From: Qipengyuania profundimaris
GTDB lineage: Bacteria > Pseudomonadota > Alphaproteobacteria > Sphingomonadales > Sphingomonadaceae
DNA: 64,000 bases
Reading direction: 5' to 3'
Assembly: GCF_030717945.1 (NCBI RefSeq)
Contig: NZ_JAVAIM010000001.1
Location: 743,131-807,130 of the forward strand
Under the pieces are notes generated by a model. The model had not been told where the DNA came from and did not search any database. It saw only the letters and a list, made by a program, of their open reading frames with translations. The position numbers were made by a program, and so were the translations under genes. Of the stretch, positions 1 through 64,000 are shown one piece after another. Numbering within the stretch: position 1 is the first letter of the stretch; every line of letters begins with the position of its first letter.

Positions 1-1376
1 CCGGCGTGATGATCGCGGGTGATGTCGGTCGCCTGCCAATGCACGTTCTGACTCCGGCGGAGGCTGAAGTGCAGCATGCCGGCGCCGACCGTGCGATTGC
101 TGATCTTGTCGATCAAAATGAACCCGCCCAGCGCGCGGTTCTCATCGTAGGGATCGAACACGATCCGTTTGTCGGTGGTGATCTCGCACACGCCGATCTG
201 GTTGAGATGCAGCGTCTGCGCGGCGAGATGGTCCATCGTGTTGACGTCGATCTCGTATTTCGGCTCGGCGATAGTCACGCTGACCGTCTGCGTGCCGAGC
301 TTGAGCCAGTAGGCGCGGCCGACCACCAGCGCCTCGTCGTCCATCCAAACGATGGTACTCTCGAACTGGTCGGCGACTTCGGGCGGGTTGTCGGCGGCAG
401 CGAGCACGTCGCCGCGCGAGCAATCGATCTCGTCCTCGAGCGTGATGGTGATGGACTGGCCGGCGATCGCCTCGTCGAGATCGCCCGACATCGTGACGAT
501 CGACTTGACCTTGCTCGTCTTCCCCGAGGGCAATGAGCGCAGCGTGTCCCCGGGCTTGACGCTGCCGGTCGAAATCAGCCCGCTGAAGCCGCGGAAGTCG
601 AGGTTGGGGCGGTTGACCCATTGTACCGGCATGCGGAAAGGCTTGGCGAGATTGGCTGCGCTGCGCACCTCGACCGCTTCGAGGTGATCGACCAGCGTCG
701 GGCCATCGTACCAGCGCGTGTTGTCCGAAGATGCGGTAATGTTGTCGCCCGCGAGGCCCGAGATCGGAATGGCGGTAAAGCTCTCGATCCCGATGCTCTT
801 GGCGAACTCTTCATAGTCCGCGACAATCGCATCGAACTTGGCTTGGTCGTAACCGATCAGGTCCATCTTGTTCACGGCGAGGACGAGGTTCTTGATACCG
901 AGCTGGTGGCACAGGAAACTGTGGCGCTTGGTCTGCACCAGCACGCCCTTGCGCGCATCGATCAGGATGCAGGCGAGGTCGGCGGTCGAGGCACCGGTGA
1001 CCATGTTGCGCGTGTATTGCTCGTGGCCCGGGCAGTCGGCGACGATGAACTTGCGCTTCTCGGTCGCGAAAAAGCGATAGGCGACGTCGATCGTGATGCC
1101 CTGTTCGCGCTCGGCGGCGAGGCCATCGACCAGCAGGGCGAAATCGATCTCCTGCCCCTGCGTGCCGACGCGCTTGCTGTCGGCTTCGAGGCTGGCGAGC
1201 TGGTCTTCGAAGATCATCTTCGAATCGTAGAGCAGGCGGCCGATCAGGGTCGACTTGCCATCGTCCACGCTGCCGCAGGTGATGAAACGCAGCATCGACT
1301 TGTTCTGGTGCTGCTCGAGATAAGCGTCGATGTCCTCGGCAATGAGGGCGTCGGTCTGGTAAACGGGTTCGGTCAT
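1..1376 (-). CDS. cysNC: Bifunctional sulfate adenylyltransferase subunit 1 / adenylylsulfate kinase CysNC (3' end missing)
   Basis: GTPase subunit of ATP sulfurylase, making adenosine 5'-phosphosulfate from sulfate and ATP in the cytoplasm. It starts MTEPVYQTD and shows translation-factor-type GTPase motifs: GSVDDGKST (P-loop, about residue 36), the switch region EREQGITIDVAYR, DCPGHEQYT and NKMD. About 458 codons are visible before the gene runs off the left edge. The last visible stretch (RRSQNVHWQATDITRDHH) matches the linker that joins CysN to the APS-kinase (CysC) domain in fused CysNC proteins, and differs from the end of a stand-alone CysN, so I infer a fusion. The start codon overlaps the cysD stop by one base (TGATG), indicating translational coupling. 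Confidence 0.93.
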   Translation of the reverse strand, partial: MTEPVYQTDALIAEDIDAYLEQHQNKSMLRFITCGSVDDGKSTLIGRLLYDSKMIFEDQLASLEADSKRVGTQGQEIDFALLVDGLAAEREQGITIDVAYRFFATEKRKFIVADCPGHEQYTRNMVTGASTADLACILIDARKGVLVQTKRHSFLCHQLGIKNLVLAVNKMDLIGYDQAKFDAIVADYEEFAKSIGIESFTAIPISGLAGDNITASSDNTRWYDGPTLVDHLEAVEVRSAANLAKPFRMPVQWVNRPNLDFRGFSGLISTGSVKPGDTLRSLPSGKTSKVKSIVTMSGDLDEAIAGQSITITLEDEIDCSRGDVLAAADNPPEVADQFESTIVWMDDEALVVGRAYWLKLGTQTVSVTIAEPKYEIDVNTMDHLAAQTLHLNQIGVCEITTDKRIVFDPYDENRALGGFILIDKISNRTVGAGMLHFSLRRSQNVHWQATDITRDHHA

Positions 1377-2296
1377 CAGAAGTACCCCTCCTGCTTCTTT
1401 TTCTCCATCGACGCGTCGCCCGCGTCCTTGTCGATCACGCGGCCCTGGCGTTCGCTGGTGGTGGTCAGCAGCATCTCCTGCACCACCTCACTCAGGGTGG
1501 CAGCCTCGCTCTCGACCGCGCCGGTCAGCGGGAAGCAGCCCAGCGTGCGGAAACGGATGGATTTCTCGGTGGTCTCGGGGCGGTAGCCCATGACCTTTTC
1601 CAGCCGGTCGAGATCGTCGGCCATGAACAGGCCGCCTTCATATTCGAAGGTCGGGCGCGGCGCGCTGAAATAGAGCGGCACGATCTCGATATTCTCGGCC
1701 ATGATGTACTGCCAGATATCGAGCTCGGTCCAGTTGGAGAGCGGGAAGACGCGAATGCTCTCGCCCTTCTTCTTGCGCGCGTTGTAGAGGTTCCACAGTT
1801 CGGGGCGCTGGTTCTTCGGGTCCCAGCCGTGGCTGGCGGTGCGGAAGGAGAAGATGCGCTCCTTGGCGCGGCTCTTTTCCTCGTCGCGCCGGGCGCCGCC
1901 GAAGGCCGCGTCGAAGCCGTATTTGTCGAGCGCCTGCTTTAGCCCTTCGGTCTTCCACATATCGGTATGCAGCGGGCCATGGTCGAACGGGTTGATGCCG
2001 CGTTCCTTGGCTTCCGGATTCTGATGGACGATCAGCTCCATGCCCGCATCCTGCGCGCTCTTCTCGCGCAGCGCGTACATGTCCTTGAACTTCCAGGTCG
2101 TATCGACGTGGAGCAGCGGGAAGGGCGGCGGCGAAGGATAGAACGCTTTCTTGGCCAGGTGCAGCATCACGGCGCTGTCCTTGCCGATCGAATAGAGCAT
2201 CACCGGCTTTTCGGCCTCGGCAACCACTTCGCGCATGATGTGGATGCTCTCGGCCTCGAGGCGCTGGAGATGGGTGAGGGTTTTCGCGTCGCTCAT
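1376..2296 (-). CDS. cysD: Sulfate adenylyltransferase subunit 2 CysD
   Basis: Catalytic subunit of ATP sulfurylase and partner of CysN in sulfate assimilation. At 306 aa it matches the family length (about 300). It has the PP-loop ATP pyrophosphatase signature [20 protein letters not shown] near residue 35, plus [15 protein letters not shown] and the [16 protein letters not shown] segment typical of CysD. I chose ATG 2296 ([11 protein letters not shown]) rather than a longer frame to 2353, because AAGGAG lies 6 nt upstream and family members begin here. It is the first gene of the cysD-cysNC pair and diverges from a LuxR-type regulator, with a palindrome in the shared promoter region. Confidence 0.97.
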
Positions 2297-2344
2297 CGGA
2301 ACTCCTTTACGGACCCGAGAGGTAGCGGTTCGCAAATTCGCTGG

Positions 2345-2362
2345 ACCTCCCAAATGGGAGGT
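2345..2362. promoter_or_regulatory. Candidate operator: palindrome between cysD and the LuxR-type regulator
   Basis: ACCTCCC-AAAT-GGGAGGT: perfect 7-bp inverted arms with a 4-nt spacer, in the 80-bp gap between the divergent starts of cysD (2296) and the regulator (2377). It lies 14 bp before the regulator ATG. The size and symmetry suit a dimeric HTH protein, and the neighbouring LuxR-type regulator is the obvious candidate binder. Which gene it controls is inference. Confidence 0.5.
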
Positions 2363-2376
2363 ATTATCGAACGAGC

Positions 2377-3387
2377 ATGCGCATTCCCAACCTGGGCGAA
2401 ATCGAGCTGCTGGTGCCGTTGCAGGACGGCGTGTTCGAACAGCCGATGTGGGGCACGTTCCTGCGACGCCTCAGACGCGTGGCGGGTGTGTCGGCGACGG
2501 TCCTGAAGCTGCGCCTGCCCGGTGCGCGCGATCCGCTCATCCTGTCCGATGGCGAGCTGGCCGGCGAGGCGGAGCTGCTGCATGCCGACATGCGCGAGGG
2601 GCGGGTCTATTCCGGTACCGAACTCTCGATGGAGCAGGGGAAAGACCTGCGCGCCCTGCGCCTCAGCGAGGAAATCGGCATCGAGGCGTGGATCGCGCTG
2701 GTGGGCGGGGAGCTGGACGCCGAACACTCGAGCCTGCTGACAGCGCTCGTGCCTTATCTGCGGGTCGCCCTGCGCGTCCTCGCCAGTCTAGAGCGCGAGA
2801 AAGCCCGCGCCTCGCTGAGTGCCGACGCGCTGAGCCGCATGAATTTCGGCTGGATCGCGCTCGACGAGCGGTGCCGGATTGTGGAGTGCGACCCGCAGGC
2901 CGAGCGCTTCCTGGCCCGCTCGGGCGCGTTGCGGCGCGGGCCCTACAACCGGCTCACCCCATCCTTACCGACAATCGACCGCCAACTGACCGCGCTGCTG
3001 CGTGACTGCGCGGCGGATCGGCGGGCGCGACCGCGCGCGCTCAACCTCAGCCGCGATCCCTGGATCGAGGTGCTGGTCTCGCCGGTCCACGTCGAATCGC
3101 TGGCGGGCGACAGCCGGGCGGTGGCGATGGTCTATTTGCGCGGCGACCGTTCCTCCAGCGCGGACCGGCACGAACAGCTGGCCGACCTGTTCGACCTGAC
3201 CCCGGCGGAGGCGAGGCTGGCCTGGTCGCTGTCGCAGGGGTTGTCGATCGCCGAAGCGGCGGCGCAGCACGGGCTGACGGTGGAAACGGCGCGCTACTAC
3301 TCGAAGAAAATCTACGCCAAGACCGGCGCGCGCGGGCAGGTCGATCTGGTGCGCAACATTCTCACCGGCGTGCTGGCTTTGGCCTAG
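2377..3387 (+). CDS. LuxR-type helix-turn-helix transcriptional regulator
   Basis: 336 aa. The C-terminus (about residues 268-330) is a LuxR/Ger[49 protein letters not shown], with the usual recognition helix replaced by [13 protein letters not shown]. The N-terminal 250 residues resemble no sensor domain I can name with certainty; the middle ([21 protein letters not shown]) looks PAS-like. No autoinducer-binding W/Y/D pattern is obvious, so I would not call it a quorum-sensing receptor. It diverges from cysD across a palindrome at 2345-2362. Its stop overlaps that of the convergent short acyl-CoA dehydrogenase (CTAG, 3384-3387). The target genes are unknown; control of cysD or of itself is plausible. 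Confidence 0.85.
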
Positions 3388-4115
3388 TCGGTCCGTGCGG
3401 TCAGGTCGGGCCAGAAGGCATCCGCCCCGCGCGCGATCACCGCGTCGCCCAGAATGCCGCTCCAGTGCGCATCGCCACCGAAGTCGCTGCGCCATTGCCA
3501 CAAGCGACGGGTCAGCTCGTGGAGGCCGTATTCCCGGGTGAAGCCGATCGCACCGTGAACCTGGTGCGCCACGGTGGTGCCGATGCCGACCGCGCGATTG
3601 GCGCGCAGCTTGGCAGCGGCGACCTCGAAGCGCGCATCGCCCCGGTCCAGTGCCTGCGCCGCGCCCATGGCCGCGCAATTCGCCGCCGCCGCCTCGCAGG
3701 CGAACGTGGCGAGGCTCTGCTGCACCGCCTGGAACTTGCCGAGCGGCCGGCCGAACTGCTGGCGCTCGTTGACGTACGCCACCGCGAGGCCGAGCGCGGC
3801 GTCGAGCGCGCCGGCGATCTGCGCGGTCCGCGCAAAGGCGCCGAGCTGGAAATGCGCTTCGCTGCCCTCGTCCGCGCGCGTGGCAATGATCGCGTCGGGC
3901 AAGGGCAGGGCGAGGGCGTGGAAGCCTGCCAGGCGGAACACGACCAGCGCGTCCTCCCAGGTGCCGCCGAAGCCGCCGTCCGCTTCGCTGACGAGAATCT
4001 GCGGCAGGCCCAGCTCTTCCACGCGCGCCCAGTCGCGCTCCATCGTCGCGCCTGCGCCCAGCTCGGCGAACAGCGGATCGGCCATCTCGGCCAGCATGCG
4101 GCGGGTGTCGTTCAT
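3384..4115 (-). CDS. Short acyl-CoA dehydrogenase-like protein lacking the middle beta domain
   Basis: 243 aa, against about 380 for the family. An N-terminal helical piece (LPQILVSEADGGFGGTWEDALVVFRLAGFHALALPLPDA) passes directly into the C-terminal helical domain (residues about 95-230: AYVNERQQFGRPLGKFQAVQQ, VHGAIGFTREYGLHELTRRL). The middle beta-sheet domain with its flavin-contacting strands is missing. The frame is intact, so it may be expressed. It follows the full-length dehydrogenase with an ATGA overlap. The pairing recalls heteromeric acyl-CoA dehydrogenases (for example the ChsE1-ChsE2 steroid side-chain enzymes), where one subunit is catalytically degenerate. A substrate cannot be given. 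An alternative is a decaying but still open gene. Confidence 0.8.
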   Translation of the reverse strand: MNDTRRMLAEMADPLFAELGAGATMERDWARVEELGLPQILVSEADGGFGGTWEDALVVFRLAGFHALALPLPDAIIATRADEGSEAHFQLGAFARTAQIAGALDAALGLAVAYVNERQQFGRPLGKFQAVQQSLATFACEAAAANCAAMGAAQALDRGDARFEVAAAKLRANRAVGIGTTVAHQVHGAIGFTREYGLHELTRRLWQWRSDFGGDAHWSGILGDAVIARGADAFWPDLTARTD

Positions 4116-5248
4116 CGAAGCCCGAGCCCCCGCGCGATGATGCCCTTGAGGATTTCCCGCGTCCCCCCGCGCAGCGAGAAGCTCGGCGAGACCTGCAGCA
4201 GGTAGGCGGTCACGCGGGCCAGCGCGTCCTCGCCCGCAAGGTCCATCTCGACTGCCGCCTGCACCAGCTCTGGGATCGCCTGCTCGTAGGAATTACCGAG
4301 ATCCTTGACGATGGTCGCCTCCAGCGCCGGATCCTCGCAGTGCGCCAGTTTGGCGGCGACCGAGGCGCTCATCAGGCGCAGTGTCCATGCCTCCGCCGCC
4401 AGCCGCCCGACGAGGTCGCGCACCGCGGGATCGGGATGCGCTCCGGCATGGCGCACCAGTTCGAGGAACAGGACCATGGAGGAGAGGTACCGCTCCGGCC
4501 CCGAGCGTTCGAGCGAGAGCTCGGCGGTGGCCTGCCGCCAGCCCTGGCCCTCCTCGCCCAGCAGGGCGGAGGCGGGCAGGCGCAGGTCCTCGAAGAAGAC
4601 CTCGTTGAACTCGTGCGCGCCGGTGAGGTCGATGATCGGCTTTACCGTAACGCCGGGCGCATCCATCGGGATGACGAACTGGGAGAGGCCCGCCTGCCTT
4701 TCGCTGCCCGCCTCCGACCGAACCAGCGCGATCATGAAGTGGCTGACATGCGCGCCGGTGGTCCAGACCTTTTGGCCGTTGATCACCCACCCGTCCCCGT
4801 CGCGCCGCGCCGAGGTCCGCACCGAGGCGAGGTCCGAGCCGGAGCCGGGTTCGCTGAGGCCGATGCAGGCGAAGGCCTCGCCCCGCGCGATGGCGGGCAC
4901 CCAGCGACGCTTCAATTCGTCGTTACCGAGCCTGAGCAGCAGAGGCCCGCTCTGCCGGTCGGCGATCCAGTGCGCACCCACCGGCGCGCCCGCCGCCAGC
5001 AGCTCCTCGATCACCACATAGCGTTCGAGCTGGTCGCGCTCGTGCCCGCCGTATGCCTTCGGCCAGGTCATGCCGAGCAGGCCCGCCTCGCCCAGCTTGC
5101 GACTGAAAGCAGGGTCCGCCTTGGTCCAGCTGTTGGCGCGGCGGACCGGATCGCGCTCGCCGTGCTCGGCGACGAGCGCGCGCACCTGCTCGCGCAAGCG
5201 CCGGGCGCTGTCGGGCCATTCGATCGCTTCGGTGGCGAAGGTCTGCAC
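4112..5248 (-). CDS. Acyl-CoA dehydrogenase
   Basis: 378 aa flavoprotein of the ACAD family, introducing an alpha-beta double bond into an acyl-CoA. Family motifs: the flavin/acyl-CoA loop CIGLSEPGSGSDLASVRT, then GWVINGQKVWTTGAHVSHFM, and the C-terminal SLRGGTREILKGIIARGLGL. Where many ACADs have the catalytic Glu in EGT, this one has GGT, so its base must lie elsewhere, as in the isovaleryl/long-chain type. The start is GTG 5248 (VQTFATEAIEW), with GAGAGGAG just upstream; a longer frame to 5374 adds an unlikely Cys/Arg-rich leader. It is coupled to the short ACAD-like gene downstream by a 4-nt overlap and diverges from an aldehyde dehydrogenase. Confidence 0.93.
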   Translation of the reverse strand: MQTFATEAIEWPDSARRLREQVRALVAEHGERDPVRRANSWTKADPAFSRKLGEAGLLGMTWPKAYGGHERDQLERYVVIEELLAAGAPVGAHWIADRQSGPLLLRLGNDELKRRWVPAIARGEAFACIGLSEPGSGSDLASVRTSARRDGDGWVINGQKVWTTGAHVSHFMIALVRSEAGSERQAGLSQFVIPMDAPGVTVKPIIDLTGAHEFNEVFFEDLRLPASALLGEEGQGWRQATAELSLERSGPERYLSSMVLFLELVRHAGAHPDPAVRDLVGRLAAEAWTLRLMSASVAAKLAHCEDPALEATIVKDLGNSYEQAIPELVQAAVEMDLAGEDALARVTAYLLQVSPSFSLRGGTREILKGIIARGLGLR

Positions 5249-5300
5249 GCGCTCTCCTCTCGCTTCCTCTCTCACCAATTTGCTGCCGCATCGCAAGACC

Positions 5301-5317
5301 CGTTGCAACGAGCAACG
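5301..5317. promoter_or_regulatory. Candidate operator: inverted repeat between acyl-CoA and aldehyde dehydrogenase genes
   Basis: CGTTGC-AACGA-GCAACG, perfect 6-bp arms with a 5-nt spacer, midway in the 140-bp gap between the divergent acyl-CoA dehydrogenase (start 5248) and aldehyde dehydrogenase (start 5389). The size fits a TetR- or similar HTH-dimer site. No regulator gene for it is evident nearby except the LuxR-type protein at 2377. Confidence 0.3.
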
Positions 5318-5388
5318 AATCCCGACAGTGTATCGGCAAGAGAGACGAGTCCCCCAGACCCACCCCAAGACCACCGAGGAGAGACCCC

Positions 5389-6810
5389 ATGACCGACTAC
5401 AAAAACCTGATCGACGGCGAGATGGTCGACAATGGCCAATGGCTCGACGTGGTGAACCCCGCGAACGAGCAGGTGATCGCCCGCGTCCCCGCCTGCGGCA
5501 AGGACGAGCTCGACCGTGCCGTCGCCGCCGCGCGGCGCGCGTTCAAGGAATGGAAGAAGACGAGCGCGGAAGAACGCCAGAAGGTTGTCCAGGGCATCGC
5601 CGCCGCGATCAAGGACAATGCCGACGAGCTGTTCCGCCTGCTGACCAGCGAGCAGGGCAAGCCGCATGCGCAGGCCCAGCAGGAAATCTACGGCGCCGCC
5701 GGTCTTGCCGCGGCGCAGTCGACCCTGACGCTCGACGACGTCATCAACCAGGATGACGAGCAGCGCCTCAGCCGCACCCGCCGCGTTCCCGTCGGCGTGG
5801 TCGGCGGGATCGTGCCGTGGAACTTCCCGGTGATGATGGCGATCCAGAAGATCGTCCCTGCACTGGTCGCGGGGTGCACTATCGTGCTGAAACCCTCGCC
5901 CTTCACGCCGCTCACGACGCTGCGGATCGCGGAACTGATCAAGGATGTCGTGCCTGCCGGGACGGTCAACATCATCACCGGCGAGGACAGCCTCGGCCCC
6001 CTGATTACCGAACACCCCGACATCGACAAGATCACCTTCACCGGCTCGACCGCGACCGGCAAGAAGATCATGGAGGGCGCATCGGGCGACCTCAAGCGAA
6101 TCACGCTGGAACTCGGCGGTAACGATGCTTCGATCGTGCTGCCCGATGCCGATGTCGAGAAGGTGGCCGAGCAGCTGTTCTGGTCCAGCTTTTCCAACGC
6201 CGGCCAGGTCTGCATCGCTGCCAAGCGCGTCTACATCCACAAGGACATCTACGACGATCTAAGCAAGGCGATCGCCGAATATGCCAAGAGCGTGGTCGTG
6301 GGTGACGGATCGCAGCAGGGGACTGGCGTCGGCCCGATCCAGAACAAGAAGCAGTACGATCGCGTGCTGGAGCTGATCCAGGACGCCAAGGACAATGGCT
6401 ACAAGTTCCTGACCGGTGGCGACAAGGATCCGTCCGGTACCGGTTACTACGTGCCGATCACCATCCTCGACAATCCGCCCGAAGACGCGCGGATCGTGGC
6501 CGAGGAACAGTTCGGTCCGGTCATGCCGCTGCTCAAGTTCGACAGTATCGACGAAGTCATCGAGCGGGCGAACAATTCGGAATACGGCCTCGCCGGTGCG
6601 GTCTGGACCAAGGATACCGACAAGGGGGTCGAGATTGCCGAGCAGCTCGAAACCGGAACGGTGTGGATCAACGAATTCATGCACCTCTCGCCCTTCTCGC
6701 CCTTCGGCGGGCACAAGCAGTCGGGCTTCGGCGCGGAATACGGCGTCGACGGGCTGAAGGAATTCACCTACCCGCAGGTCATCACGGTCAAGCGCGACGC
6801 GGTCGTCTGA
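5389..6810 (+). CDS. NAD(P)-dependent aldehyde dehydrogenase
   Basis: 473 aa, a full-length ALDH-superfamily enzyme oxidising an aldehyde to the acid (or acyl-CoA). The catalytic residues are visible: Glu241 in ITLELGGND and Cys275 in SNAGQVCIAAKR. Cofactor-binding motifs are IVPWNFPVMM and FTGSTATGKKIM. The start follows GAGGAGAG at a good distance. The sequence resembles broad-specificity medium-chain aldehyde dehydrogenases; the substrate cannot be read from sequence. Its position opposite two acyl-CoA dehydrogenases suggests a shared catabolic route. A long hairpin (6835-6885) follows the gene. Confidence 0.95.
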   Translation: MTDYKNLIDGEMVDNGQWLDVVNPANEQVIARVPACGKDELDRAVAAARRAFKEWKKTSAEERQKVVQGIAAAIKDNADELFRLLTSEQGKPHAQAQQEIYGAAGLAAAQSTLTLDDVINQDDEQRLSRTRRVPVGVVGGIVPWNFPVMMAIQKIVPALVAGCTIVLKPSPFTPLTTLRIAELIKDVVPAGTVNIITGEDSLGPLITEHPDIDKITFTGSTATGKKIMEGASGDLKRITLELGGNDASIVLPDADVEKVAEQLFWSSFSNAGQVCIAAKRVYIHKDIYDDLSKAIAEYAKSVVVGDGSQQGTGVGPIQNKKQYDRVLELIQDAKDNGYKFLTGGDKDPSGTGYYVPITILDNPPEDARIVAEEQFGPVMPLLKFDSIDEVIERANNSEYGLAGAVWTKDTDKGVEIAEQLETGTVWINEFMHLSPFSPFGGHKQSGFGAEYGVDGLKEFTYPQVITVKRDAVV

Positions 6811-6834
6811 GCAGGCCGGGCTTCGCCCACACCG

Positions 6835-6885
6835 CGACATTCGCCAGCAGCAACGCCGCAAGGATCGTTGCTGCTGGCGTTGTCG
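6835..6885. terminator. Long hairpin between the aldehyde dehydrogenase and tRNA-Ser genes
   Basis: Two nested perfect stems, CGACA/TGTCG (6835-6839 with 6881-6885) and a 14-bp stem CGCCAGCAGCAACG/CGTTGCTGCTGGCG (6842-6855 with 6866-6879), with a 10-nt loop. Only a weak T-run (CTTT) follows on the + strand and none on the - strand. It lies between the convergent aldehyde dehydrogenase and tRNA-Ser, so a bidirectional transcription stop is the likeliest role. Confidence 0.55.
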
Positions 6886-6914
6886 CTTTGGGCCGGCAAG
6901 GTCGAGCGAGAAAA

Positions 6915-7005
6915 TGGCGGAGCAGGAGGGATTCGAACCCTCGATACGGGGTTACCGTATACACACTTTCCAGGCGTGCGCCTTCGACCACTCGGCCACT
7001 GCTCC
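6915..7005 (-). tRNA. tRNA-Ser (anticodon GGA)
   Basis: A 91-nt cloverleaf with encoded CCA. Acceptor stem GGAGCAG pairs with CTGCTCC, with discriminator G. The anticodon loop contains CTGGAAAG (anticodon GGA), followed by a long variable arm (GTATACGGTAACCCCGTAT) typical of serine tRNAs and the T-arm GAGGGTTCGAATCCCTC. Confidence 0.97.
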
Positions 7006-7304
7006 GCATTCCCGTTCGCGCTGCCGCTTTGCTGCTTGAACGCGGCAGGGCATCCGGGAAGGCGCGCGTCTAGCGGTGACGGGTGGGAATCGCAAGCCGA
7101 AGTGGCGGCGGCCTATTCCGCTTTGTGAAAATGATGGTAGGATGCCGGTCAGCGACGGTGCTGCGCGGATCAGGCATCCCCTGCGAACATCGTCTCGAAG
7201 CCCCTTTCCGCCCTCGAAAACGCGCGGGAAGGGGTTTTCGATTCCCGAGGCCAGCGAAACCGAGCGCTCTTGCCTTTCGGCAGGGTCGTGGCATCGTCCA
7301 TGCC
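7006..7304. other. Intergenic region with one hairpin
   Basis: About 300 bases between tRNA-Ser (reading away) and the cyclophilin gene. It must hold both divergent promoters. The only structure I see is a hairpin at 7201-7234 (CCCCTTTCCGC with GCGGGAAGGGG, one G-T wobble) followed by TTTT (7235-7238). On the + strand this looks like an intrinsic terminator or a leader attenuator about 65 bp before the cyclophilin start. I see no convincing coding frame. Confidence 0.4.
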
Positions 7305-8360
7305 ATGACCAGACAGCCCATAGCTCTCGCCGCAGCCCTCGCTCTCGCTTTTCCGGTTTCGGCGCAAGAACCGTCGGAGGGCGCGCCTTCGCCGAACGAG
7401 ATCGTCGCCGAGGCTTCTGCGGAGGAATGGGTCGTGGTTTCCGCCGACGACCTGCTTGTGATGACACTCGCCCCCGGCGCCGACGGCAAAGAGCGCAAGG
7501 TGACGATCCAGCTCATGTCCGAGCCGTTCTCGCAAGGCTGGGTGGAGAACATCCGCATGCTGGCGCGCGCCGGCTGGTACGACGGGATCAGCATCAACCG
7601 CGTACAGGACAATTACGTCGTCCAGTGGGGCGATCCGAATTACGACAATCCCGAGGCCGACGGGACAGCGAAACCGCTCCCGGAATCGTTGAACGCAGTC
7701 CCGGAAGCTGCCTACACCGTGGATGGCGACGCGATCGCCTTGTCGGTAAAGCTGGCGGACAGCGAGCGCGATCTCGCGCTGGAGCGTGGAGAGGCTCTGG
7801 CTGGCACGGACGAGACGACCGGCATCATCCTCGCGAACGGGCTGGTCGATTCCTATTCGCAGGCGGCGCTGTTCGACAACGGCTGGCCGCTGGCAACCGA
7901 CGCCGGCGATGCGACAGAGGGCGAACCCGCGACGGTGTGGCCCGTCCATTGCTACGGCATGGTCGGTGTCGGGCGAAATTACTCCCCGGACACCGGTTCG
8001 GGCGCAGAGCTTTACACCGTGATCGGTCATGCGCCGCGCCATCTCGACCGGAATATTGCGCTCGTCGGGCGGATCGTCGAAGGGATGGAGCATCTGTCGT
8101 CGCTGCCGCGCGGGACCGGCGATCTCGGTTTTTACACGGCCGAAGAGGCGGACAAGCGTACGCCGATCCTGTCCATCCGCGTCGCCAGCGATCTGCCGCA
8201 AGCCGAGCGGCCGGCCTTCGAGTATCTTTCGACCGAGGGCGAGACGTTCGCCCGCTATGCAGATGCCCGCGCCAACCGCCGCGATCCGTTCTTCATCGTG
8301 CCGGCAGGGGGCGCGGATATCTGCAATATCCCGGTGCCGGTGCGCCGCGTGGGCGGGTGA
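7305..8360 (+). CDS. Secreted cyclophilin-type peptidylprolyl isomerase
   Basis: 351 aa. It begins with a signal peptide (MTRQPIALAAALALAFPVSAQ, cleavage expected after the Ala before QEP), so it acts in the periplasm. The cyclophilin domain is recognisable from GWVENIRMLARAGWYDGISINRVQDNYVVQWGDPN and later HCYGMVGVGRNYSPDTGSGAELYTVIGHAPRHLDRNIALVGRIVEGMEHLSSLPRG. It is longer and more divergent than small cyclophilins, with a large insertion between the two conserved halves. A longer upstream frame has no homology, so ATG 7305 before the signal peptide is the start. It overlaps the next gene by GTGA. Confidence 0.88.
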   Translation: MTRQPIALAAALALAFPVSAQEPSEGAPSPNEIVAEASAEEWVVVSADDLLVMTLAPGADGKERKVTIQLMSEPFSQGWVENIRMLARAGWYDGISINRVQDNYVVQWGDPNYDNPEADGTAKPLPESLNAVPEAAYTVDGDAIALSVKLADSERDLALERGEALAGTDETTGIILANGLVDSYSQAALFDNGWPLATDAGDATEGEPATVWPVHCYGMVGVGRNYSPDTGSGAELYTVIGHAPRHLDRNIALVGRIVEGMEHLSSLPRGTGDLGFYTAEEADKRTPILSIRVASDLPQAERPAFEYLSTEGETFARYADARANRRDPFFIVPAGGADICNIPVPVRRVGG

Positions 8361-8671
8361 GCGAGACGCTCGCCTGCACCGCCGAGATCCGGCGCTGGGA
8401 AGGCGAGACAGCAGTCTATCACATGGTCACCATCGGCGGCGACATGGCCGAGGCGATCACCATGCACGAGCGACTGCACCGCCTCGAATTCGGCGGCAGG
8501 CGCGGTTTCGGATCGGTCAAAGTCATGGCGGCGATCGGCGGCACACGGTGGAAGACGTCGGTGTTTCCGTCGAAAACCGGCGAATGGTGGCTGCTGGTGG
8601 GAAAGAAGGTCCTGAAGGCCGAGGATCTAGTGGCGGGCGACACGGCCGAAGTCGCGCTGGAATTGCTGTGA
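8357..8671 (+). CDS. DUF1905 family protein
   Basis: 104 aa. Signature features of DUF1905: an N-terminal strand pair around the AEIRRWEG segment, GRRGFGSVKVMAAIGGTRWKTSVFPSKTGEWWLLVGKKVLKAEDL, and an acidic strand ending in VALELL. The family forms a small beta-barrel of unknown biochemical role and is often joined to bacteriocin-protection or OmdA domains, absent here. It starts at GTG 8357, inside the cyclophilin stop (GTGA), and ends in another GTGA shared with the next gene, so the three genes are translationally coupled. Confidence 0.85.
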   Translation: MSETLACTAEIRRWEGETAVYHMVTIGGDMAEAITMHERLHRLEFGGRRGFGSVKVMAAIGGTRWKTSVFPSKTGEWWLLVGKKVLKAEDLVAGDTAEVALELL

Positions 8672-9102
8672 GACGCGGGCAGCATCATTCGAAGCTGGCA
8701 TGGCTAGTCGGCGGAGGCTTGCTGGTCGCGGGCATTGCCGGGCTCGCGAGCGCCACCATCCCGCATGGCGAAACGCTGTGGCACATGATCGCGGCGCCGG
8801 AAGAAGACGGCCTCTGGCGCTTCGAGCGGATCGACGGGCGCGACGTATCGGGCGTCGGCTATTCGGTTCGCGTCCATTGGGGGGAAGTGTCCGGGTGGTA
8901 CAATGGCTGCAATTATTGCGGGACCAGCGGTGAGGGGATGACGATCTGCACCTTGCAGGCGTGTGTCGAGCAGCCCTCCGACCGGCTCTATTTCCGCTTT
9001 TCCCGTGAAAGTCCGCAAATGCGCGTCGACGGCGACCGAATGGTTTTGACCTTACCCGGTTATCGTGCCGAATTGGTCCGCTTCACCGAACGCGTAATCT
9101 AG
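8668..9102 (+). CDS. Membrane-anchored META/HslJ-like protein
   Basis: 144 aa, GTG start overlapping the DUF1905 stop. One N-terminal membrane segment (LAWLVGGGLLVAGIAGLASATI, residues about 10-31) puts the rest in the periplasm. The core reads GLWRFERIDGRDVSG, then VSGWYNGCNYCGTSGEG and ending LPGYRAELVRF. The W-x-x-x-x-I-D-G and S-G-x-x-x-G-C-N pattern matches META-domain proteins (HslJ type). Four Cys residues (NGCNYCG and TICTLQAC) may form disulfides. The function is unknown; the assignment to META is by motif only. Its stop overlaps the convergent VOC gene (CTAG, 9099-9102). Confidence 0.75.
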   Translation: MRRGQHHSKLAWLVGGGLLVAGIAGLASATIPHGETLWHMIAAPEEDGLWRFERIDGRDVSGVGYSVRVHWGEVSGWYNGCNYCGTSGEGMTICTLQACVEQPSDRLYFRFSRESPQMRVDGDRMVLTLPGYRAELVRFTERVI

Positions 9103-9464
9103 ACCCGCTGCATCAGCTCGATGCGGTTGCCGAAGGGGTCCGCGATGTCACCACGGATGAAGCCATCGAGTTTCTTGCCCTGCTTGAAGGGAATGCCCGC
9201 CAGTTCCAGCCGGGCGATCAGCGCGCGCAAATCCTTCACCAGCAGGGCCGGGTGTGCGCGCCGCGCAGGGAGGAAACCATCCTCAACCCCGCAATGGATC
9301 GCGACGCCGCCGCCTTCGAACCAGCAGCCGCCGTTGACCGCGAGGTGTGCAGGCTTGGCGATTTCGTCCAGCTCCATGATCTCGCCCCAGAACATTCGGG
9401 CGTGGGCTTCGCCGCCATGGGGCATGGCGAGCTGGATGTGGTCGATCCCGGCAAGCTGCGTCAC
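9099..9464 (-). CDS. VOC family (glyoxalase/dioxygenase-like) protein
   Basis: 121 aa single-domain vicinal-oxygen-chelate fold. It begins VTQLAGIDHIQLAMPHG and ends GIPFKQGKKLDGFIRGDIADPFGNRIELMQ, the usual VOC opening (GIDHIQL) and closing (DPFGNRIEL) with metal-ligand positions His in the first strand and Glu in IEL. The start is GTG 9464 within a GTGA overlap with the rel stop, so it is coupled to rel. The reaction is not predictable. Confidence 0.88.
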   Translation of the reverse strand: MTQLAGIDHIQLAMPHGGEAHARMFWGEIMELDEIAKPAHLAVNGGCWFEGGGVAIHCGVEDGFLPARRAHPALLVKDLRALIARLELAGIPFKQGKKLDGFIRGDIADPFGNRIELMQRV

Positions 9465-11551
9465 ACGCGCTCCGCCTGAGCGATGGAATCGCTGGCCCGC
9501 AGCGCACTGAGAATGCGCGTGAGGTGGGCGAGGTCCTGCACTTCGAGATCGATCTCGTAGGTCGTGAAGGGGTGGTCGAGCTGCGTCTGTTCGAGGCTTT
9601 TCACATTGACGTGGTTCTTGGCGAAGATGCCGGCCATCTCGGCCAGCGTGCCAGGCCGGTCGTACAGCGTCACCCGCATCCGCCCGACCGCCCCGCGCGA
9701 GCGCTTGTTCCAGGAGAGGTCCAGCCAGTCGGTATCGATCCCGCTCGCAAGCTGCGCGCAGTCGATCGCGTGGACTTCCACGCCTTCGCCCGGTTTGCGG
9801 ATGCCGACGATGCGGTCGCCGGGGACGGGATGGCAGCATTCGGCGAGCTGGAAGCCGACGCCGGGCGTCAGGCCGCGGATCGACAGCGCTTTGCCCTCGC
9901 GCGCCCAGTCGGGTTCTTCCGCCATGCCTTCGGTGCAGCCCGGCACCAGCGCTTCCATCACCGTGCGATCCTCGATGTTGGCGGCGCCGATGGCGTAGAA
10001 GAGGTCTTCCTCTTCCTCGAGCTCTAGCCGCTTGAGCGCATCGCGCGTGGCCTTTTTGCCGATCTTGGCCGGCACCCGAAGAGCGATCTCGTCGAACAGT
10101 TTCTTGCCGATCTCTGCGACTTCGGCGCGTTCTTTCAGGCGCACCGCGCGGCGGATCGAGGCACGCGCCTTGCCAGTGACGACGAAGCTCAGCCAGCTCA
10201 TCTGCGGATCGGCTTGATCGCTCTTGATGATCTCCACCACGTCGCCATTGTTGAGCTGTGTGCGCAGCGGCATGTGCCGCCCGTTGATCTTCGCGCCGAC
10301 GGTCTGCGCGCCGAGATCGGTGTGCACGGCGAAGGCGAAATCGACCGGGGTCGAGCCCTTGGGCAGCTGGAACAGCGCGCCTTTAGGCGTGAAGGCGAAG
10401 ATGCGATCTTGGTAGATCGCCATGCGGGTGTGCTCGAGCAGTTCTTCGGCATCGTGACTGGCGTCGACGATCTCGATCAAATCGCGCAACCAGCCGACCT
10501 GTCCGTCCGGCCGGTCGCCCTGCTTGTAGGCCCAGTGCGCGGCATAGCCGAACTCGTTGAGCTTGTGCATCTCGCGCGTGCGGATCTGCACCTCCACGCG
10601 CATCGACTTGCCGTAGATCAGCGAGGTGTGAAGGCTGCGATAGCCATTGGTCTTGGGCGTGGAGATGTAGTCTTTGAACTTGCCCGGCAGGAACTGCCAG
10701 GTCGTGTGCAGGACGCCCAACGCGCGGTAGCAATCGGCCACATCCTCGCAGATGATGCGGAACGCCATGATGTCGGTCACCTGCTCGAAACTCACGTGCC
10801 GCTCGGCCATCTTGCGCCAGATCGAATAGGGATGCTTCTCGCGGCCCGAGACTTCGGTGACGATGCCCGCTTCCGAAAGCGCATGCTTCATGTCGAGCGC
10901 GATGGCATCGACCTGGCCGCCGTCCTCGCTGCGGATCTGGTCGAGGCGCTGGGTGATCGTTTCGAAGGCTTCGGGCTCGAGCTGTTCGAAGGCGAGCATC
11001 TGCATCTCGCGCATGTATTCGTACATGCCCACACGCTCGGCCAGCGGGGCGTAGATATCCATCGTCTCGCGCGCGATGCGCTGGCGCTTTTCCGGCTTCT
11101 TGATGAAGTGGAGCGTGCGCATGTTGTGCAGCCGGTCGCCCAGCTTCACCAGCAGCACGCGAATGTCCTCGCTCATGGCGAGCAGGAACTTGCGCAAATT
11201 CTCCGCCGCGCGCTCGTTCTCGGGCATCTGCTCGATCTTGGAGAGCTTAGTCACGCCATCGACCAGCCGCGCGACGTCGGGTCCGAAATTCGCCTCGATA
11301 TCGTCAATCGTCGCCAGCGTGTCCTCCACTGTATCGTGGAGCAGGGCGGTCATGATCGTTTCCTGATCGAGCTTCAGGTCGGTCATCAGCCCCGCGACTT
11401 CGACCGGATGGCTGAAATAGGGGTCGCCGCTGGCGCGGGTCTGCGTGCCGTGCTTCTGCACCGTGTAGACATAGGCGCGGTTGAGCAGCGCCTCGTCGGC
11501 GTCGGGGTCGTATTCCTGGACCCGTTCAACAAGTTCGTACTGGCGCAACAT
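9461..11551 (-). CDS. rel: Bifunctional (p)ppGpp synthetase/hydrolase Rel (RSH)
   Basis: 696 aa stringent-response enzyme. Domains in order: HD hydrolase (HDTVEDT near residue 72, active), synthetase (residues about 230-350, with the PGKFKDYISTPKTNGYRSLHT and VEVQIRTREMHKLNEFG motifs), TGS (about 385-445, RIFAFTPKGALFQLPKGSTPVDFAFAVHTDLG), a zinc-finger region with LAECCHPVPGD, and a C-terminal ACT domain. The basic FKD motif instead of the EXDD of monofunctional RelA supports a bifunctional enzyme. I start at MLRQYELVERV (11551), where family homology begins; a longer frame to 11593 has no family match. A VOC gene follows with a 4-nt overlap. Confidence 0.96.
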   Translation of the reverse strand: MLRQYELVERVQEYDPDADEALLNRAYVYTVQKHGTQTRASGDPYFSHPVEVAGLMTDLKLDQETIMTALLHDTVEDTLATIDDIEANFGPDVARLVDGVTKLSKIEQMPENERAAENLRKFLLAMSEDIRVLLVKLGDRLHNMRTLHFIKKPEKRQRIARETMDIYAPLAERVGMYEYMREMQMLAFEQLEPEAFETITQRLDQIRSEDGGQVDAIALDMKHALSEAGIVTEVSGREKHPYSIWRKMAERHVSFEQVTDIMAFRIICEDVADCYRALGVLHTTWQFLPGKFKDYISTPKTNGYRSLHTSLIYGKSMRVEVQIRTREMHKLNEFGYAAHWAYKQGDRPDGQVGWLRDLIEIVDASHDAEELLEHTRMAIYQDRIFAFTPKGALFQLPKGSTPVDFAFAVHTDLGAQTVGAKINGRHMPLRTQLNNGDVVEIIKSDQADPQMSWLSFVVTGKARASIRRAVRLKERAEVAEIGKKLFDEIALRVPAKIGKKATRDALKRLELEEEEDLFYAIGAANIEDRTVMEALVPGCTEGMAEEPDWAREGKALSIRGLTPGVGFQLAECCHPVPGDRIVGIRKPGEGVEVHAIDCAQLASGIDTDWLDLSWNKRSRGAVGRMRVTLYDRPGTLAEMAGIFAKNHVNVKSLEQTQLDHPFTTYEIDLEVQDLAHLTRILSALRASDSIAQAERV

Positions 11552-11673
11552 CGCGAACAGGATGTGCGGATTCGTGCGCCTATTGCAACGCAAAAAAGCT
11601 GTGCGGTGTGATCGGGTTGCTCGGTGCGACCCGCATAGCTTGTTCTCGATCTATGTATGCCTAGAGTGAGCAA

Positions 11674-14600
11674 ATGGACAATGATGAGATTTCCGCTTCG
11701 GGCTGGCGCTTCGCAATTGATCGCGGCGGTACTTTCACGGACGTCGTAGCAACGACGCCTGACGGCAAGCTTGTGACTGACAAGCTGCTGTCAGAGAACC
11801 CCGGCTTCTATTCCGATGCAGCGAGCGAGGCGGTGCGGCGGCTGATGGCGGAGCACGGCGAGGGGCCGATCGTGGAAGTCCGCATCGGCACGACCGTTGC
11901 CACCAATGCGCTTCTGGAGCGGAAGGGCGAGCGGCTCGCGCTCGCCATCACGCGCGGGTTTGGCGATGCGCTGCGCATCGGCACGCAGGCGCGGCCCGAT
12001 ATTTTCGCGCGGCACATCATGCTGCCGGAGCAATTGCCCGCGCGGGTCGTGGAGGTCGAGGAGCGGGTGGCTGCGACTGGCGAAGTGCTGCTTCCGCTGG
12101 ACGAAAAGCAGGCACGCGCGCAATTCGCGGCGCTGCGTGAGGACGGTTTCGACGCCATCGCCATAGTGCTGATGCATGGCTGGCAGCACCGCGACCACGA
12201 GGCGCGACTTGCCGCGATCGCTCGCGAGCTCGGCTTCGCTCAAGTCAGCGTCAGCCATGAGGTCGCGCCGCTGATCCGGCTTATCCCGCGCGGCGATACG
12301 ACGGTCGTCGATGCCTATCTCTCGCCGGTCTTGCGGCGCTATACCGACAACCTGGAGGCGAGCCTCCCCGAAACCCGCACATTGCGCTTCATGCAGTCGA
12401 ATGGCGGGCTGGCGGAGGTCGGCGCGTTTCGCGGCAAGGACGCGATCCTTTCGGGTCCGGCCGGCGGCGTGGTCGGCATGGTCGCAGCGGGCGAGGCATT
12501 GGGCCACGGCAAGCTGATCGGCTTCGACATGGGCGGGACCAGTACCGACGTCGCGCATTACGCGGGCGAGTACGAGCTGACCGGCGACAGCGTGGTCGCG
12601 GGCGTGCGTGTCGCCGCGCCGATGATGCAGATCCATACGGTCGCGGCGGGCGGCGGCTCGGTCTGCCAGTTCGACGGTGCACGCTTTCGCGTCGGGCCGG
12701 ATAGCGCGGGCGCCGATCCCGGCCCCGCCTGCTATCGCAAGGGCGGCCCGCTGACGGTGACCGACTGCAACCTGTTCCTCGGGCGGATCGACCCGGCTTT
12801 CTTTCCAAGCGTCTTCGGCCCGGGCGGTGACGAACCGCTCGATCCCGCCGCCTCGCGGGCGCGGTTGGAGGAGGTGGCAGCCGCCATGCCGGATCCGCAG
12901 CCGCTGGAGAAGATCGCCGAAGGTTTCCTTGCCATCGCGGTCGACAGCATGGCCAATGCCATCCGCAAGATCAGCGTCGCACGCGGGCACGATGTAACCG
13001 GCTATGCGCTGGCCTGTTTCGGCGGTGCGGGCGGCCAGCACGCCTGCAAGGTCGCCGATGCGCTGGGCATGGAGACGGTGCTGGTGCATCCGCTCGCCGG
13101 AATTCTGTCCGCCTATGGCATCGGCCTCGCGCCGGTAAAGGCGATCCACGAGGTCAGCCTTGTGCGGCCATTGGTCGAGAGTTTCGATGCCGAACTCGCA
13201 GCCCTGCAAGACGAGGCGCGCGATGCGCTGATGCAGCAGGGGATCGCGAGGGACGCGATTGCACTCGAAAGCCGCGCCCGGTTGCGCTTCGAAGGGAGCG
13301 ACAGCCTGCTCGCAGTCGAGTGCGAGGATCGCGAGGCAATGGATACCGCTTTCCGCGCCCTGCACCGGCAGCGCTTCGGCTACTCCGATGCCTCAGCTCC
13401 CATCATCGTCGAAGCGCTCAGCGTCGAAGCGAGCGGGAATGCCGGTGGCCTCGGTGAAGCGCAGGCCGCTCCGGAGGCTGTCGGTGTACAGGCGTCGGGG
13501 AGCTGGCGGACCATCGAACGCGCTTCGATGGACGAAGGAGACGCAATCGAAGGGCCGGTCCTGATAATCGATCCCGGATCGACCACGGTGGTTGAGGAGG
13601 GATGGCAGGCACGCCTCGCCGAGGAAGGCAGCCTGGTCCTGACGCGCGCGCAGCCGATTGCGCGAGACCGGGCCGCGGGGACCGAAGCGGATCCGGTCCG
13701 CCTCGAAATCTTCAACAACCACTTCATGGCGATCGCCGAGGAAATGGGTGTCGTGCTGCAGTCGACCGCAACCTCGGTCAATATCAAGGAGCGGCTCGAT
13801 TTCTCCTGCGCGCTGTTCGACCGGCATGGTGCGTTGATCGCTAATGCGCCGCACATCCCGGTGCACCTCGGCAGCATGGGCGACAGTATCGCCCGGGTGA
13901 TCGAAACGCGCGGCGAAAAGCGCGACGGGCGCGGTTTCCGGCGCGGCGATGCCTATGTGCTGAACGATCCCTTCCGCGGCGGGACGCACTTGCCGGACAT
14001 CACGGTAATCGTCCCCGTATTCTACGATGAGGGTGGCGCCGAAGAACCGGAAGCTTTCGTCGCCGCGCGCGGGCATCATTCCGATATCGGCGGTATCGCT
14101 CCGGGCTCCATGCCGCCCGAAAGCCGCACTATCGAGCAGGAAGGCGTGCTGATCGACAATCTGCTGATGGTCGACGAGGGAGATTTTTGCGAAGCGGCGG
14201 TGCGTAAAGCTCTGGCCGACGCGAAATACCCCGCGCGCAATCCGCACCGCAATTTGTCGGACCTGCGTGCGCAGCTCGCCGCCTGCACACGCGGTGCAGA
14301 GCTGTTGCACGCGGCCGCAAGGGATCACGGTGCCGAGGTCCTGTCAGCCTACATGGGCCATGTTCTCGCCAACGCCGAAGAGAGCGTGCGGCGGTTGCTC
14401 GACCGGCTCGACGATGGCGAATTTGCGTATCCGATGGACAATGGCGCGGTGGTGCAAGTCGCGATCCGCATCGACCGCGAGGCGCGTTCAGCGGTGTTCG
14501 ATTTCACCGGCACGAGCGCAGAGCTGCCGAACAATTTCAACGCGCCGAAGTCGATCACCCGGGCGGCAGCGCTCTATGTCGTGCGCACGCTGATCGACGA

Positions 14601-15264
14601 TGCGATTCCGATGAATGACGGGTGCCTGCGACCGGTCGAGCTGATCGTGCCCGGGGGCTCGATGCTCAATCCCAGGCCGGGCGCTGCGGTCGTCGCCGGC
14701 AATGTCGAGACCAGCCAGGTTGTCACCGACGCGCTGTTTGCCGCGACGGGTCGGCTCGCGCCGAGCCAGGGGACGATGAACAATTTCACCTTCGGAAACG
14801 AGCGACACCAGTATTACGAGACCATCTGCGGCGGCTCCGGCGCAGGGCCGGATCACGACGGTACCAGCGCGGTGCAGACGCACATGACGAATTCGCGGCT
14901 CACCGATCCGGAAATTTTCGAAACGCGCCTGCCGGTGCGGCTGGAGCGTTTCGCAATCCGTCACGGGTCGGGAGGCGAGGGCGCGTATAGCGGTGGCGAC
15001 GGCGTCGAGCGCTGCGTCACGTTCCTCGAGCCGATCCGCGCGAATATCCTCGCCAATCGCAGGAAGGTTGCGCCGAAGGGAATCCGTGGCGGTGGCGATG
15101 CCAAGCCGGGTGCGAACTGGGTGGACCGCGTGGATGGTACGCGCGAGTCGCTCGATGCGACCGCTGCTGCCGACATGCAGCCGGGTGACCGGTTCACGAT
15201 CCTCACGCCGGGCGGTGGCGGGTTCGGAGCGGCGGCCGTTCCCGACCCGACCGGAAAGTCCTAG
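11674..15264 (+). CDS. 5-oxoprolinase (ATP-hydrolysing), fused HyuA-HyuB type
   Basis: 1196 aa, the length of eukaryotic-type fused 5-oxoprolinases, which open 5-oxo-L-proline to glutamate with ATP in glutathione/pyroglutamate turnover. The HyuA half (residues about 8-660) has [39 protein letters not shown] and [13 protein letters not shown]. The HyuB half (about 670-1190) has the [12 protein letters not shown] opening, [31 protein letters not shown] and [12 protein letters not shown]. In some bacteria the halves are separate; here they are one chain. It diverges from rel and converges with the GH3 gene, with overlapping stops (CTAG). Confidence 0.95.
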
Positions 15265-17294
15265 CTGTTGGCCGCTCCCTTCAGCGGCAAGATCTTTGCT
15301 TTGCCTGCACCGTTCATCGCGTCGGCAACCGGCTGCGGCAGCGCGATTTCGCCGATCCTGACCCGCGCTGCGCTGAAGCCCAGCCGGACTTCGTAGTCGC
15401 CCGCCTCGACCTTGAACCGGGCCTGCGCGTCATATTGCGCGAGCGCCTCGGCAGCGAGTTCGAATGAGACCTGGATGCTCTGGCCCGGTTCGAGCGCGAT
15501 CCTCTGGAACCCGCGGAGAACGGCCTCCCGCGATGCGTCGGGACCGTTGAGCCTGCGAAGGTAGAGCTGCAGCATCTCTTCGCCGCGCCGCTCGCCGATA
15601 TTCCGGAGGCGGGCGCTGGCAAGGATGCGGTCGGCGCCAAGCTCTAACGACAGATCGCCAAGCGTGAATTCGCCATACGACAAGCCATGTCCGAAGGGTA
15701 GGCGGACCTCTCCGCTGCGCGTCCTGATCGCATAGGGCAGACGTGCGGACGGCTCGCTTTGTCCGCTCAGTATCTCGGCGATCGCATGACCCGACTGCGT
15801 GCCCAGCGTTCCGGCATGGAGAATGCAGGGCAGCGGCTCTCCGCCGATATCGGGATCGCAGGGCCGCGAACCGAGCGTGACGAGGACAGTTCTCGGATTG
15901 GCGGCGCGCAATGTCTCGAGCAGCACCGTCTGCGCTTCGCCCAGCGGCTCGCCCGGTCGCTCGCTGCCCTGCCCGAGCACGGCCACCACTATTCCCGCAC
16001 GGCGCGCGGCTTCGCCGGCCATGCCGATGGCCATGCGATCGGCGTGGATCATCCTGTTGATGACCGACTGACCTTCGCGCAGGGCAAGGCCGGCCACGAA
16101 CTTGTGTGCGATGCCGAGCGCCTCGAGGCCATCGATGACGCTAGTCGCGTCGCCCCGGCTCCCGCTGGAAGAAAGCGAACGGTCGCGAGCTGCGCTGCCG
16201 ACCACGAGGACGTCTTCGCCGCCGGGCGACAACGGGAGCAGTCCGCCCTGGTTGCGGAGCAAGACGATCGACTTGCTCGCCAGATCGTGTGCCGGGTCTC
16301 GAAGGTCATTGGGCCTTGGCGGTGCAGCGGGCGCCACATCCTCCGACGGACGGAACAGCCCGAGATCGAATTTCGCCGCGAGAACCCGGCGCACGGCTTC
16401 GTCGAGCTCGCTGGCACCGATGCGCCCGTCCTCGACGGCCGCGACCAAGCGCTCTACCGACAGGCCGATGAAGGCCGGTCCGTCGGCGTGGTGTCCGGAT
16501 TTCTCTGCCAGTTGCGCCCAATCGGCCAGCAGGATCCCATCGAACCCGCCGGCGCGGCGCAGGTTTTTCAAAGCGTCGTTCGCGATCCGGGAGACGTTGC
16601 GCCGGCCTTGGCCTATCATATCGAGACCGATGGTCGCGGGAGCAGCCTGTTCGACCGTCTTGAGAATGGCGCGAAATTGTTCGCGCTCTCGCAGGCTGCC
16701 TTCTCCGCGACGTCCGGCCCTGTCGTTGAAGGCAAGATCGAGCGTGGCCAGAACCTGCCGCCGAAAGTCGCTGCGTTGCGCCTGCAATCCGCGTACGCGG
16801 CCAGCAGCGATCTGCTCTGCGAGCCAGGCGCTTTCGCCGAAAGACTGCTCGAAGCCGGCATCGGTGAGATAGTTTGCCGTCGCGAGGACCGGTGAAAAGG
16901 CCCAGTTCAGTCCAAGTGCGAGGTATTCTTCGGAAAGCGCCTCCTCGGCAGCAGCTACTGCTTCGGGGTTCCAGCTGGCGGCCATACCGACCGGGGCGGG
17001 CAGGCGACCGGGCAGCACCTGGGCCGGGTCGGCAGCGAAGAATAGCGGTATGCCGAGACGCGTTTCCTCGATCGCGATCTGTTGCAATTGGTGGGTGCGC
17101 ATGGCGCCGACCGGATCGATAAACCCGCTCACCAGCCCGCGTCGCAACTGGTCTATGCGCGTCGGATCGCTGCTCGCCGATCCATCCGGCAAGAGCACCA
17201 GTTGCCCCGCTTTTTCTTCCAGCGTCATGTAGTCGAGCAGGTCCTCGACGAACCTGACGCGCTCGGGAGCGGGAGTGAAGGGTGTTTGCGACAT
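15261..17294 (-). CDS. Divergent glycoside hydrolase family 3 protein
   Basis: 677 aa with GH3 architecture: an N-terminal barrel opening with MTLEEKAGQLVLL, the nucleophile-type motif FDGILLADWAQ (Asp258), a GH3 C-terminal domain (SIVLLRNQGGLLPLSPGGEDVLVVG) and a fibronectin-III-like tail. No signal peptide, so cytoplasmic unless exported otherwise. Odd points: the usual glucose-binding KHF/GR-D segment of the barrel is replaced by LATLDLAFND, and the RWGR region by ATANYLTDAGFEQSFGE. Activity on ordinary beta-glucosides is therefore doubtful; a changed substrate or a non-enzymatic role is possible. It diverges from the ArsR-methyltransferase regulator. Confidence 0.85.
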   Translation of the reverse strand: MSQTPFTPAPERVRFVEDLLDYMTLEEKAGQLVLLPDGSASSDPTRIDQLRRGLVSGFIDPVGAMRTHQLQQIAIEETRLGIPLFFAADPAQVLPGRLPAPVGMAASWNPEAVAAAEEALSEEYLALGLNWAFSPVLATANYLTDAGFEQSFGESAWLAEQIAAGRVRGLQAQRSDFRRQVLATLDLAFNDRAGRRGEGSLREREQFRAILKTVEQAAPATIGLDMIGQGRRNVSRIANDALKNLRRAGGFDGILLADWAQLAEKSGHHADGPAFIGLSVERLVAAVEDGRIGASELDEAVRRVLAAKFDLGLFRPSEDVAPAAPPRPNDLRDPAHDLASKSIVLLRNQGGLLPLSPGGEDVLVVGSAARDRSLSSSGSRGDATSVIDGLEALGIAHKFVAGLALREGQSVINRMIHADRMAIGMAGEAARRAGIVVAVLGQGSERPGEPLGEAQTVLLETLRAANPRTVLVTLGSRPCDPDIGGEPLPCILHAGTLGTQSGHAIAEILSGQSEPSARLPYAIRTRSGEVRLPFGHGLSYGEFTLGDLSLELGADRILASARLRNIGERRGEEMLQLYLRRLNGPDASREAVLRGFQRIALEPGQSIQVSFELAAEALAQYDAQARFKVEAGDYEVRLGFSAARVRIGEIALPQPVADAMNGAGKAKILPLKGAANS

Positions 17295-17395
17295 TGCCCG
17301 CCGGTGATCGCGGGGAATGGTAAATATCCGGTTTGCAATTGCCGCTTGCTGCGACAGGCCGTGCTTCGGCAGCGACCCTTCCGTAGAGATTTACA

Positions 17396-17417
17396 GATAT
17401 AAAAATATCTTTATATC
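17396..17417. promoter_or_regulatory. Candidate ArsR-type operator before the methionine operon
   Basis: GATATAAA-N6-TTTATATC, perfect 8-bp inverted arms, with a second nested perfect palindrome AGATAT-AAAA-ATATCT at 17395-17410. It lies 10 bp before the regulator ATG (17428) and is strikingly AT-rich in this GC-rich sequence. The two overlapping symmetries resemble ArsR/SmtB-family operators. Autorepression of the methionine operon is inferred. Confidence 0.7.
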
Positions 17418-17427
17418 CCCTGCAGGA

Positions 17428-18399
17428 ATGCACACCGAAACCCTCTTCCGCGCGCTGGCCGACCCTACGCGCCTCAGGATCCTGCGGCTGCTGGGGTCGA
17501 TGGAACTTGCCGTGGGGGAGGTGGCGCAGGTGCTCGGCCAGAGCCAGCCGCGGGTTTCGCGCCATATCGGCATCCTGTGCGACGCCGGTCTTGCCGAGCG
17601 GCGGCGCGAGGGCAGCTGGACTTTCGTTCGTGCAGGATCGACTACAGCCGGAGAGCCATCGCTTTCCGGAGGTGCCATCCGTTTGCTCGACGTTGCGGAA
17701 CACGCGGACAACGATTTTGCCGATCTATGCGCCTCCGATCGGCGCAAGCTCGCCGAAATCCGCGAAACCCGCGAAGCCGAGGCGCAGGCCTATTTCGCCC
17801 GCCACGCGCACGATTGGGATGAATTGCGCCGCCTGCACAGCTCGGACGAAGCGATCGAAAGCGCTCTGGACGCAGCCTTGGGCAGCGCCCCGCTCGGTCG
17901 TTTGCTCGATATCGGCACGGGAACCGGGCGCATGGCCGAGCTCTTTGCCGAGCGCGCCGAGCACATCGTGGCTCTGGACAAGAGCCTTGCGATGCTGCGC
18001 GTGGCGCGAGCGAAACTTCAGAACCTGCCGACCCATCGGGTCGAACTCGTCCAGGGCGATTTCGGATCGCTCCCCTTTGCCGGGGCTAGCTTCGACACGG
18101 TGCTGTTCCATCAAGTGCTTCATTTCGCCCAGGCTCCGCGCGCCGCCCTGGCAGAGGCTGCGCGGGTCACGTCTCCGGGCGGGCGTATCGCGATCGTCGA
18201 TTTCGCCGCCCACCAGCGCGAGGAACTGCGTGAGCGCTACGCTCATGCCCGCCTCGGCTTCGGTGACGCGCAAATGCGTGACCTGCTGCAAGACGCCGGC
18301 TTCGTCCCTGGCGAGACCGCCGCCCTGGAGGATGGCGAGCTGGTCGTGAAAATCTGGATCGCAGAGCGCGATGCCGAAGCAAGAAAGGCCGTATCGTGA
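17428..18399 (+). CDS. ArsR-family regulator fused to a SAM-dependent methyltransferase domain
   Basis: 323 aa. N-terminal winged HTH (residues 1-85: LFRALADPTRLRILRLLGSMELAVGEVAQVLGQSQPRVSRHIGILCDAGL), then a class I methyltransferase fold with motif I LLDIGTGTGRMAELF (about residue 160) and VALDKSLAMLRVAR. Fusions of this kind are known regulators of methionine/SAM-cycle genes in proteobacteria (SahR/SamR group), sensing SAM or SAH through the methyltransferase-like domain. It heads metF-metH and overlaps metF by GTGA, which supports that role. I start at MHTETLF, preceded by GCAGGA and an operator-like palindrome; an upstream frame to 17317 runs through that palindrome and is unlikely. Confidence 0.92.
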   Translation: MHTETLFRALADPTRLRILRLLGSMELAVGEVAQVLGQSQPRVSRHIGILCDAGLAERRREGSWTFVRAGSTTAGEPSLSGGAIRLLDVAEHADNDFADLCASDRRKLAEIRETREAEAQAYFARHAHDWDELRRLHSSDEAIESALDAALGSAPLGRLLDIGTGTGRMAELFAERAEHIVALDKSLAMLRVARAKLQNLPTHRVELVQGDFGSLPFAGASFDTVLFHQVLHFAQAPRAALAEAARVTSPGGRIAIVDFAAHQREELRERYAHARLGFGDAQMRDLLQDAGFVPGETAALEDGELVVKIWIAERDAEARKAVS

Positions 18400-19316
18400 G
18401 TCCGACCCTCAACCAGATGCGCGAAGCGCAGCGCGCGCTGGAAGCGCCCCTATTCTCGGGGCTTCCCGGCGATATCGAGGTGAGCTTCGAATTCTTCCCG
18501 CCGAAGTCGGAGAAGATGGCGCAGACGCTGTGGCAGAGCGTGGAGACTCTTGCCCCGCTAGACCCGCGTTTCGTGTCGGTGACCTATGGCGCCGGTGGCT
18601 CTACCCGCGAGCGCACGCATGCAGCGGTGCGCCGTATCGTGAGCGAGACCGATATTCCCGCCGCTGCGCACCTCACCTGCGTTCAGGCGACCCGCGAGGA
18701 GGTTGACCAGGTCGCGCGCGAATATTGGGAAGAGGGCGTGCGGCATATCGTCGCCCTGCGCGGCGACGCCCCCGACGGTGGCGGCAGCTACGCCCCGCAT
18801 CCCGGCGGCTACCAGAACGCCGCAGACCTGATTGCAGGCCTCAAGCAGATCGCCGATTTCGAGATTTCGGTCGCGGCCTATCCGGAAGTCCATCCGGATT
18901 CGCCCGATCGTCAGGCCGACCTCGATAACCTCAAGCGCAAGTTCGATGCCGGGGCGACTCGCGCGATTACGCAATTCTTCTTCGATCCCGAGTGCTTTTT
19001 CGAGTTCCGCGACAAGGCGGAGGCTGCCGGGATCGAGGGCGAGATCGTGCCGGGCGTCATGCCCGTGATGAGTTTCGCAGCCGTCCAGCGGATGAGCGGA
19101 TTGTGCGGCACCGCCATCCCCGACTGGATGGAAGGTCTGTTCGAGGGGCTCGACGAGCGGCCCGAAGCCCGCCAGCTGGTGAGCGCGACAATCGCTGCCG
19201 AAATGTGCCGCCGCCTCTATGCCGGCGGCGTTCGCCAGTTCCATTTCTACACTCTCAACCGCGCCGAGCTGAGCTATGCGATCTGCCACATGCTCGGCCT
19301 GCGACCGAAGGCCTGA
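18396..19316 (+). CDS. metF: Methylenetetrahydrofolate reductase MetF
   Basis: 306 aa FAD enzyme reducing 5,10-methylene-THF to 5-methyl-THF for methionine synthase. Motifs: EVSFEFFPPKSEKM with the catalytic Glu (about residue 30), FVSVTYGAGGSTRERT, AHLTCVQ, VALRGDAPDGG, AAYPEVHPDS, and TQFFFDPECFFEFRD. It is the standard bacterial length. GTG start 18396 overlaps the regulator stop, and metH part 1 follows after 1 nt. The glycine-cleavage operon just downstream makes the methylene-THF it uses. Confidence 0.97.
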   Translation: MSPTLNQMREAQRALEAPLFSGLPGDIEVSFEFFPPKSEKMAQTLWQSVETLAPLDPRFVSVTYGAGGSTRERTHAAVRRIVSETDIPAAAHLTCVQATREEVDQVAREYWEEGVRHIVALRGDAPDGGGSYAPHPGGYQNAADLIAGLKQIADFEISVAAYPEVHPDSPDRQADLDNLKRKFDAGATRAITQFFFDPECFFEFRDKAEAAGIEGEIVPGVMPVMSFAAVQRMSGLCGTAIPDWMEGLFEGLDERPEARQLVSATIAAEMCRRLYAGGVRQFHFYTLNRAELSYAICHMLGLRPKA

Positions 19317-19317
19317 C

Positions 19318-20364
19318 ATGTCCAAGCGTACCGAATTCGCCGAAGCCGCCGGCCAGCGCATCCTGATCAAGGATGGCCCCTACGGCACCGAAATCCAGCG
19401 CGCCAAGTTGGCGCCGGAGGATTATGCGGGCGATACCGGCCTGACCGCCGACCAGAAGGGCAATAACGATCTCGTCAATTTGACGCAGCCGCAGGTGATC
19501 CGGACGATCTGCGACAGCTATGTCGATGCCGGCGCGCATATCCTTGCCACCAACACTTTCAACGCCAACCGCATCAGCCAGGCGGATTACGATGCCGAGC
19601 ATCTGGTGCACGAGATCAACGTCTCCGCCGCCCGCATCATCCGCGAAGCGGTGGACGAGGCAACGGCGAAGGACGGCATACCCCGTTTCGTCGCAGGCGC
19701 GATGGGGCCGACCAACAAGACGCTCTCGCTCTCGCCCGATGTCGAGGACCCGGGCTTTCGCGAAGTCACCTACGACGAAATCGTGGATGTCTATGTCGAG
19801 CAGGCGCGCGCCCTGATCGAGGGCGGGGCGGACTTCATCCTGATCGAGACCGTATTCGACACGCTCAATTGCAAGGCCGCGATCATGGCGGTCAAGCAGC
19901 TGGAGCGCGAGCTTCGGCAGGACATCCCGATCATGATCTCGCTCACGCTGACCGATCTGTCGGGCCGCAATCTGTCGGGCCACACGGTCGAGGCCTTCTG
20001 GTACACCGTGCGCCACGCCAAGCCGCTGACGATGGGCCTCAACTGCAGCTTCGGTGCCGAGCAGCTGCGCCCGCATGTCCAGATCCTGTCGGACATCGCG
20101 GATACCTATCTGATGGTCTATCCCAATGCGGGCCTACCCAACGATATGGGCGAATACGACGAATTGCCGGAGACGACAGCCGCGCTGACCAAGGTTTGGG
20201 CCGACAACGGACGGATCAATGCGCTCGGTGGCTGCTGCGGTTCGACCCCCGCCCACATCGCCGCAATGGCCGCGGCCGTCGACGGCATCGCGCCACGCAA
20301 GCTGCCCACCGTCGACCCGGAAATGCGCTTGGCAGGCCTCGAACCTTTCACGATTGCAGCATGA
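19318..20364 (+). CDS. metH: Methionine synthase part 1: homocysteine S-methyltransferase module
   Basis: 348 aa corresponding to the N-terminal homocysteine-binding barrel of cobalamin-dependent MetH. The zinc ligands are visible: Cys in [15 protein letters not shown] and the Cys pair in [14 protein letters not shown]. It opens [16 protein letters not shown] where most MetH proteins have DGAMGT. I start at ATG 19318 (MSKRTEF), 1 nt after metF; a frame to 19276 runs into metF. The remaining modules lie in a separate gene at 20892, so MetH works here as two polypeptides, as known in other sphingomonads and rhizobia. Confidence 0.95.
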
Positions 20365-20888
20365 GCAAGCGCCCCGATCACGAGGTGAAAATCCGCGAGG
20401 CCGGCATAGAGGGCGCTGCGCGGCTTTCGCTCGTCTCCGATGCGACTTTTCTCGAAACCTTCGCAGGCATGATCGACGGGGATGCTCTGGTGGCGCATTG
20501 CCAGAAGCACCATGAGGCGGCGTATCTGGCCAAGCTGCTCGACGATGGCGCGAGAGCCTGGCTCGCCGAAATAGACGGGGCGCCCACTGGCTATGCCTTG
20601 CTCAACCGGCCTCAGCTCGAGGCAGCCGAAGAGGGCGATATCGAGCTGAAGAAAATTTACGTGCTGTCGCGTTTTCACGGCAGCGGCATCGCAAAACTTC
20701 TGTTCGACGCCGTCATGCAGGCAGCGGCCGGCAACGATCACCTCCTGCTGGGCGTGAAGGACGACAATCACCGCGCCATCGCCTTCTATCGCAAGCAGGG
20801 CTTCACCCAGATTGCCACGCGCCGCTTCGATGTCGGCGGCAAGCTTTACGATGATGTCGTCCTAGCGCGCGACCTCGACCGGACCTGA
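20361..20888 (+). CDS. GNAT-family N-acetyltransferase
   Basis: 175 aa with the GNAT core: a beta strand then [24 protein letters not shown] (acetyl-CoA pyrophosphate loop R-x-x-G-x-G/A near residue 106) and [28 protein letters not shown]. Its ATG lies in the metH part 1 stop (ATGA), and metH part 2 starts 3 nt after its end, so it is translated between two halves of one enzyme. The substrate is unknown. A role in acetylating an amino acid or protein linked to methionine metabolism is only suggested by position. Confidence 0.9.
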
Positions 20889-20891
20889 CCC

Positions 20892-23491
<2,600 letters not shown>

Positions 23492-23516
<25 letters not shown>

Positions 23517-24448
23517 ACCGCGTCCAGCCGGCGCTGGGACATAGCTCGCGCCTCGCCATGATCGGCGGGGCAGGGCTTGCGCTGGCCTACGCCGCTTTGT
23601 GGTTCTTTACGCGCTACGATTTCGCATTGATGCGCGATCTCTGGTTTCTTCCCGGCGTAGGCGTGGTGGGCGCAATCATCGCCAATGCCAGCGGGACCGG
23701 CGGGGGCGTGGTCTTCGTCCCGGTGTTCAACGCCTTGCGCGATCTCGGGAACATGACGCTCGGGCCTTTGCAGGTTGTAGCGGTCTCGATGGGCATCCAG
23801 TCGTTCGGCATGAGCCTAGGCGCGCTGCGTTGGACCGACCGGCTCTATCACCAGCATGAGCCGAACCCGCTGGAAGCCAGTACGCGCGCACGCGACTACT
23901 GGCTGGTGTGCCCATTGGTGCTCGCCCTCTCTACACCGGCGCTACTGTGGACCCAGCGCATGGTGGATTTCGACCCGCGCATGGTGCTGCTGGGTTACAA
24001 GACCTTCTCCATCCTGCTCGGGATTGCGCTGATAGTGGCGACGTGGACGGTCAACCTTGCCGTGGCTGAGCGCGATCGCCTTGCTCGCGTCGATCTCGCC
24101 ATGCTGGCCCTGATCGCCATTCCCGGCGGCGCGATCACAGCGCTGTTTTCGGTCGGCATCGGAGAATTGGTCGCCTTCTACCTATTCCTGCGCCATTACC
24201 CGATGGTGCTGTGCGTGGGCACGGCTTGCGTGATTTCCGCGGTGAGCTGCATCGCCGGGCTGCTCTGGCACGTCGAGGCAGGGACGGTCGCCTGGGAGGT
24301 CGTGCTGCTCGCGGCACCCGGCGCTATGCTCGGAGCGTTCCTTGCCCGACCCATCGCGCTGTGGCTTGGCGCGCGCCGCTTGAAGACGCTGGGCGGGTTG
24401 TGGATCGTCGCCTCGGCGCTCTACCTCGTCTGGCTCGCAGCGCGCTGA
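23492..24448 (+). CDS. TSUP/TauE-SafE family membrane transporter
   Basis: 318 aa integral membrane protein with about eight hydrophobic segments. Family-like features are an early [26 protein letters not shown] loop and a second-half repeat ([28 protein letters not shown]). TSUP proteins export or import sulfite, sulfoacetate and other small anions. ATG 23492 overlaps metH part 2 by 25 nt; a later Met (MIGGAGLAL) is an alternative start nearer the first membrane segment. Position after metH suggests sulfur-compound traffic, but this is context only. Confidence 0.87.
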
Positions 24449-24604
24449 TTGGCAGCATTGCAATAGAGCGCCCATGGAGAGGAATTCGCGCTCCTAAGCC
24501 GCGCGATTGAGGCCGGGGAATAACCCTTTTCGCGATTGACGCTGCGCGGGGATTGCCGCAGTGCAACAGGCGTCGGCTGCGGGAGCGATTCTGTAGCGGG
24601 CGCG

Positions 24605-24793
24605 CACGGGAGAGCGTGCGGGGCGGCGTCCCCGTACCGCCGAAGGAGCAACCGCCCCGGAAACTCTCAGGCCACCGGACCGTGCGGGCCATCGACACTC
24701 TGGAAAGCGCCGGTCGCCATCGCGGCCAGCCACCGAAGGGGTAAGCACGCCCATCCGCGTGTCAGTCTCTCAGGTTTCCCGACAGAGGGGGCA
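24605..24793 (+). ncRNA. Tandem glycine riboswitch
   Basis: Two successive aptamers with the glycine-riboswitch consensus. Aptamer 1 (about 24605-24690): GGGAGAG, then GCCGAAGGAGCAA, then ACTCTCAGG. Aptamer 2 (about 24693-24793): ACTCTGG, then ACCGAAGGGGTAAGC, then TCTCTCAGG and CCGACAGAGGGG. It stands directly before the glycine-cleavage operon, the classic target, where glycine binding turns expression on. The 150 bp before it (24449-24604) show nothing clear and must contain the promoter. Confidence 0.95.
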
Positions 24794-24831
24794 TGGGTTG
24801 TTTTCCCGCGCCGGGATCGGCGCGCCCATGC
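24791..24831 (+). promoter_or_regulatory. Two-tier hairpin in the riboswitch expression platform
   Basis: Outer arms GCATGGG (24791-24797) and CCCATGC (24825-24831) enclose inner arms CGCGCCG (24807-24813) and CGGCGCG (24818-24824). The structure begins at the end of aptamer 2 and ends 3 nt before the Shine-Dalgarno GAAGGA (24835-24840) of gcvT. Only TTT follows, so it looks less like a strong terminator than a structure that could compete with aptamer 2 or affect ribosome access. Confidence 0.55.
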
Positions 24832-24846
24832 TTTGAAGGACGGGAC

Positions 24847-26037
24847 TTGAGCGAGACTGAAGAAAACGAACAGCAGGAAACCGGCACGCTGCCGCTCGAT
24901 GCATGGCATCGCGGCAAGGGCGCTCGCATGGTCGAGTTCGCCGGTTACTGGATGCCGATCCAGTACAACAAGGAAACCGGCGGCGGGATCGTCGCCGAAC
25001 ACGACTGGACGCGCAGCAATGCGGGCCTGTTTGATGTCAGCCACATGGGCCAGCTGATGGTGACCGGCGAAAAGGCAGCCGAGGAACTGGAGAAGCTGCT
25101 TCCCGGCGCCATCGCCACGCTGAAGCCGGGCCGGGTCCGCTACTCGCTGCTCCTCAACGACGAGGGCGGGATCCTCGACGATCTGATGGTGACGAATGCC
25201 ACCCCGTGGATCGAGGGCGACGAGGACGCTGGCACCGAAGGCCGTTGGGGCGAACCTGCCTATTACATCGTCGTCAATGGTGCGATGAAGTGGGACGATA
25301 TCGCCCATCTGCGCGAGCATCTCGACGACGATGTCACGCTCACGCACATGGACGATTTTGCGCTGGTCGCGCTGCAGGGGCCCAATGCCGCGACTGCGCT
25401 CAACCGCATCATGCGCGGGGTGCCCGAGCAGCTCGTATTCATGCAATCGCTTGAGCACGATTTCGGCGAATGGCCGCTGCGGATCACCCGCGCAGGCTAC
25501 ACCGGCGAGGACGGGTTCGAGATTTCGGTACCTGCCGAATTCGCGGAATCCCTGTGCGACCGCCTGTGCGCGGAGATCGAAGTGCGTCCGGCAGGCCTCG
25601 GCGCGCGCGACAGCTTGCGGCTTGAGGCGGGCCTGCCGCTCTACGGCCACGACATGACCGACACGGTCGATCCGGTCAGCGCCGATCTCGCCTTCGCGCT
25701 CACCAAGAAGCGCCGCGAGACAGGCGGCTGGATGGGCTTCGACGCGGTGAAGACGCTGATGGAGTCCGGCCCGAAGGAACGCCGCGTGGGCCTTGCCCTC
25801 GAAGGGCGCCTGCCGGCCCGCGAAGGTGCGGAAATCTACGCGGGCGACGACAAGGTCGGCCGCGTCACCAGCGGCGGCTTCTCGCCCACGCTCGGCCACC
25901 CGATCGCCATGGGCTATGTCGATGTCGCCCATGCCGAAGCGGGAACCGATCTGGAGATCATGGTTCGTAACAAGAGACTTGCGGCGAAGGTGGTGACGCT
26001 CCCCTTCGTCTCCCACAACTATTACCGAGGGAGCTGA
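24847..26037 (+). CDS. gcvT: Aminomethyltransferase (glycine cleavage T protein)
   Basis: 396 aa. It takes the aminomethyl group from lipoyl-GcvH and passes methylene to THF, releasing ammonia. Motifs: [44 protein letters not shown]-type [28 protein letters not shown], and [14 protein letters not shown]. The start is TTG 24847 with GAAGGA 6 nt upstream; the only upstream ATG in frame (24793) lies in the riboswitch platform. First gene of gcvT-gcvH-gcvPA-gcvPB, controlled by the glycine riboswitch. Confidence 0.95.
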
Positions 26038-26041
26038 CCCG

Positions 26042-26413
26042 ATGGCCCGTTACTTCACCGAAGAGCATGAATGGATCGACGTGGAGGGCGATAGCGCCAC
26101 CGTCGGCATTACCGATTACGCGCAGGGCCAGCTGGGCGACATCGTCTTCGTCGAACTGCCCGAAGTCGGCAGCGTGATCGACAAGGGCAAGGACGCTGCC
26201 GTTGTCGAAAGCGTCAAGGCCGCCAGCGACGTCTACGCGCCGATCAGCGGCGAAGTGATGGAATCGAACGAGGCGCTGGAGGAAGACCCCGCGCTGGTGA
26301 ACACTTCGCCTGAGGAAACCGGCTGGTTCTTCAAGATGACCATCGGCGACAAGAGCGAGCTCGAAGGCCTGATGGACGCGAAAGCCTACAAGAGCTTCTG
26401 CGACAGTCTCTAA
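26042..26413 (+). CDS. gcvH: Glycine cleavage H protein
   Basis: 123 aa carrier whose lipoyl arm shuttles intermediates between GcvP, GcvT and Lpd. The lipoylation site is Lys59 in [14 protein letters not shown]. It begins [16 protein letters not shown] and contains [22 protein letters not shown], both family hallmarks. Standard length. Starts 4 nt after gcvT. Confidence 0.97.
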
Positions 26414-26452
26414 TTGCCTCCCGGGCTCTCACCGGGACGACGGGAACACGAA

Positions 26453-27820
26453 ATGCGCTACCTACCCCTGACCGATACCGACCGTTCGGCGATGCTCGCC
26501 AAGATCGGCGCGAGCGACATTGATGCCCTGTTCGTCGATGTGCCGGAAGAGGCGCGGCTGAACGGCCCGATCGAAGGCCTCCCGATGCACGCCAGCGAGA
26601 TGGCGGTCGAAAAACACATGCGGCGGCTCAGCAAGAAGAACCTCGCGGCGTCGGACGCAGCCTTCTTCCTTGGGGCGGGAGCCTATAAGCATCATGTCCC
26701 CGCCAGCGTCGATCACATCATCCAGCGCGGCGAGTTCCTCACCGCCTATACGCCCTACCAGCCGGAAATCGCGCAGGGCACGCTGCAGATGCTGTTCGAG
26801 TTCCAGACGCAGGTCGCGCGGCTCTACGGCTGCGCGGTCGCCAATGCATCGATGTACGATGGCTCGACCGCCTGCTGGGAAGCGGTTGCCATGGCCAGCC
26901 GCATCGCCCGCGGCAAGAAGCGCAAGGTCGTGCTGTCGGGCGCGCTTCACCCGCATTACGCCGAGGTGGTGCGGACGATGGCCAAGTTCACCGACGACGA
27001 GATCGCCGGCGCTCCGCCCAGCCTGACGGCCAAGCCCGATGACGACGGCCTTATCGCGCGGATCGATGGAGATACGAGCTGCGTCGTGGTGCAATATCCC
27101 GACATCCTCGGCCGCCTTCCCGACATCGCGAAGATCGCCGAGGCAGCGCATGGGCAGGGCGCGCTGGTGATCGCGGTCAATACCGAGCCCGTGGCGCTCG
27201 GGGCGGTGAAATCGCCCGGTGAAATGGGCGCGGATATCGTCGTCGGAGAGGGACAGTCGATCGGCGTCGGCCTGCAGTTCGGCGGGCCGTATCTAGGCCT
27301 CTTCGCCGTGCGTGACGAAAAGCATGTCCGGATGATGCCCGGACGGCTGTGCGGGGAGACGGTCGATGCGGAGGGCAAGCGCGGCTTCGTCCTGACGCTG
27401 TCGACGCGCGAACAGCACATCCGCCGCGAGAAGGCGACCTCGAACATCTGCACCAATTCGGGCCTCTGCGCGCTGGCGTTCAGCGTCCACATGACGCTGC
27501 TCGGCGAGAAGGGGTTGCGACAGCTCGCGATGGAGAACCACCGCCTCGCCTGCATCGCCGCCGACCGGCTGGCCAAAGTGCCCGGCGTCGAGGTGCTCAA
27601 CGAAGCTTTCTTCAACGAGTTTACTTTGCTGCTGGATGGCGATGCCCGCCAGATTGTGCGCAAGCTGACCAAGCAGGATGTGCTGGCCGGCGTTTCGCTC
27701 GGCCGCCTGTTCCCCGGCAATGAGGCGCTTGCCAACGGGCTGCTGGTTGCAGTGACCGAAACCACAACGGAGGAGGATATCGAAATCCTTGCCTCCGCGC
27801 TCGAGGAGGTGCTGGCATGA
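26453..27820 (+). CDS. gcvPA: Glycine dehydrogenase (decarboxylating) subunit 1
   Basis: 455 aa. The N-terminal half of the P protein in organisms with a two-subunit GcvP; it decarboxylates glycine together with GcvPB. Features: [53 protein letters not shown], the fold-type I segment [14 protein letters not shown], and [19 protein letters not shown] start at ATG 26453 where homology begins; a frame to 26414 adds an unmatched leader. Its end overlaps gcvPB by ATGA. Confidence 0.97.
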
Positions 27821-29499
27821 ACGCGCCGACGAAAACTCCGAACGCATCGGGCTGGAAGCCCGGCACCCCGGTCGAGGGCGACAAGGCGATGAGCGGTCCC
27901 GACACCGCAACCGGCAATCGCGCGCTGATGCTCGAAGAACCGCTGCTGTTCGAGATCGGTCACAGCGAGACGACCGGCGTCGATTTCGATTTCGCGGCCA
28001 AGCTGGATCTGGCCGGTGTTGAGCAGCCGAGCCCGCCGACGCCCGCGCCGACCAGCCGCCTCGGCGATTTCGAGCGGAGCGAACCGATCGGGCTCGTCGG
28101 CCTGACCGAACCGGAAACCGTGCGCCATTACACGCGTCTCAGCCGGCAGAACTATGCCATCGACCTCGGCCTGTTTCCGCTCGGCAGCTGCACGATGAAA
28201 CACAATCCGCGGCTCAACGAGAAGGTCGCGCGGATGCCCGGCTTTGCCGACGTCCATCCGCTGCAGCCAGTCGATACGGTGCGCGGCGCGCTGGAGGTGA
28301 TCAACGAGCTAGCCTTCTGGCTCATCCACCTCACCGGCATGCATGGTGTCGCGATGAGCCCCAAGGCCGGCGCGCATGGCGAGCTGTGCGGCATCCTCTG
28401 CATCCGCGCCGCACTCGAAGCGCGCGGCGATGCGCGCAAGGTCATCCTCGTGCCCGAAAGCGCGCATGGCACGAATCCCGCCACCGCCGCCTTCGCCGGC
28501 TACGAGATCGAGGATATTCCGGCCAATTCGGACGGCCGCGTCGATCTCGATGCGCTGAAAAGCCGCCTCGGTCCCGATGTCGCAGGCGTAATGATCACCA
28601 ATCCCTCGACCCTCGGCCTGTTCGAGCGCGACCTGAAGGCGATCTCCGACGCGGTCCACGAGGCTGGCGGCTTCGTCTATTGCGACGGGGCGAACTTCAA
28701 CGCCATCGTCGGCAAGGTGCGTCCCGGCGATCTCGGCGTCGATGCGATGCACATCAATCTGCACAAGACCTTCTCCACCCCGCATGGCGGCGGCGGCCCG
28801 GGCTCCGGCCCGGTCGTGCTTTCCGAGGCGCTCAGCCCGTTTGCCCCGCTGCCCTATACTTCGCGGACGAAGGACGGCGTCGTCCACCTCGTCGAGGAAG
28901 AGGATGCCGACAGCTTCTCCGAAGAGCATTTCGGCGGGCGCATGCAGCATTTCGGGCGCATGACCGCGTTCCACGGCCAGATGGGCATGTTCACCCGCGC
29001 GCTGTCCTATATCCTCAGCCACGGGGCGGACGGCTTGCGGCAGGTGGCCGAGGATGCCGTGCTCAATGCGAATTACATTCTGCGCAGCCTTGAGGACGTG
29101 CTCGATGCGCCCTTCGCCCACAGCGGCCCCTGCATGCACGAAGCGCTGTTCAGCGACAAAGGCTTTGCCGAAGGGATGTCGACACTCGATCTCGCCAAGG
29201 GGCTGATCGACGAAGGCTATCATCCGATGACCATGTACTTCCCGCTGGTGGTGCATGGGGCGATGCTGGTCGAGCCGACCGAGACCGAGAGCAAGGCGGC
29301 GCTGGACCAGTTCATCCTAGCTCTGCGCAGCGTTGCGGAGCGGGCCAAGACAGGCGACGAAACGCTCAAGACCGCACCATTCTATGCCCCGCGTCGCCGC
29401 CTCGACGAGACGCAGGCCGCAAGGAAGCCGGTGCTCGCCTACAAGGAGCAAAGTGCTCCAGCCGGAACGCCGGTCCCCAGCGAAGTCGGCGGCCGCTAG
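27817..29499 (+). CDS. gcvPB: Glycine dehydrogenase (decarboxylating) subunit 2
   Basis: 560 aa, PLP-bearing half of the P protein. The PLP lysine is Lys317 in [22 protein letters not shown]. Other marks are [57 protein letters not shown] and [13 protein letters not shown]. The first 50 residues (Pro/Thr-rich) are an extension over many family members. The stop overlaps that of the convergent flippase gene (CTAG, 29496-29499), leaving no room for a terminator between them. Confidence 0.97.
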
Positions 29500-30761
29500 T
29501 CGCGGCTGTCGGTTTTCGGTTCCACGGTGATGGTGATCTGGCTGAGCGAAATCACCGCCACCCAGAACCCGATGACGGACAGCGCGCTGGCGCCGAGAAC
29601 GGTGAAAGCCGCGCCCTTAAGCCCGTTCCAGTCCATCGCCACCTGCAGCAGCGACAGGCCGATGATCGTCGGCACCGCGCGCATGACGAAGGCGGTGCCG
29701 GCGCGTCCGGCGCTGACCAGTAGCGATTCCAGGCTAGCCCCGACCAGCTCGATCGCCCCGGCAATGGCGAGGATGACCATCGCCCAGTAGACGACGCGGA
29801 ATTCGGGCCCGGCGATCAGGACCAGTCCGGGCCGCCCGAGGAAGATCGCGACCAGCACGGCCAGCGCGCCGCCGACGAGCGCGATATTGGCCATGCGGCG
29901 CGCCATGTCGTGGGCATTGTCGCGGGCGTGGACGAGCTCGGGATAGATGGCCTTGGAGACCGTCTGCGCTAAACTCACCAGCGCTTGCCCAAGCTGGCTG
30001 GCGACACGGAAGCCACCGGCGAACGCCTCGCCGCCGATCGCGCCGACCAGCAGGATGAGCACCTGTTTGGAGCCTACATTGAGGCTGCCGGTAAGATTGG
30101 TCGACCACACGAATTTCCACGCCCCGGCATGCTCGCGCGGGAGACGGAACAAGCTGATCTGAGAGAAGTCGATCCGCTCGGTCCGGCCGGCAGCGAACCA
30201 GAGCGCGGCAGCCACGCAGACTTCGGCAGCGGCCCAGGCGAGGATGAAGCCGGTGACGGTCGGCATGAAGATCGCGGCGAGGATTGCGCCCAATGCGCGG
30301 ATTATCGGCTGCACCGCCTCGGCTGCCGTCGCTCGCCCGTATTCGAACCGCAGTCGCAACAGCCCGGTGGGTGTGGTGCGGATGGCCAGCAGCGAGACCA
30401 TGCAGAAGCCAAAGGCGAGCCACAGCAGATCGGGCGGCAGGGGTAGCCAAAACTGCGCCGACCAGCACAGTGCGGCGGCGAGCACAGTCCCGAGCACGAT
30501 GGACAGGATGTCGAGCGCGATGGCGAAACCGGTCGCTTCCGCAGGGCCGTCCTCGCCCGCGCCCCAGCGCACGACGAATTGCCAGGTCTGAAAGTTGGCG
30601 ATGCCCGTGACGGTCTGCCCGAGCGCGACGATGAGCGCGAAATATCCGAACCCGTCGAGGCCCAGCGTCCGCGTCGCGATCGCCAGATATACGAGGCTCA
30701 GCACGGCATTGACGCCGCGACCGCTGAGCAGCCAGCCGATATTGCGGAGCAGCCTTTTCAT
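29496..30761 (-). CDS. Lipopolysaccharide/oligosaccharide flippase (MOP/Wzx-like)
   Basis: 421 aa with about 12 hydrophobic segments and the opening LLRNIGWLLSGRGVNAVLSLVYLAIATRTLGLDGFGYFALIVAL, typical of polysaccharide-biosynthesis membrane proteins that flip lipid-linked sugars across the inner membrane. No glycosyltransferase cluster surrounds it. It follows a nucleotidyltransferase by 18 nt on the same strand, so the two may form a small envelope-glycan operon. The exact substrate is unknown. Confidence 0.87.
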   Translation of the reverse strand: MKRLLRNIGWLLSGRGVNAVLSLVYLAIATRTLGLDGFGYFALIVALGQTVTGIANFQTWQFVVRWGAGEDGPAEATGFAIALDILSIVLGTVLAAALCWSAQFWLPLPPDLLWLAFGFCMVSLLAIRTTPTGLLRLRFEYGRATAAEAVQPIIRALGAILAAIFMPTVTGFILAWAAAEVCVAAALWFAAGRTERIDFSQISLFRLPREHAGAWKFVWSTNLTGSLNVGSKQVLILLVGAIGGEAFAGGFRVASQLGQALVSLAQTVSKAIYPELVHARDNAHDMARRMANIALVGGALAVLVAIFLGRPGLVLIAGPEFRVVYWAMVILAIAGAIELVGASLESLLVSAGRAGTAFVMRAVPTIIGLSLLQVAMDWNGLKGAAFTVLGASALSVIGFWVAVISLSQITITVEPKTDSRD

Positions 30762-30779
30762 TGCCCGAGTATCGCTGCC

Positions 30780-31592
30780 TCAGGCGGCGGAGGTGTTCCG
30801 TTTGGCCAGCAGGCGTTCGGTGACTTCGAAAGTGCGCTCGTTATCGACGTCGATCGCGCAATAGCCATTGCTCATCTCGATCGGGACCAGCTTGAAGCCG
30901 AAGCGGCGGGAGACCTGTGCGAACAGCTTCTCTTTCGTGCCCCAGCCGAGGAAGAAGCGGATTAGGTTCACCACGCCGAAGGCCTTGGCGATGCGGCTGG
31001 GGAATTTCACGAACTGCCCGCCGCCGCGCATGATCTCCGCCGCGCTGAGCGCCTGCTCGCTGCCGATCCAGTAGGTGTTGCAGTTGGAATAGCCGCCGTC
31101 GGAAAACTCGTAGAACTTCTTCTGGCCCACCGGATCGGCTGCGATGACCCCTTCCTTTCGCGCCAGGGCAGCGGCGGCGCCTGCCTGGTTGGCGATCGCC
31201 TTGTCGATGAATTCGGCATAGTCGTGCGGCAGCCACAGGCAGTTGTCGGCCGTGGTAATCATGATCGGATAGCTCGCGCCCTCCGCGCCGGAGAACACGC
31301 TGTCGACGAGGTTGAACGCGCCGGGGCGGAACACCAGTCGGCCTTCGTCCATCAGCGCCTTGATCGACGGGATCGCCGCGATCTCGTCCGGTTCATGCGC
31401 CACAACGCGGATCTCACCGATGCGATCGCAGGCAGCGACATTAGCGATCACCCGCTCGATCATCGGCATGCCGCCGACCGGCACGACGCATTTCTGGGCG
31501 ACACCGGCACGCTCGGCCAGCGGGTCGAGGACGCCGGAGCGCTTGCCGGCCATGACGAGGGCGGTGATCTTTGCGTGTGTCTGCGTAGCCAT
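30780..31592 (-). CDS. NTP-transferase family protein (MobA/sugar-phosphate nucleotidyltransferase type)
   Basis: 270 aa. N-terminal Rossmann-like nucleotidyltransferase: ALVMAGKRSGVLDPLAERAGVAQKCVVPVGGMPMIERVIANV, with the loop degenerate from G-x-G-T-R-x to AGKRSG, and the metal-site segment ITTADNCLW. It probably joins a nucleotide to a phosphorylated headgroup or sugar; sequence does not say which. ATG 31592 is chosen because the fold begins there. It precedes the flippase gene on the same strand. Confidence 0.8.
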   Translation of the reverse strand: MATQTHAKITALVMAGKRSGVLDPLAERAGVAQKCVVPVGGMPMIERVIANVAACDRIGEIRVVAHEPDEIAAIPSIKALMDEGRLVFRPGAFNLVDSVFSGAEGASYPIMITTADNCLWLPHDYAEFIDKAIANQAGAAAALARKEGVIAADPVGQKKFYEFSDGGYSNCNTYWIGSEQALSAAEIMRGGGQFVKFPSRIAKAFGVVNLIRFFLGWGTKEKLFAQVSRRFGFKLVPIEMSNGYCAIDVDNERTFEVTERLLAKRNTSAA

Positions 31593-31657
31593 GCGCGCGC
31601 ATTTAGGCCCGAAGTGCGGGGTTGTCACCTTGCAGCGCAGCGGGCAGCGAGTGCGCC

Positions 31658-32380
31658 ATGCGGATTATCTTCAGTCGCAAGGGCTTCGACAGCGCATCGG
31701 GCGGCGGATCCTCGCCGATCGTCGATGGGCGGCCAATCAGCCTGCCGATCCCGGCGGGACGAGCCTCGCGGACGAGTTATGGCGATCTCGGGCTGGGAGA
31801 CTTGGCGCATGCGGCCAGCCGGGGCCAACATGATGCCGAAGACCTCTGCCATCACGATCCGATGTTCACCGAGGACGGTGCCTGCCTGTTCGGCCAGGTC
31901 GGCGCGGCGCAAACGCATCTGGCCAATCGCGGGGTCGGGGTTGGCGACGTGTTCCTGTTCTTCGGCCTGTTCCGCGCGGACGGCAGCGATCCGCATCACC
32001 GCATCTTCGGCTATCTCGAGGTTGAGGAGGTGATCGCACTGGCAGATAGGGTGCCGAAGTGGCTCGTCGATTGCCGCCATCCGCATGCGCTCGCTATGCA
32101 TGGCACGAACGACACGATCTATGCCGGGCCCGGCAGCGTCGCCAATCGCGCCAGCGATGCCCTGCGGCTGACCGTGCCCGAAGGCCCGCCGAGCCTGTGG
32201 GGCCGCCCTGACTGGCTACGCAAGGGCGGCCTCAGCTACCACGACCGCGCCGACCGCTGGCTGCGCGGTGGCAGGTTGCGGAGCGTGGCGCGCGGTCAGG
32301 AATTCGTCGCCGATATCGGCAAACGCACCAAGCCGCGCGACTGGCTGGCGCGGATAATCGCCGAGATCAGAGCGTCTTGA
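31658..32380 (+). CDS. Nmad3-type (nucleotide modification associated domain 3) protein
   Basis: 240 aa. The start MRIIFSRKGFDSASGGGSSPIVDGRPISLPIP matches the conserved opening of Nmad3 proteins as I remember it; VFLFFGLFR and HRIFGYLEVEEVI are also in keeping. Nmad domains were defined by comparative genomics near modified-DNA systems, and their activity is not established. Here no DNA methylase, glycosyltransferase or restriction gene is near, so a DNA-modification role is unsupported. ATG 31658 chosen over a frame from 31622 that lacks the motif. It overlaps the convergent mmsB end by 14 nt. Confidence 0.7.
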   Translation: MRIIFSRKGFDSASGGGSSPIVDGRPISLPIPAGRASRTSYGDLGLGDLAHAASRGQHDAEDLCHHDPMFTEDGACLFGQVGAAQTHLANRGVGVGDVFLFFGLFRADGSDPHHRIFGYLEVEEVIALADRVPKWLVDCRHPHALAMHGTNDTIYAGPGSVANRASDALRLTVPEGPPSLWGRPDWLRKGGLSYHDRADRWLRGGRLRSVARGQEFVADIGKRTKPRDWLARIIAEIRAS

Positions 32381-33233
32381 TGACAGAGGAGAAGTCGAGC
32401 GCGCCGTGCTCTTCGGCCAGCTTCTCGTAAATCTCCGCCGCTTTCGCACCTAGAACGGTGGTGGCGTCGACATCCTGCGCCGAATCCATGGCCAGCCGCA
32501 AGTCCTTGAGCATGAGCGCGGTCGCAAAGCCGCCCTTGTAATCATTGTCCGCCGGGCTCTCGACGCCCACACCGGGCATGGGCGTATAGGCGTTGAGCGA
32601 CCAGCAATAGCCCGAAGACTGGCTGGAGATCTCGTAGAATTTCTGCGGATCGAGGCCGAGCTTCTCGGCCATCTTCATCGCTTCCGCCGTGCCGATCATC
32701 GAGATGGCGAGCAGCATGTTGTTGCAAATCTTGGCGGTCTGGCCCGCACCCGCATCGCCCGCGTGGATGACGGCCTTGCCCATCGCCTGCAGTACCTCTT
32801 CGGCGCGTCCGAACGCCTTCTCGGTGCCGCCGACCATGAAGGTGAGCGTCCCACCATTCGCCGCCGCGATCCCGCCGGAAACAGGAGCATCGACCATGTC
32901 GTAACCGGCGGCTTCGGCCTTGGCGATGACTTCCTTCGCGGTGGCGACATCGATCGTCGAGCAGTCGAGCAGCACTGCGCCCGCCGGAGCCTTGCCGATC
33001 ACGCTGCCTTCGTAGACCGACTTCACGATCCCGCCATTGGGTAGCATCGTCACCACGCCGTCGACACCCTGCACGGCTTCTCCCGCATCGGTGAAAGTCG
33101 CACAGCCATTCTGCTTGGCGGTCGCAAGCGCATCTTCGCTAAGGTCGAAGGCATTCACCTCGTGCCCCGCCTTTACAAGGTTTGCGGCCATTCCGCCGCC
33201 CATATTGCCGAGGCCGATGAAGGCGATTTTCAT
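32367..33233 (-). CDS. mmsB: 3-hydroxyisobutyrate dehydrogenase MmsB
   Basis: 288 aa NAD enzyme oxidising 3-hydroxyisobutyrate to methylmalonate semialdehyde in valine breakdown. N-terminal Rossmann motif MKIAFIGLGNMGGGMAANL, substrate motif DAPVSGGIAAANGGTLTFMVGG, catalytic Lys in GAGQTAKICNNMLL, and the cofactor motif KDLRLAMD. The start is ATG 33233 with AAGGA 7 nt upstream; an in-frame TTG at 33251 is less likely. Last gene of the minus-strand valine cluster. Confidence 0.97.
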   Translation of the reverse strand: MKIAFIGLGNMGGGMAANLVKAGHEVNAFDLSEDALATAKQNGCATFTDAGEAVQGVDGVVTMLPNGGIVKSVYEGSVIGKAPAGAVLLDCSTIDVATAKEVIAKAEAAGYDMVDAPVSGGIAAANGGTLTFMVGGTEKAFGRAEEVLQAMGKAVIHAGDAGAGQTAKICNNMLLAISMIGTAEAMKMAEKLGLDPQKFYEISSQSSGYCWSLNAYTPMPGVGVESPADNDYKGGFATALMLKDLRLAMDSAQDVDATTVLGAKAAEIYEKLAEEHGALDFSSVIKTL

Positions 33234-33243
33234 TTTGAATTCC

Positions 33244-33498
33244 TTATTCAATTTGCATCCGCTTACCTAAGCCAGCCGCAAGCGACACGATCACGGCCAT
33301 AATTAAAAGCCTATCCCAGCGAAGTTCCGCCAGAAGAATTGGCTCCCAAAAAGGTGCGGGCCAAATGAGCAAGCTCATAGCAAAAGACAGGATCATCCCG
33401 GTGAGGGTGGCGCCCAGGATGCCGGTTCTGGATGTCCAAGTGCAAAATGCAGCTACTGACGCTGCGAACACCAAGACGAAGGCAAATTCGGCAGGCAA
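33244..33498 (-). CDS. Small hypothetical membrane protein
   Basis: 84 aa, three hydrophobic segments (FAFVLVFAASVAAFC, ILGATLTGMILSFAMSLLIW, LLIMAVIVSLAAGLG) and a short charged tail. It fits tightly between the enoyl-CoA hydratase (ends 33502) and mmsB (starts 33233). The best start is TTG 33498, with a weak ribosome site. Base composition is about 50% GC by eye, well below its neighbours, suggesting a recent arrival. I recognise no family. It could be spurious, but the exact fit in the gap and clean hydrophobic pattern favour a real gene. Confidence 0.55.
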   Translation of the reverse strand: MPAEFAFVLVFAASVAAFCTWTSRTGILGATLTGMILSFAMSLLIWPAPFWEPILLAELRWDRLLIMAVIVSLAAGLGKRMQIE

Positions 33499-33501
33499 AC
33501 C

Positions 33502-34284
33502 TCAACGCCCCTTCCATTTGCCCTCGCGCTTTTCGACGAAGGCGGCCATGCCTTCCTGCTTGTCCTCGCTCGCGGTGAGGATCTGGAAGATGCGGCGCTC
33601 GATGATCAGGCCCTGGTCGAGGCTGGTCTCGAAGGCGGCGTTGACCATTTCCTTGTTCGCGATGGCAGCCATCGGCGGCATGCTCGCGATTTGCGTGGCG
33701 GTCTTCATCGCTTCGTCCAGCAGGCTGTCATGCGGCACGACGCGCGCGACGAGGTTGCTGCGCTCGGCTTCCTCGGCATCCATCATGCGGCCCGTCAGGC
33801 ACATTTCCATCGCCTTCGACTTGCCGACCGCCTTGGTCAGGCGCTGCGACCCGCCCATGCCGGGCGCGACCCCCAGCTTGATCTCGGGCTGGCCGAACTT
33901 GGCGTTTTCCGAAGCGATGATGAAGTCCGCCATCATGGCGAGCTCGCACCCGCCGCCAAGCGCAAAGCCGTTCACGGCTGCGATCCACGGCTTGCGGGTC
34001 TTCTTCACGATCTCGCTGGTCCAGGGCGCGAAGAAGTCGTCGAGATAGAAGTCGGCCGCGTCCTTCTCGCTCATTTCCTTGATGTCGGCACCCGCAGCGA
34101 AGGCCTTGTCGCCCGATCCGGTGAGGACCGCACACAGCTGACTGCTGTCGGCCTGGTAAGCGGCGAAAGCGTCGATCAGCTCTTCCAGCACCTTGCTGTT
34201 CAGCGCATTGAGCGCCTTGGGGCGGTTGAGCGTGATCAGCGTGACCGCATCACGCTGTTCGACGGTAATTGTCTCGTAGGTCAA
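33502..34284 (-). CDS. Enoyl-CoA hydratase (valine pathway)
   Basis: 260 aa crotonase-fold enzyme. Oxyanion-hole motifs [18 protein letters not shown] and [20 protein letters not shown]; catalytic Glu residues lie in GGGCELAMM and [19 protein letters not shown]. In this cluster it should hydrate methacrylyl-CoA to 3-hydroxyisobutyryl-CoA. It starts at TTG 34284 with GGAGAGAG upstream. A palindromic repeat (34301-34398) fills the gap before its ribosome site. Confidence 0.95.
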
Positions 34285-34300
34285 ACTTCTCTCTCCAAAG

Positions 34301-34398
34301 TCATTGCGAGGAGCCGGAGGCGACGCGGCAATCCATCTTCCGATGTTTGCGAAGCACGCGCCGTTCGTTGATGGATTGCTTCGCTACGCTCGCAATGA
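34301..34398. repeat. Palindromic intergenic repeat, copy 1
   Basis: A 98-bp imperfect palindrome with ends TCATTGCG...CGCAATGA and inner arms GCAATCCAT/ATGGATTGC. Shared with copy 2 at 49427-49502: the left end (CATTGCGAGGAGCC, then GGCGACGCGGCAATCCA) and the right end (GGATTGCTTCGCTACGCTCG). Middles differ. It occupies most of the gap between the hydrolase gene (ends 34421) and the enoyl-CoA hydratase start (34284). Confidence 0.9.
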
Positions 34399-34420
34399 CG
34401 GGGGAAGCAACCCGCTCGGG

Positions 34421-35485
34421 TCATCGCAAGGGTTTCCATTCCTCATTGGCGGGAAGCGGGGCAAAGATGCTTTCGAGCAGGTCCTCGCTCACGCCCTCGG
34501 GCGTTGCCGGATCCCAGTGGGGGTCGTTGGTCTTGTCGACGATCACGGCGCGGACGCCCTCGGCGAAATCGGGGCGGGTCAGGACGCGCGATGCGATGCG
34601 ATATTCCATCCGCATATTATCGGCAAAGCTGCTCAGCTTCTCGCTTTCCGCCAGCTGGCGAAGCGCGACCTTGCAGGTCTGCGGGCTCTTGGTGCGCAGC
34701 GTGGCCAGTTCCTTGGCCGCCCAGTCGCTATCGTCGGCCTCGAGGCTGGCGAGGATGTCCTCGTAGCGGTTGGACGCGAAGTGCCTGTTGATGCGCTCGC
34801 AATTGGCCTCGATCCGGGGCTCGGGCGGAGTAACCGACAGCTCGGAGAGAATGCCCGCAATGCGGCCGGGATGCTCGGTGATCCGCGCCTTCGCCTCCGC
34901 CAGTTTTTCGGCAGGGATGTAATGCGTCGCGATCCCGGCAAAGTGGCATTCCGCCCCGTCCAGCCGCGCGCCGGTCAGCGCAAGGAACTGGCCCAGCCGT
35001 CCGCCGAGACGCGAAAGATGCCAGCCGCCGCCGACATCCGGGAACAGGCCGATGCCGGTCTCTGGCATGGCAAAACGCGTATTCTCGGTCGCGACGCGAT
35101 ATTTGCAGGGCAGCGCAATGCCCACGCCGCCGCCCATGGTGATGCCGTCCATGAATGCCACGATGGGCTTTTCATAGGTCATCATCTGATGGTTGAGCTG
35201 GTATTCGTCGTGAAAGAACTCGCGACCGCTTTTCCCGCCATCGTTCAGCGCGGAATGGCGTAGCAGATTGATGTCGCCGCCTGCGCAGAACCCGCGCCCT
35301 TCGGCATGGTCGAGGATGACCGCCTCGATCTCGTCCTCATCGGCCCACCCGGACAGTGCCGCGCTCATCGCGTGGCACATGTCGAGCGTTAGCGCATGCA
35401 GCGCCTTGGGTCGATTGAGCGAAATGTGGCCGGTGCAGCCGTGGGTGTGGATGTTTACTTCGTCTGTCATCGAATACTCGCTCAC
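34421..35485 (-). CDS. 3-hydroxyisobutyryl-CoA hydrolase (enoyl-CoA hydratase/isomerase family)
   Basis: 354 aa, the longer crotonase type of HIBCH, hydrolysing 3-hydroxyisobutyryl-CoA in valine degradation. Motifs: HISLNRPKALHALTLDM, GRGFCAGGDINLL (oxyanion hole), FMDGITMGGGVGIALP, and FAMPETGIGLFPDVGGGWHLSRL with the catalytic Glu. GTG 35485 lies in the isobutyryl-CoA dehydrogenase stop (GTGA); ATG 35470 (MTDEVN) is an alternative start. Confidence 0.95.
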   Translation of the reverse strand: MSEYSMTDEVNIHTHGCTGHISLNRPKALHALTLDMCHAMSAALSGWADEDEIEAVILDHAEGRGFCAGGDINLLRHSALNDGGKSGREFFHDEYQLNHQMMTYEKPIVAFMDGITMGGGVGIALPCKYRVATENTRFAMPETGIGLFPDVGGGWHLSRLGGRLGQFLALTGARLDGAECHFAGIATHYIPAEKLAEAKARITEHPGRIAGILSELSVTPPEPRIEANCERINRHFASNRYEDILASLEADDSDWAAKELATLRTKSPQTCKVALRQLAESEKLSSFADNMRMEYRIASRVLTRPDFAEGVRAVIVDKTNDPHWDPATPEGVSEDLLESIFAPLPANEEWKPLR

Positions 35486-36627
35486 TGTCGCAACAGGTCC
35501 CGGCCCACGATCATGCGCATGACCTGATTGGTTCCCTCGAGGATCGAGTGGACCCGCAGATCGCGCCAGAAGCGTTCGATCGGATAGTCCTTGAGATAGC
35601 CGTAGCCGCCGAACAGCTGCAGTGCGTCGTTGACGACCTTGCTGCCATTGTCGGTCGCCAGCCGCTTCGCCATGGCCGAGAAGCGCGACTTGTCCGGCGC
35701 GTTATCCGTGACCTTGGCGGCAGCGAGGTAGAGCAGGGCGCGCGCGGCCTCCAGATCGGTCGCCATGTCGGCCAGCATGAACTGCGTGTTCTGGAACTCC
35801 GCGATCGGCGTGTCGAACTGCTGGCGGTCCTTGGTGTAGGCCACCGCCTCGTCGAGGCAGCGCTGCGCCCCGCCGAGCGAGCAGGCGCCGATGTTGAGGC
35901 GTCCACCGTCGAGACCCATCATGGCGAAGCGGAAGCCCTCGCCTTCGTCGCCGACCCGGTTCTCCACCGGCGCGCGGGCATCCTCGAAGATGACCTGCGC
36001 GGTCGGGCTGGCATTCCAGCCGAGCTTCTTTTCCGGCGCGCCGAAGCTGACACCCGGCGTGTCCTTGTCGATCACGAGGCAGGTGATGCCCTTGGTCTTG
36101 TGCTCGGAAGTGCGGACCATGGTGACATAGACATCGTTCACCCCGCCGCCGGAGATGAACTGCTTGGTCCCGTTCAGCACATAGTGGTCGCCGTCCAGCA
36201 CAGCGCTGGTCTTGAGGCCCGCGGCATCCGATCCGCTGCCCGGTTCGGTCAGGCAGTAGCTGGCGATCTTCTCCATGGTGACGAGGTCGGGAAGGTACTT
36301 TTCCTTCACCCCTTCGCCGCCGAAGCGGTCGATCATCCAGCTGGCCATGTTGTGGATCGAGATGAAGGCACTGGTGGTCGGGCAGCCATAGGCCATGGCT
36401 TCCATGATCAGCGCTGCCTCGAGCCGGCCGAGGCCGATGCCGCCGCTCTCTTCCGAAACGTAGATCGCGCCGAAACCGAGCTCGGCGGTCTGCTTGATCA
36501 CCTCGCGCGGGAAGTGGCTTTTCTCGTCCCACTCGCCCGCATGCGGCGTGATGTTGTCGGCGGTGAAACGCTGGGCCATTTCCTGGATGGCCAGCTGGTC
36601 GTCGGTAAGCTGGAATTGTCCTGTCAT
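35482..36627 (-). CDS. Isobutyryl-CoA dehydrogenase-type acyl-CoA dehydrogenase
   Basis: 381 aa full-length ACAD. YCLTEPGSGSDAAGLKTSA flavin loop, YVLNGTKQFISGGG, DRQQFDTPIAEFQNTQFMLADMAT, QLFGGYGYLKDYPIERFWRDLRVHSILEGTNQVMRMIVGRDLL with the catalytic Glu in LEGT. It most resembles ACAD8-type enzymes and sits in a valine cluster, so isobutyryl-CoA is the likely substrate, giving methacrylyl-CoA. Confidence 0.94.
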   Translation of the reverse strand: MTGQFQLTDDQLAIQEMAQRFTADNITPHAGEWDEKSHFPREVIKQTAELGFGAIYVSEESGGIGLGRLEAALIMEAMAYGCPTTSAFISIHNMASWMIDRFGGEGVKEKYLPDLVTMEKIASYCLTEPGSGSDAAGLKTSAVLDGDHYVLNGTKQFISGGGVNDVYVTMVRTSEHKTKGITCLVIDKDTPGVSFGAPEKKLGWNASPTAQVIFEDARAPVENRVGDEGEGFRFAMMGLDGGRLNIGACSLGGAQRCLDEAVAYTKDRQQFDTPIAEFQNTQFMLADMATDLEAARALLYLAAAKVTDNAPDKSRFSAMAKRLATDNGSKVVNDALQLFGGYGYLKDYPIERFWRDLRVHSILEGTNQVMRMIVGRDLLRQ

Positions 36628-36676
36628 GCGGTGCGCTCTAGCCCTCTGACGGGGGCAAGGGAAGGGGCGAGGCCGG

Positions 36677-37066
36677 TCAGTCGCGAACGATTGCCTCGGC
36701 CTCGATCTCGACTTTCCATTCCGGTCTGCAAAGCCATGCGCAGCCTACCATTGTTGCGGCGGGGCGCGCCTCGCTGAAGTAGCGGGCGTGGACCTCCCCC
36801 ACCGCGTCCTGATCGGTCGGTTCGGTCAGGAACATGCGTGTGCGGATCACGTCGCTTGCCGACCCGCCGAGTTCCTCGATCGCGCGAAGGATCAGGGTGC
36901 AGCAGCGCTCGGCCTGTTCGGCGGCACCGCCTTGCGTGCTCGAACCGTCGTCTTCCACCGGGCCGGTGCCGGCAACGATGATCCGGTTGCCGTCGCGGAC
37001 CGCGCGAGCGAAGCCGAACTGCGCTTCGAACGGAGAGCCGGTGAAGGCGTGGCGGCGATCGTTCAC
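36677..37066 (-). CDS. RidA family protein
   Basis: 129 aa RidA/YjgF-like trimeric protein. NRIIVAGTGPVEDDG, GSASDVIRTRMFLTEPTD and RPAATMVGCAWLCRPEWKVEIEAEAIV follow the family pattern; the Arg before the MFL strand is the residue that binds imine/enamine acids in active RidA proteins. GTG 37066 lies in the stop of the upstream lipoprotein gene (GTGA). Deamination of reactive enamine intermediates from amino-acid catabolism would suit the location. Confidence 0.9.
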   Translation of the reverse strand: MNDRRHAFTGSPFEAQFGFARAVRDGNRIIVAGTGPVEDDGSSTQGGAAEQAERCCTLILRAIEELGGSASDVIRTRMFLTEPTDQDAVGEVHARYFSEARPAATMVGCAWLCRPEWKVEIEAEAIVRD

Positions 37067-37365
37067 CCGCAGGTGATCTCGATGATCTCGCGGCTTTCGT
37101 CATAGCGCACGTTCACGCGATCGGTGCGGTAGTCCATCGTCCAAGCAGAGTTCGGCGGGCCCCAGCGCAGCGTTTTCGCGCCACTCTCTCGCAGTATGGT
37201 GGCGCCCATTTCGGCGCTCGCCTCGTGCCCGATATGATACTGGACCGGCTGGGCATCGCATTCGCCGCCGGCTTCGTTTGCCGGGACCGAGCCAGGTGCT
37301 TCTCCGTATGTTCCTGCGCACGCAGCGAGAGGCAGTGCCACAGCACCTAAAAACAGACTACGCAT
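37063..37365 (-). CDS. I78-family peptidase-inhibitor-like lipoprotein
   Basis: 100 aa. Lipoprotein signal MRSLFLGAVALPLAACAG with the lipobox Cys at about residue 16. The mature part (HEASAEMGATILRESGAKTLRWGPPNSAWTMDYRTDRVNVRYDESREIIEITCG) matches the I78 inhibitor fold, including the conserved W-x-x-P and the DYR-x-x-R-x-N pattern. A very good ribosome site (GAGGAGG) precedes ATG 37365. The target protease is unknown. Confidence 0.88.
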   Translation of the reverse strand: MRSLFLGAVALPLAACAGTYGEAPGSVPANEAGGECDAQPVQYHIGHEASAEMGATILRESGAKTLRWGPPNSAWTMDYRTDRVNVRYDESREIIEITCG

Positions 37366-37375
37366 ATTGTCCTCC

Positions 37376-37843
37376 TCAGTTATCGCAGCGCTTGCGCGGC
37401 AAGTCGCGGCCGGCGCTTGGGTCGGCCGGGTCCAGGACAAGCAGCCGCGCTCCGCCATCTTCGAGCACCAGCTCGCGGCGCTCTTCCCACGTTTCGCCTT
37501 CGCCTTCCATGGCGAGCGTGACGATCACGCTCCCAGTCCCGCTGTCCTCGATACCGGTCAACTGGCCCGCGGATTCATAGAAGGTGATCGAGTCCTCGCC
37601 GATCTCAATCCGCAGGTCGGACGCCGGGGCGCAGCTTCCTTCGACAAAATCCCACACCCCGCGAAAGCGTGGCGGGATCGTGCCGATAAGCTCCGGCAAG
37701 GGCGGTGCGCCGTCGCCGATGCCGCCATCGGGCTCGACCGGAATGGCGGTCTGCTGCGGGGCGGGATCGTCCGGCGTGGTCTGGCCGGGCGAACAGGCGA
37801 ACAGCGCGAAGACGGTAATCGATGCGAGGGCTAGGCGGGTCAT
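37376..37843 (-). CDS. Hypothetical lipoprotein
   Basis: 155 aa with a lipoprotein signal (MTRLALASITVFALFACSPG, lipobox Cys at 17), a Pro-rich spacer to about residue 50, and a small globular part beginning IPPRFRGVWDFVEGSCAPASDLRIEIGEDSITFYESAG and ending in a Cys-containing tail. I do not recognise the family; the FRGVWD opening recalls small periplasmic beta-barrel lipoproteins. It lies 3 nt after mmsA. Confidence 0.8.
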   Translation of the reverse strand: MTRLALASITVFALFACSPGQTTPDDPAPQQTAIPVEPDGGIGDGAPPLPELIGTIPPRFRGVWDFVEGSCAPASDLRIEIGEDSITFYESAGQLTGIEDSGTGSVIVTLAMEGEGETWEERRELVLEDGGARLLVLDPADPSAGRDLPRKRCDN

Positions 37844-37846
37844 GTA

Positions 37847-39340
37847 TCAGCCCATCGTCGGGATGACGAAGGCGTTGCTGCCGTCGCCGCCGCCGTCGGG
37901 CCAGCGCTGGGTGACCTTCTTCGCCTTGGTCCAGAACTTCAAACCTTCCATGCCGTATTGATCGATGTCGCCGAAGCCGCTGCGCTTCCAGCCGCCGAAG
38001 CTGTGATAGCTGACCGGTACCGGGATCGGCACGTTGATGCCGACCATGCCGACGTTCACCCGGTTCGCGAATTCGCGCGCCGCGTGGCCGTTGCGGGTGA
38101 AGATGGCGACGCCGTTGCCGTACTGGTGCTCGCTGGGCAGCTTGACCGCTTCCTCGAAATCCTTCGCGCGCACGATCTGGAGCACGGGGCCGAAGATTTC
38201 TTCCTTGTAGCTTTCCATGTCCGGCGTGACGCGGTCGAGCAGCGTCGGGCCGACGAAAAAGCCGTCCTCGTGACCCTGCAGGCTGAAACCGCGCCCGTCG
38301 ATGACGACTTCCGCGCCTTCCTTCTCGGCCGTGTCGATCCAGCCTTCGACCCGCGCCTTATGCTCGGGCGTGACGACCGGGCCGTAATGCGCATCGGGGT
38401 CGTTCGACACGCCGACGCGCAAGCCGTTGATAGCAGGGATCAGCTTCTCGCGCAGCTTGTCGGCGGTGTCTTCGCCCACGGGTACCACCACGGGCAGCGC
38501 CATGCAGCGTTCGCCCGCCGAGCCGAAAGCGGCTCCGGCAAGGTCGTTCACCACTTGGTCGAGATCGGCGTCCGGCATGACGATGCCATGGTTCTTCGCG
38601 CCGCCGAAGGCCTGCACGCGCTTCGCGTTCGCCGTTCCGCGCGAGTAGATATACTGCGCGATGTCGGAGGAACCGACGAAGCTGATCGCCGGAATATCGG
38701 GATGGTCGAGGATCGCATCGACCATTTCCTTGTCGCCATGGACGACCTGCAGCAGCCCCTCGGGCGCGCCCGCTTCAAGGAACAGTTCGGCAAGGCGAAC
38801 CGGAACGCTCGGATCGCGCTCGGAGGGCTTGAGGATGAAGGCATTGCCCGCCGCAATCGCCATGCCGAACATCCACATCGGGATCATGGCGGGGAAATTG
38901 AACGGGGTGATGCCCGCACCGATACCCAGCGGCTGGCGCATCGAATAGACGTCGATGCCGGGGCCTGCGCCCTGCGTGTACTCGCCCTTCAGCGCCTGGG
39001 GGATGCCGCATGCGAACTCGATCACCTCGAGCCCGCGCTGCACGTCGCCATGCGCATCCTCCACGACCTTGCCATGTTCGCTCGAAAGCAACTCGGCCAG
39101 TTCCTGCTTGTTCGCTTCGACCAGCTGCTTGAACTCGAACATCACGCGCGCACGTCGCTGCGGATTGGTCGCCGCCCATTCGGGCTGGACCTTTTTCGCG
39201 GCATTGACAGCCTTCTGCAGCAGCGCGGCATCGCCCAGCGCGACTTCGGCCTGGACCTCGCCCGTCGATGGGTTCCAGATCTGGTGCTTGCGAGTGGCGG
39301 CGGGGCTATTCCCGGCGATGAAATGGTCGACATGGCGCAT
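37847..39340 (-). CDS. mmsA: Methylmalonate-semialdehyde dehydrogenase (CoA-acylating) MmsA
   Basis: 497 aa ALDH-superfamily enzyme converting methylmalonate semialdehyde to propionyl-CoA and CO2. Marks of MmsA: PLGIGAGITPFNFPAMIPMWMFGMAIA, LKPSERDPSVP, FVGSSDIAQYIYSRGTANAKRVQAFGGAKNH and the catalytic Cys in AGERCMALPVVVPVG. It starts at ATG 39340 with GAGAGGAA upstream; the longer frame to 39397 is unlikely. First gene of the minus-strand valine run. Confidence 0.96.
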   Translation of the reverse strand: MRHVDHFIAGNSPAATRKHQIWNPSTGEVQAEVALGDAALLQKAVNAAKKVQPEWAATNPQRRARVMFEFKQLVEANKQELAELLSSEHGKVVEDAHGDVQRGLEVIEFACGIPQALKGEYTQGAGPGIDVYSMRQPLGIGAGITPFNFPAMIPMWMFGMAIAAGNAFILKPSERDPSVPVRLAELFLEAGAPEGLLQVVHGDKEMVDAILDHPDIPAISFVGSSDIAQYIYSRGTANAKRVQAFGGAKNHGIVMPDADLDQVVNDLAGAAFGSAGERCMALPVVVPVGEDTADKLREKLIPAINGLRVGVSNDPDAHYGPVVTPEHKARVEGWIDTAEKEGAEVVIDGRGFSLQGHEDGFFVGPTLLDRVTPDMESYKEEIFGPVLQIVRAKDFEEAVKLPSEHQYGNGVAIFTRNGHAAREFANRVNVGMVGINVPIPVPVSYHSFGGWKRSGFGDIDQYGMEGLKFWTKAKKVTQRWPDGGGDGSNAFVIPTMG

Positions 39341-39425
39341 GAAAGATTCCTCTCTTTTCGTGCCAACGGCTCTGGCAAGCGAGGCGTCCGAAATCAACCG
39401 GTTTCAGATGAAACCTTCACTTGGA

Positions 39426-39740
39426 TTAGCGGCTCGTCACAATGAACGTATCATAGGTGTCAGGCAGTTCGCGAAAGTATTCTCGAACGATGTTGGCGTA
39501 TTCTGATTTGTCGAAATGACGCATAGCGATGATCGCGTCGAGCCTGGCCTCAAAGCCCGGATTTCGCCAAATGCCCCCTTCGATTTCCAGCAACTCGCTT
39601 GGACCTTCCAGTATTCGAGCTACAGCGTTTTCGGCCGCACCTTTGGACAATTTCATCCACCCCGAACCAAATTGGTCGAAATAGCAATCTGCGTCGTCGA
39701 AACGCACGCTTCTTGGCTTTGACTGATCTGGCTTTGCCAT
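39426..39740 (-). CDS. Hypothetical protein, low GC
   Basis: 104 aa, soluble, slightly acidic. No family recognised. It contains a conserved-looking centre (ILEGPSELLEIEGGIWRNPGFEARLDAIIAM) and ends YDTFIVTSR. It is about 50% GC by eye against about 65% around it. Its start is 4 nt after the stop of the DUF819 gene, so it may be co-transcribed with it. Confidence 0.65.
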   Translation of the reverse strand: MAKPDQSKPRSVRFDDADCYFDQFGSGWMKLSKGAAENAVARILEGPSELLEIEGGIWRNPGFEARLDAIIAMRHFDKSEYANIVREYFRELPDTYDTFIVTSR

Positions 39741-39744
39741 CGGA

Positions 39745-40959
39745 CTAGCTGACCGCCGCCATCATCTGCGCGCACAGGATCGCGCCATAAGTACCGAGCG
39801 CATAACCCAGCACAGCGAGCAGCACGCCGACAGGGGCAAGGGCCGGATGGAAGGCGGCCGCCACCACCGGCGCGCTCGCTGCCCCGCCGACATTGGCCTT
39901 GCTGCCGACCGCGACGAAGAAGAACGGCGCCTTGATGATCTTGGCGACTACCAGCAGCAGGACGATATGGAACAGCATCCAGATCGCGCCGATGGCCATG
40001 AAGGCGGGGGCGTCCATGATCTTTGTCACGTCCATGCGCGTGCCGATGATGGCCACCAGCAGGAAGATGAAGAGCACGCCGAACTTGCTCGCGCCGACGC
40101 CCTCCAATTCTCGCGCGCGGGTGAAGCTGGCGGCGAGGCCGGCGGTGGTGGAGATGACGACCACCCAGAAGAACTCGCTCGCGAGCGTCGCGTCCTCGCC
40201 CTGCATGCTGGCAAACCAGCCTCCGATCCATCCGCCGAGCAGGTGCGACGCGCCGACGACGGCCATGGTCGCGCCGAACAGCAGCACATAGTCATTGGCC
40301 TTGGCCACGCGCTCGATCCGTTCGGAGTAATCCGCCATGCTGTCGCGCAGCCGGGCGATGGAGGAACTGTCCGCGCCCAGCCAGCGGTCGACCCGCTCGG
40401 TCGCTCCGGCGCCGTAGAGCAGGAAGATCATCCATATCTCCGCGACGATGATGTCGACCGCGAGCAGGGCAGCAAATCCTTCCAGCGGATAGCCATAGAC
40501 TTCCAGCATGGCAGTCTGGTTCGCACCGCCGCCGATCCAGCTGCCCGCTAGCGTGGCTAGCCCACGCCAGGCCGCAGTGTCGCCCGATCCGATCACCGAA
40601 GGCTCGAACTGCGCGACGATCCATAGCGCCAGCGGACCGCCGAGGATGATCCCGACCGTGGCGGTCAGGAACATGATGATCGCCTTGTTGCCGAGGCCGA
40701 GAATTCCCTTGATGTCGATGCTGAGCGTCATCAGGAACAGCGCGGCGGGCAGGAAATAATCCTTCGCCACCGGCCACAGCTGACTCTCGCTCGTGTCGAT
40801 CAGCCCGGTCGTCACGAATAGCGACGGGACGAGGTAGCAGACGAGAATGATCGGCACGAAGACGTAGAACCGCTGCCAGCCCGGCCGGTCGCGCGTCGCA
40901 AAAACGAAGGCGAGCAATGCGCCCAGCAGGCCAAGGATGATGCGATCGTCGCTGATCAT
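39745..40959 (-). CDS. DUF819 family membrane protein
   Basis: 404 aa with about ten hydrophobic segments. Family-like segments include DYFLPAALFLMTLSIDIKGILGLGNKAIIMFLTATVGIILGGPLALW, GSWIGGGANQTAMLEVYG and the C-terminal FVAVGSKANVGGAASAPVVAAAFHPALAPVGVLLAVLGYALGTYGA. DUF819 (YjcL-like) proteins are probably transporters; the substrate is not established. Confidence 0.88.
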   Translation of the reverse strand: MISDDRIILGLLGALLAFVFATRDRPGWQRFYVFVPIILVCYLVPSLFVTTGLIDTSESQLWPVAKDYFLPAALFLMTLSIDIKGILGLGNKAIIMFLTATVGIILGGPLALWIVAQFEPSVIGSGDTAAWRGLATLAGSWIGGGANQTAMLEVYGYPLEGFAALLAVDIIVAEIWMIFLLYGAGATERVDRWLGADSSSIARLRDSMADYSERIERVAKANDYVLLFGATMAVVGASHLLGGWIGGWFASMQGEDATLASEFFWVVVISTTAGLAASFTRARELEGVGASKFGVLFIFLLVAIIGTRMDVTKIMDAPAFMAIGAIWMLFHIVLLLVVAKIIKAPFFFVAVGSKANVGGAASAPVVAAAFHPALAPVGVLLAVLGYALGTYGAILCAQMMAAVS

Positions 40960-41117
40960 GATGCGTCTGGTGTCCCGTCTGTTATCTTGCTCGCCTGCCT
41001 AGCGTCTTCTTTCTGCGCACGCCAAGGTGTTGGTCCTCAGGCTCCACATCGCTACGAGGAACGCGTTTCTCGCGTTGACCAAACCTCTACGCTGCGGCAA
41101 ATGCCGCCGTCCGGCGC

Positions 41118-41191
41118 GCGGGTGTAGCTCAATGGTAGAGCAGCAGCTTCCCAAGCTGACGACGAGGGTTCGATTCCCTTCACCCGCTCCA
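41118..41191 (+). tRNA. tRNA-Gly (anticodon CCC)
   Basis: A 74-nt cloverleaf with encoded CCA. Acceptor GCGGGTG pairs with CACCCGC, discriminator T. D arm GCTCAATGGTAGAGC, anticodon loop TTCCCAA (anticodon CCC), T arm AGGGTTCGATTCCCT. It ends 1 nt before the stop codon of the convergent PLP-enzyme gene. Confidence 0.96.
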
Positions 41192-41192
41192 C

Positions 41193-42272
41193 TTAGAATT
41201 TGCCCGTATCGAAGAATGCGCTGATCCGCTCGCGCGGTTCTGCCACGTCCAGGCCTTTCGCTTCGAGCCAGCCGTCATCGAAGATCGTGTCGGCGTAGCG
41301 CACGCCGTCGTCGCACAGGATCGAGACGATCGAGCCTGCCTCGCCTCGCGCAGCCATTTCTGCGGCAATCATCGCGCAGACCCATACATTCGTGCCGGTC
41401 GATCCGCCGCAGCGGCGGCCAAGCCGCTCGCTGACTTCATGCGCGGCGGCGATTGAGCAGGCGTCGGGCACCGCTTCCATCCGGTCGACCACGTCAGGCA
41501 GGAAGCTCGGCTCGACCCGCTGACGCCCGATCCCCTCGATGCAGCCGGAGGGGTGCTCTAGGCGAGTGACCGACCGGTCGGCCCAGTGGCGGTGGAAGAC
41601 CGAGCCTTCGGGATCGGCGACGCAAACTTTCGTATCGTGCCTGTTATATCGGGCGAAGCGGCCGATGGTGGCCGATGTTCCACCGGTCCCCGCCCCGCAC
41701 ACGATCCAGCGCGGCACCGGATGCGGTTCGCGCGCCATCTGTGCGAAGATCGATTCGGCGATGTTGTTGTTCGCTCGCCAGTCGGTCGCGCGCTCGGCGA
41801 ACGTGAACTGGTCGATATAGTGGCCACCGAGATCGTCGGCGAGCGCTTGGGCGGCGGCATACATCTCACCCGGCGCATCGACGAAATGACACTCGCCGCT
41901 ATAAAATTGGATGGCGTCGATCTTCGGCTTTGCAGTCGAGCGCGGAACCACCGCGATGAAGCGGAGGCCAAGCATCTGAGCGAAATACGCTTCGGAAACC
42001 GCAGTCGATCCGCTCGACGCTTCGATCACCGGTGTGCCTTCGCAGATCCAGCCATTGCACAGGCCATAGAGGAACAGCGACCGCGCCAATCGGTGCTTGA
42101 GGCTGCCGGTCGGGTGGCTGGACTCGTCCTTCAGATAGATCGCGATGTCGGGCAGTGCGGGGACGGGCAGGGGAATGAGATGCGTGTCGGCCGAGCGCGT
42201 AAAGTCGGCCTCGATCCGCCCGATGGCCCAGTTCACCCATTCGCGTTCGCTTACTCGCTGTCGCCCTATCAC
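41193..42272 (-). CDS. PLP-dependent cysteine synthase/cystathionine beta-synthase family protein
   Basis: 359 aa, fold-type II PLP enzyme. The PLP lysine is Lys59 in [20 protein letters not shown], the Asn/Gly substrate loop is [19 protein letters not shown], and the phosphate-binding Gly loop is [18 protein letters not shown]. The usual NTGG form of the substrate loop is changed to SSGST, so it is probably not CysK itself but a related lyase/synthase. The start is GTG 42272 inside the SDR stop (GTGA). Confidence 0.88.
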
Positions 42273-43063
42273 TTGGGCGGCATCCGGATCGCCCCGTCCA
42301 GCCGGAACTGGTGGCCGTTGATGTAGCTGTTGCGCGCGATCTCGAGGATAAGCGAGGCGAATTCCTCGGGATGGCCGAGCCGCTTGGGGAAGGGGACGCT
42401 GGCGTTGAGTTGGTCCCACATCTGCGGATTGCGGTCTTTCATGCCGAGCATCAGTGGGGTCGCGAATATGCCGGGCATCACCGAATTCACGCGGATGCCG
42501 ATGTCCATCAGGTCGCGCGCCATCGGCAGGACGAGGCCGTTCACCCCGGCCTTGCAGCTGCCGTAGATCACCTGGCCGATCTGCCCGTCCTGCGCCGCCA
42601 CGCTGGCGGTCAGCGTGACGCAGCCGCGCTCTCCATCCTCGTTCAGCGGGTCGCAGTTCGCCATGCCGAGCGCGGACAGGCTGGCAATGCGATAGGAAGA
42701 TACGAGGATGCCCTCGGCCCCGAAAGCATAATCCTCGGTCGCAAGCCGCTTGTAGCGCCCGTTTTCCTTGTCCCAGCCGAGCGTCTTGCCGCGCCGACTG
42801 GTCATCGCGCAATGGACCGTCACGCGTTCCTGCCCGTGCGCTTCGCGTGCTGCTGCGAAGCCGTCGACCACGGACTGCTCATCGGTGATATCGACCCGCG
42901 CAAACGTGCCGCCGATGGCCTCGGCATGTGCCTTGCCGCCATCCTCGTCGATGTCGAAGATCGTCACCTTGAGGCCCGCATCCGCCAGTGCCTGCGCGCT
43001 GGCCTTTCCGAGGCCCGACGCCCCACCCGTGACGACTGCTGCCATGCCTGCCTTGAGTTCCAT
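42269..43063 (-). CDS. Short-chain dehydrogenase/reductase
   Basis: 264 aa classical SDR. Cofactor motif [17 protein letters not shown] and [10 protein letters not shown] (Asp after strand 2 suggests NAD). The active-site region has [49 protein letters not shown], with Tyr and Lys (YGSCK). The NAG motif of most SDRs is replaced by CAMTSRRG. 17beta-HSD10-like enzymes that act on acyl-CoAs share this shape. GAGGAG precedes ATG 43063. Confidence 0.93.
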
Positions 43064-43142
43064 CGCCCGCTCCTCACCCTTTGCCTGAAAATCTGACGTG
43101 CTATCGCACGGGTGCACGGCAAAGCCAAAGGGGCGATCGCAA

Positions 43143-43703
43143 ATGACATCCTTCCTGTTCGCAATGGTGGCGAGCTTCCTCGCCGCGACGGGTTCGCGCG
43201 ACCAGCTGCTCGTCGCGCATCTGCGTGAGCGGCTGGGCGCGTCGTACGCGCTGTTGCTGCTGGCCGTGGCGACAGCCATCGCCACTGCATTCATCGCCGC
43301 GTGGTTCGGGAGCACCCTTGCCGGGCAGCTATCAAGCGACGCGGCAACCATGTTCGTCGCGATTGCCATGCTGCTGGCGGCGGTCGAGTGCGCCTGGCCG
43401 ATCCGCGCTCGCCAGCCGCAGGAACCCACCCGCTCGCTCGGCGCTATCGGGATCGTGCTGTTCCTGAGGCAGCTGACGGACGCCTCGCGTTTCCTAATCG
43501 CTGCCTTCGCCGCTGCACTCGCGTCGCCGATGCTGGCGGCGAGCGGCGGCGCCATCGGGGGTTCGGCAGCAGTTGGACTTGGCTGGTTCCTGGGCGAGAA
43601 GCTGCAGCATCTGCCACTACGGGCCATCCGCGTGAGTCTCGCCGCGTTGCTGCTCCTGCTCGCAATCTGGCTCGGCCTAACGGCGCGCGGATTGATCGGT
43701 TAG
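43143..43703 (+). CDS. Membrane protein, degenerate GDT1/UPF0016-like
   Basis: 186 aa with about six hydrophobic segments in two similar halves. In true GDT1/TMEM165 proteins each half has an E-x-G-D-K/R-T/S motif for Mn/Ca. Here the matching places read ATGSRDQLLVAHL and RQLTDASRFLIAAF, so the acidic Glu is lost in both while an Asp remains. I infer a diverged member; the cation-exchange function is doubtful. ATG 43143 (MTSFLFAM) is the likely start. Confidence 0.7.
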   Translation: MTSFLFAMVASFLAATGSRDQLLVAHLRERLGASYALLLLAVATAIATAFIAAWFGSTLAGQLSSDAATMFVAIAMLLAAVECAWPIRARQPQEPTRSLGAIGIVLFLRQLTDASRFLIAAFAAALASPMLAASGGAIGGSAAVGLGWFLGEKLQHLPLRAIRVSLAALLLLLAIWLGLTARGLIG

Positions 43704-43792
43704 ATCGATTACTATCTCAGCGAAGGTTGGAGAAACCGATTGATAGGTTATCCGTTGCACACGTGTAATCCAAAGACAAAAGGGAAATTCAC

Positions 43793-44254
43793 ATGGCCGA
43801 ACTCGGCGACAACGCAAAAGTCGGACTCGTTACAGCGCTCAACGGCGCGCTGGCGGACACGATGGCGCTCTATTTCAAGACGAAGAACTTCCACTGGCAC
43901 GTTGCAGGACCGCGCTTCCGCGACCTCCACGTCCTGTTCGACGAACAGGCAGCCCAGCTGATCGGCACCGTCGACGATCTTGGCGAGCGCGTGCGCAAGA
44001 ACGACGAATACACGCTGACCTCGATCGGAATGGTGCAGTCCGAGACTCGCATCAAAGACCAGGACGACGTCACCTTGACCGCCGATGCGATGGTCGCGGA
44101 ACTCCGCGACGATAACCGCCTGCTGCACAAGCGCCTCGGCGAAGTTAAGGAAGCCGCCGAAGAGGTCGGCGACAATGCGACAAGCGGTATCGTCGACGAT
44201 TGGATCGACCAGTGCGAGGAGCGGATCTGGTTCCTCAATCAGACATCGAAATAA
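43793..44254 (+). CDS. dps: Dps family DNA-binding / ferroxidase protein
   Basis: 153 aa four-helix ferritin-like protein. Ferroxidase-centre residues are visible: His residues in KNFHWHVAGPRFRDLHVLFDEQ, with Asp and Glu nearby. Dps forms 12-mers that oxidise and store iron and protect DNA under oxidative stress or in stationary phase. There is no Lys-rich N-terminal tail, so DNA binding may be weak. A short palindrome ACACGTGT (43759-43766) lies about 25 bp before the start; AGGGA precedes the ATG. Confidence 0.95.
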   Translation: MAELGDNAKVGLVTALNGALADTMALYFKTKNFHWHVAGPRFRDLHVLFDEQAAQLIGTVDDLGERVRKNDEYTLTSIGMVQSETRIKDQDDVTLTADAMVAELRDDNRLLHKRLGEVKEAAEEVGDNATSGIVDDWIDQCEERIWFLNQTSK

Positions 44255-44328
44255 ACGAAAAGCCATTCGCGCCACGGTTTCGGCCGCCTTCACCCTTGGG
44301 TGCGGGCGGCCTTCGTGTATCAGAGGGC

Positions 44329-44949
44329 ATGGCTGACATTACATTGATCGAAAATGCGGACGATGCGGCGATTGCCGCTTGGTTCGCGCGCGAAATCGGC
44401 ACGCGGATGAAGCAGAGCGAAGGGCCGGTTACCATCACCGTCCCCGGCGGCTCGACGCCCTTTCCCATCATGGAAAAACTGCTCGAAGAGGATCTGGACT
44501 GGTCACGTCTCGTCGTGTGGCCCGGCGACGACCGGATAGTGCCGGAAGATCACGAGGCGTCCAATACCGGCAAGCTGCGTGCCCTGTTCGAGCTTGCGGG
44601 GGCCGAGGTCGTCACGCTGACGATAATGGAGGCCGTACCGCATTTCGATCTCGCCTGGCTGGGCATGGGCGCTGATGGCCACATTGCCTCGCTTTTTCCC
44701 AATACCGACCCGCAACCAGACGATCCGCGACCGATCCTGCGTCTGACGCCCGATCCGCTTCCGCCGGAAGCCCCCTTCGACCGCATCAGTCTGACCATGC
44801 CCTCGCTGCTTGCCAGCGACGCGCTTGTCTTCGTCATGCGCGGGGAGGAGAAGCGCACGGTGTTCGATGCGGCGGCGGCGGGCAAGAACGATTTGCCGAT
44901 TGCGCGGCTGCTCGGCGCAGCTAAGCAACAGGTGACATGCTTCGTCTGA
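44329..44949 (+). CDS. pgl: 6-phosphogluconolactonase
   Basis: 206 aa, DevB/Pgl type, hydrolysing 6-phosphogluconolactone in the pentose-phosphate / Entner-Doudoroff route. Motifs: VTITVPGGSTPFPIMEKLL, WPGDDRIVPEDHEASNTG and the conserved LGMGADGHIASLFPNT. It is slightly short for the family. ATG 44329 chosen at the homology start. No zwf or edd gene is adjacent here. The end overlaps the Nudix gene by 13 nt. Confidence 0.92.
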   Translation: MADITLIENADDAAIAAWFAREIGTRMKQSEGPVTITVPGGSTPFPIMEKLLEEDLDWSRLVVWPGDDRIVPEDHEASNTGKLRALFELAGAEVVTLTIMEAVPHFDLAWLGMGADGHIASLFPNTDPQPDDPRPILRLTPDPLPPEAPFDRISLTMPSLLASDALVFVMRGEEKRTVFDAAAAGKNDLPIARLLGAAKQQVTCFV

Positions 44950-45407
44950 TCCCCGCACCGCTGTTTCGCCAGGCTCTCCGTGTCGCGCACAAGGCGCGGC
45001 ATCACTGGCGCAAGTGGCGCGGCGTGACGCCGCACGGGGTCTGCGTGATCGCTCGCGACCTGGAAGGGCAGGTGCTGCTCGTGCGGCATAGTTACGGGCC
45101 GCCGGGCTGGTACATCCCTGGCGGCGGGCTCAAGCGAGGCGAGGATCCCGAAGATGCCGCGCGGCGCGAATTGCGCGAGGAAACCGGCTGCGAGATCGAT
45201 GGGCTCAAGCCGCTCGGCGAAGTGCATGAAACGCTGTCGGGCGCCCCGCATGTGGCGCATGTCTTCACCGGCGTGGTCGACGACATGCCCAAGCCGGACG
45301 GCCGCGAAGTAGTGGAAGCGCGCTTTTTCCCGACCCATTCGCTGCCCGAACCCCTTGCACCAAGCGCACGGCGGCGGCTGGAGGTCTACACCAAGCGCCG
45401 TAGCTAA
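44937..45407 (+). CDS. Nudix hydrolase
   Basis: 156 aa. A clear Nudix box GGGLKRGEDPEDAARRELREETGCEI (G-x5-E-x7-R-E-U-x-E-E-x-G-U) at about residues 62-87, with an N-terminal Arg-rich helix. It hydrolyses a nucleoside diphosphate linked to some moiety; the substrate is unknown. Overlaps pgl by 13 nt; its stop overlaps the convergent dinB stop (CTAA, 45404-45407). Confidence 0.93.
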   Translation: MLRLIPAPLFRQALRVAHKARHHWRKWRGVTPHGVCVIARDLEGQVLLVRHSYGPPGWYIPGGGLKRGEDPEDAARRELREETGCEIDGLKPLGEVHETLSGAPHVAHVFTGVVDDMPKPDGREVVEARFFPTHSLPEPLAPSARRRLEVYTKRRS

Positions 45408-46531
45408 AGTAGGCTGAGCTGGGCGTCCGGGCGCGGCTTCTCGGCCTCGCCATTCCTTTCCAGCTTCGACAGCGTCAGGCCCATCAGGCGGATCGGCATG
45501 GGTAGGGGCAGGACCTCTTCCAGCAGTGCGCGGCCGATACCGGCAAAGGTTTCCCGGTCGGTGATCGGCGTATCCACGGTCTTTGCCCGGCTGAAGATCG
45601 TGAAGTCGTTGTATTTCATCTTGAGCGTCACCGTGCGACCCTTCGCTTCGGCCCGCTCGATATAGCCCCAGACGATATCGATGATCTCCTCCATCGTCTC
45701 GCGCAACTCGCTGCCGGAGGAGAGATCGCGGCTGAAGGTACGTTCTCCGCCGACCGATTTGCGCGTCCGGCTGGAGCGTACGGGCCTGAGGTCGATGCCG
45801 CGGGCCGCGCGGTAGAGATAATCGGCGAAGCTGCCGAAATGCGCGCGCAGCCATTCGATGTCCTTGGCCGCGAGATCGCCGCCGGTTTCGATACCGAGCC
45901 GCGCCATTTTCTCCGCGCCCTTGGGGCCGACGCCATGGAAACGCCGGATCGGCAGCGTGCTGACGAACTCCGCACCCTCGCCGGGGCGGATCACGCACAG
46001 CCCGTCGGGCTTGTTCTGATCGCTGGCGATCTTGGCAAGGAACTTGTTGTAGCTCACGCCCGCACTGGCGGTGAGGCGTGTCTTGGCGCGGATTTCCTGC
46101 CGGATGAGCTCCGCAATGCGGGTGGCGCTGCCGATGCCGAGCTTGTCTTCGGTGACATCGAGATAGGCCTCATCCAGGCTCAGCGGCTCGACGAGGTCGG
46201 TGTGGTGGCGGAAGATCGCGCGGATCTGCTGGCTGACTTCGCGATAGGCGTCGAAGCGGCTCTTCACGAAGATCAGGTCGGGGCATTTCCGCTTGGCCGT
46301 CACCGAAGGCATGGCGCTGCGCACGCCGAACTTGCGCGCTTCGTAGCTCGCTGCTGCGACGACCCCGCGCCCGCTCGATCCGCCCACGGCGACCGGTTTG
46401 CCGCGAAGCTCCGGATTGTCGCGCTGTTCGACGCTGGCGAAAAACGCGTCCATATCGACATGGATGATCTTGCGCAGGCCGTCGGCCTCGCCTGCCTCCT
46501 CGTCATCCGTGCGTTTTTCGCCATCGCTCAT
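45404..46531 (-). CDS. dinB: DNA polymerase IV (Y family)
   Basis: 375 aa error-prone translesion polymerase. Catalytic carboxylates: IIHVDMDAFFASVEQRD (Asp pair) and the SLDEAYLDVTED motif. Further marks: GVVAAASYEARKFGVRSAMP, SAGVSYNKFLAKIASDQNKPDG, and little-finger residues near VGGERTFSRDL. It ends in AQLSLL, close to the beta-clamp-binding QL-S/D-L-F consensus. I see no LexA box in the 65-bp gap to the divergent MFS gene. Confidence 0.96.
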   Translation of the reverse strand: MSDGEKRTDDEEAGEADGLRKIIHVDMDAFFASVEQRDNPELRGKPVAVGGSSGRGVVAAASYEARKFGVRSAMPSVTAKRKCPDLIFVKSRFDAYREVSQQIRAIFRHHTDLVEPLSLDEAYLDVTEDKLGIGSATRIAELIRQEIRAKTRLTASAGVSYNKFLAKIASDQNKPDGLCVIRPGEGAEFVSTLPIRRFHGVGPKGAEKMARLGIETGGDLAAKDIEWLRAHFGSFADYLYRAARGIDLRPVRSSRTRKSVGGERTFSRDLSSGSELRETMEEIIDIVWGYIERAEAKGRTVTLKMKYNDFTIFSRAKTVDTPITDRETFAGIGRALLEEVLPLPMPIRLMGLTLSKLERNGEAEKPRPDAQLSLL

Positions 46532-46596
46532 GCAGGAATAGATAGGGCAGTGGGTTGCAAAGCGGAACCTTGTGAGCCACCTGCCATTTTGTGCAG

Positions 46597-47862
46597 ATGC
46601 GAAACGATCAGCTAGCTTCAGGCGAACGCCCTTCGGCCGTGGCGGCGACGCGCCCGCGCATCGGCGAGCGCGAGCTGATCTGGATGATGGCGCTGCTCAT
46701 GGCACTCAATGCCTTCGGGATCGACGCGATCCTGCCCGCGCTGGACGCGCTGGCGGGCGATCTGGGGGCGCAGGGTAACGACCGGCAGTTCGTGGTCGGC
46801 GCCTATCTGCTCGCTGCCGGGATCGGAACGCTGGTGCCGGGTGCTTTTGCAGATCGGTATGGGCGCAGGCCCGTGCTCTTCACCGGCCTTTTCTTCTACA
46901 TCGTTCTGTCGGTCGCCTGCGCGCTGGCGACGACTTTCGACATGCTCGTGGGCCTTCGAGCGGCGCAAGGCTTCTTCGCCGCCGGCATCATCGCCCTGCC
47001 GCCCGCAATCATCCGCGACCGCGTGGGCGGCGACAAGATGGCGCGCATGATGAGCCTGATCTTCGTGATCTTCCTGCTCGTGCCCGCCGTCGCGCCCAGC
47101 ATCGGGCAGGCCGTGCTGCTGGCATTCGGCGACTGGCGCTGGATTTTCGCGGCTATGGCGGTCGCAGGCTGCGTGATGAGCCTGTGGGTCTATGTCCGCC
47201 TGCCGGAAACGCTGCATGAGGACGACAAGCAGGAGATCCGCATTCCGGTGATCGCGCGCAACATGCGAAAGGCCGTCACCTTGCGCGAGACGATCGGCTA
47301 CACGCTCGGCAGCGCGCTGGTTTTCGGCGGGCTGTTCGGCTTCATCAATTCCAGCCAGCAGCTGATCGGCGAGGCCTTCGGCGCGGGCGACCGCTTCCCG
47401 CTGATCTTCGCCATCTGCGCGGGCTGCATGGCGATCGCGAACTGGTCGAACAGCCGCATCGTAGAGCGGTATGGCGCGCGGCGCGTGAGCCATGTGGCGC
47501 TGTTCGCCTTCATCGCGGTGGCCGCAGCCCAGCTCTATTTTGCAAATCAGCCGGACGAAAGCCTGTGGACCTTCGTGCCGCTGATGGCCGCCAACATGAG
47601 CCTGCTCGGCTTCATCGGGGCGAATTTCGGCAGCATCGCGCTGCAACCCTTCAAGCACATCGCCGGCGCGGCCAGTTCGGCGCAGGGCTTCCTGCGCATG
47701 ACCAGCGGCGCGTTGCTGGGCGCGTTCATCGGTTATGCGTATGACGGCACGGCCCGCCCGCTCGCGCTGGCGCTGCTGTGTACCGCGGTGCTGAGTTTGG
47801 TGTTCGTCCTGTTCAGTGAACGCGGCGCTCTGTTCGGTCCGCCGGAACCGGAGACGGACTAA
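46597..47862 (+). CDS. MFS transporter, Bcr/CflA-type drug efflux
   Basis: 421 aa with 12 predicted membrane segments. It begins RIGERELIWMMALLMALNAFGIDAILPALDALAGDLGA and has the MFS loop 2-3 signature GAFADRYGRRPVLFTG, both typical of the Bcr/CflA/drug-H+ antiporter subfamily. GTG 46591 is an alternative start two codons upstream; neither has a strong ribosome site. The stop overlaps the carboxyltransferase stop (CTAA, 47859-47862). Confidence 0.92.
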   Translation: MRNDQLASGERPSAVAATRPRIGERELIWMMALLMALNAFGIDAILPALDALAGDLGAQGNDRQFVVGAYLLAAGIGTLVPGAFADRYGRRPVLFTGLFFYIVLSVACALATTFDMLVGLRAAQGFFAAGIIALPPAIIRDRVGGDKMARMMSLIFVIFLLVPAVAPSIGQAVLLAFGDWRWIFAAMAVAGCVMSLWVYVRLPETLHEDDKQEIRIPVIARNMRKAVTLRETIGYTLGSALVFGGLFGFINSSQQLIGEAFGAGDRFPLIFAICAGCMAIANWSNSRIVERYGARRVSHVALFAFIAVAAAQLYFANQPDESLWTFVPLMAANMSLLGFIGANFGSIALQPFKHIAGAASSAQGFLRMTSGALLGAFIGYAYDGTARPLALALLCTAVLSLVFVLFSERGALFGPPEPETD

Positions 47863-49412
47863 AACTCCGACCGAAGCCTGCGCCAGGCGAGATCCGCGAA
47901 TTCGCACAGCAAGGGCCGGGTGTCGCGCGGGTCGATGATGTCCTCGACATTGAAGCGCTCGGCGCTGCGGAAGGGTGAGGTGACCTTGTCCAACCGTTCG
48001 CGGATCGCCGCAAGTTCTGCCTCCGGATCCTCGGCGGCTTCGAGGTCGGACTTGTAGGCGACCTCCAGCCCGCCTGCGATCGGCAGGCTGCCCCAGTCGC
48101 CGCTCGGCCAGCAGAAGCGGTATTGATAGGTTTCGGCATTGCTCATCGCGCTGCCGGCGATGCCATAGGCGCGGCGCAGCACCACGCTGGCGAGCGGGAC
48201 GCTGGCCTTGTAGACCGCGTTCATCGCCTGAACGCCGTAGCGGATCGTGCCCGCCATTTCCGCCTCGCGCCCGATCATGAAGCCGGGGTTGTCGACCAGA
48301 TGGACGATCGGCAGGCGGAACCGGTCGGCGAGCTTCACGAAACGCTCGACCTTCTCGCTGGTCTTGGCGTCCCAGCTGCCGCCGAGATAGCTCGGATCGC
48401 TGGCGAGCACCATGACCGGCCATCCGTCGAGCCGGGCCAGCGCAGTGATGCAGGCGCGGCCCCACATCTTGCCGATCTCGAATACGGTACCCTGATCGAA
48501 CACCATCTCCAGGCACCGGCGCATGGAATAGACCTGCTTGCCCGCGCGCGGGACGAGGGAGAGCAGCGCTTCCTCGCGCCTATCGGCCGGGTCGCGGCAT
48601 TCGGTGCGGCGGGCGAGTTGGCCGACATGTTCGGGCATGAAGCTGAGGAAATGGCGCGCGCGGGCGAAGGCCTCGGCCTCGCTGGCGACTTCGTCGTCGA
48701 CCACGCCATTGCGCGTGTGGATGCCGCTGCCGCCGAGGTCTTCCTTGGCCTGCTGGTGATCGTCCGAGCCCTTGTAGCTTTCGCCGAGGCCATCGACCAC
48801 GGCGGGTCCGGCAGCAAAGATCTGGCTGAGGCCTTTGACCATGATCGAATAATGGCTGGCGACGATCCGTGCTGCGCCCAGCCCTGCCGTGGGCCCGAGC
48901 GCCAGCGCGACGACCGGCACGGTGTCGAGGTTTTTGACCACGTCCGACCAGCCGGGCACGGCGGGAATATAGGTCGCACCGATCTGCTCGAGCGTCTTCA
49001 CCGACCCGCCGCCGCCGGTGCCGTCGATCATGCGGATGATGGGCAGCTTGAGCTCGTGCGCCATCTTCTCGGCCTGCACCATCTTGCGGCTGATCCCGGC
49101 ATCCGCCGCGCCGCCGCGAATGGTGAAATCGTCCGCCGTGGCGACCACCGGGCGGCCGTTGATGGTGGCCTTGCCGAACAGGAAAGGGGCGGGGAGAACG
49201 GACTCGAGATTGCCGTCCTCGTCATAGGAACCCTTGCCCGCGATCTTGCCGATCTCGCGGAAGGAGCCGTCGTCAACTAGCGCAGCCAAACGCGCGCGCG
49301 CATCCATCTTGCCGCGGCCGTGCTGGCGCGCGACCTTGTCCGCGCCGCCCATCTGCTCGGCGAGGGCTTCGCGCTGGCGCAGTTCTTTGAGTTCTTTTTC
49401 CCAGCTCACCAT
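47859..49412 (-). CDS. Acyl-CoA carboxylase beta subunit (carboxyltransferase)
   Basis: 517 aa carboxyltransferase passing CO2 from biotin on the alpha subunit to an acyl-CoA. Opening ADKVARQHGRGKMDARARLAALVDDGSF, oxyanion-type Gly-rich motifs MIDGTGGGGSVKTLEQIGAT and LGPTAGLGAARIVASHYSIMV, then a C-terminal half with LVDNPGFMIGREAEMAGTIRYG. The substrate (propionyl-, methylcrotonyl- or other acyl-CoA) cannot be fixed from this. ATG 49412 or GTG 49409 is the start, with GGAGAG upstream; a repeat separates it from the alpha-subunit gene. Confidence 0.92.
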   Translation of the reverse strand: MVSWEKELKELRQREALAEQMGGADKVARQHGRGKMDARARLAALVDDGSFREIGKIAGKGSYDEDGNLESVLPAPFLFGKATINGRPVVATADDFTIRGGAADAGISRKMVQAEKMAHELKLPIIRMIDGTGGGGSVKTLEQIGATYIPAVPGWSDVVKNLDTVPVVALALGPTAGLGAARIVASHYSIMVKGLSQIFAAGPAVVDGLGESYKGSDDHQQAKEDLGGSGIHTRNGVVDDEVASEAEAFARARHFLSFMPEHVGQLARRTECRDPADRREEALLSLVPRAGKQVYSMRRCLEMVFDQGTVFEIGKMWGRACITALARLDGWPVMVLASDPSYLGGSWDAKTSEKVERFVKLADRFRLPIVHLVDNPGFMIGREAEMAGTIRYGVQAMNAVYKASVPLASVVLRRAYGIAGSAMSNAETYQYRFCWPSGDWGSLPIAGGLEVAYKSDLEAAEDPEAELAAIRERLDKVTSPFRSAERFNVEDIIDPRDTRPLLCEFADLAWRRLRSEF

Positions 49413-49426
49413 TCTCTCCCCACACG

Positions 49427-49502
49427 TCATTGCGAGGAGCCGCAGGCGACGCGGCAATCCAGAACACATCGGGACTGGATTGCTTCGCTACGCTCGCAAT
49501 GA
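49427..49502. repeat. Palindromic intergenic repeat, copy 2
   Basis: A 76-bp palindrome with the same ends as copy 1 (TCATTGCG and CGCAATGA) and the same arms CAATCCA/TGGATTG, but a shorter, different centre. It fills the gap between the carboxylase alpha end (49522) and the beta start (49412), 14 nt before the start codon. Such short palindromic families are common in alphaproteobacterial intergenic DNA. Confidence 0.9.
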
Positions 49503-49521
49503 CTGAGATGCTTGTGAAGCC

Positions 49522-51411
49522 CTATTTTTCCGCAGGCTCCACCAGGCACAGCACCGCTTCGACCTGCACCTGCCCGCCTTCGCTGGCGGAGAGTTCGGTG
49601 ACGGTCCCGTCGAACGGCGCGGTGAGCGCGTGTTCCATCTTCATCGCCTCGAGCACCATCAGCCGCTGGCCCGCCGTGACCGCATCGCCCTCGGCCACAT
49701 CGACCGCGATGACCTTGCCCGGCATGGGGGCGAGGATTGCGCCGTCGGCGGCGGAGGCTGCTCCTCCTGTTCGCGGGGGATGGGGATAGAACGTGTAGTC
49801 GAAACCGCGATCAGTAACGATGATCCCTTCATCTAAACTAGGATAGGTGTTCGGACAGGGCCGCCCACCCTTAGTCGTTGCTGCGAAGGTTTCGCTGCCG
49901 CACCAAAGCGTTACGGTGTTCTCGCTTGGTTTGTTCAATCGAAAGCCGAAAAGCTCGTCGAGGATCGGGTCATATCCACCCCAACCGAACCTATCACCCT
50001 TGTATCGCCTTGCGGCTGTGTCTGCGACACTCTTGTCCGGCACTTTTTGCGAGATAAGCTTGTCACCGGCGGCACCAATCAAACCAGTGTCGAGCTTGGC
50101 ATCGGCGAAGTCGCTATTGTCGAGACACTCGAACAGGAAGCCCTTGTTGGTTTTCACGGGTCCGACGAAACTATGATTCAATGACCGCTTGAGTGTTTCG
50201 ATAGCCTGATCGCGGTCATCTTCATGGACCACCACCTTTGCAATCATCGGGTCGTAAAACGGAGTAACGGAGTCGCCCTCCTCCACCCCAGTCTCGATAC
50301 GGGCCCAGCGATCATCAAGAAGCAAGGATTCCAACCGCCCCGTGCTCGGCAGAAATCCCGTCGCCGGGTCTTCGGCATAAAGGCGGGCCTCGATAGCCCA
50401 GCCCTCAATACTTAGCTCGTTCTGCTTCAGCGGGATCGGCTCACCGCTCGCCACCCGCAGCTGCCACTCCACGAGGTCCACGCCGGTGATCTCCTCGGTC
50501 ACCGGGTGCTCGACCTGCAGGCGAGTGTTCATTTCCATGAAGAAGATGCGGTCGGCGCGCAGGCCTTCGCTGGCGTCGGCGATGAATTCGATCGTGCCTG
50601 CGCCCTCGTAATCGACCGCTTTGGCCGCGCGCACGGCGGCGGCGCAGATTTCCTCGCGCGTCGCCTCGTCCATGCCGGGGGCGGGGGCTTCCTCGATCAC
50701 CTTCTGGTGGCGGCGCTGGAGCGAACAGTCGCGCTCGAACAGGTGGACGACGTTGCCATGGCTATCGCCGAACACCTGCACCTCGATATGGCGGGGCGAG
50801 GTAATCCATTTTTCGAGGATCACGTCGTCATTGCCGAAGCTCGCCTTGGCCTCGCGCCGACAGCTTTCGAGCGAGGTCAGGAAGTCCTCGGCCGCATCGA
50901 CCTTGCGCATGCCTTTGCCACCGCCGCCGGCGACCGCCTTGATCAGCACGGGATAGCCGATCGCGTCGGCCTCCTGCTTCAGGCGCTCCGCCGACTGGTC
51001 GTCGCCGTCATAGCCGGGAGTGACGGGCACGCCCGCCTCGCGCATCAGCTTCTTGGCGGCGTCCTTCAGGCCCATGGCGCGGATCGAGGACGGCGGCGCG
51101 CCGACCCAGATCAGCCCGGCATCCATCACCGCCTGCGCGAAGTCCGCGTTCTCCGACAGGAAGCCGTATCCCGGATGGATCGCCTCCGCCCCGGTCTGTT
51201 TGGCCGCAGCGATGATCTTTTCGCCGACGAGATAGCTCTCCGCCGCGGGTGAGGGTCCGATATGCACCGCCTCGTCGGCCTGCCGGACATGAAGCGCCTT
51301 GGCATCGGCATCCGAATAGACCGCCACCGTGGCGATCCCCATGGCGCGCGCAGTGCGGATGATGCGGCAGGCGATCTCGCCGCGATTGGCGATGAGGAGC
51401 TTTGAAATCAT
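49522..51411 (-). CDS. Acyl-CoA carboxylase alpha subunit (biotin carboxylase + biotin carrier)
   Basis: 629 aa. Biotin carboxylase domain (residues 1-450): LLIANRGEIACRIIRTARAMG, HPGYGFLSENADFAQ, the Gly-rich ATP loop IKAVAGGGGKGMRKV, FMEMNTRLQVEHPVTEEITG. Then a BT-like linker region and the C-terminal biotinyl domain with the biotin Lys in VLEAMKMEHALTAP (about residue 594). Forms the holoenzyme with the beta subunit at 47859. The middle third differs in base composition from both ends (see the mosaic block). It starts 36 nt after crtB on the same strand. Confidence 0.94.
   Translation of the reverse strand: MISKLLIANRGEIACRIIRTARAMGIATVAVYSDADAKALHVRQADEAVHIGPSPAAESYLVGEKIIAAAKQTGAEAIHPGYGFLSENADFAQAVMDAGLIWVGAPPSSIRAMGLKDAAKKLMREAGVPVTPGYDGDDQSAERLKQEADAIGYPVLIKAVAGGGGKGMRKVDAAEDFLTSLESCRREAKASFGNDDVILEKWITSPRHIEVQVFGDSHGNVVHLFERDCSLQRRHQKVIEEAPAPGMDEATREEICAAAVRAAKAVDYEGAGTIEFIADASEGLRADRIFFMEMNTRLQVEHPVTEEITGVDLVEWQLRVASGEPIPLKQNELSIEGWAIEARLYAEDPATGFLPSTGRLESLLLDDRWARIETGVEEGDSVTPFYDPMIAKVVVHEDDRDQAIETLKRSLNHSFVGPVKTNKGFLFECLDNSDFADAKLDTGLIGAAGDKLISQKVPDKSVADTAARRYKGDRFGWGGYDPILDELFGFRLNKPSENTVTLWCGSETFAATTKGGRPCPNTYPSLDEGIIVTDRGFDYTFYPHPPRTGGAASAADGAILAPMPGKVIAVDVAEGDAVTAGQRLMVLEAMKMEHALTAPFDGTVTELSASEGGQVQVEAVLCLVEPAEK
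49795..50420. other. Lower-GC mosaic block inside the carboxylase alpha gene
   Basis: By hand count about 55% GC over 600 bases (49801-50400), while single 60-base lines on each side counted 65-72%. Codon use shifts toward A/T third positions with sharp edges. It covers roughly residues 330-540, the end of the biotin carboxylase domain and the BT-like region. The reading frame is unbroken. Confidence 0.7.
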
Positions 51412-51447
51412 GGATGTGCGCTAGCCGTAGCGTCGCGCCCGTTCAAG

Positions 51448-52467
51448 CTACCACCCAGCGACGGGGCGGAAATCGTGGCGGCTCCACAGGATCGGCTCGC
51501 GCGGCTGGGTGGGGCGGTTCCACAGGGCCTCGAAGAAAGCGCTCGCGACGTGCCAGCTCTTTTCGAGCCCGCTCACTCGCGTGCGCCTGTCCCAGGCCAG
51601 CTGCCCGCGGTTCAGCACCTTGCGCCCGATCGCGCCGTAGATATTGGCCGCAGCCAGCACCGCCCAGCGCTGCCGGAAGCGCAGCTTCTTCGCGCCGAGC
51701 TTGGACGCTTCCTCGTGCTTCTCCATCAGCGCGATCAGGCGCGGCATCAGGCTGGCGAGGCGGAAGCGGTTTTCCGGCAGGGCATGTTCGCCCGCTTCCC
51801 AGCCCATCTCGTCGAGCCAAGTCTTCGGCAGATAACAACGCCCGGCATCGGCATCCTCGACGATGTCGCGCGCGATATTGGCGATCTGGAAAGCAAGGCC
51901 GAGGTCGCAGGCGCGGTCCAGTGTCTCGCCGTCGTCCTTGCTGACGCCCATGATCACCGCCATCATGATCCCGACCGATCCGGCGACGTGATAGCAATAG
52001 CGCATCATGTCTGCCTCGGTCGCCGGCTGCCAGCGCGTGGCATCGAGCGCGAAGCCGCCGATCATGTCGTTGGCCATGTCCCAGGTGAGGCCGGTTTCGT
52101 CGGCCACCATGCCGAAGGAATCGAAAGCGAAATCGGCAGTCGGCTGCTCGTCCAGCGCGCGTTTGGTCAGCACGCGGATCGCCTGCACTCGGTCTTCGGC
52201 GCTCTTCAAGTCGCCCTGATCGCCCAGAGGGCCGCCCTTGTCCTGATTGTCGGCAATATCGTCGCAGCGGCGGCACCAGGTGTAGAGCAGCCAGCTGCGC
52301 TCGCGCGTGTCGCGGTCGAACAGCTTGCTGGCGGCGGCGAAGCTCTGCGAGCCTTCCTCGATCGCTTCCTTGGCGCGCGCGATGAGATTGCGCCGGTCGC
52401 GTCCGCCACCGGCGCGCGTCGGTGTCGCGCGAATCTTGCTGGTCGTCAGTGGGCGGGGCGTGCTCAG
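51448..52467 (-). CDS. crtB: Phytoene synthase CrtB (probable CTG start)
   Basis: 339 aa if started at CTG 52467. Condenses two GGPP to phytoene. Both Asp-rich motifs are present: RCDDIADNQ near residue 70 and NIARDIVEDADAGRCYLP further on, plus FAFDSFGMVADETGLTW. The frame has no ATG, GTG or TTG upstream of a TTG at 52209, and starting there would remove the first Asp-rich motif. Family homology begins well before that point (AKEAIEEGSQSFAAASKLF). CTG 52467 overlaps the LOG stop as CTGA, mirroring the ATGA/GTGA junctions of the operon. Confidence 0.9.
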   Translation of the reverse strand: MSTPRPLTTSKIRATPTRAGGGRDRRNLIARAKEAIEEGSQSFAAASKLFDRDTRERSWLLYTWCRRCDDIADNQDKGGPLGDQGDLKSAEDRVQAIRVLTKRALDEQPTADFAFDSFGMVADETGLTWDMANDMIGGFALDATRWQPATEADMMRYCYHVAGSVGIMMAVIMGVSKDDGETLDRACDLGLAFQIANIARDIVEDADAGRCYLPKTWLDEMGWEAGEHALPENRFRLASLMPRLIALMEKHEEASKLGAKKLRFRQRWAVLAAANIYGAIGRKVLNRGQLAWDRRTRVSGLEKSWHVASAFFEALWNRPTQPREPILWSRHDFRPVAGW

Positions 52468-53045
52468 AGGTCGTCTGCCTTCATCTGGAAGATCGGCGTA
52501 TGCGCCTCGTAGCTTGCCATTTTCTTTAACAGCCCGCCGAGATTGTCGTCGGCGATCAGGATGTTCTGGTGAGCGGGGCGCACGAAGCCGACCTCGGCCA
52601 TCCGGCGATTGAAGGCGATGAGGTCGTCATAGAAGCCGAAGGCATTGAGCAGGCCGACCGGCTTCTGGTGATAGCCGAGCTGCGCCCAGCTCATTGCTTC
52701 CCACAACTCATCCATCGTGCCGACCCCGCCGGGAATGGTGACGAAACCGTCCGAGAGATCGGTGAAGCGCTGCTTGCGTTCGTGCATGCCGCCGACCGTG
52801 TAGAGTTCGGTGCAATCGTGGTTGGCGACTTCGGAATTGGCGAGCGCCTCGGGGATCACGCCAATTACCTCGCCATCCGCCTCCAGCGCGCCGCGCGCGA
52901 CCGCGCCCATCAGGCCGAGCCGCCCGCCGCCATAGACGACGCCGATGCCGCGCTCCGCCAGCCCTGCGCCGATATCGTAGGCGAGCTGGATATAGCGCGG
53001 ATCTTCGGGCGAGGCCGAACCGCAATAGACAGCGAGACGATTCAC
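52464..53045 (-). CDS. LOG family protein (cytokinin riboside 5'-monophosphate phosphoribohydrolase-like)
   Basis: 193 aa. The LOG signature PGGVGTMDELWEAMSWAQLG near residue 105 and the nucleotide-fold start YCGSASPEDPRYIQLAYDIGAGLAERGIGVVYGGGRLGLMGAVARGA. Known LOG enzymes release a base from nucleoside 5'-monophosphates. It is wedged between crtI (GTGA overlap) and crtB (CTGA overlap), so it must be made with the carotenoid enzymes. Its role there is not known. Confidence 0.9.
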   Translation of the reverse strand: MNRLAVYCGSASPEDPRYIQLAYDIGAGLAERGIGVVYGGGRLGLMGAVARGALEADGEVIGVIPEALANSEVANHDCTELYTVGGMHERKQRFTDLSDGFVTIPGGVGTMDELWEAMSWAQLGYHQKPVGLLNAFGFYDDLIAFNRRMAEVGFVRPAHQNILIADDNLGGLLKKMASYEAHTPIFQMKADDL

Positions 53046-54592
53046 TCGACCAGATCCTCGACCATCAAGCCCGCCGTCGCCTTGGCGCTGCCGACCACGC
53101 CGGGGATGCCTGCGCCCGGATGCGTGCCCGCGCCGACGAGGTAGAAGTTGTCGATCACGTCGTCGCGGTTGTGGCCGCGGAAGAAGGCGCTCTGGGTCAG
53201 CACGGGTTCCAGGCTGAACGCACTGCCCATATGGGCGTTGAGATCGCTGGCGAAATCCTTCGGCGCATAGTGGAACTTGGTCTTGATGCGCGAATGGATG
53301 TCGGGGATCAGGCGGCGCTCGATCTCGTCGAGGATGCGTTTCTCGAGGATCGGGCCCATCTCGTCCCAGTCGACCGCCAGCTTGCCCATGTGGGCGACCG
53401 GAACCAGCGCGTAGAAGGTGCTCATGCCCTCGGGCGCCATCGATGGATCGCTGACGCTGGGGTGGTGCAGGTAGATCGAGAAATCCTCCGGCAGCACGCC
53501 GTGATCGTAAATGTCCTCCAGCAGGCCCTTATAGCGCGGGCCGAACAGGATCATGTGGTGCGGGATGCCGGGCCAAGTGCCCTCGATCCCGAAGTGAACC
53601 ACGAACAGGCTGGGGCTGAATTTCTTGCGCGCCAACTTTCCGGCATAGGACTTGCCGCGTTTGGAATCCGACAGCAGATTGCGATAGCTGTGGACGATGT
53701 CCGCATTGCTGGCCACGGCATCGAAGCGCTCGCGCCAACCGGACGCGGTTTCGACCTCGGTCGCCTTCGTCCCAAGCGTATGCACTTGCACCACCGGATC
53801 GCCGACGCGCATCGTGCCGCCGATGCGTTCGAAATGACGGATCATTCCTGCGACCAGCCGGTTGGTGCCGCCCTTGGCCCACCAGACCCCGCCGTCTTTC
53901 TCCAGCTTGTGGATCAGCGCGTAGATGCTGCTGGTCTTCATCGGGTTTCCGCCGACCAGCAGCGTGTGGAAACTCAGCGCCTCGCGAAGCTTCTCGTTCT
54001 CGACATAGCTCGACACCATCGAATAGACGCTGCGCCAGGCCTGCTGCTTCGCAAGGGCAGGGGCAGCCTTTAGCATCGACTTGAAGTCGAGGAAGGGCTT
54101 GTGCCCCAGCTTGACGTAGCCTTCCTGATAGACGGCCTCCGAATAATCGAGGAAGCGCTGGTATCCGGCGACGTCCGACGGGTTGAGCTGCGCTATTTCG
54201 GCAAACAGCTGCTCTTCGTCGTTGGAATAGTCGAAATTCGTGCCGTCGGGCCAGTTCAGCCGGTAGAACGGCATGACCGGCATGATCTCGACGTCTTGCA
54301 CCATGTCGTGCCCCGTCAGCGCCCATAGCTCGCGCAGGCAATCGGGATCGGTGATGACGGTCGGGCCGGCATCGAAGGTGAAGCCCTCCTTCTCCCAGTA
54401 ATACGCACGGCCACCAGGTTTGTCGCGACCCTCGATCACGGTCGTCTGTATACCGGCGGACTGCAGGCGAATGGCAAGGGCGAGTCCGCCGAAGCCGGAA
54501 CCGACGACGCAGGCCGTCTTCCCGGTCGCAGGCACACCCGCAACGGTGGTTTCACCGGTGGCGGTGGGCGGTGTGTTCGTTTCGGCGTTCAT
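53042..54592 (-). CDS. crtI: Phytoene desaturase CrtI
   Basis: 516 aa FAD enzyme turning phytoene into lycopene in several desaturations. N-terminal dinucleotide motif VVGSGFGGLALAIRLQSAG and VIEGRDKPGGRAYYWEKEGFTFDAGPTVITDP; C-terminal CrtI signature NFYLVGAGTHPGAGIPGVVGSAKATAGLM. A Thr/Pro-rich lead of about 26 residues precedes the FAD motif. ATG 54592 overlaps the crtY stop by one base (TGATG). Confidence 0.97.
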   Translation of the reverse strand: MNAETNTPPTATGETTVAGVPATGKTACVVGSGFGGLALAIRLQSAGIQTTVIEGRDKPGGRAYYWEKEGFTFDAGPTVITDPDCLRELWALTGHDMVQDVEIMPVMPFYRLNWPDGTNFDYSNDEEQLFAEIAQLNPSDVAGYQRFLDYSEAVYQEGYVKLGHKPFLDFKSMLKAAPALAKQQAWRSVYSMVSSYVENEKLREALSFHTLLVGGNPMKTSSIYALIHKLEKDGGVWWAKGGTNRLVAGMIRHFERIGGTMRVGDPVVQVHTLGTKATEVETASGWRERFDAVASNADIVHSYRNLLSDSKRGKSYAGKLARKKFSPSLFVVHFGIEGTWPGIPHHMILFGPRYKGLLEDIYDHGVLPEDFSIYLHHPSVSDPSMAPEGMSTFYALVPVAHMGKLAVDWDEMGPILEKRILDEIERRLIPDIHSRIKTKFHYAPKDFASDLNAHMGSAFSLEPVLTQSAFFRGHNRDDVIDNFYLVGAGTHPGAGIPGVVGSAKATAGLMVEDLVE

Positions 54593-55776
54593 CAGGATCC
54601 CTTTTGGACCAGCGGAGCGCCCTTGCCAAGCAAGGCGCCGATTGCCGCCGGTATGGGTATCGGCGGCTTGCCGATCAATACGCGTGCCTTGTCTGCCAGA
54701 GTGGAGTGGCCCGCATAGAAACGCTCCACGAGTGGCTCCGGCAATCGATAGAAATGCGCGAATATGCGGAAGCGTTCCTCCGGCTGCGCACCCTGGAACA
54801 GCATACGGCCGAGGGCCCGATAGAAGCTGGTTGCGCGCCAGTGATCGCGGGCGCGTTTGTCGATCAATGCCGCGAGCTGCTCGCCGGGCAGGGTAGCCTC
54901 GCGGGCAATTGCCAATGCGTTGTCGACTGCGAAGGGCAAGGTATAGCTGGTCAAGGGGTGCACGAAGCCGCCGCGTGCGCCGGCGCGGACGATGCCGGGC
55001 GGCCCGATGTCGCGCCGATAGGCGGCAAAATCGCCTCCGGTAATGACCGGCAGGACCCCGGTTTCGCCGCCGACGATCTCTCCCTCCCAACCGTGCTCGC
55101 GGCAATAGTCGTCGATCCTGCGTGAAAGGGCGCTGCGATCAAGAACCGGGCTGTCGGCATAGTAGGTATCCTCGACGAAGAGATCCTGCGCGCCCAGCGG
55201 GAGAGTGTAGACGAAGCGATAGGCGCTGTGCTGGCGAACACGGGCGTCCATCACGATCGGGCGCTGCATCCCGTGCGCGGCGGGCAGTTTGATATGGCGA
55301 CCCATGAAAACCTGCCATCCGCCGCGCAGATGCGGCGAGGGTGCGGCATTGCGGCAATCAATGACAACGCGCGCCGGAACATGCTCGCCGCTTTCCAGCA
55401 ACACGCCATCAGGCGCCATGTCAGCCACCGGGCTGAGCAGGCGCATCGATTCCTGCGGCAGTTCGCGCCGCAGATTGGAATCGAAATCCCGGCTCGCGAT
55501 GGAGTGATAGGTCGATGTGAGCGTCCGGGCGATGTCGGGGAAATAGACCTCGTATCCCCGATCCCATTCGACCTGGCGGCAGTTTGCCAGCAAAGCCTTG
55601 CCGGCGGCGTCGAGATCGCTGTCGAACCAGCTCCAGCGGTGATTTCCGCCGAACACATCGCCGCTCTCGAACAGGGCGAGGCGCATTTCCGGATGGACGC
55701 GATGTACGGCGAGCGCGATCAGCCCGCCGGCGAGCCCCCCGCCCACTATTGCCATATCGATCATGCGCCCGTCCAT
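54592..55776 (-). CDS. crtY: Lycopene beta-cyclase CrtY
   Basis: 394 aa. Converts lycopene to beta-carotene. N-terminal NAD/FAD-type motif AIVGGGLAGGLIALAVHR; WSWFDSDLD; and the FVEDTYYADSP stretch with the acid residues typical of CrtY-type cyclases, followed by GARGGFVHPLTSYTLPFAVDNA. The first gene of crtY-crtI-LOG-crtB. ATG 55776 is used; ATG 55764 (MIDMAIVGGG) is an alternative. Confidence 0.95.
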   Translation of the reverse strand: MDGRMIDMAIVGGGLAGGLIALAVHRVHPEMRLALFESGDVFGGNHRWSWFDSDLDAAGKALLANCRQVEWDRGYEVYFPDIARTLTSTYHSIASRDFDSNLRRELPQESMRLLSPVADMAPDGVLLESGEHVPARVVIDCRNAAPSPHLRGGWQVFMGRHIKLPAAHGMQRPIVMDARVRQHSAYRFVYTLPLGAQDLFVEDTYYADSPVLDRSALSRRIDDYCREHGWEGEIVGGETGVLPVITGGDFAAYRRDIGPPGIVRAGARGGFVHPLTSYTLPFAVDNALAIAREATLPGEQLAALIDKRARDHWRATSFYRALGRMLFQGAQPEERFRIFAHFYRLPEPLVERFYAGHSTLADKARVLIGKPPIPIPAAIGALLGKGAPLVQKGS

Positions 55777-55891
55777 CGGTTGCAGGGCTTAGGCAGTTCG
55801 CGCTCCGGCGGCAATGCGGCTATCCGTTATGCGACAGTGGAACGCGATGCGCGCCAAGCCGTTTGAGGCGAAAGACGAAGTGAGGGTATCC

Positions 55892-56785
55892 ATGAACAAA
55901 CTAGCCATCGCCGCCGCACTCGGCGCAGCATTTTCCGCATCCGTTGCCAGCGCACAGGACCAGGGGGAGCCGGGCGTTGCCGCAAGTGCTCCGGAAGAAA
56001 ATGCAGTCGAGGCAACCGTATTCGATGGCGATTTTGTCAGCGTCGGTGTCGGCGTCGCTTACGGGCCGAGCTATTCCGGCTCGGACGACTACACCGCCTT
56101 CGTCTTGCCGATCGTACAGGGCTCGTTAGGCGGAGTGGACATCAACCCGCGGCCCGCGGGCATCGCGCTCGATTTCGTCCCCGATGCCGATGAAGGCGTG
56201 TCGTTCTCGGCGGGGCCGATGATCAAGCTCAATCGCGACCGGGTCGATATCGACGACATCAAGGACGAAGTCGTCGCCCGCTATGGCGAGCTGGACACGG
56301 CGATCGAAGTCGGCCCGAGCGTCGGCGTATCCTTTCCCGGCGTGCTCAACCCTTACGACAGTGTAAGCGTCAATCTCGACGCAGTGTGGGATATCAACGG
56401 TGCCCATAGCGGTCGCACGATCAGCCCGAGCCTAACTTATTTCACGCCTCTCAGCCGCGGTATCGCTGCCTCACTTTCGGTGAGTGCGAACCATATCGAC
56501 GATGACTACGCAGATTATTACTACTCGGTCGCGCCGCTCAATACGCTGGTTCCCGATCCGGACGCCCTGCCGCTCTTTCAGGCGGAGGGCGGTTTCGAAA
56601 GTATCGGGACCAATGTGCTCCTGGCCTTCGACCTCAACGGCGATGTGACCGATGGCGGCCTCGCCCTGATCGGGCTGGCGAGCTACTCGCGGCTGCTCGG
56701 CGATGCGAAGAACAGCCCGTTCACCAGCATTCGCGGAAGCGCCGACCAGTTCATGGTCGCAGCAGGGATCGGCTACACTTTCTGA
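55892..56785 (+). CDS. MipA/OmpV family outer-membrane protein
   Basis: 297 aa. Signal peptide MNKLAIAAALGAAFSASVASA (cleavage before QDQ), then a beta-barrel-like sequence with alternating hydrophobic strands (VSVGVGVAYGPSYSGSDDYTAFVLPIVQGSLGG, SVNLDAVWDINGAHSGRTISPSLTYFTPLSRG) and a C-terminal aromatic residue, ending MVAAGIGYTF, as outer-membrane barrels do. MipA proteins are scaffolds for murein enzymes or small porins. A strong terminator follows. Confidence 0.9.
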   Translation: MNKLAIAAALGAAFSASVASAQDQGEPGVAASAPEENAVEATVFDGDFVSVGVGVAYGPSYSGSDDYTAFVLPIVQGSLGGVDINPRPAGIALDFVPDADEGVSFSAGPMIKLNRDRVDIDDIKDEVVARYGELDTAIEVGPSVGVSFPGVLNPYDSVSVNLDAVWDINGAHSGRTISPSLTYFTPLSRGIAASLSVSANHIDDDYADYYYSVAPLNTLVPDPDALPLFQAEGGFESIGTNVLLAFDLNGDVTDGGLALIGLASYSRLLGDAKNSPFTSIRGSADQFMVAAGIGYTF

Positions 56786-56810
56786 GGTTTCTCAACCCGA
56801 CAAAATCAAA

Positions 56811-56835
56811 GGGCGGCCCGAGAGCCGCCCTTTTT
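56811..56835. terminator. Rho-independent terminator between mipA and the S9 peptidase
   Basis: GGGCGGC / GCCGCCC stem (56811-56817 with 56824-56830), 6-nt loop, then TTTTT (56831-56835). On the minus strand it ends in CTTTGATTTT, so it may also serve the peptidase gene. Confidence 0.93.
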
Positions 56836-56839
56836 CATA

Positions 56840-58882
56840 TCAGCCTTCGTCTTCGGCTATCTCCAGCGTCGGTCGCGGACTGGGCATTTCCGCGTCGCGA
56901 TCGCCGGTCTTCAGATAGGTATCGAACCAGCGCATCATCCGCAGGTTGTAGTCGTAGCGCGCGGCGGCCTTCTGGTTGCCGTGTCCCTCGCCCGGATAGA
57001 GCACGAGGCGTACCGGCACATCGGGCTTGCGCACTTTCATCGAACGATAGAGCTCGTAGCTCTGGCTGGGCGAGACGCGCGTGTCTTCCTCGCCGTGTAA
57101 AATCAGCAGGGGCGTGTTGGCCTTGTCGACATGGTAGATCGGGCTGACTTCAAGCATCCCCTGCCAATCGTCCCACGGCCATTTGCCGGAATGCACGTTG
57201 TACATCTCGTACGGGATGTCGGTCGTGCCGAACTTGCTGATCTGGTTGGAAATGCCGACGAACATCACACCGGCGGCAAATTCGTCCGACAAGGCAGTCG
57301 ATGACCATGCCGTAGCATAGCCGCCATACGATCCGCCGGTTACCCCGACGCGGTCGGCATCGGCAATCCCGGCCTCTACCAGCGCGCGCTTGGCATCGAC
57401 GAGATCGGTGAATTCGGGATCGGTGTAATTCCCGGTGTGCTGCTTGGAAAAGGCCGTGCCGTAACCGGTGGAGCCGCGATAGTTCGGCAGGAATACGGCA
57501 TACCCCTGTCCGGCAGCAACCTGGCCCGGGCCACTGTAGCTTGTATTCCAGCCATCGGATTCGTGGGCTTCCGGTCCGCCGTGCACGTCGAGGATCAGCG
57601 GGGCGCCGCCGCGCGGAACGCCGCCGACAGGCTCGATCAATACGCCTTCTACCTGCTGGCCGTCACGCGCCGTGAAGGTCATCGTGCGCTGGTTGCCGAA
57701 GTCGATTTCCGAGAGCCAGGGGTTGTGCGTCGTCCAGCGCTGGAAAGCGCCGTTGGACCAGACGAACAATTCGGTCGGGTGCCGCGCGCTGCTGGCTTCG
57801 ACTGCGATCGTGCCGCCGCCCGTCTCGAGGCTTGAGAGCAGCAGGTCGCCGCCCTCATGTTCTTCGGCAACGCTGCCATCGGCATTGTACATGCGCAGCG
57901 CGCTCTCCGCGCCCTTGTGGATCACTGCGGCCAGGCGACCGTCGGCGAGCCATGCCGCATCGACGGCGGCCTCCGGCGCGCCTGCATTGAGCGCGCGATA
58001 CTGGCCGCTGGCAAGATCGACGAGGTGGAGCGTCGTATCCGCAGGGTCGTTCATATCGACGCCGGCGATCATCGATAGCTGCCGACCATCGGGCGACACC
58101 TCGATGTCTCCCAGCTTACCTGGCGTTTCAATCACGCGCAGGACCCGGCCGTTCGTCAGATCGAGCACATGAGCGCGCTTGGATGTATAGGCATCGTCGA
58201 TCTGCGGCGTCGGCGCGCTGTCGACCACCGCCGTGCGGCCATTGGGCGCGACGCGGAAGGCGCTTACATAACCGGGAATTGTAACGGCGCGCGGATCGGC
58301 GTCCACTTCCCCGCCGACATTTGCGGCGAACAGACGGTTGAGACGGGCTTCTTCCTCATAGACGATGGCGTTGAAGCCGGCCTTGGCTTCCTTTTCGCGA
58401 GCAGTGTCTTCTTCGGCACCGGCCAGTAGCCATATGCGCGAGCCATCCGGGGCCCAGGCGTAGGCGCGGACATCCGCGCCATCGACCGCGGCGAGCTTGC
58501 GCTGCGCGCCGCCATCGACCGGAATGCCCCAGACCGCGCGGTCCTCGTCCTCATCGGCCCAGACGAAGCTGACCATCCGCCCGTCGGGCGAGAACGCTAT
58601 CGACGAGGCGCTGATGTCATCGGGCAGGAATTCGCGGGCATTGTTCGGGCCGTACGCCATGCTGAGCCGGAGGCTGGTCGAACCGTTGTCCTCGCCCTCG
58701 GTCACGTCGGGCAGGCTGGCGGTGGTGTATGCCACACGGCTGCCATCGGGGGAGACGGCGATCGTACCCACGCTTTCCAGCTTGGCGACGTCTTCCGGCG
58801 TCATCGGCCGGGCCTGCGCCTGCGCAGCAAGCGATGCGGTGGCCAGAAGGGTTGCAGCAGTAGTCGCGGCGCGAAGGATCAT
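56840..58882 (-). CDS. Secreted S9 family prolyl-oligopeptidase-like serine peptidase
   Basis: 680 aa. Signal peptide (MILRAATTAATLLATASLAAQAQA), a beta-propeller region (repeated SPDG/APDGS blades) to about residue 420, then the alpha/beta-hydrolase domain with catalytic Ser in VTGGSYGGYATAW, Asp in LHGEEDTRVSPSQ and His in YPGEGHGNQKAA. Probably cleaves short peptides outside the cytoplasm. I start at ATG 58882 at the signal peptide; upstream MVAMKRP is unlikely. Diverges from a DUF885 gene across 181 bp. Confidence 0.95.
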   Translation of the reverse strand: MILRAATTAATLLATASLAAQAQARPMTPEDVAKLESVGTIAVSPDGSRVAYTTASLPDVTEGEDNGSTSLRLSMAYGPNNAREFLPDDISASSIAFSPDGRMVSFVWADEDEDRAVWGIPVDGGAQRKLAAVDGADVRAYAWAPDGSRIWLLAGAEEDTAREKEAKAGFNAIVYEEEARLNRLFAANVGGEVDADPRAVTIPGYVSAFRVAPNGRTAVVDSAPTPQIDDAYTSKRAHVLDLTNGRVLRVIETPGKLGDIEVSPDGRQLSMIAGVDMNDPADTTLHLVDLASGQYRALNAGAPEAAVDAAWLADGRLAAVIHKGAESALRMYNADGSVAEEHEGGDLLLSSLETGGGTIAVEASSARHPTELFVWSNGAFQRWTTHNPWLSEIDFGNQRTMTFTARDGQQVEGVLIEPVGGVPRGGAPLILDVHGGPEAHESDGWNTSYSGPGQVAAGQGYAVFLPNYRGSTGYGTAFSKQHTGNYTDPEFTDLVDAKRALVEAGIADADRVGVTGGSYGGYATAWSSTALSDEFAAGVMFVGISNQISKFGTTDIPYEMYNVHSGKWPWDDWQGMLEVSPIYHVDKANTPLLILHGEEDTRVSPSQSYELYRSMKVRKPDVPVRLVLYPGEGHGNQKAAARYDYNLRMMRWFDTYLKTGDRDAEMPSPRPTLEIAEDEG

Positions 58883-59063
58883 CGAAATTCCTCTCTCGAA
58901 AAGAACGGTTGGGCGCTTCATAGCGACCATCGCGCGAAGGGCAAATGATGCGCGAGTGCGCCATGCCGTTCGTCGAGCATGGGGCGACGGTCGTCTGCAT
59001 CTTCGCTTGAGTCGATCTATCCCGTGTCATAGGCCGACAACACACGAATTTCAGGGGATCGAT

Positions 59064-60881
59064 ATGACCAGTTTCCGCAGGGCCCTCCTAGCCGCTACCG
59101 CCTTCTCCCTCGTTGTCGCCCATCCTGGTGCAGCGCTGGCGCAGGATGCCACTGTTACGACAGGACAGACTACCGAGCGCGACCGGCTGTTCGAACTTTT
59201 CGCAGAAGCGGATGCGCGCAGTCTCGAGCTGGAACCCCTCAGTCGGCTGTTCCGTGGCGACGACACGAATGCCGACCGGCTCGGAGACTACCTGACTGAC
59301 TCCAGTTTCTACGCCTCGCGGCTCGACAGTCAGCTCAATCTTGCGCTGCTCGACCAGATCGACCGCAGCAAGCTCGCGCCGACCGACCAAATGGCCTACG
59401 ATGTTTTCAAATATCAGCAGGAAACGGCTCTACGCGGCCAGACCGACGAGATCCGCGCGCTGACCGAAGTGCGGCCGATCAATCACTTCTTCGGTTTCCA
59501 CACCTTCTACCCCAATTTCGCCAGCGGCAATGGCGCTGCGCAGTTCAAGACCCTCGCAAACTACGAGGACAATCTCAGCCGTCATGACGATTACATCGCC
59601 ATCAGCGACCGCGCGATCGAGCGGTCGCGCGAAGGGATGGAAAGCGGCGTGCTGGAAACCAAGCTCACCATCGGCCGCGTGATCGAACAGCTCGATACGC
59701 TGCTGGCGGTGCCGCTGGCCGAATCGCAATTCATGGGCCCGGTGCAGAACTTCCCCGAGGAGTTCTCCGACGCCGACAAGGCTCGTCTGACGGCCGCTTA
59801 CGAAGCAAAAACGCGCGAGATCAACGCCGCGCACGAGCGGGTGCGCGATTTCCTGCGCGACGAATATTTGCCCGCGGCCCGCGACACCATCGGCCTCAGC
59901 CAGATGCAGGGCGGCGAGAAGCTCTATGCCCAGCTGATCGAGCAGACCACGACCTTGCCGCTGGAGGCGGATTACATCCACAATCTCGGACTCAGCGAGG
60001 TGACGCGGATCAAGGGTTCCCTCGAAGCGCTGCAGGCCGAAGTCGGCTTCGAAGGCACGCTCAACGAGTTCTTCGATTACGTCCGCACCGACGAGCAGTT
60101 CAAGCCGGAAAGCCGCGAATGGCTGACGCAGGACTTCTATCGCATCGGCGAAATCGTCGACGGCAAGATCGGCGACTACTTCTCGCTGCTGCCGAAGTCG
60201 GAACTTAAGATCGAGCCTTACGATGTGTCGATCGAGCGGTATTCCGCGGGTGGCTCGTACCAGTCCGGCGCGCCGGACGGCTCGCGGCCCGGCACTTTCT
60301 ATTTCAACGCCTACGACCTGCCGAGCCGCCTCACCACCGGCAACGTGACGCTCTATCTTCACGAGGGCGCGCCGGGGCATCACTTCCAGATCAGCCTTGC
60401 GCAGGAGAATACCGACCTGCCGGCCTTCATGCGCTTCGGCGGCACCACGGCCTTCGTCGAGGGCTGGGCGCTTTACTCTGAAACGCTGGGCTACGACATG
60501 GGCCTCTTCGACGACCCATGGGCGCGTTACGGCACGCTGCAGGACGAGCAGCTGCGCGCCATGCGGCTGGTGGTCGACACCGGCATCCATTCGAAGGGCT
60601 GGACGCGCGACCAGGCGATCAACTTCATGCTCGATAATTCGGGCATGACGCGCACCGAGGTCGAGAACGAGGTCGACCGCTATATCGCCATCCCGAGCCA
60701 GGCGCTGGCCTACAAGATCGGCGCGCTTAAAATACAGGAGCTGCGTGACCGCGCGAAGCAGCAGCTCGGCAATCGCTTCGATATCAAGGATTTCCACGCG
60801 CAGGTCCTCAACACAGGCGGCTTGCCGCTGCCCGTGCTGGAATCCAAGATCGACCGCTGGATCGCCAACGGCGGCGGGTAA
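59064..60881 (+). CDS. Secreted DUF885 family protein
   Basis: 605 aa with a signal peptide (MTSFRRALLAATAFSLVVAHPGAALAQ). The DUF885 core contains TLYLHEGAPGHHFQISLAQENTDLPAFMRFGGTTAFVEGWALYSETLGYDMG: an HEGxPGHH motif followed by a distant Glu (EGWALY), resembling a zinc-metallopeptidase site. DUF885 proteins are lipoprotein-like or secreted and thought to be peptidases. The neighbouring S9 enzyme may act in the same peptide-use route. Confidence 0.92.
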   Translation: MTSFRRALLAATAFSLVVAHPGAALAQDATVTTGQTTERDRLFELFAEADARSLELEPLSRLFRGDDTNADRLGDYLTDSSFYASRLDSQLNLALLDQIDRSKLAPTDQMAYDVFKYQQETALRGQTDEIRALTEVRPINHFFGFHTFYPNFASGNGAAQFKTLANYEDNLSRHDDYIAISDRAIERSREGMESGVLETKLTIGRVIEQLDTLLAVPLAESQFMGPVQNFPEEFSDADKARLTAAYEAKTREINAAHERVRDFLRDEYLPAARDTIGLSQMQGGEKLYAQLIEQTTTLPLEADYIHNLGLSEVTRIKGSLEALQAEVGFEGTLNEFFDYVRTDEQFKPESREWLTQDFYRIGEIVDGKIGDYFSLLPKSELKIEPYDVSIERYSAGGSYQSGAPDGSRPGTFYFNAYDLPSRLTTGNVTLYLHEGAPGHHFQISLAQENTDLPAFMRFGGTTAFVEGWALYSETLGYDMGLFDDPWARYGTLQDEQLRAMRLVVDTGIHSKGWTRDQAINFMLDNSGMTRTEVENEVDRYIAIPSQALAYKIGALKIQELRDRAKQQLGNRFDIKDFHAQVLNTGGLPLPVLESKIDRWIANGGG

Positions 60882-60903
60882 AAGCGCTCAGGGCCATCTG
60901 GCG

Positions 60904-60937
60904 CCATGAAACCGCGCCGATTAAGCGGGTTTCATGG
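60904..60937 (+). promoter_or_regulatory. Hairpin enclosing the GT87 start codon
   Basis: A perfect 10-bp inverted repeat CCATGAAACC (60904-60913) and GGTTTCATGG (60928-60937), extended inside by CGC/GCG (60915-60917 with 60925-60927). The second arm contains the start codon ATG (60934-60936) and its last upstream bases. If formed in the mRNA it would hide the start codon. Confidence 0.7.
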
Positions 60938-62106
60938 ACGCCCGCTCTTTCTTCCGCGACGCGCACTGGCTGACCGGCCAGCGCGTGCGCGGCTACGCGC
61001 TGCTCCTGGGGCTGGCCTCGCTGGCGCTACTTGCGAACAGTTTCGTCAAGGCGATGGGCGTGGAAGGTACGGACTTCCTTGCATTCTGGGGAGCAGGGAA
61101 TGTGATTGTGCAGGGCGATCCTGCCTCGGCTTACGATCTGGCGGTCCAGCAGCGGATACAAACCGGCACCGGCAGCGAAGGCTGGTTCGCCTTCGTCAAT
61201 CCGCCGCCCTTTCTCTTCGCCGTAGCACCTTTCGGAGCCTTACCGTTTCCCGTCGCGTGGCTGGTATGGGTCGCAATCACCTATGCGCTCTGGGCTTGGG
61301 CCGGCATTCGCGCCTTTCCGAAGCTGTGGCCGCTGGTCTTGGTTTATCCGGGAGCACTCATTGCGGCGGGCCATGCTCAGACCGGCCTGCTGACCGGCGC
61401 GCTACTGGTGCTGGCGGCGCACGCTTTCACTCACCGCCACGTGTGGTCGGGAGCGGCGATCGGCGCTCTCGTCATCAAGCCGCATCTCGCAGTTCTCGCG
61501 CCATTCTGGTTCGCAGCCAGCGGTCGGTGGAGCGCATTCATCGCGGCAGGCGCCACGGCTGTGGGCCTCGTCCTGCTTTCCTGGGCCGTATTCGGCGCCC
61601 AGACCCTGCTGGCCTATACGACCAGCTGGGAAGCGAGCGCTGCGCTGATGGAGGGCGTCAATCGCGATTTCCTGCTGCGGATGACGACCTTCTACTCGCA
61701 GACCCGTCTGCTCGCGGGAGATACGGCGGCTGCGATTGCAGGCGGGCTTTCGTTCTCACTCGCGCTGGCTGCGACGGTACTGTCGGCGAGGCGCTTTCGC
61801 GAAGATCCATCGGCGATCGCTGCGACAGCGTTGGCGGCGACGGCGCTCGCCTCGCCCTATCTGTTCAATTACGACCTGCCCTTCCTGATCTATCCGACCC
61901 TGTGGCTGGTCGACCGGGGACTGCGGGACGGCTTCCGCCCCTACGAAAAGCTCGCGCTCGTCGCGCTTTGGTTCGCGCCGTATGCGACGCGCGCGGCGGC
62001 CCTGCCGCTCGGTATCAACCTGATGCCGCTCGCCGCGCTTGTCCTGTTATGGCTGGTGTGGAGCAGGGCGGCTGCAGACCATGCGGGAACCCGATCCGCC
62101 CGATAG
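60934..62106 (+). CDS. DUF2029/GT87-type membrane glycosyltransferase
   Basis: 390 aa with about nine to ten hydrophobic segments. An early charged loop GTDFLAFWGAGNVIVQGDPASAYDLAVQQ, FVNPPPFLFAVAPFGALP (the conserved NPPP loop of GT87 mannosyltransferases) and GAAIGALVIKPHLAVLAPFWF match the family. GT87 enzymes use polyprenyl-phosphate sugar donors. The start codon lies in a hairpin (60904-60937). A frame starting at the other ATG of the hairpin (60906) is open but has no family features. Confidence 0.88.
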   Translation: MDARSFFRDAHWLTGQRVRGYALLLGLASLALLANSFVKAMGVEGTDFLAFWGAGNVIVQGDPASAYDLAVQQRIQTGTGSEGWFAFVNPPPFLFAVAPFGALPFPVAWLVWVAITYALWAWAGIRAFPKLWPLVLVYPGALIAAGHAQTGLLTGALLVLAAHAFTHRHVWSGAAIGALVIKPHLAVLAPFWFAASGRWSAFIAAGATAVGLVLLSWAVFGAQTLLAYTTSWEASAALMEGVNRDFLLRMTTFYSQTRLLAGDTAAAIAGGLSFSLALAATVLSARRFREDPSAIAATALAATALASPYLFNYDLPFLIYPTLWLVDRGLRDGFRPYEKLALVALWFAPYATRAAALPLGINLMPLAALVLLWLVWSRAAADHAGTRSAR

Positions 62107-62155
62107 GTGTTCATACCCACTAGGACGGAGGGAAAGCATTTCATGAGGTTAGCCC

Positions 62156-62311
62156 ATGTCGAGCATGTCCTTCCACAGTAGCCGCCCCGATCGGTGGGTG
62201 AAGCCGAAGCCCGTCAGCGACAGTTCCGCTCGCTTTCAGACCTATGGCAAGATCCTTCCGATGGAGAGCGAAGAGCCGGGCTTCCTTGCCCGTCTGTTCG
62301 GTCGGCGCTGA
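62156..62311 (+). CDS. Small hypothetical protein (51 aa)
   Basis: Translation begins MSSMSFHSSRPDRWVKPKPV and ends EPGFLARLFGRR; the middle reads SARFQTYGKILPMESE. GAGG lies 8 nt upstream of ATG 62156, and a strong terminator follows 19 nt after the stop. The basic, aromatic-rich start and the FLARLF tail look like a real short protein. No membrane segment. I cannot name a family. Met 4 (62165) is an alternative start. Confidence 0.7.
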   Translation: MSSMSFHSSRPDRWVKPKPVSDSSARFQTYGKILPMESEEPGFLARLFGRR

Positions 62312-62330
62312 GGGTTCAGTCAAAGGATAA

Positions 62331-62366
62331 GGGGCCGGGAGTAACGTCCACTCCCGGCCCCTTTTT
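62331..62366. terminator. Rho-independent terminator between the 51-aa gene and the symporter
   Basis: GGGGCCGGGAGT (62331-62342) and ACTCCCGGCCCC (62350-62361), 12 perfect base pairs with a 7-nt loop, then TTTTT. On the minus strand the T-run is interrupted (TTATCCTTTG). It supports the 51-aa ORF as an expressed gene. Confidence 0.95.
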
Positions 62367-62391
62367 CTTTGCCGCTACCTGACGAAGCCCG

Positions 62392-63915
62392 TCAGTACTC
62401 CTCGGGCTCCTCCGGTGTCGCGGCGTGATGGTCCTTGCCCGCCGTGCGGTCGCCCTTGGCCAGCTTGAACACGACGCCCGAGAGCAGCGCGAGCGCCAAT
62501 AGGTTGGGCAGCGCCATCGCGGCGTTCGAGATGTCGCCCAAGCGCCAGACCAGCTCGCTCGGTTGAGCCGCACCCAGCCAGATGACCACGCACCAGAGCA
62601 CGCGCCATGCCATATGCAGCTTGCGCTCGCCCGACCGCGTCGAGCCCTTCATCCGGTCATAGAGGAAAGTGATCGCCCGCTCTCCGTAGTAGCTCCACGT
62701 CAGCAGCGTGGTGAAGACGAAGAGGATCAGCGCGATCGACGCCACCAGCGTCCCGATAGGAATGCTCGCGATTTCGAGCGGGAAGGCAGCCGCGAAAGCT
62801 CCGCTGGTCATCTCGAAGCCGACCCGGTCGGATTGCCAGGCATGCAGCACCGGCTCGCCCGCCGCGGTGAAATCGCCACGCACGGTGAGGATGACCAGAG
62901 CCGTCATGGTGCAGATCACGATGGTGTCGATGAAGGTCCCGAGCATCGCCATGCGGCCCTGCGTCTCCGGATCGTCCGTTTGCGCCACGGCATGGGCAAT
63001 GGCCGTCGAGCCCTGGCCCGCCTCGTTGGAGAAGAGGCCGCGCGCAACACCGGCCCGGATGGCCAGGATGATCGCAGCACCCACGAAGCCGCCGCTCGCC
63101 GCTTGCGGATTGAACGCACCGTTGAAAATGCGGCTGAACGTTTCCGGCAGGTCGCCGAAGTTCAGGATCAGCGCGATTGCTGCCATCACGATATAGGCGG
63201 CGGCCATGAAGGGCACGACTTTCTCTGCCACGTTACCGATCGACTTGATGCCGCCGATGATGACGATGAACACGAGGATCGCGACGATCAGCCCGCCGAG
63301 CCATTCCTCGATCCCGAAGAGCTCGTTGAGCCCGTCGGCGACCGCGTTGGCCTGGATCGAATTGCCGGTGACGAGCGCCGAGAACAGCGTGCCGAGGCAG
63401 AAGATTACCGCCAGCCAGGTAAACTTCGGGCCGAGGCCCATCATGATATAGCTCATCGGGCCGCCGCGTTTCACGCCGTCGCTGGTGGTTTCGCGATAGC
63501 GGATGGCCAGCGAGCCCTCGGCGAAGGCCAGCGCCATGCCGAACAGGGCAGTGATCCACATCCAGAAGATCGCGCCCGGTCCACCAAGGGCGATGGCGGT
63601 GGCGACACCGGCGAGATTGCCGGTGCCGACCTGCCCCGACAATGCCGTCGACAACGCCGCGAAGGGCGAGATTTCACCCGCACCCTGGCTCTTGCGCCCG
63701 GCGAACAGGCCCTTGAAGGCGCTGCCCAGCTTGACGATGGGGTAGAACTTGAGGCCGACCATGATCCACAGGCCGATGCCCAGCAGGATGATGGTCATGG
63801 GCGGGAAGGGCAGGACTTCCGCCCCGTTCCACGTACCGCCCCAGATGAAGTCGGATATGTTGGTGACCGGCTGAATCAGCCGCTCGCCCAGACCTGGTGC
63901 CTGGCTGGTTGCCAT
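62392..63915 (-). CDS. Sodium:alanine/glycine symporter family protein (AGCS)
   Basis: 507 aa with about 11 membrane segments. AGCS marks: GIGLWIMVGLKFYPI, LSTALSGQVGTGNLAGVATAIALGGPGAIFWMWI, LFSNEAGQGSTAIAHAVAQTDDPETQG and TLLTWSYYGERAITFLYD. Takes up alanine or glycine with sodium. Start ATG 63915 (MATSQAPG); an in-frame ATG at 63933 is less likely because it overlaps the likely ribosome site. The window ends 85 bp upstream, probably in its promoter. Confidence 0.94.
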   Translation of the reverse strand: MATSQAPGLGERLIQPVTNISDFIWGGTWNGAEVLPFPPMTIILLGIGLWIMVGLKFYPIVKLGSAFKGLFAGRKSQGAGEISPFAALSTALSGQVGTGNLAGVATAIALGGPGAIFWMWITALFGMALAFAEGSLAIRYRETTSDGVKRGGPMSYIMMGLGPKFTWLAVIFCLGTLFSALVTGNSIQANAVADGLNELFGIEEWLGGLIVAILVFIVIIGGIKSIGNVAEKVVPFMAAAYIVMAAIALILNFGDLPETFSRIFNGAFNPQAASGGFVGAAIILAIRAGVARGLFSNEAGQGSTAIAHAVAQTDDPETQGRMAMLGTFIDTIVICTMTALVILTVRGDFTAAGEPVLHAWQSDRVGFEMTSGAFAAAFPLEIASIPIGTLVASIALILFVFTTLLTWSYYGERAITFLYDRMKGSTRSGERKLHMAWRVLWCVVIWLGAAQPSELVWRLGDISNAAMALPNLLALALLSGVVFKLAKGDRTAGKDHHAATPEEPEEY

Positions 63916-64000
63916 TGCAAGAATTCCCCTCATACGACCCGGATGGGTAAAGCGCGGAGGCTAGGGCCGAAGCGCGCGCTTGAAAAGGCCGGAAGTGCGG

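Follow-up and report, generated by a model that had tools for sequence, protein, structure and literature searches.

A conserved palindrome as the very probable autoregulatory operator of SahR upstream of the methionine genes of Qipengyuania profundimaris

The palindrome located immediately upstream of an ArsR-methyltransferase gene in Q. profundimaris is very probably the autoregulatory operator of SahR, a repressor of the S-adenosylmethionine (SAM) cycle that combines an ArsR domain with a methyltransferase domain. The same site was found in front of metK in this genome, and it was conserved upstream of the orthologous regulator genes of many relatives. The SahR switch itself is already known, and the case described here is a well-conserved example of a described system. 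The new detail is the apparent position of the sahR operator within a -35/-10 pair, with a transcription start predicted to lie close to the start codon.

The palindrome and the genes behind it

The window, that is, the whole stretch of 64,000 nucleotides that was analysed, contained the palindrome GATATAAA-AATATC-TTTATATC at positions 17396-17417, with both 8-bp arms perfect and with 10 of the 11 half-site positions pairing over the full 22 bp. A gap of 10 bases separated its end from the ATG of sahR at 17428, so that the palindrome with a 6-nt spacer, perfect 8-bp arms and a distance of 10 bp to the ATG, as pointed out in a previous sequence-only reading of this DNA, was borne out. We propose 17396-17417 as the SahR operator, with a 20-bp core at 17397-17416 that recurs before metK and is kept in orthologues.

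Thirty perfect 8-bp inverted repeats with spacers of 0-12 were present in the window, and AT-rich arms (at least 6 of 8) were found only in the sahR palindrome. When the 133-bp intergenic region was subjected to 2000 dinucleotide shuffles, an 8-bp repeat with a spacer of 0-12 appeared in 32 of them, and one with a spacer of 6 in 4. Taken alone the palindrome is moderately unusual, and it is its recurrence and conservation that establish it. Those 32 shuffles lend something to the idea of an AT-rich palindrome arisen by chance, or of an unrelated element such as a replication sequence, a terminator or a transposon end, but this idea is contradicted by the metK copy, the conservation across the class and the co-occurrence with the regulator gene described below. 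In addition, no terminator-like sites were found within 17290-17470, and Rfam at its gathering threshold gave no match at the palindrome, its matches in the window amounting to two tRNAs and one glycine riboswitch. We regard this explanation as having a practically negligible probability.

The product of the sahR gene (17428-18399, forward strand) has 323 amino acids. Residues 12-57 form an ArsR winged helix (PF01022) and residues 160-256 a class I methyltransferase-like domain (PF08241), and both domains are present in the AlphaFold model (25 sequences, mean pLDDT 85.4). Residues D161, G163, T164, G165 and G167 of the glycine-rich SAM/SAH motif, DIGTGTG, were invariant in 17 sequences. In a PDB sequence search, each of the 60 matches listed out of 73 covered one domain, and no ArsR-methyltransferase fusion was found among them. 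The best Foldseek match of the model was Rv2258c (TM 0.44), with an rmsd of 19 suggesting that the likeness is probably confined to a single domain. We rejected a longer ORF of 360 amino acids, which starts at an ATG at 17317 and would enclose the site, since the whole open frame of a relative carrying the exact site (G014) has 325 amino acids.

Four further ORFs follow sahR on the forward strand. The first is metF (18396-19316), coding for methylenetetrahydrofolate reductase, which overlaps the end of sahR and matched PRK09432 with 385.9 bits (cut-off 382) and TIGR00676 with 342.8 bits (cut-off 293.7). It is followed by a first part of metH (19318-20364), containing the homocysteine S-methyltransferase domain (PF02574; metH positions 3-338 of 1182), by a GNAT acetyltransferase gene (20361-20888, PF00583), and by a second part of metH (20892-23516), which carries the pterin-binding, B12-binding and activation domains according to its Pfam domains and to TIGR02082 (positions 341-1182, 1159.5 bits, cut-off 1010.85). 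These profile matches confirmed the presence of metF and metH downstream that had been read from the letters, with metH as two ORFs. The spacing throughout sahR-metF-metH1-GNAT-metH2 consists of few-base gaps or overlaps, and the five genes may be transcribed as a single transcript.

Three other features of the window deserve mention. Within the run behind sahR (19318-23516), metH is split in two ORFs with the gene for the GNAT acetyltransferase between them. On the opposite side, a divergent gene of glycoside hydrolase family 3 (15261-17294, reverse strand) starts 101 bp from the operator, and nothing was seen tying it to SahR. Finally, a glycine riboswitch (RF00504, 24597-24692, forward strand, 52.2 bits with a gathering threshold of 32) lies shortly upstream of an ORF (24793-26037) that by eye resembles the glycine-cleavage T protein.

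Recurrence of the site in the genome and among relatives

A scan of the whole genome (2.95 Mb) gave one exact match to the core, which was the one at sahR, and one match with a single mismatch, located at positions 50440-50459 of contig C1, where the ATG of metK, the gene for SAM synthetase, follows after 16 bp. Recurrence at another methionine or SAM-cycle gene had been put forward as one of the two tests of the proposal, and it was encountered before metK. When the scan tolerated as many as 3 mismatches in 14 positions, 8 forward places were found in the genome against 8 in the reversed control, and therefore we claim no sites beyond those of sahR and metK. At ahcY (C1:1560702), the 300 bp preceding the matched stretch contained no site, the best candidate there having 8 mismatches out of 16.

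In the genus, 41 genomes drawn evenly out of a larger group were scanned. There were 68 places with at most one core mismatch, distributed before sahR (30), metK (34) and ahcY (3), with 1 elsewhere, and the reversed control pattern gave matches in 3 of the 41 genomes. All but one of the 41 had a clear sahR orthologue, and 35 of these 40 were preceded by a site with up to 2 mismatches over the 14 core positions, the site being degraded or missing in 5. The genome in which no orthologue was found (G006, 91% complete) nevertheless carries the metK site. The metK and the ahcY loci were each read in 30 of the 41 genomes, and 28 of the 30 ahcY loci read had nothing better than 6 mismatches out of 16; the other 11 ahcY loci were judged by the one-mismatch scan only, which showed a site in one, that of G003.

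As to ahcY itself, a site with at most one mismatch was observed in 3 of the 41 genomes of the genus, and no Rfam riboswitch was found at the 14 ahcY loci scanned. Riboswitch control was rejected as a candidate, Rfam being empty at 18 stretches (14 of ahcY, 3 of metK and 1 of sahR) that were part of the loci gathered.

The named relatives comprised the best 80 of at least 596 candidates from titled GTDB records, with some strains shared with the genus set, and belonged mainly to Novosphingobium, Erythrobacter and other Erythrobacteraceae, Sphingomonas and Sphingobium. The closest SahR proteins in these best 80 were those of Qipengyuania mesophila (77% identity) and Q. flava (76%). A site with no more than 2 of 14 mismatches was located before sahR in 79 of these best 80 loci (63 exact, 13 with one mismatch and 3 with two), and the remaining locus had five mismatches. 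In two Novosphingobium species (L229 and L230) the first operator-like half is followed by a TTGACC word and then by a second such half, GATATAA, so that SahR sites may stand in tandem there.

At the level of the class, an orthologue (E up to 1e-25) was detected in 94 of 190 sampled Alphaproteobacteria. Twenty of the 27 class-level upstream regions that were read had a site with up to 2 mismatches, while 200 shuffled sets averaged 0.03 and never exceeded 1. The class consensus AYATAARNATATNYTTATRT, which was written after viewing the class-level upstream regions, was present in 63 of the 94 regulator-bearing genomes and in 0 of the 96 lacking the regulator, the latter not being independent negatives because many of the regulator-free genomes are small and related and no more than 11 candidates per genome were scored. 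The reversed control gave 2 of 190. The consensus was also present in 45 of the 64 regulator-bearing genomes that were unseen when it was written, and this strict class pattern was absent from 31 of the 94.

The class consensus matched 74 sites, of which 54 were within 250 bp upstream of sahR. Among the 20 located away from sahR, 13 precede metH (5), metF or metF-like genes (3), ahcY (4) and metK (1), and 7 are not at a methionine gene. In two genomes of one genus (L268 and L269, the site at 1501-1520 in both) SahR-type sites lie 21 and 12 bp before the predicted starts of polyphosphate kinase 2 genes (PF03976), which makes these genes a possible extra SahR target. Five class-consensus sites (L261, L266, L271 and two in L273) have neighbour genes not tied to methionine metabolism. 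Separately, the SahR of Gluconobacter frateurii (L252) was 51% identical to that of the window, as close as those of Sphingomonas, suggesting a possible transfer between orders.

A second palindrome, AGATAT-AAAA-ATATCT, was found at 17395-17410. Both palindromes that had been read from the letters are therefore present, but the first does not contain the second, which starts one base outside it, so that the two overlap. None of the 30 metK sites read had the inner one, which was present in 18 of the 35 genus sahR sites and in 12 of the 79 named sahR sites. It is best described as an unconserved by-product, arising because the half-site starts with GATAT and the centre often reads ATATC too. 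Its reading as a second binding mode was rejected in view of these counts.

The symmetry of the sites was also broken in a regular way. Core position 8 was an A in 34 of the 35 genus sahR sites and a G in all 30 metK sites read, whereas the outer ends of the genus metK sites were usually unequal, with perfect 7-bp arms in 1 of 30. These differing but conserved symmetry breaks at the sahR and metK sites might set different thresholds.

Predicted promoter layout at sahR

A predicted -35 hexamer, TTTACA (17390-17395, forward strand), adjoins the operator. All 35 genus sites and 73 of the 79 named ones had a -35-like word in front of the operator. Such words, whose pattern was picked after the sequences had been seen, stood at 185 of 2400 upstream positions taken at random. 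The words were TTTAC or TTGC in the genus, and TTGC, TTGAC, TTTAC, TTGAT or TTGT in the named set. The predicted -10 hexamer, TATATC (17412-17417, forward strand), sits in the operator's right half, and 16 nt separate it from the -35. Among the 35 genus sites, 33 showed this same 16-nt spacing to TATATC/G, and 63 of the 79 named sites had 16-17 nt, counted with the best of six positions as the -35 and without a random control. Rows without a site of up to 2 mismatches (5 of 40 in the genus, 1 of 80 in the named set) were omitted from the promoter-word and start counts. In four relatives forming two similar pairs (G008/G024 and G009/G029), the left half-site had decayed while TTTACA-16 nt-TATAT, as read by eye, was retained, which would separate the promoter from the operator.

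Zymomonas is a sphingomonad. Its promoters are described in PMC7566282 as TTGNNN / TANNNN, with a 17-bp spacer, a 6-bp discriminator and a last -10 base that is not fixed, and the predicted -10 of sahR fits this consensus. A generic sigma-70 scan, which accepts only a -10 ending in T, gave no match upstream of sahR and speaks against the prediction; the Zymomonas consensus leaves that base free. When the 6-bp discriminator of Zymomonas was applied, transcription would start around 17424, 4 nt before the ATG, and we place the predicted start at 17424-17428 (forward strand), 0-4 nt from the ATG. Leaders of up to 5 nt are leaderless by the working definition of PMC7566282, and leaderless mRNAs are described as common in Caulobacter, with 375 reported (PMC4117421).

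For 107 of the 114 relatives a start codon lay no more than 16 nt past the site; as start we took the most upstream in-frame ATG, GTG or TTG after the site, a choice that favours short distances. With the matched start instead, the distance was at most 15 nt for 33 genus sites out of 35 and for 46 named sites out of 79. A Shine-Dalgarno-like word was found in 1 of the 107, a scarcity giving weak support because the operator leaves little room for such a word. With all this, the sahR mRNA looks leaderless or nearly so, as judged from the applied discriminator and the sequences of the relatives.

The position of the operator, ending 10 bases before the ATG, would also suit a real operator acting on translation, with the bound protein or an mRNA hairpin covering the ribosome site. 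We find this highly improbable. With a conserved -35-like word abutting the site and a -10-like word inside it, the transcript would start past the operator, and the near lack of Shine-Dalgarno-like words points the same way, though weakly, since the operator fills most of that space. Moreover, ArsR proteins bind DNA. Promoter occlusion at sahR is thus the likely mode of action. Of the two effects proposed in the sequence-only reading, blocking of transcription agrees with an operator that overlaps a conserved promoter-like pair, while covering of the ribosome site is unlikely for a near-leaderless mRNA. Upstream of the metK sites no -35-like word was seen by eye, and therefore we do not extend the promoter reading to metK.

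SahR systems and the ligand

The ArsR winged helix joined to a methyltransferase-like domain is shared with the SahR of Proteobacteria, and the SahR of Desulfovibrio studied by Novichkov et al. in 2014 reportedly carries a methyltransferase-like domain. By analogy with it, the following mechanism may be proposed. The ArsR winged helices would attach a SahR dimer to the 20-bp core. As the operator would fill the 16-nt gap after the -35 and overlap the -10, bound SahR would deny RNA polymerase access to the promoter of sahR-metF-metH1-GNAT-metH2, and the second operator copy would presumably repress metK. On buildup of S-adenosylhomocysteine (SAH), this compound would bind the methyltransferase-like domain, SahR would leave the DNA and the SAM-regenerating genes would be expressed. 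Recurrence at metK and conservation support the core of what had been proposed from the letters, an operator of an ArsR-methyltransferase regulator in a methionine-cycle regulon.

SahR is described in PMC4239095 as an SAH-responsive repressor of the ArsR family that recognises a 20-bp palindrome, with sahR, ahcY, metH, metF and metK as core targets, and it was reported in 7 of the 7 Sphingomonadales genomes studied there. Here, too, a 20-bp palindrome (17397-17416) lies before the regulator's own gene, its match to the published alphaproteobacterial motif resting on length, symmetry and targets. The regulon also agrees, by sequence, in having metF and metH in the run behind sahR and a site before metK. 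It differs in that no ahcY site was detectable in the genome of the window, which is no bar to SahR membership because a published core target is one found in more than 70% of SahR genomes (PMC4239095), not in all. Two further differences are the conserved symmetry break of the autoregulatory site and the placing of the operator within a promoter-like pair with a predicted near-leaderless start, a layout unmentioned in the available part of PMC4239095.

In Ensifer aridi, SahR sites are reported before sahR, ahcY, metH, bhmT and metK, and expression of sahR was highest in a sahR mutant, supporting autoregulation (PMC8877191). The targets are of the same kind, including sahR and metK, and the Ensifer aridi set is wider. 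Searches of the text of PMC8877191 yielded no motif letters. SamR of Xanthomonadales, a distant SahR homologue (about 30% identity), likewise occurs near metH genes and has metK, metF and others as targets (PMC4239095). As described there, it differs in a 24-bp palindrome sharing ATC-10 nt-GAT, a larger regulon, an effector that is not established and another lineage. The site described here has 20-22 bp in place of 24, and the closest named matches to the window's SahR, among the best 80 of at least 596, were from Qipengyuania and not from Xanthomonadales.

Of the two ligands suggested in the sequence-only reading, the published effector of SahR is SAH and not SAM, and it relieves repression (PMC4239095, citing Novichkov et al. 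2014). The sensed ligand could instead be SAM, or the SAM/SAH balance, as was proposed for SamR, whose SAM sensing was argued from the absence of SAM-cycle genes except metK from its regulon (PMC4239095). The glycine-rich motif retained in the methyltransferase domain and an ahcY gene mostly without a site in the genus are in keeping with this. Against it stand the response of published SahR to SAH and the SahR proteins of the three genomes of the genus that have a site at ahcY, these proteins being 69-74% identical to that of the window, so that nothing marks a change of ligand. We consider a ligand other than SAH alone unlikely, and SAH remains the preferred effector.

Only tentatively do we put forward a wider picture, in which the operator of Sphingomonadales has been built into a leaderless promoter and the switch of this genus has shed ahcY and drives only metF, metH and metK, possibly sensing the SAM/SAH balance. 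What the analysis provides is a SahR switch defined at the sequence level, whose two-site regulon is supported across many genomes, and a promoter layout that is directly testable. An SAH-sensing regulon whose usual core target, ahcY, is mostly without a site helps to ask how regulons change their members.
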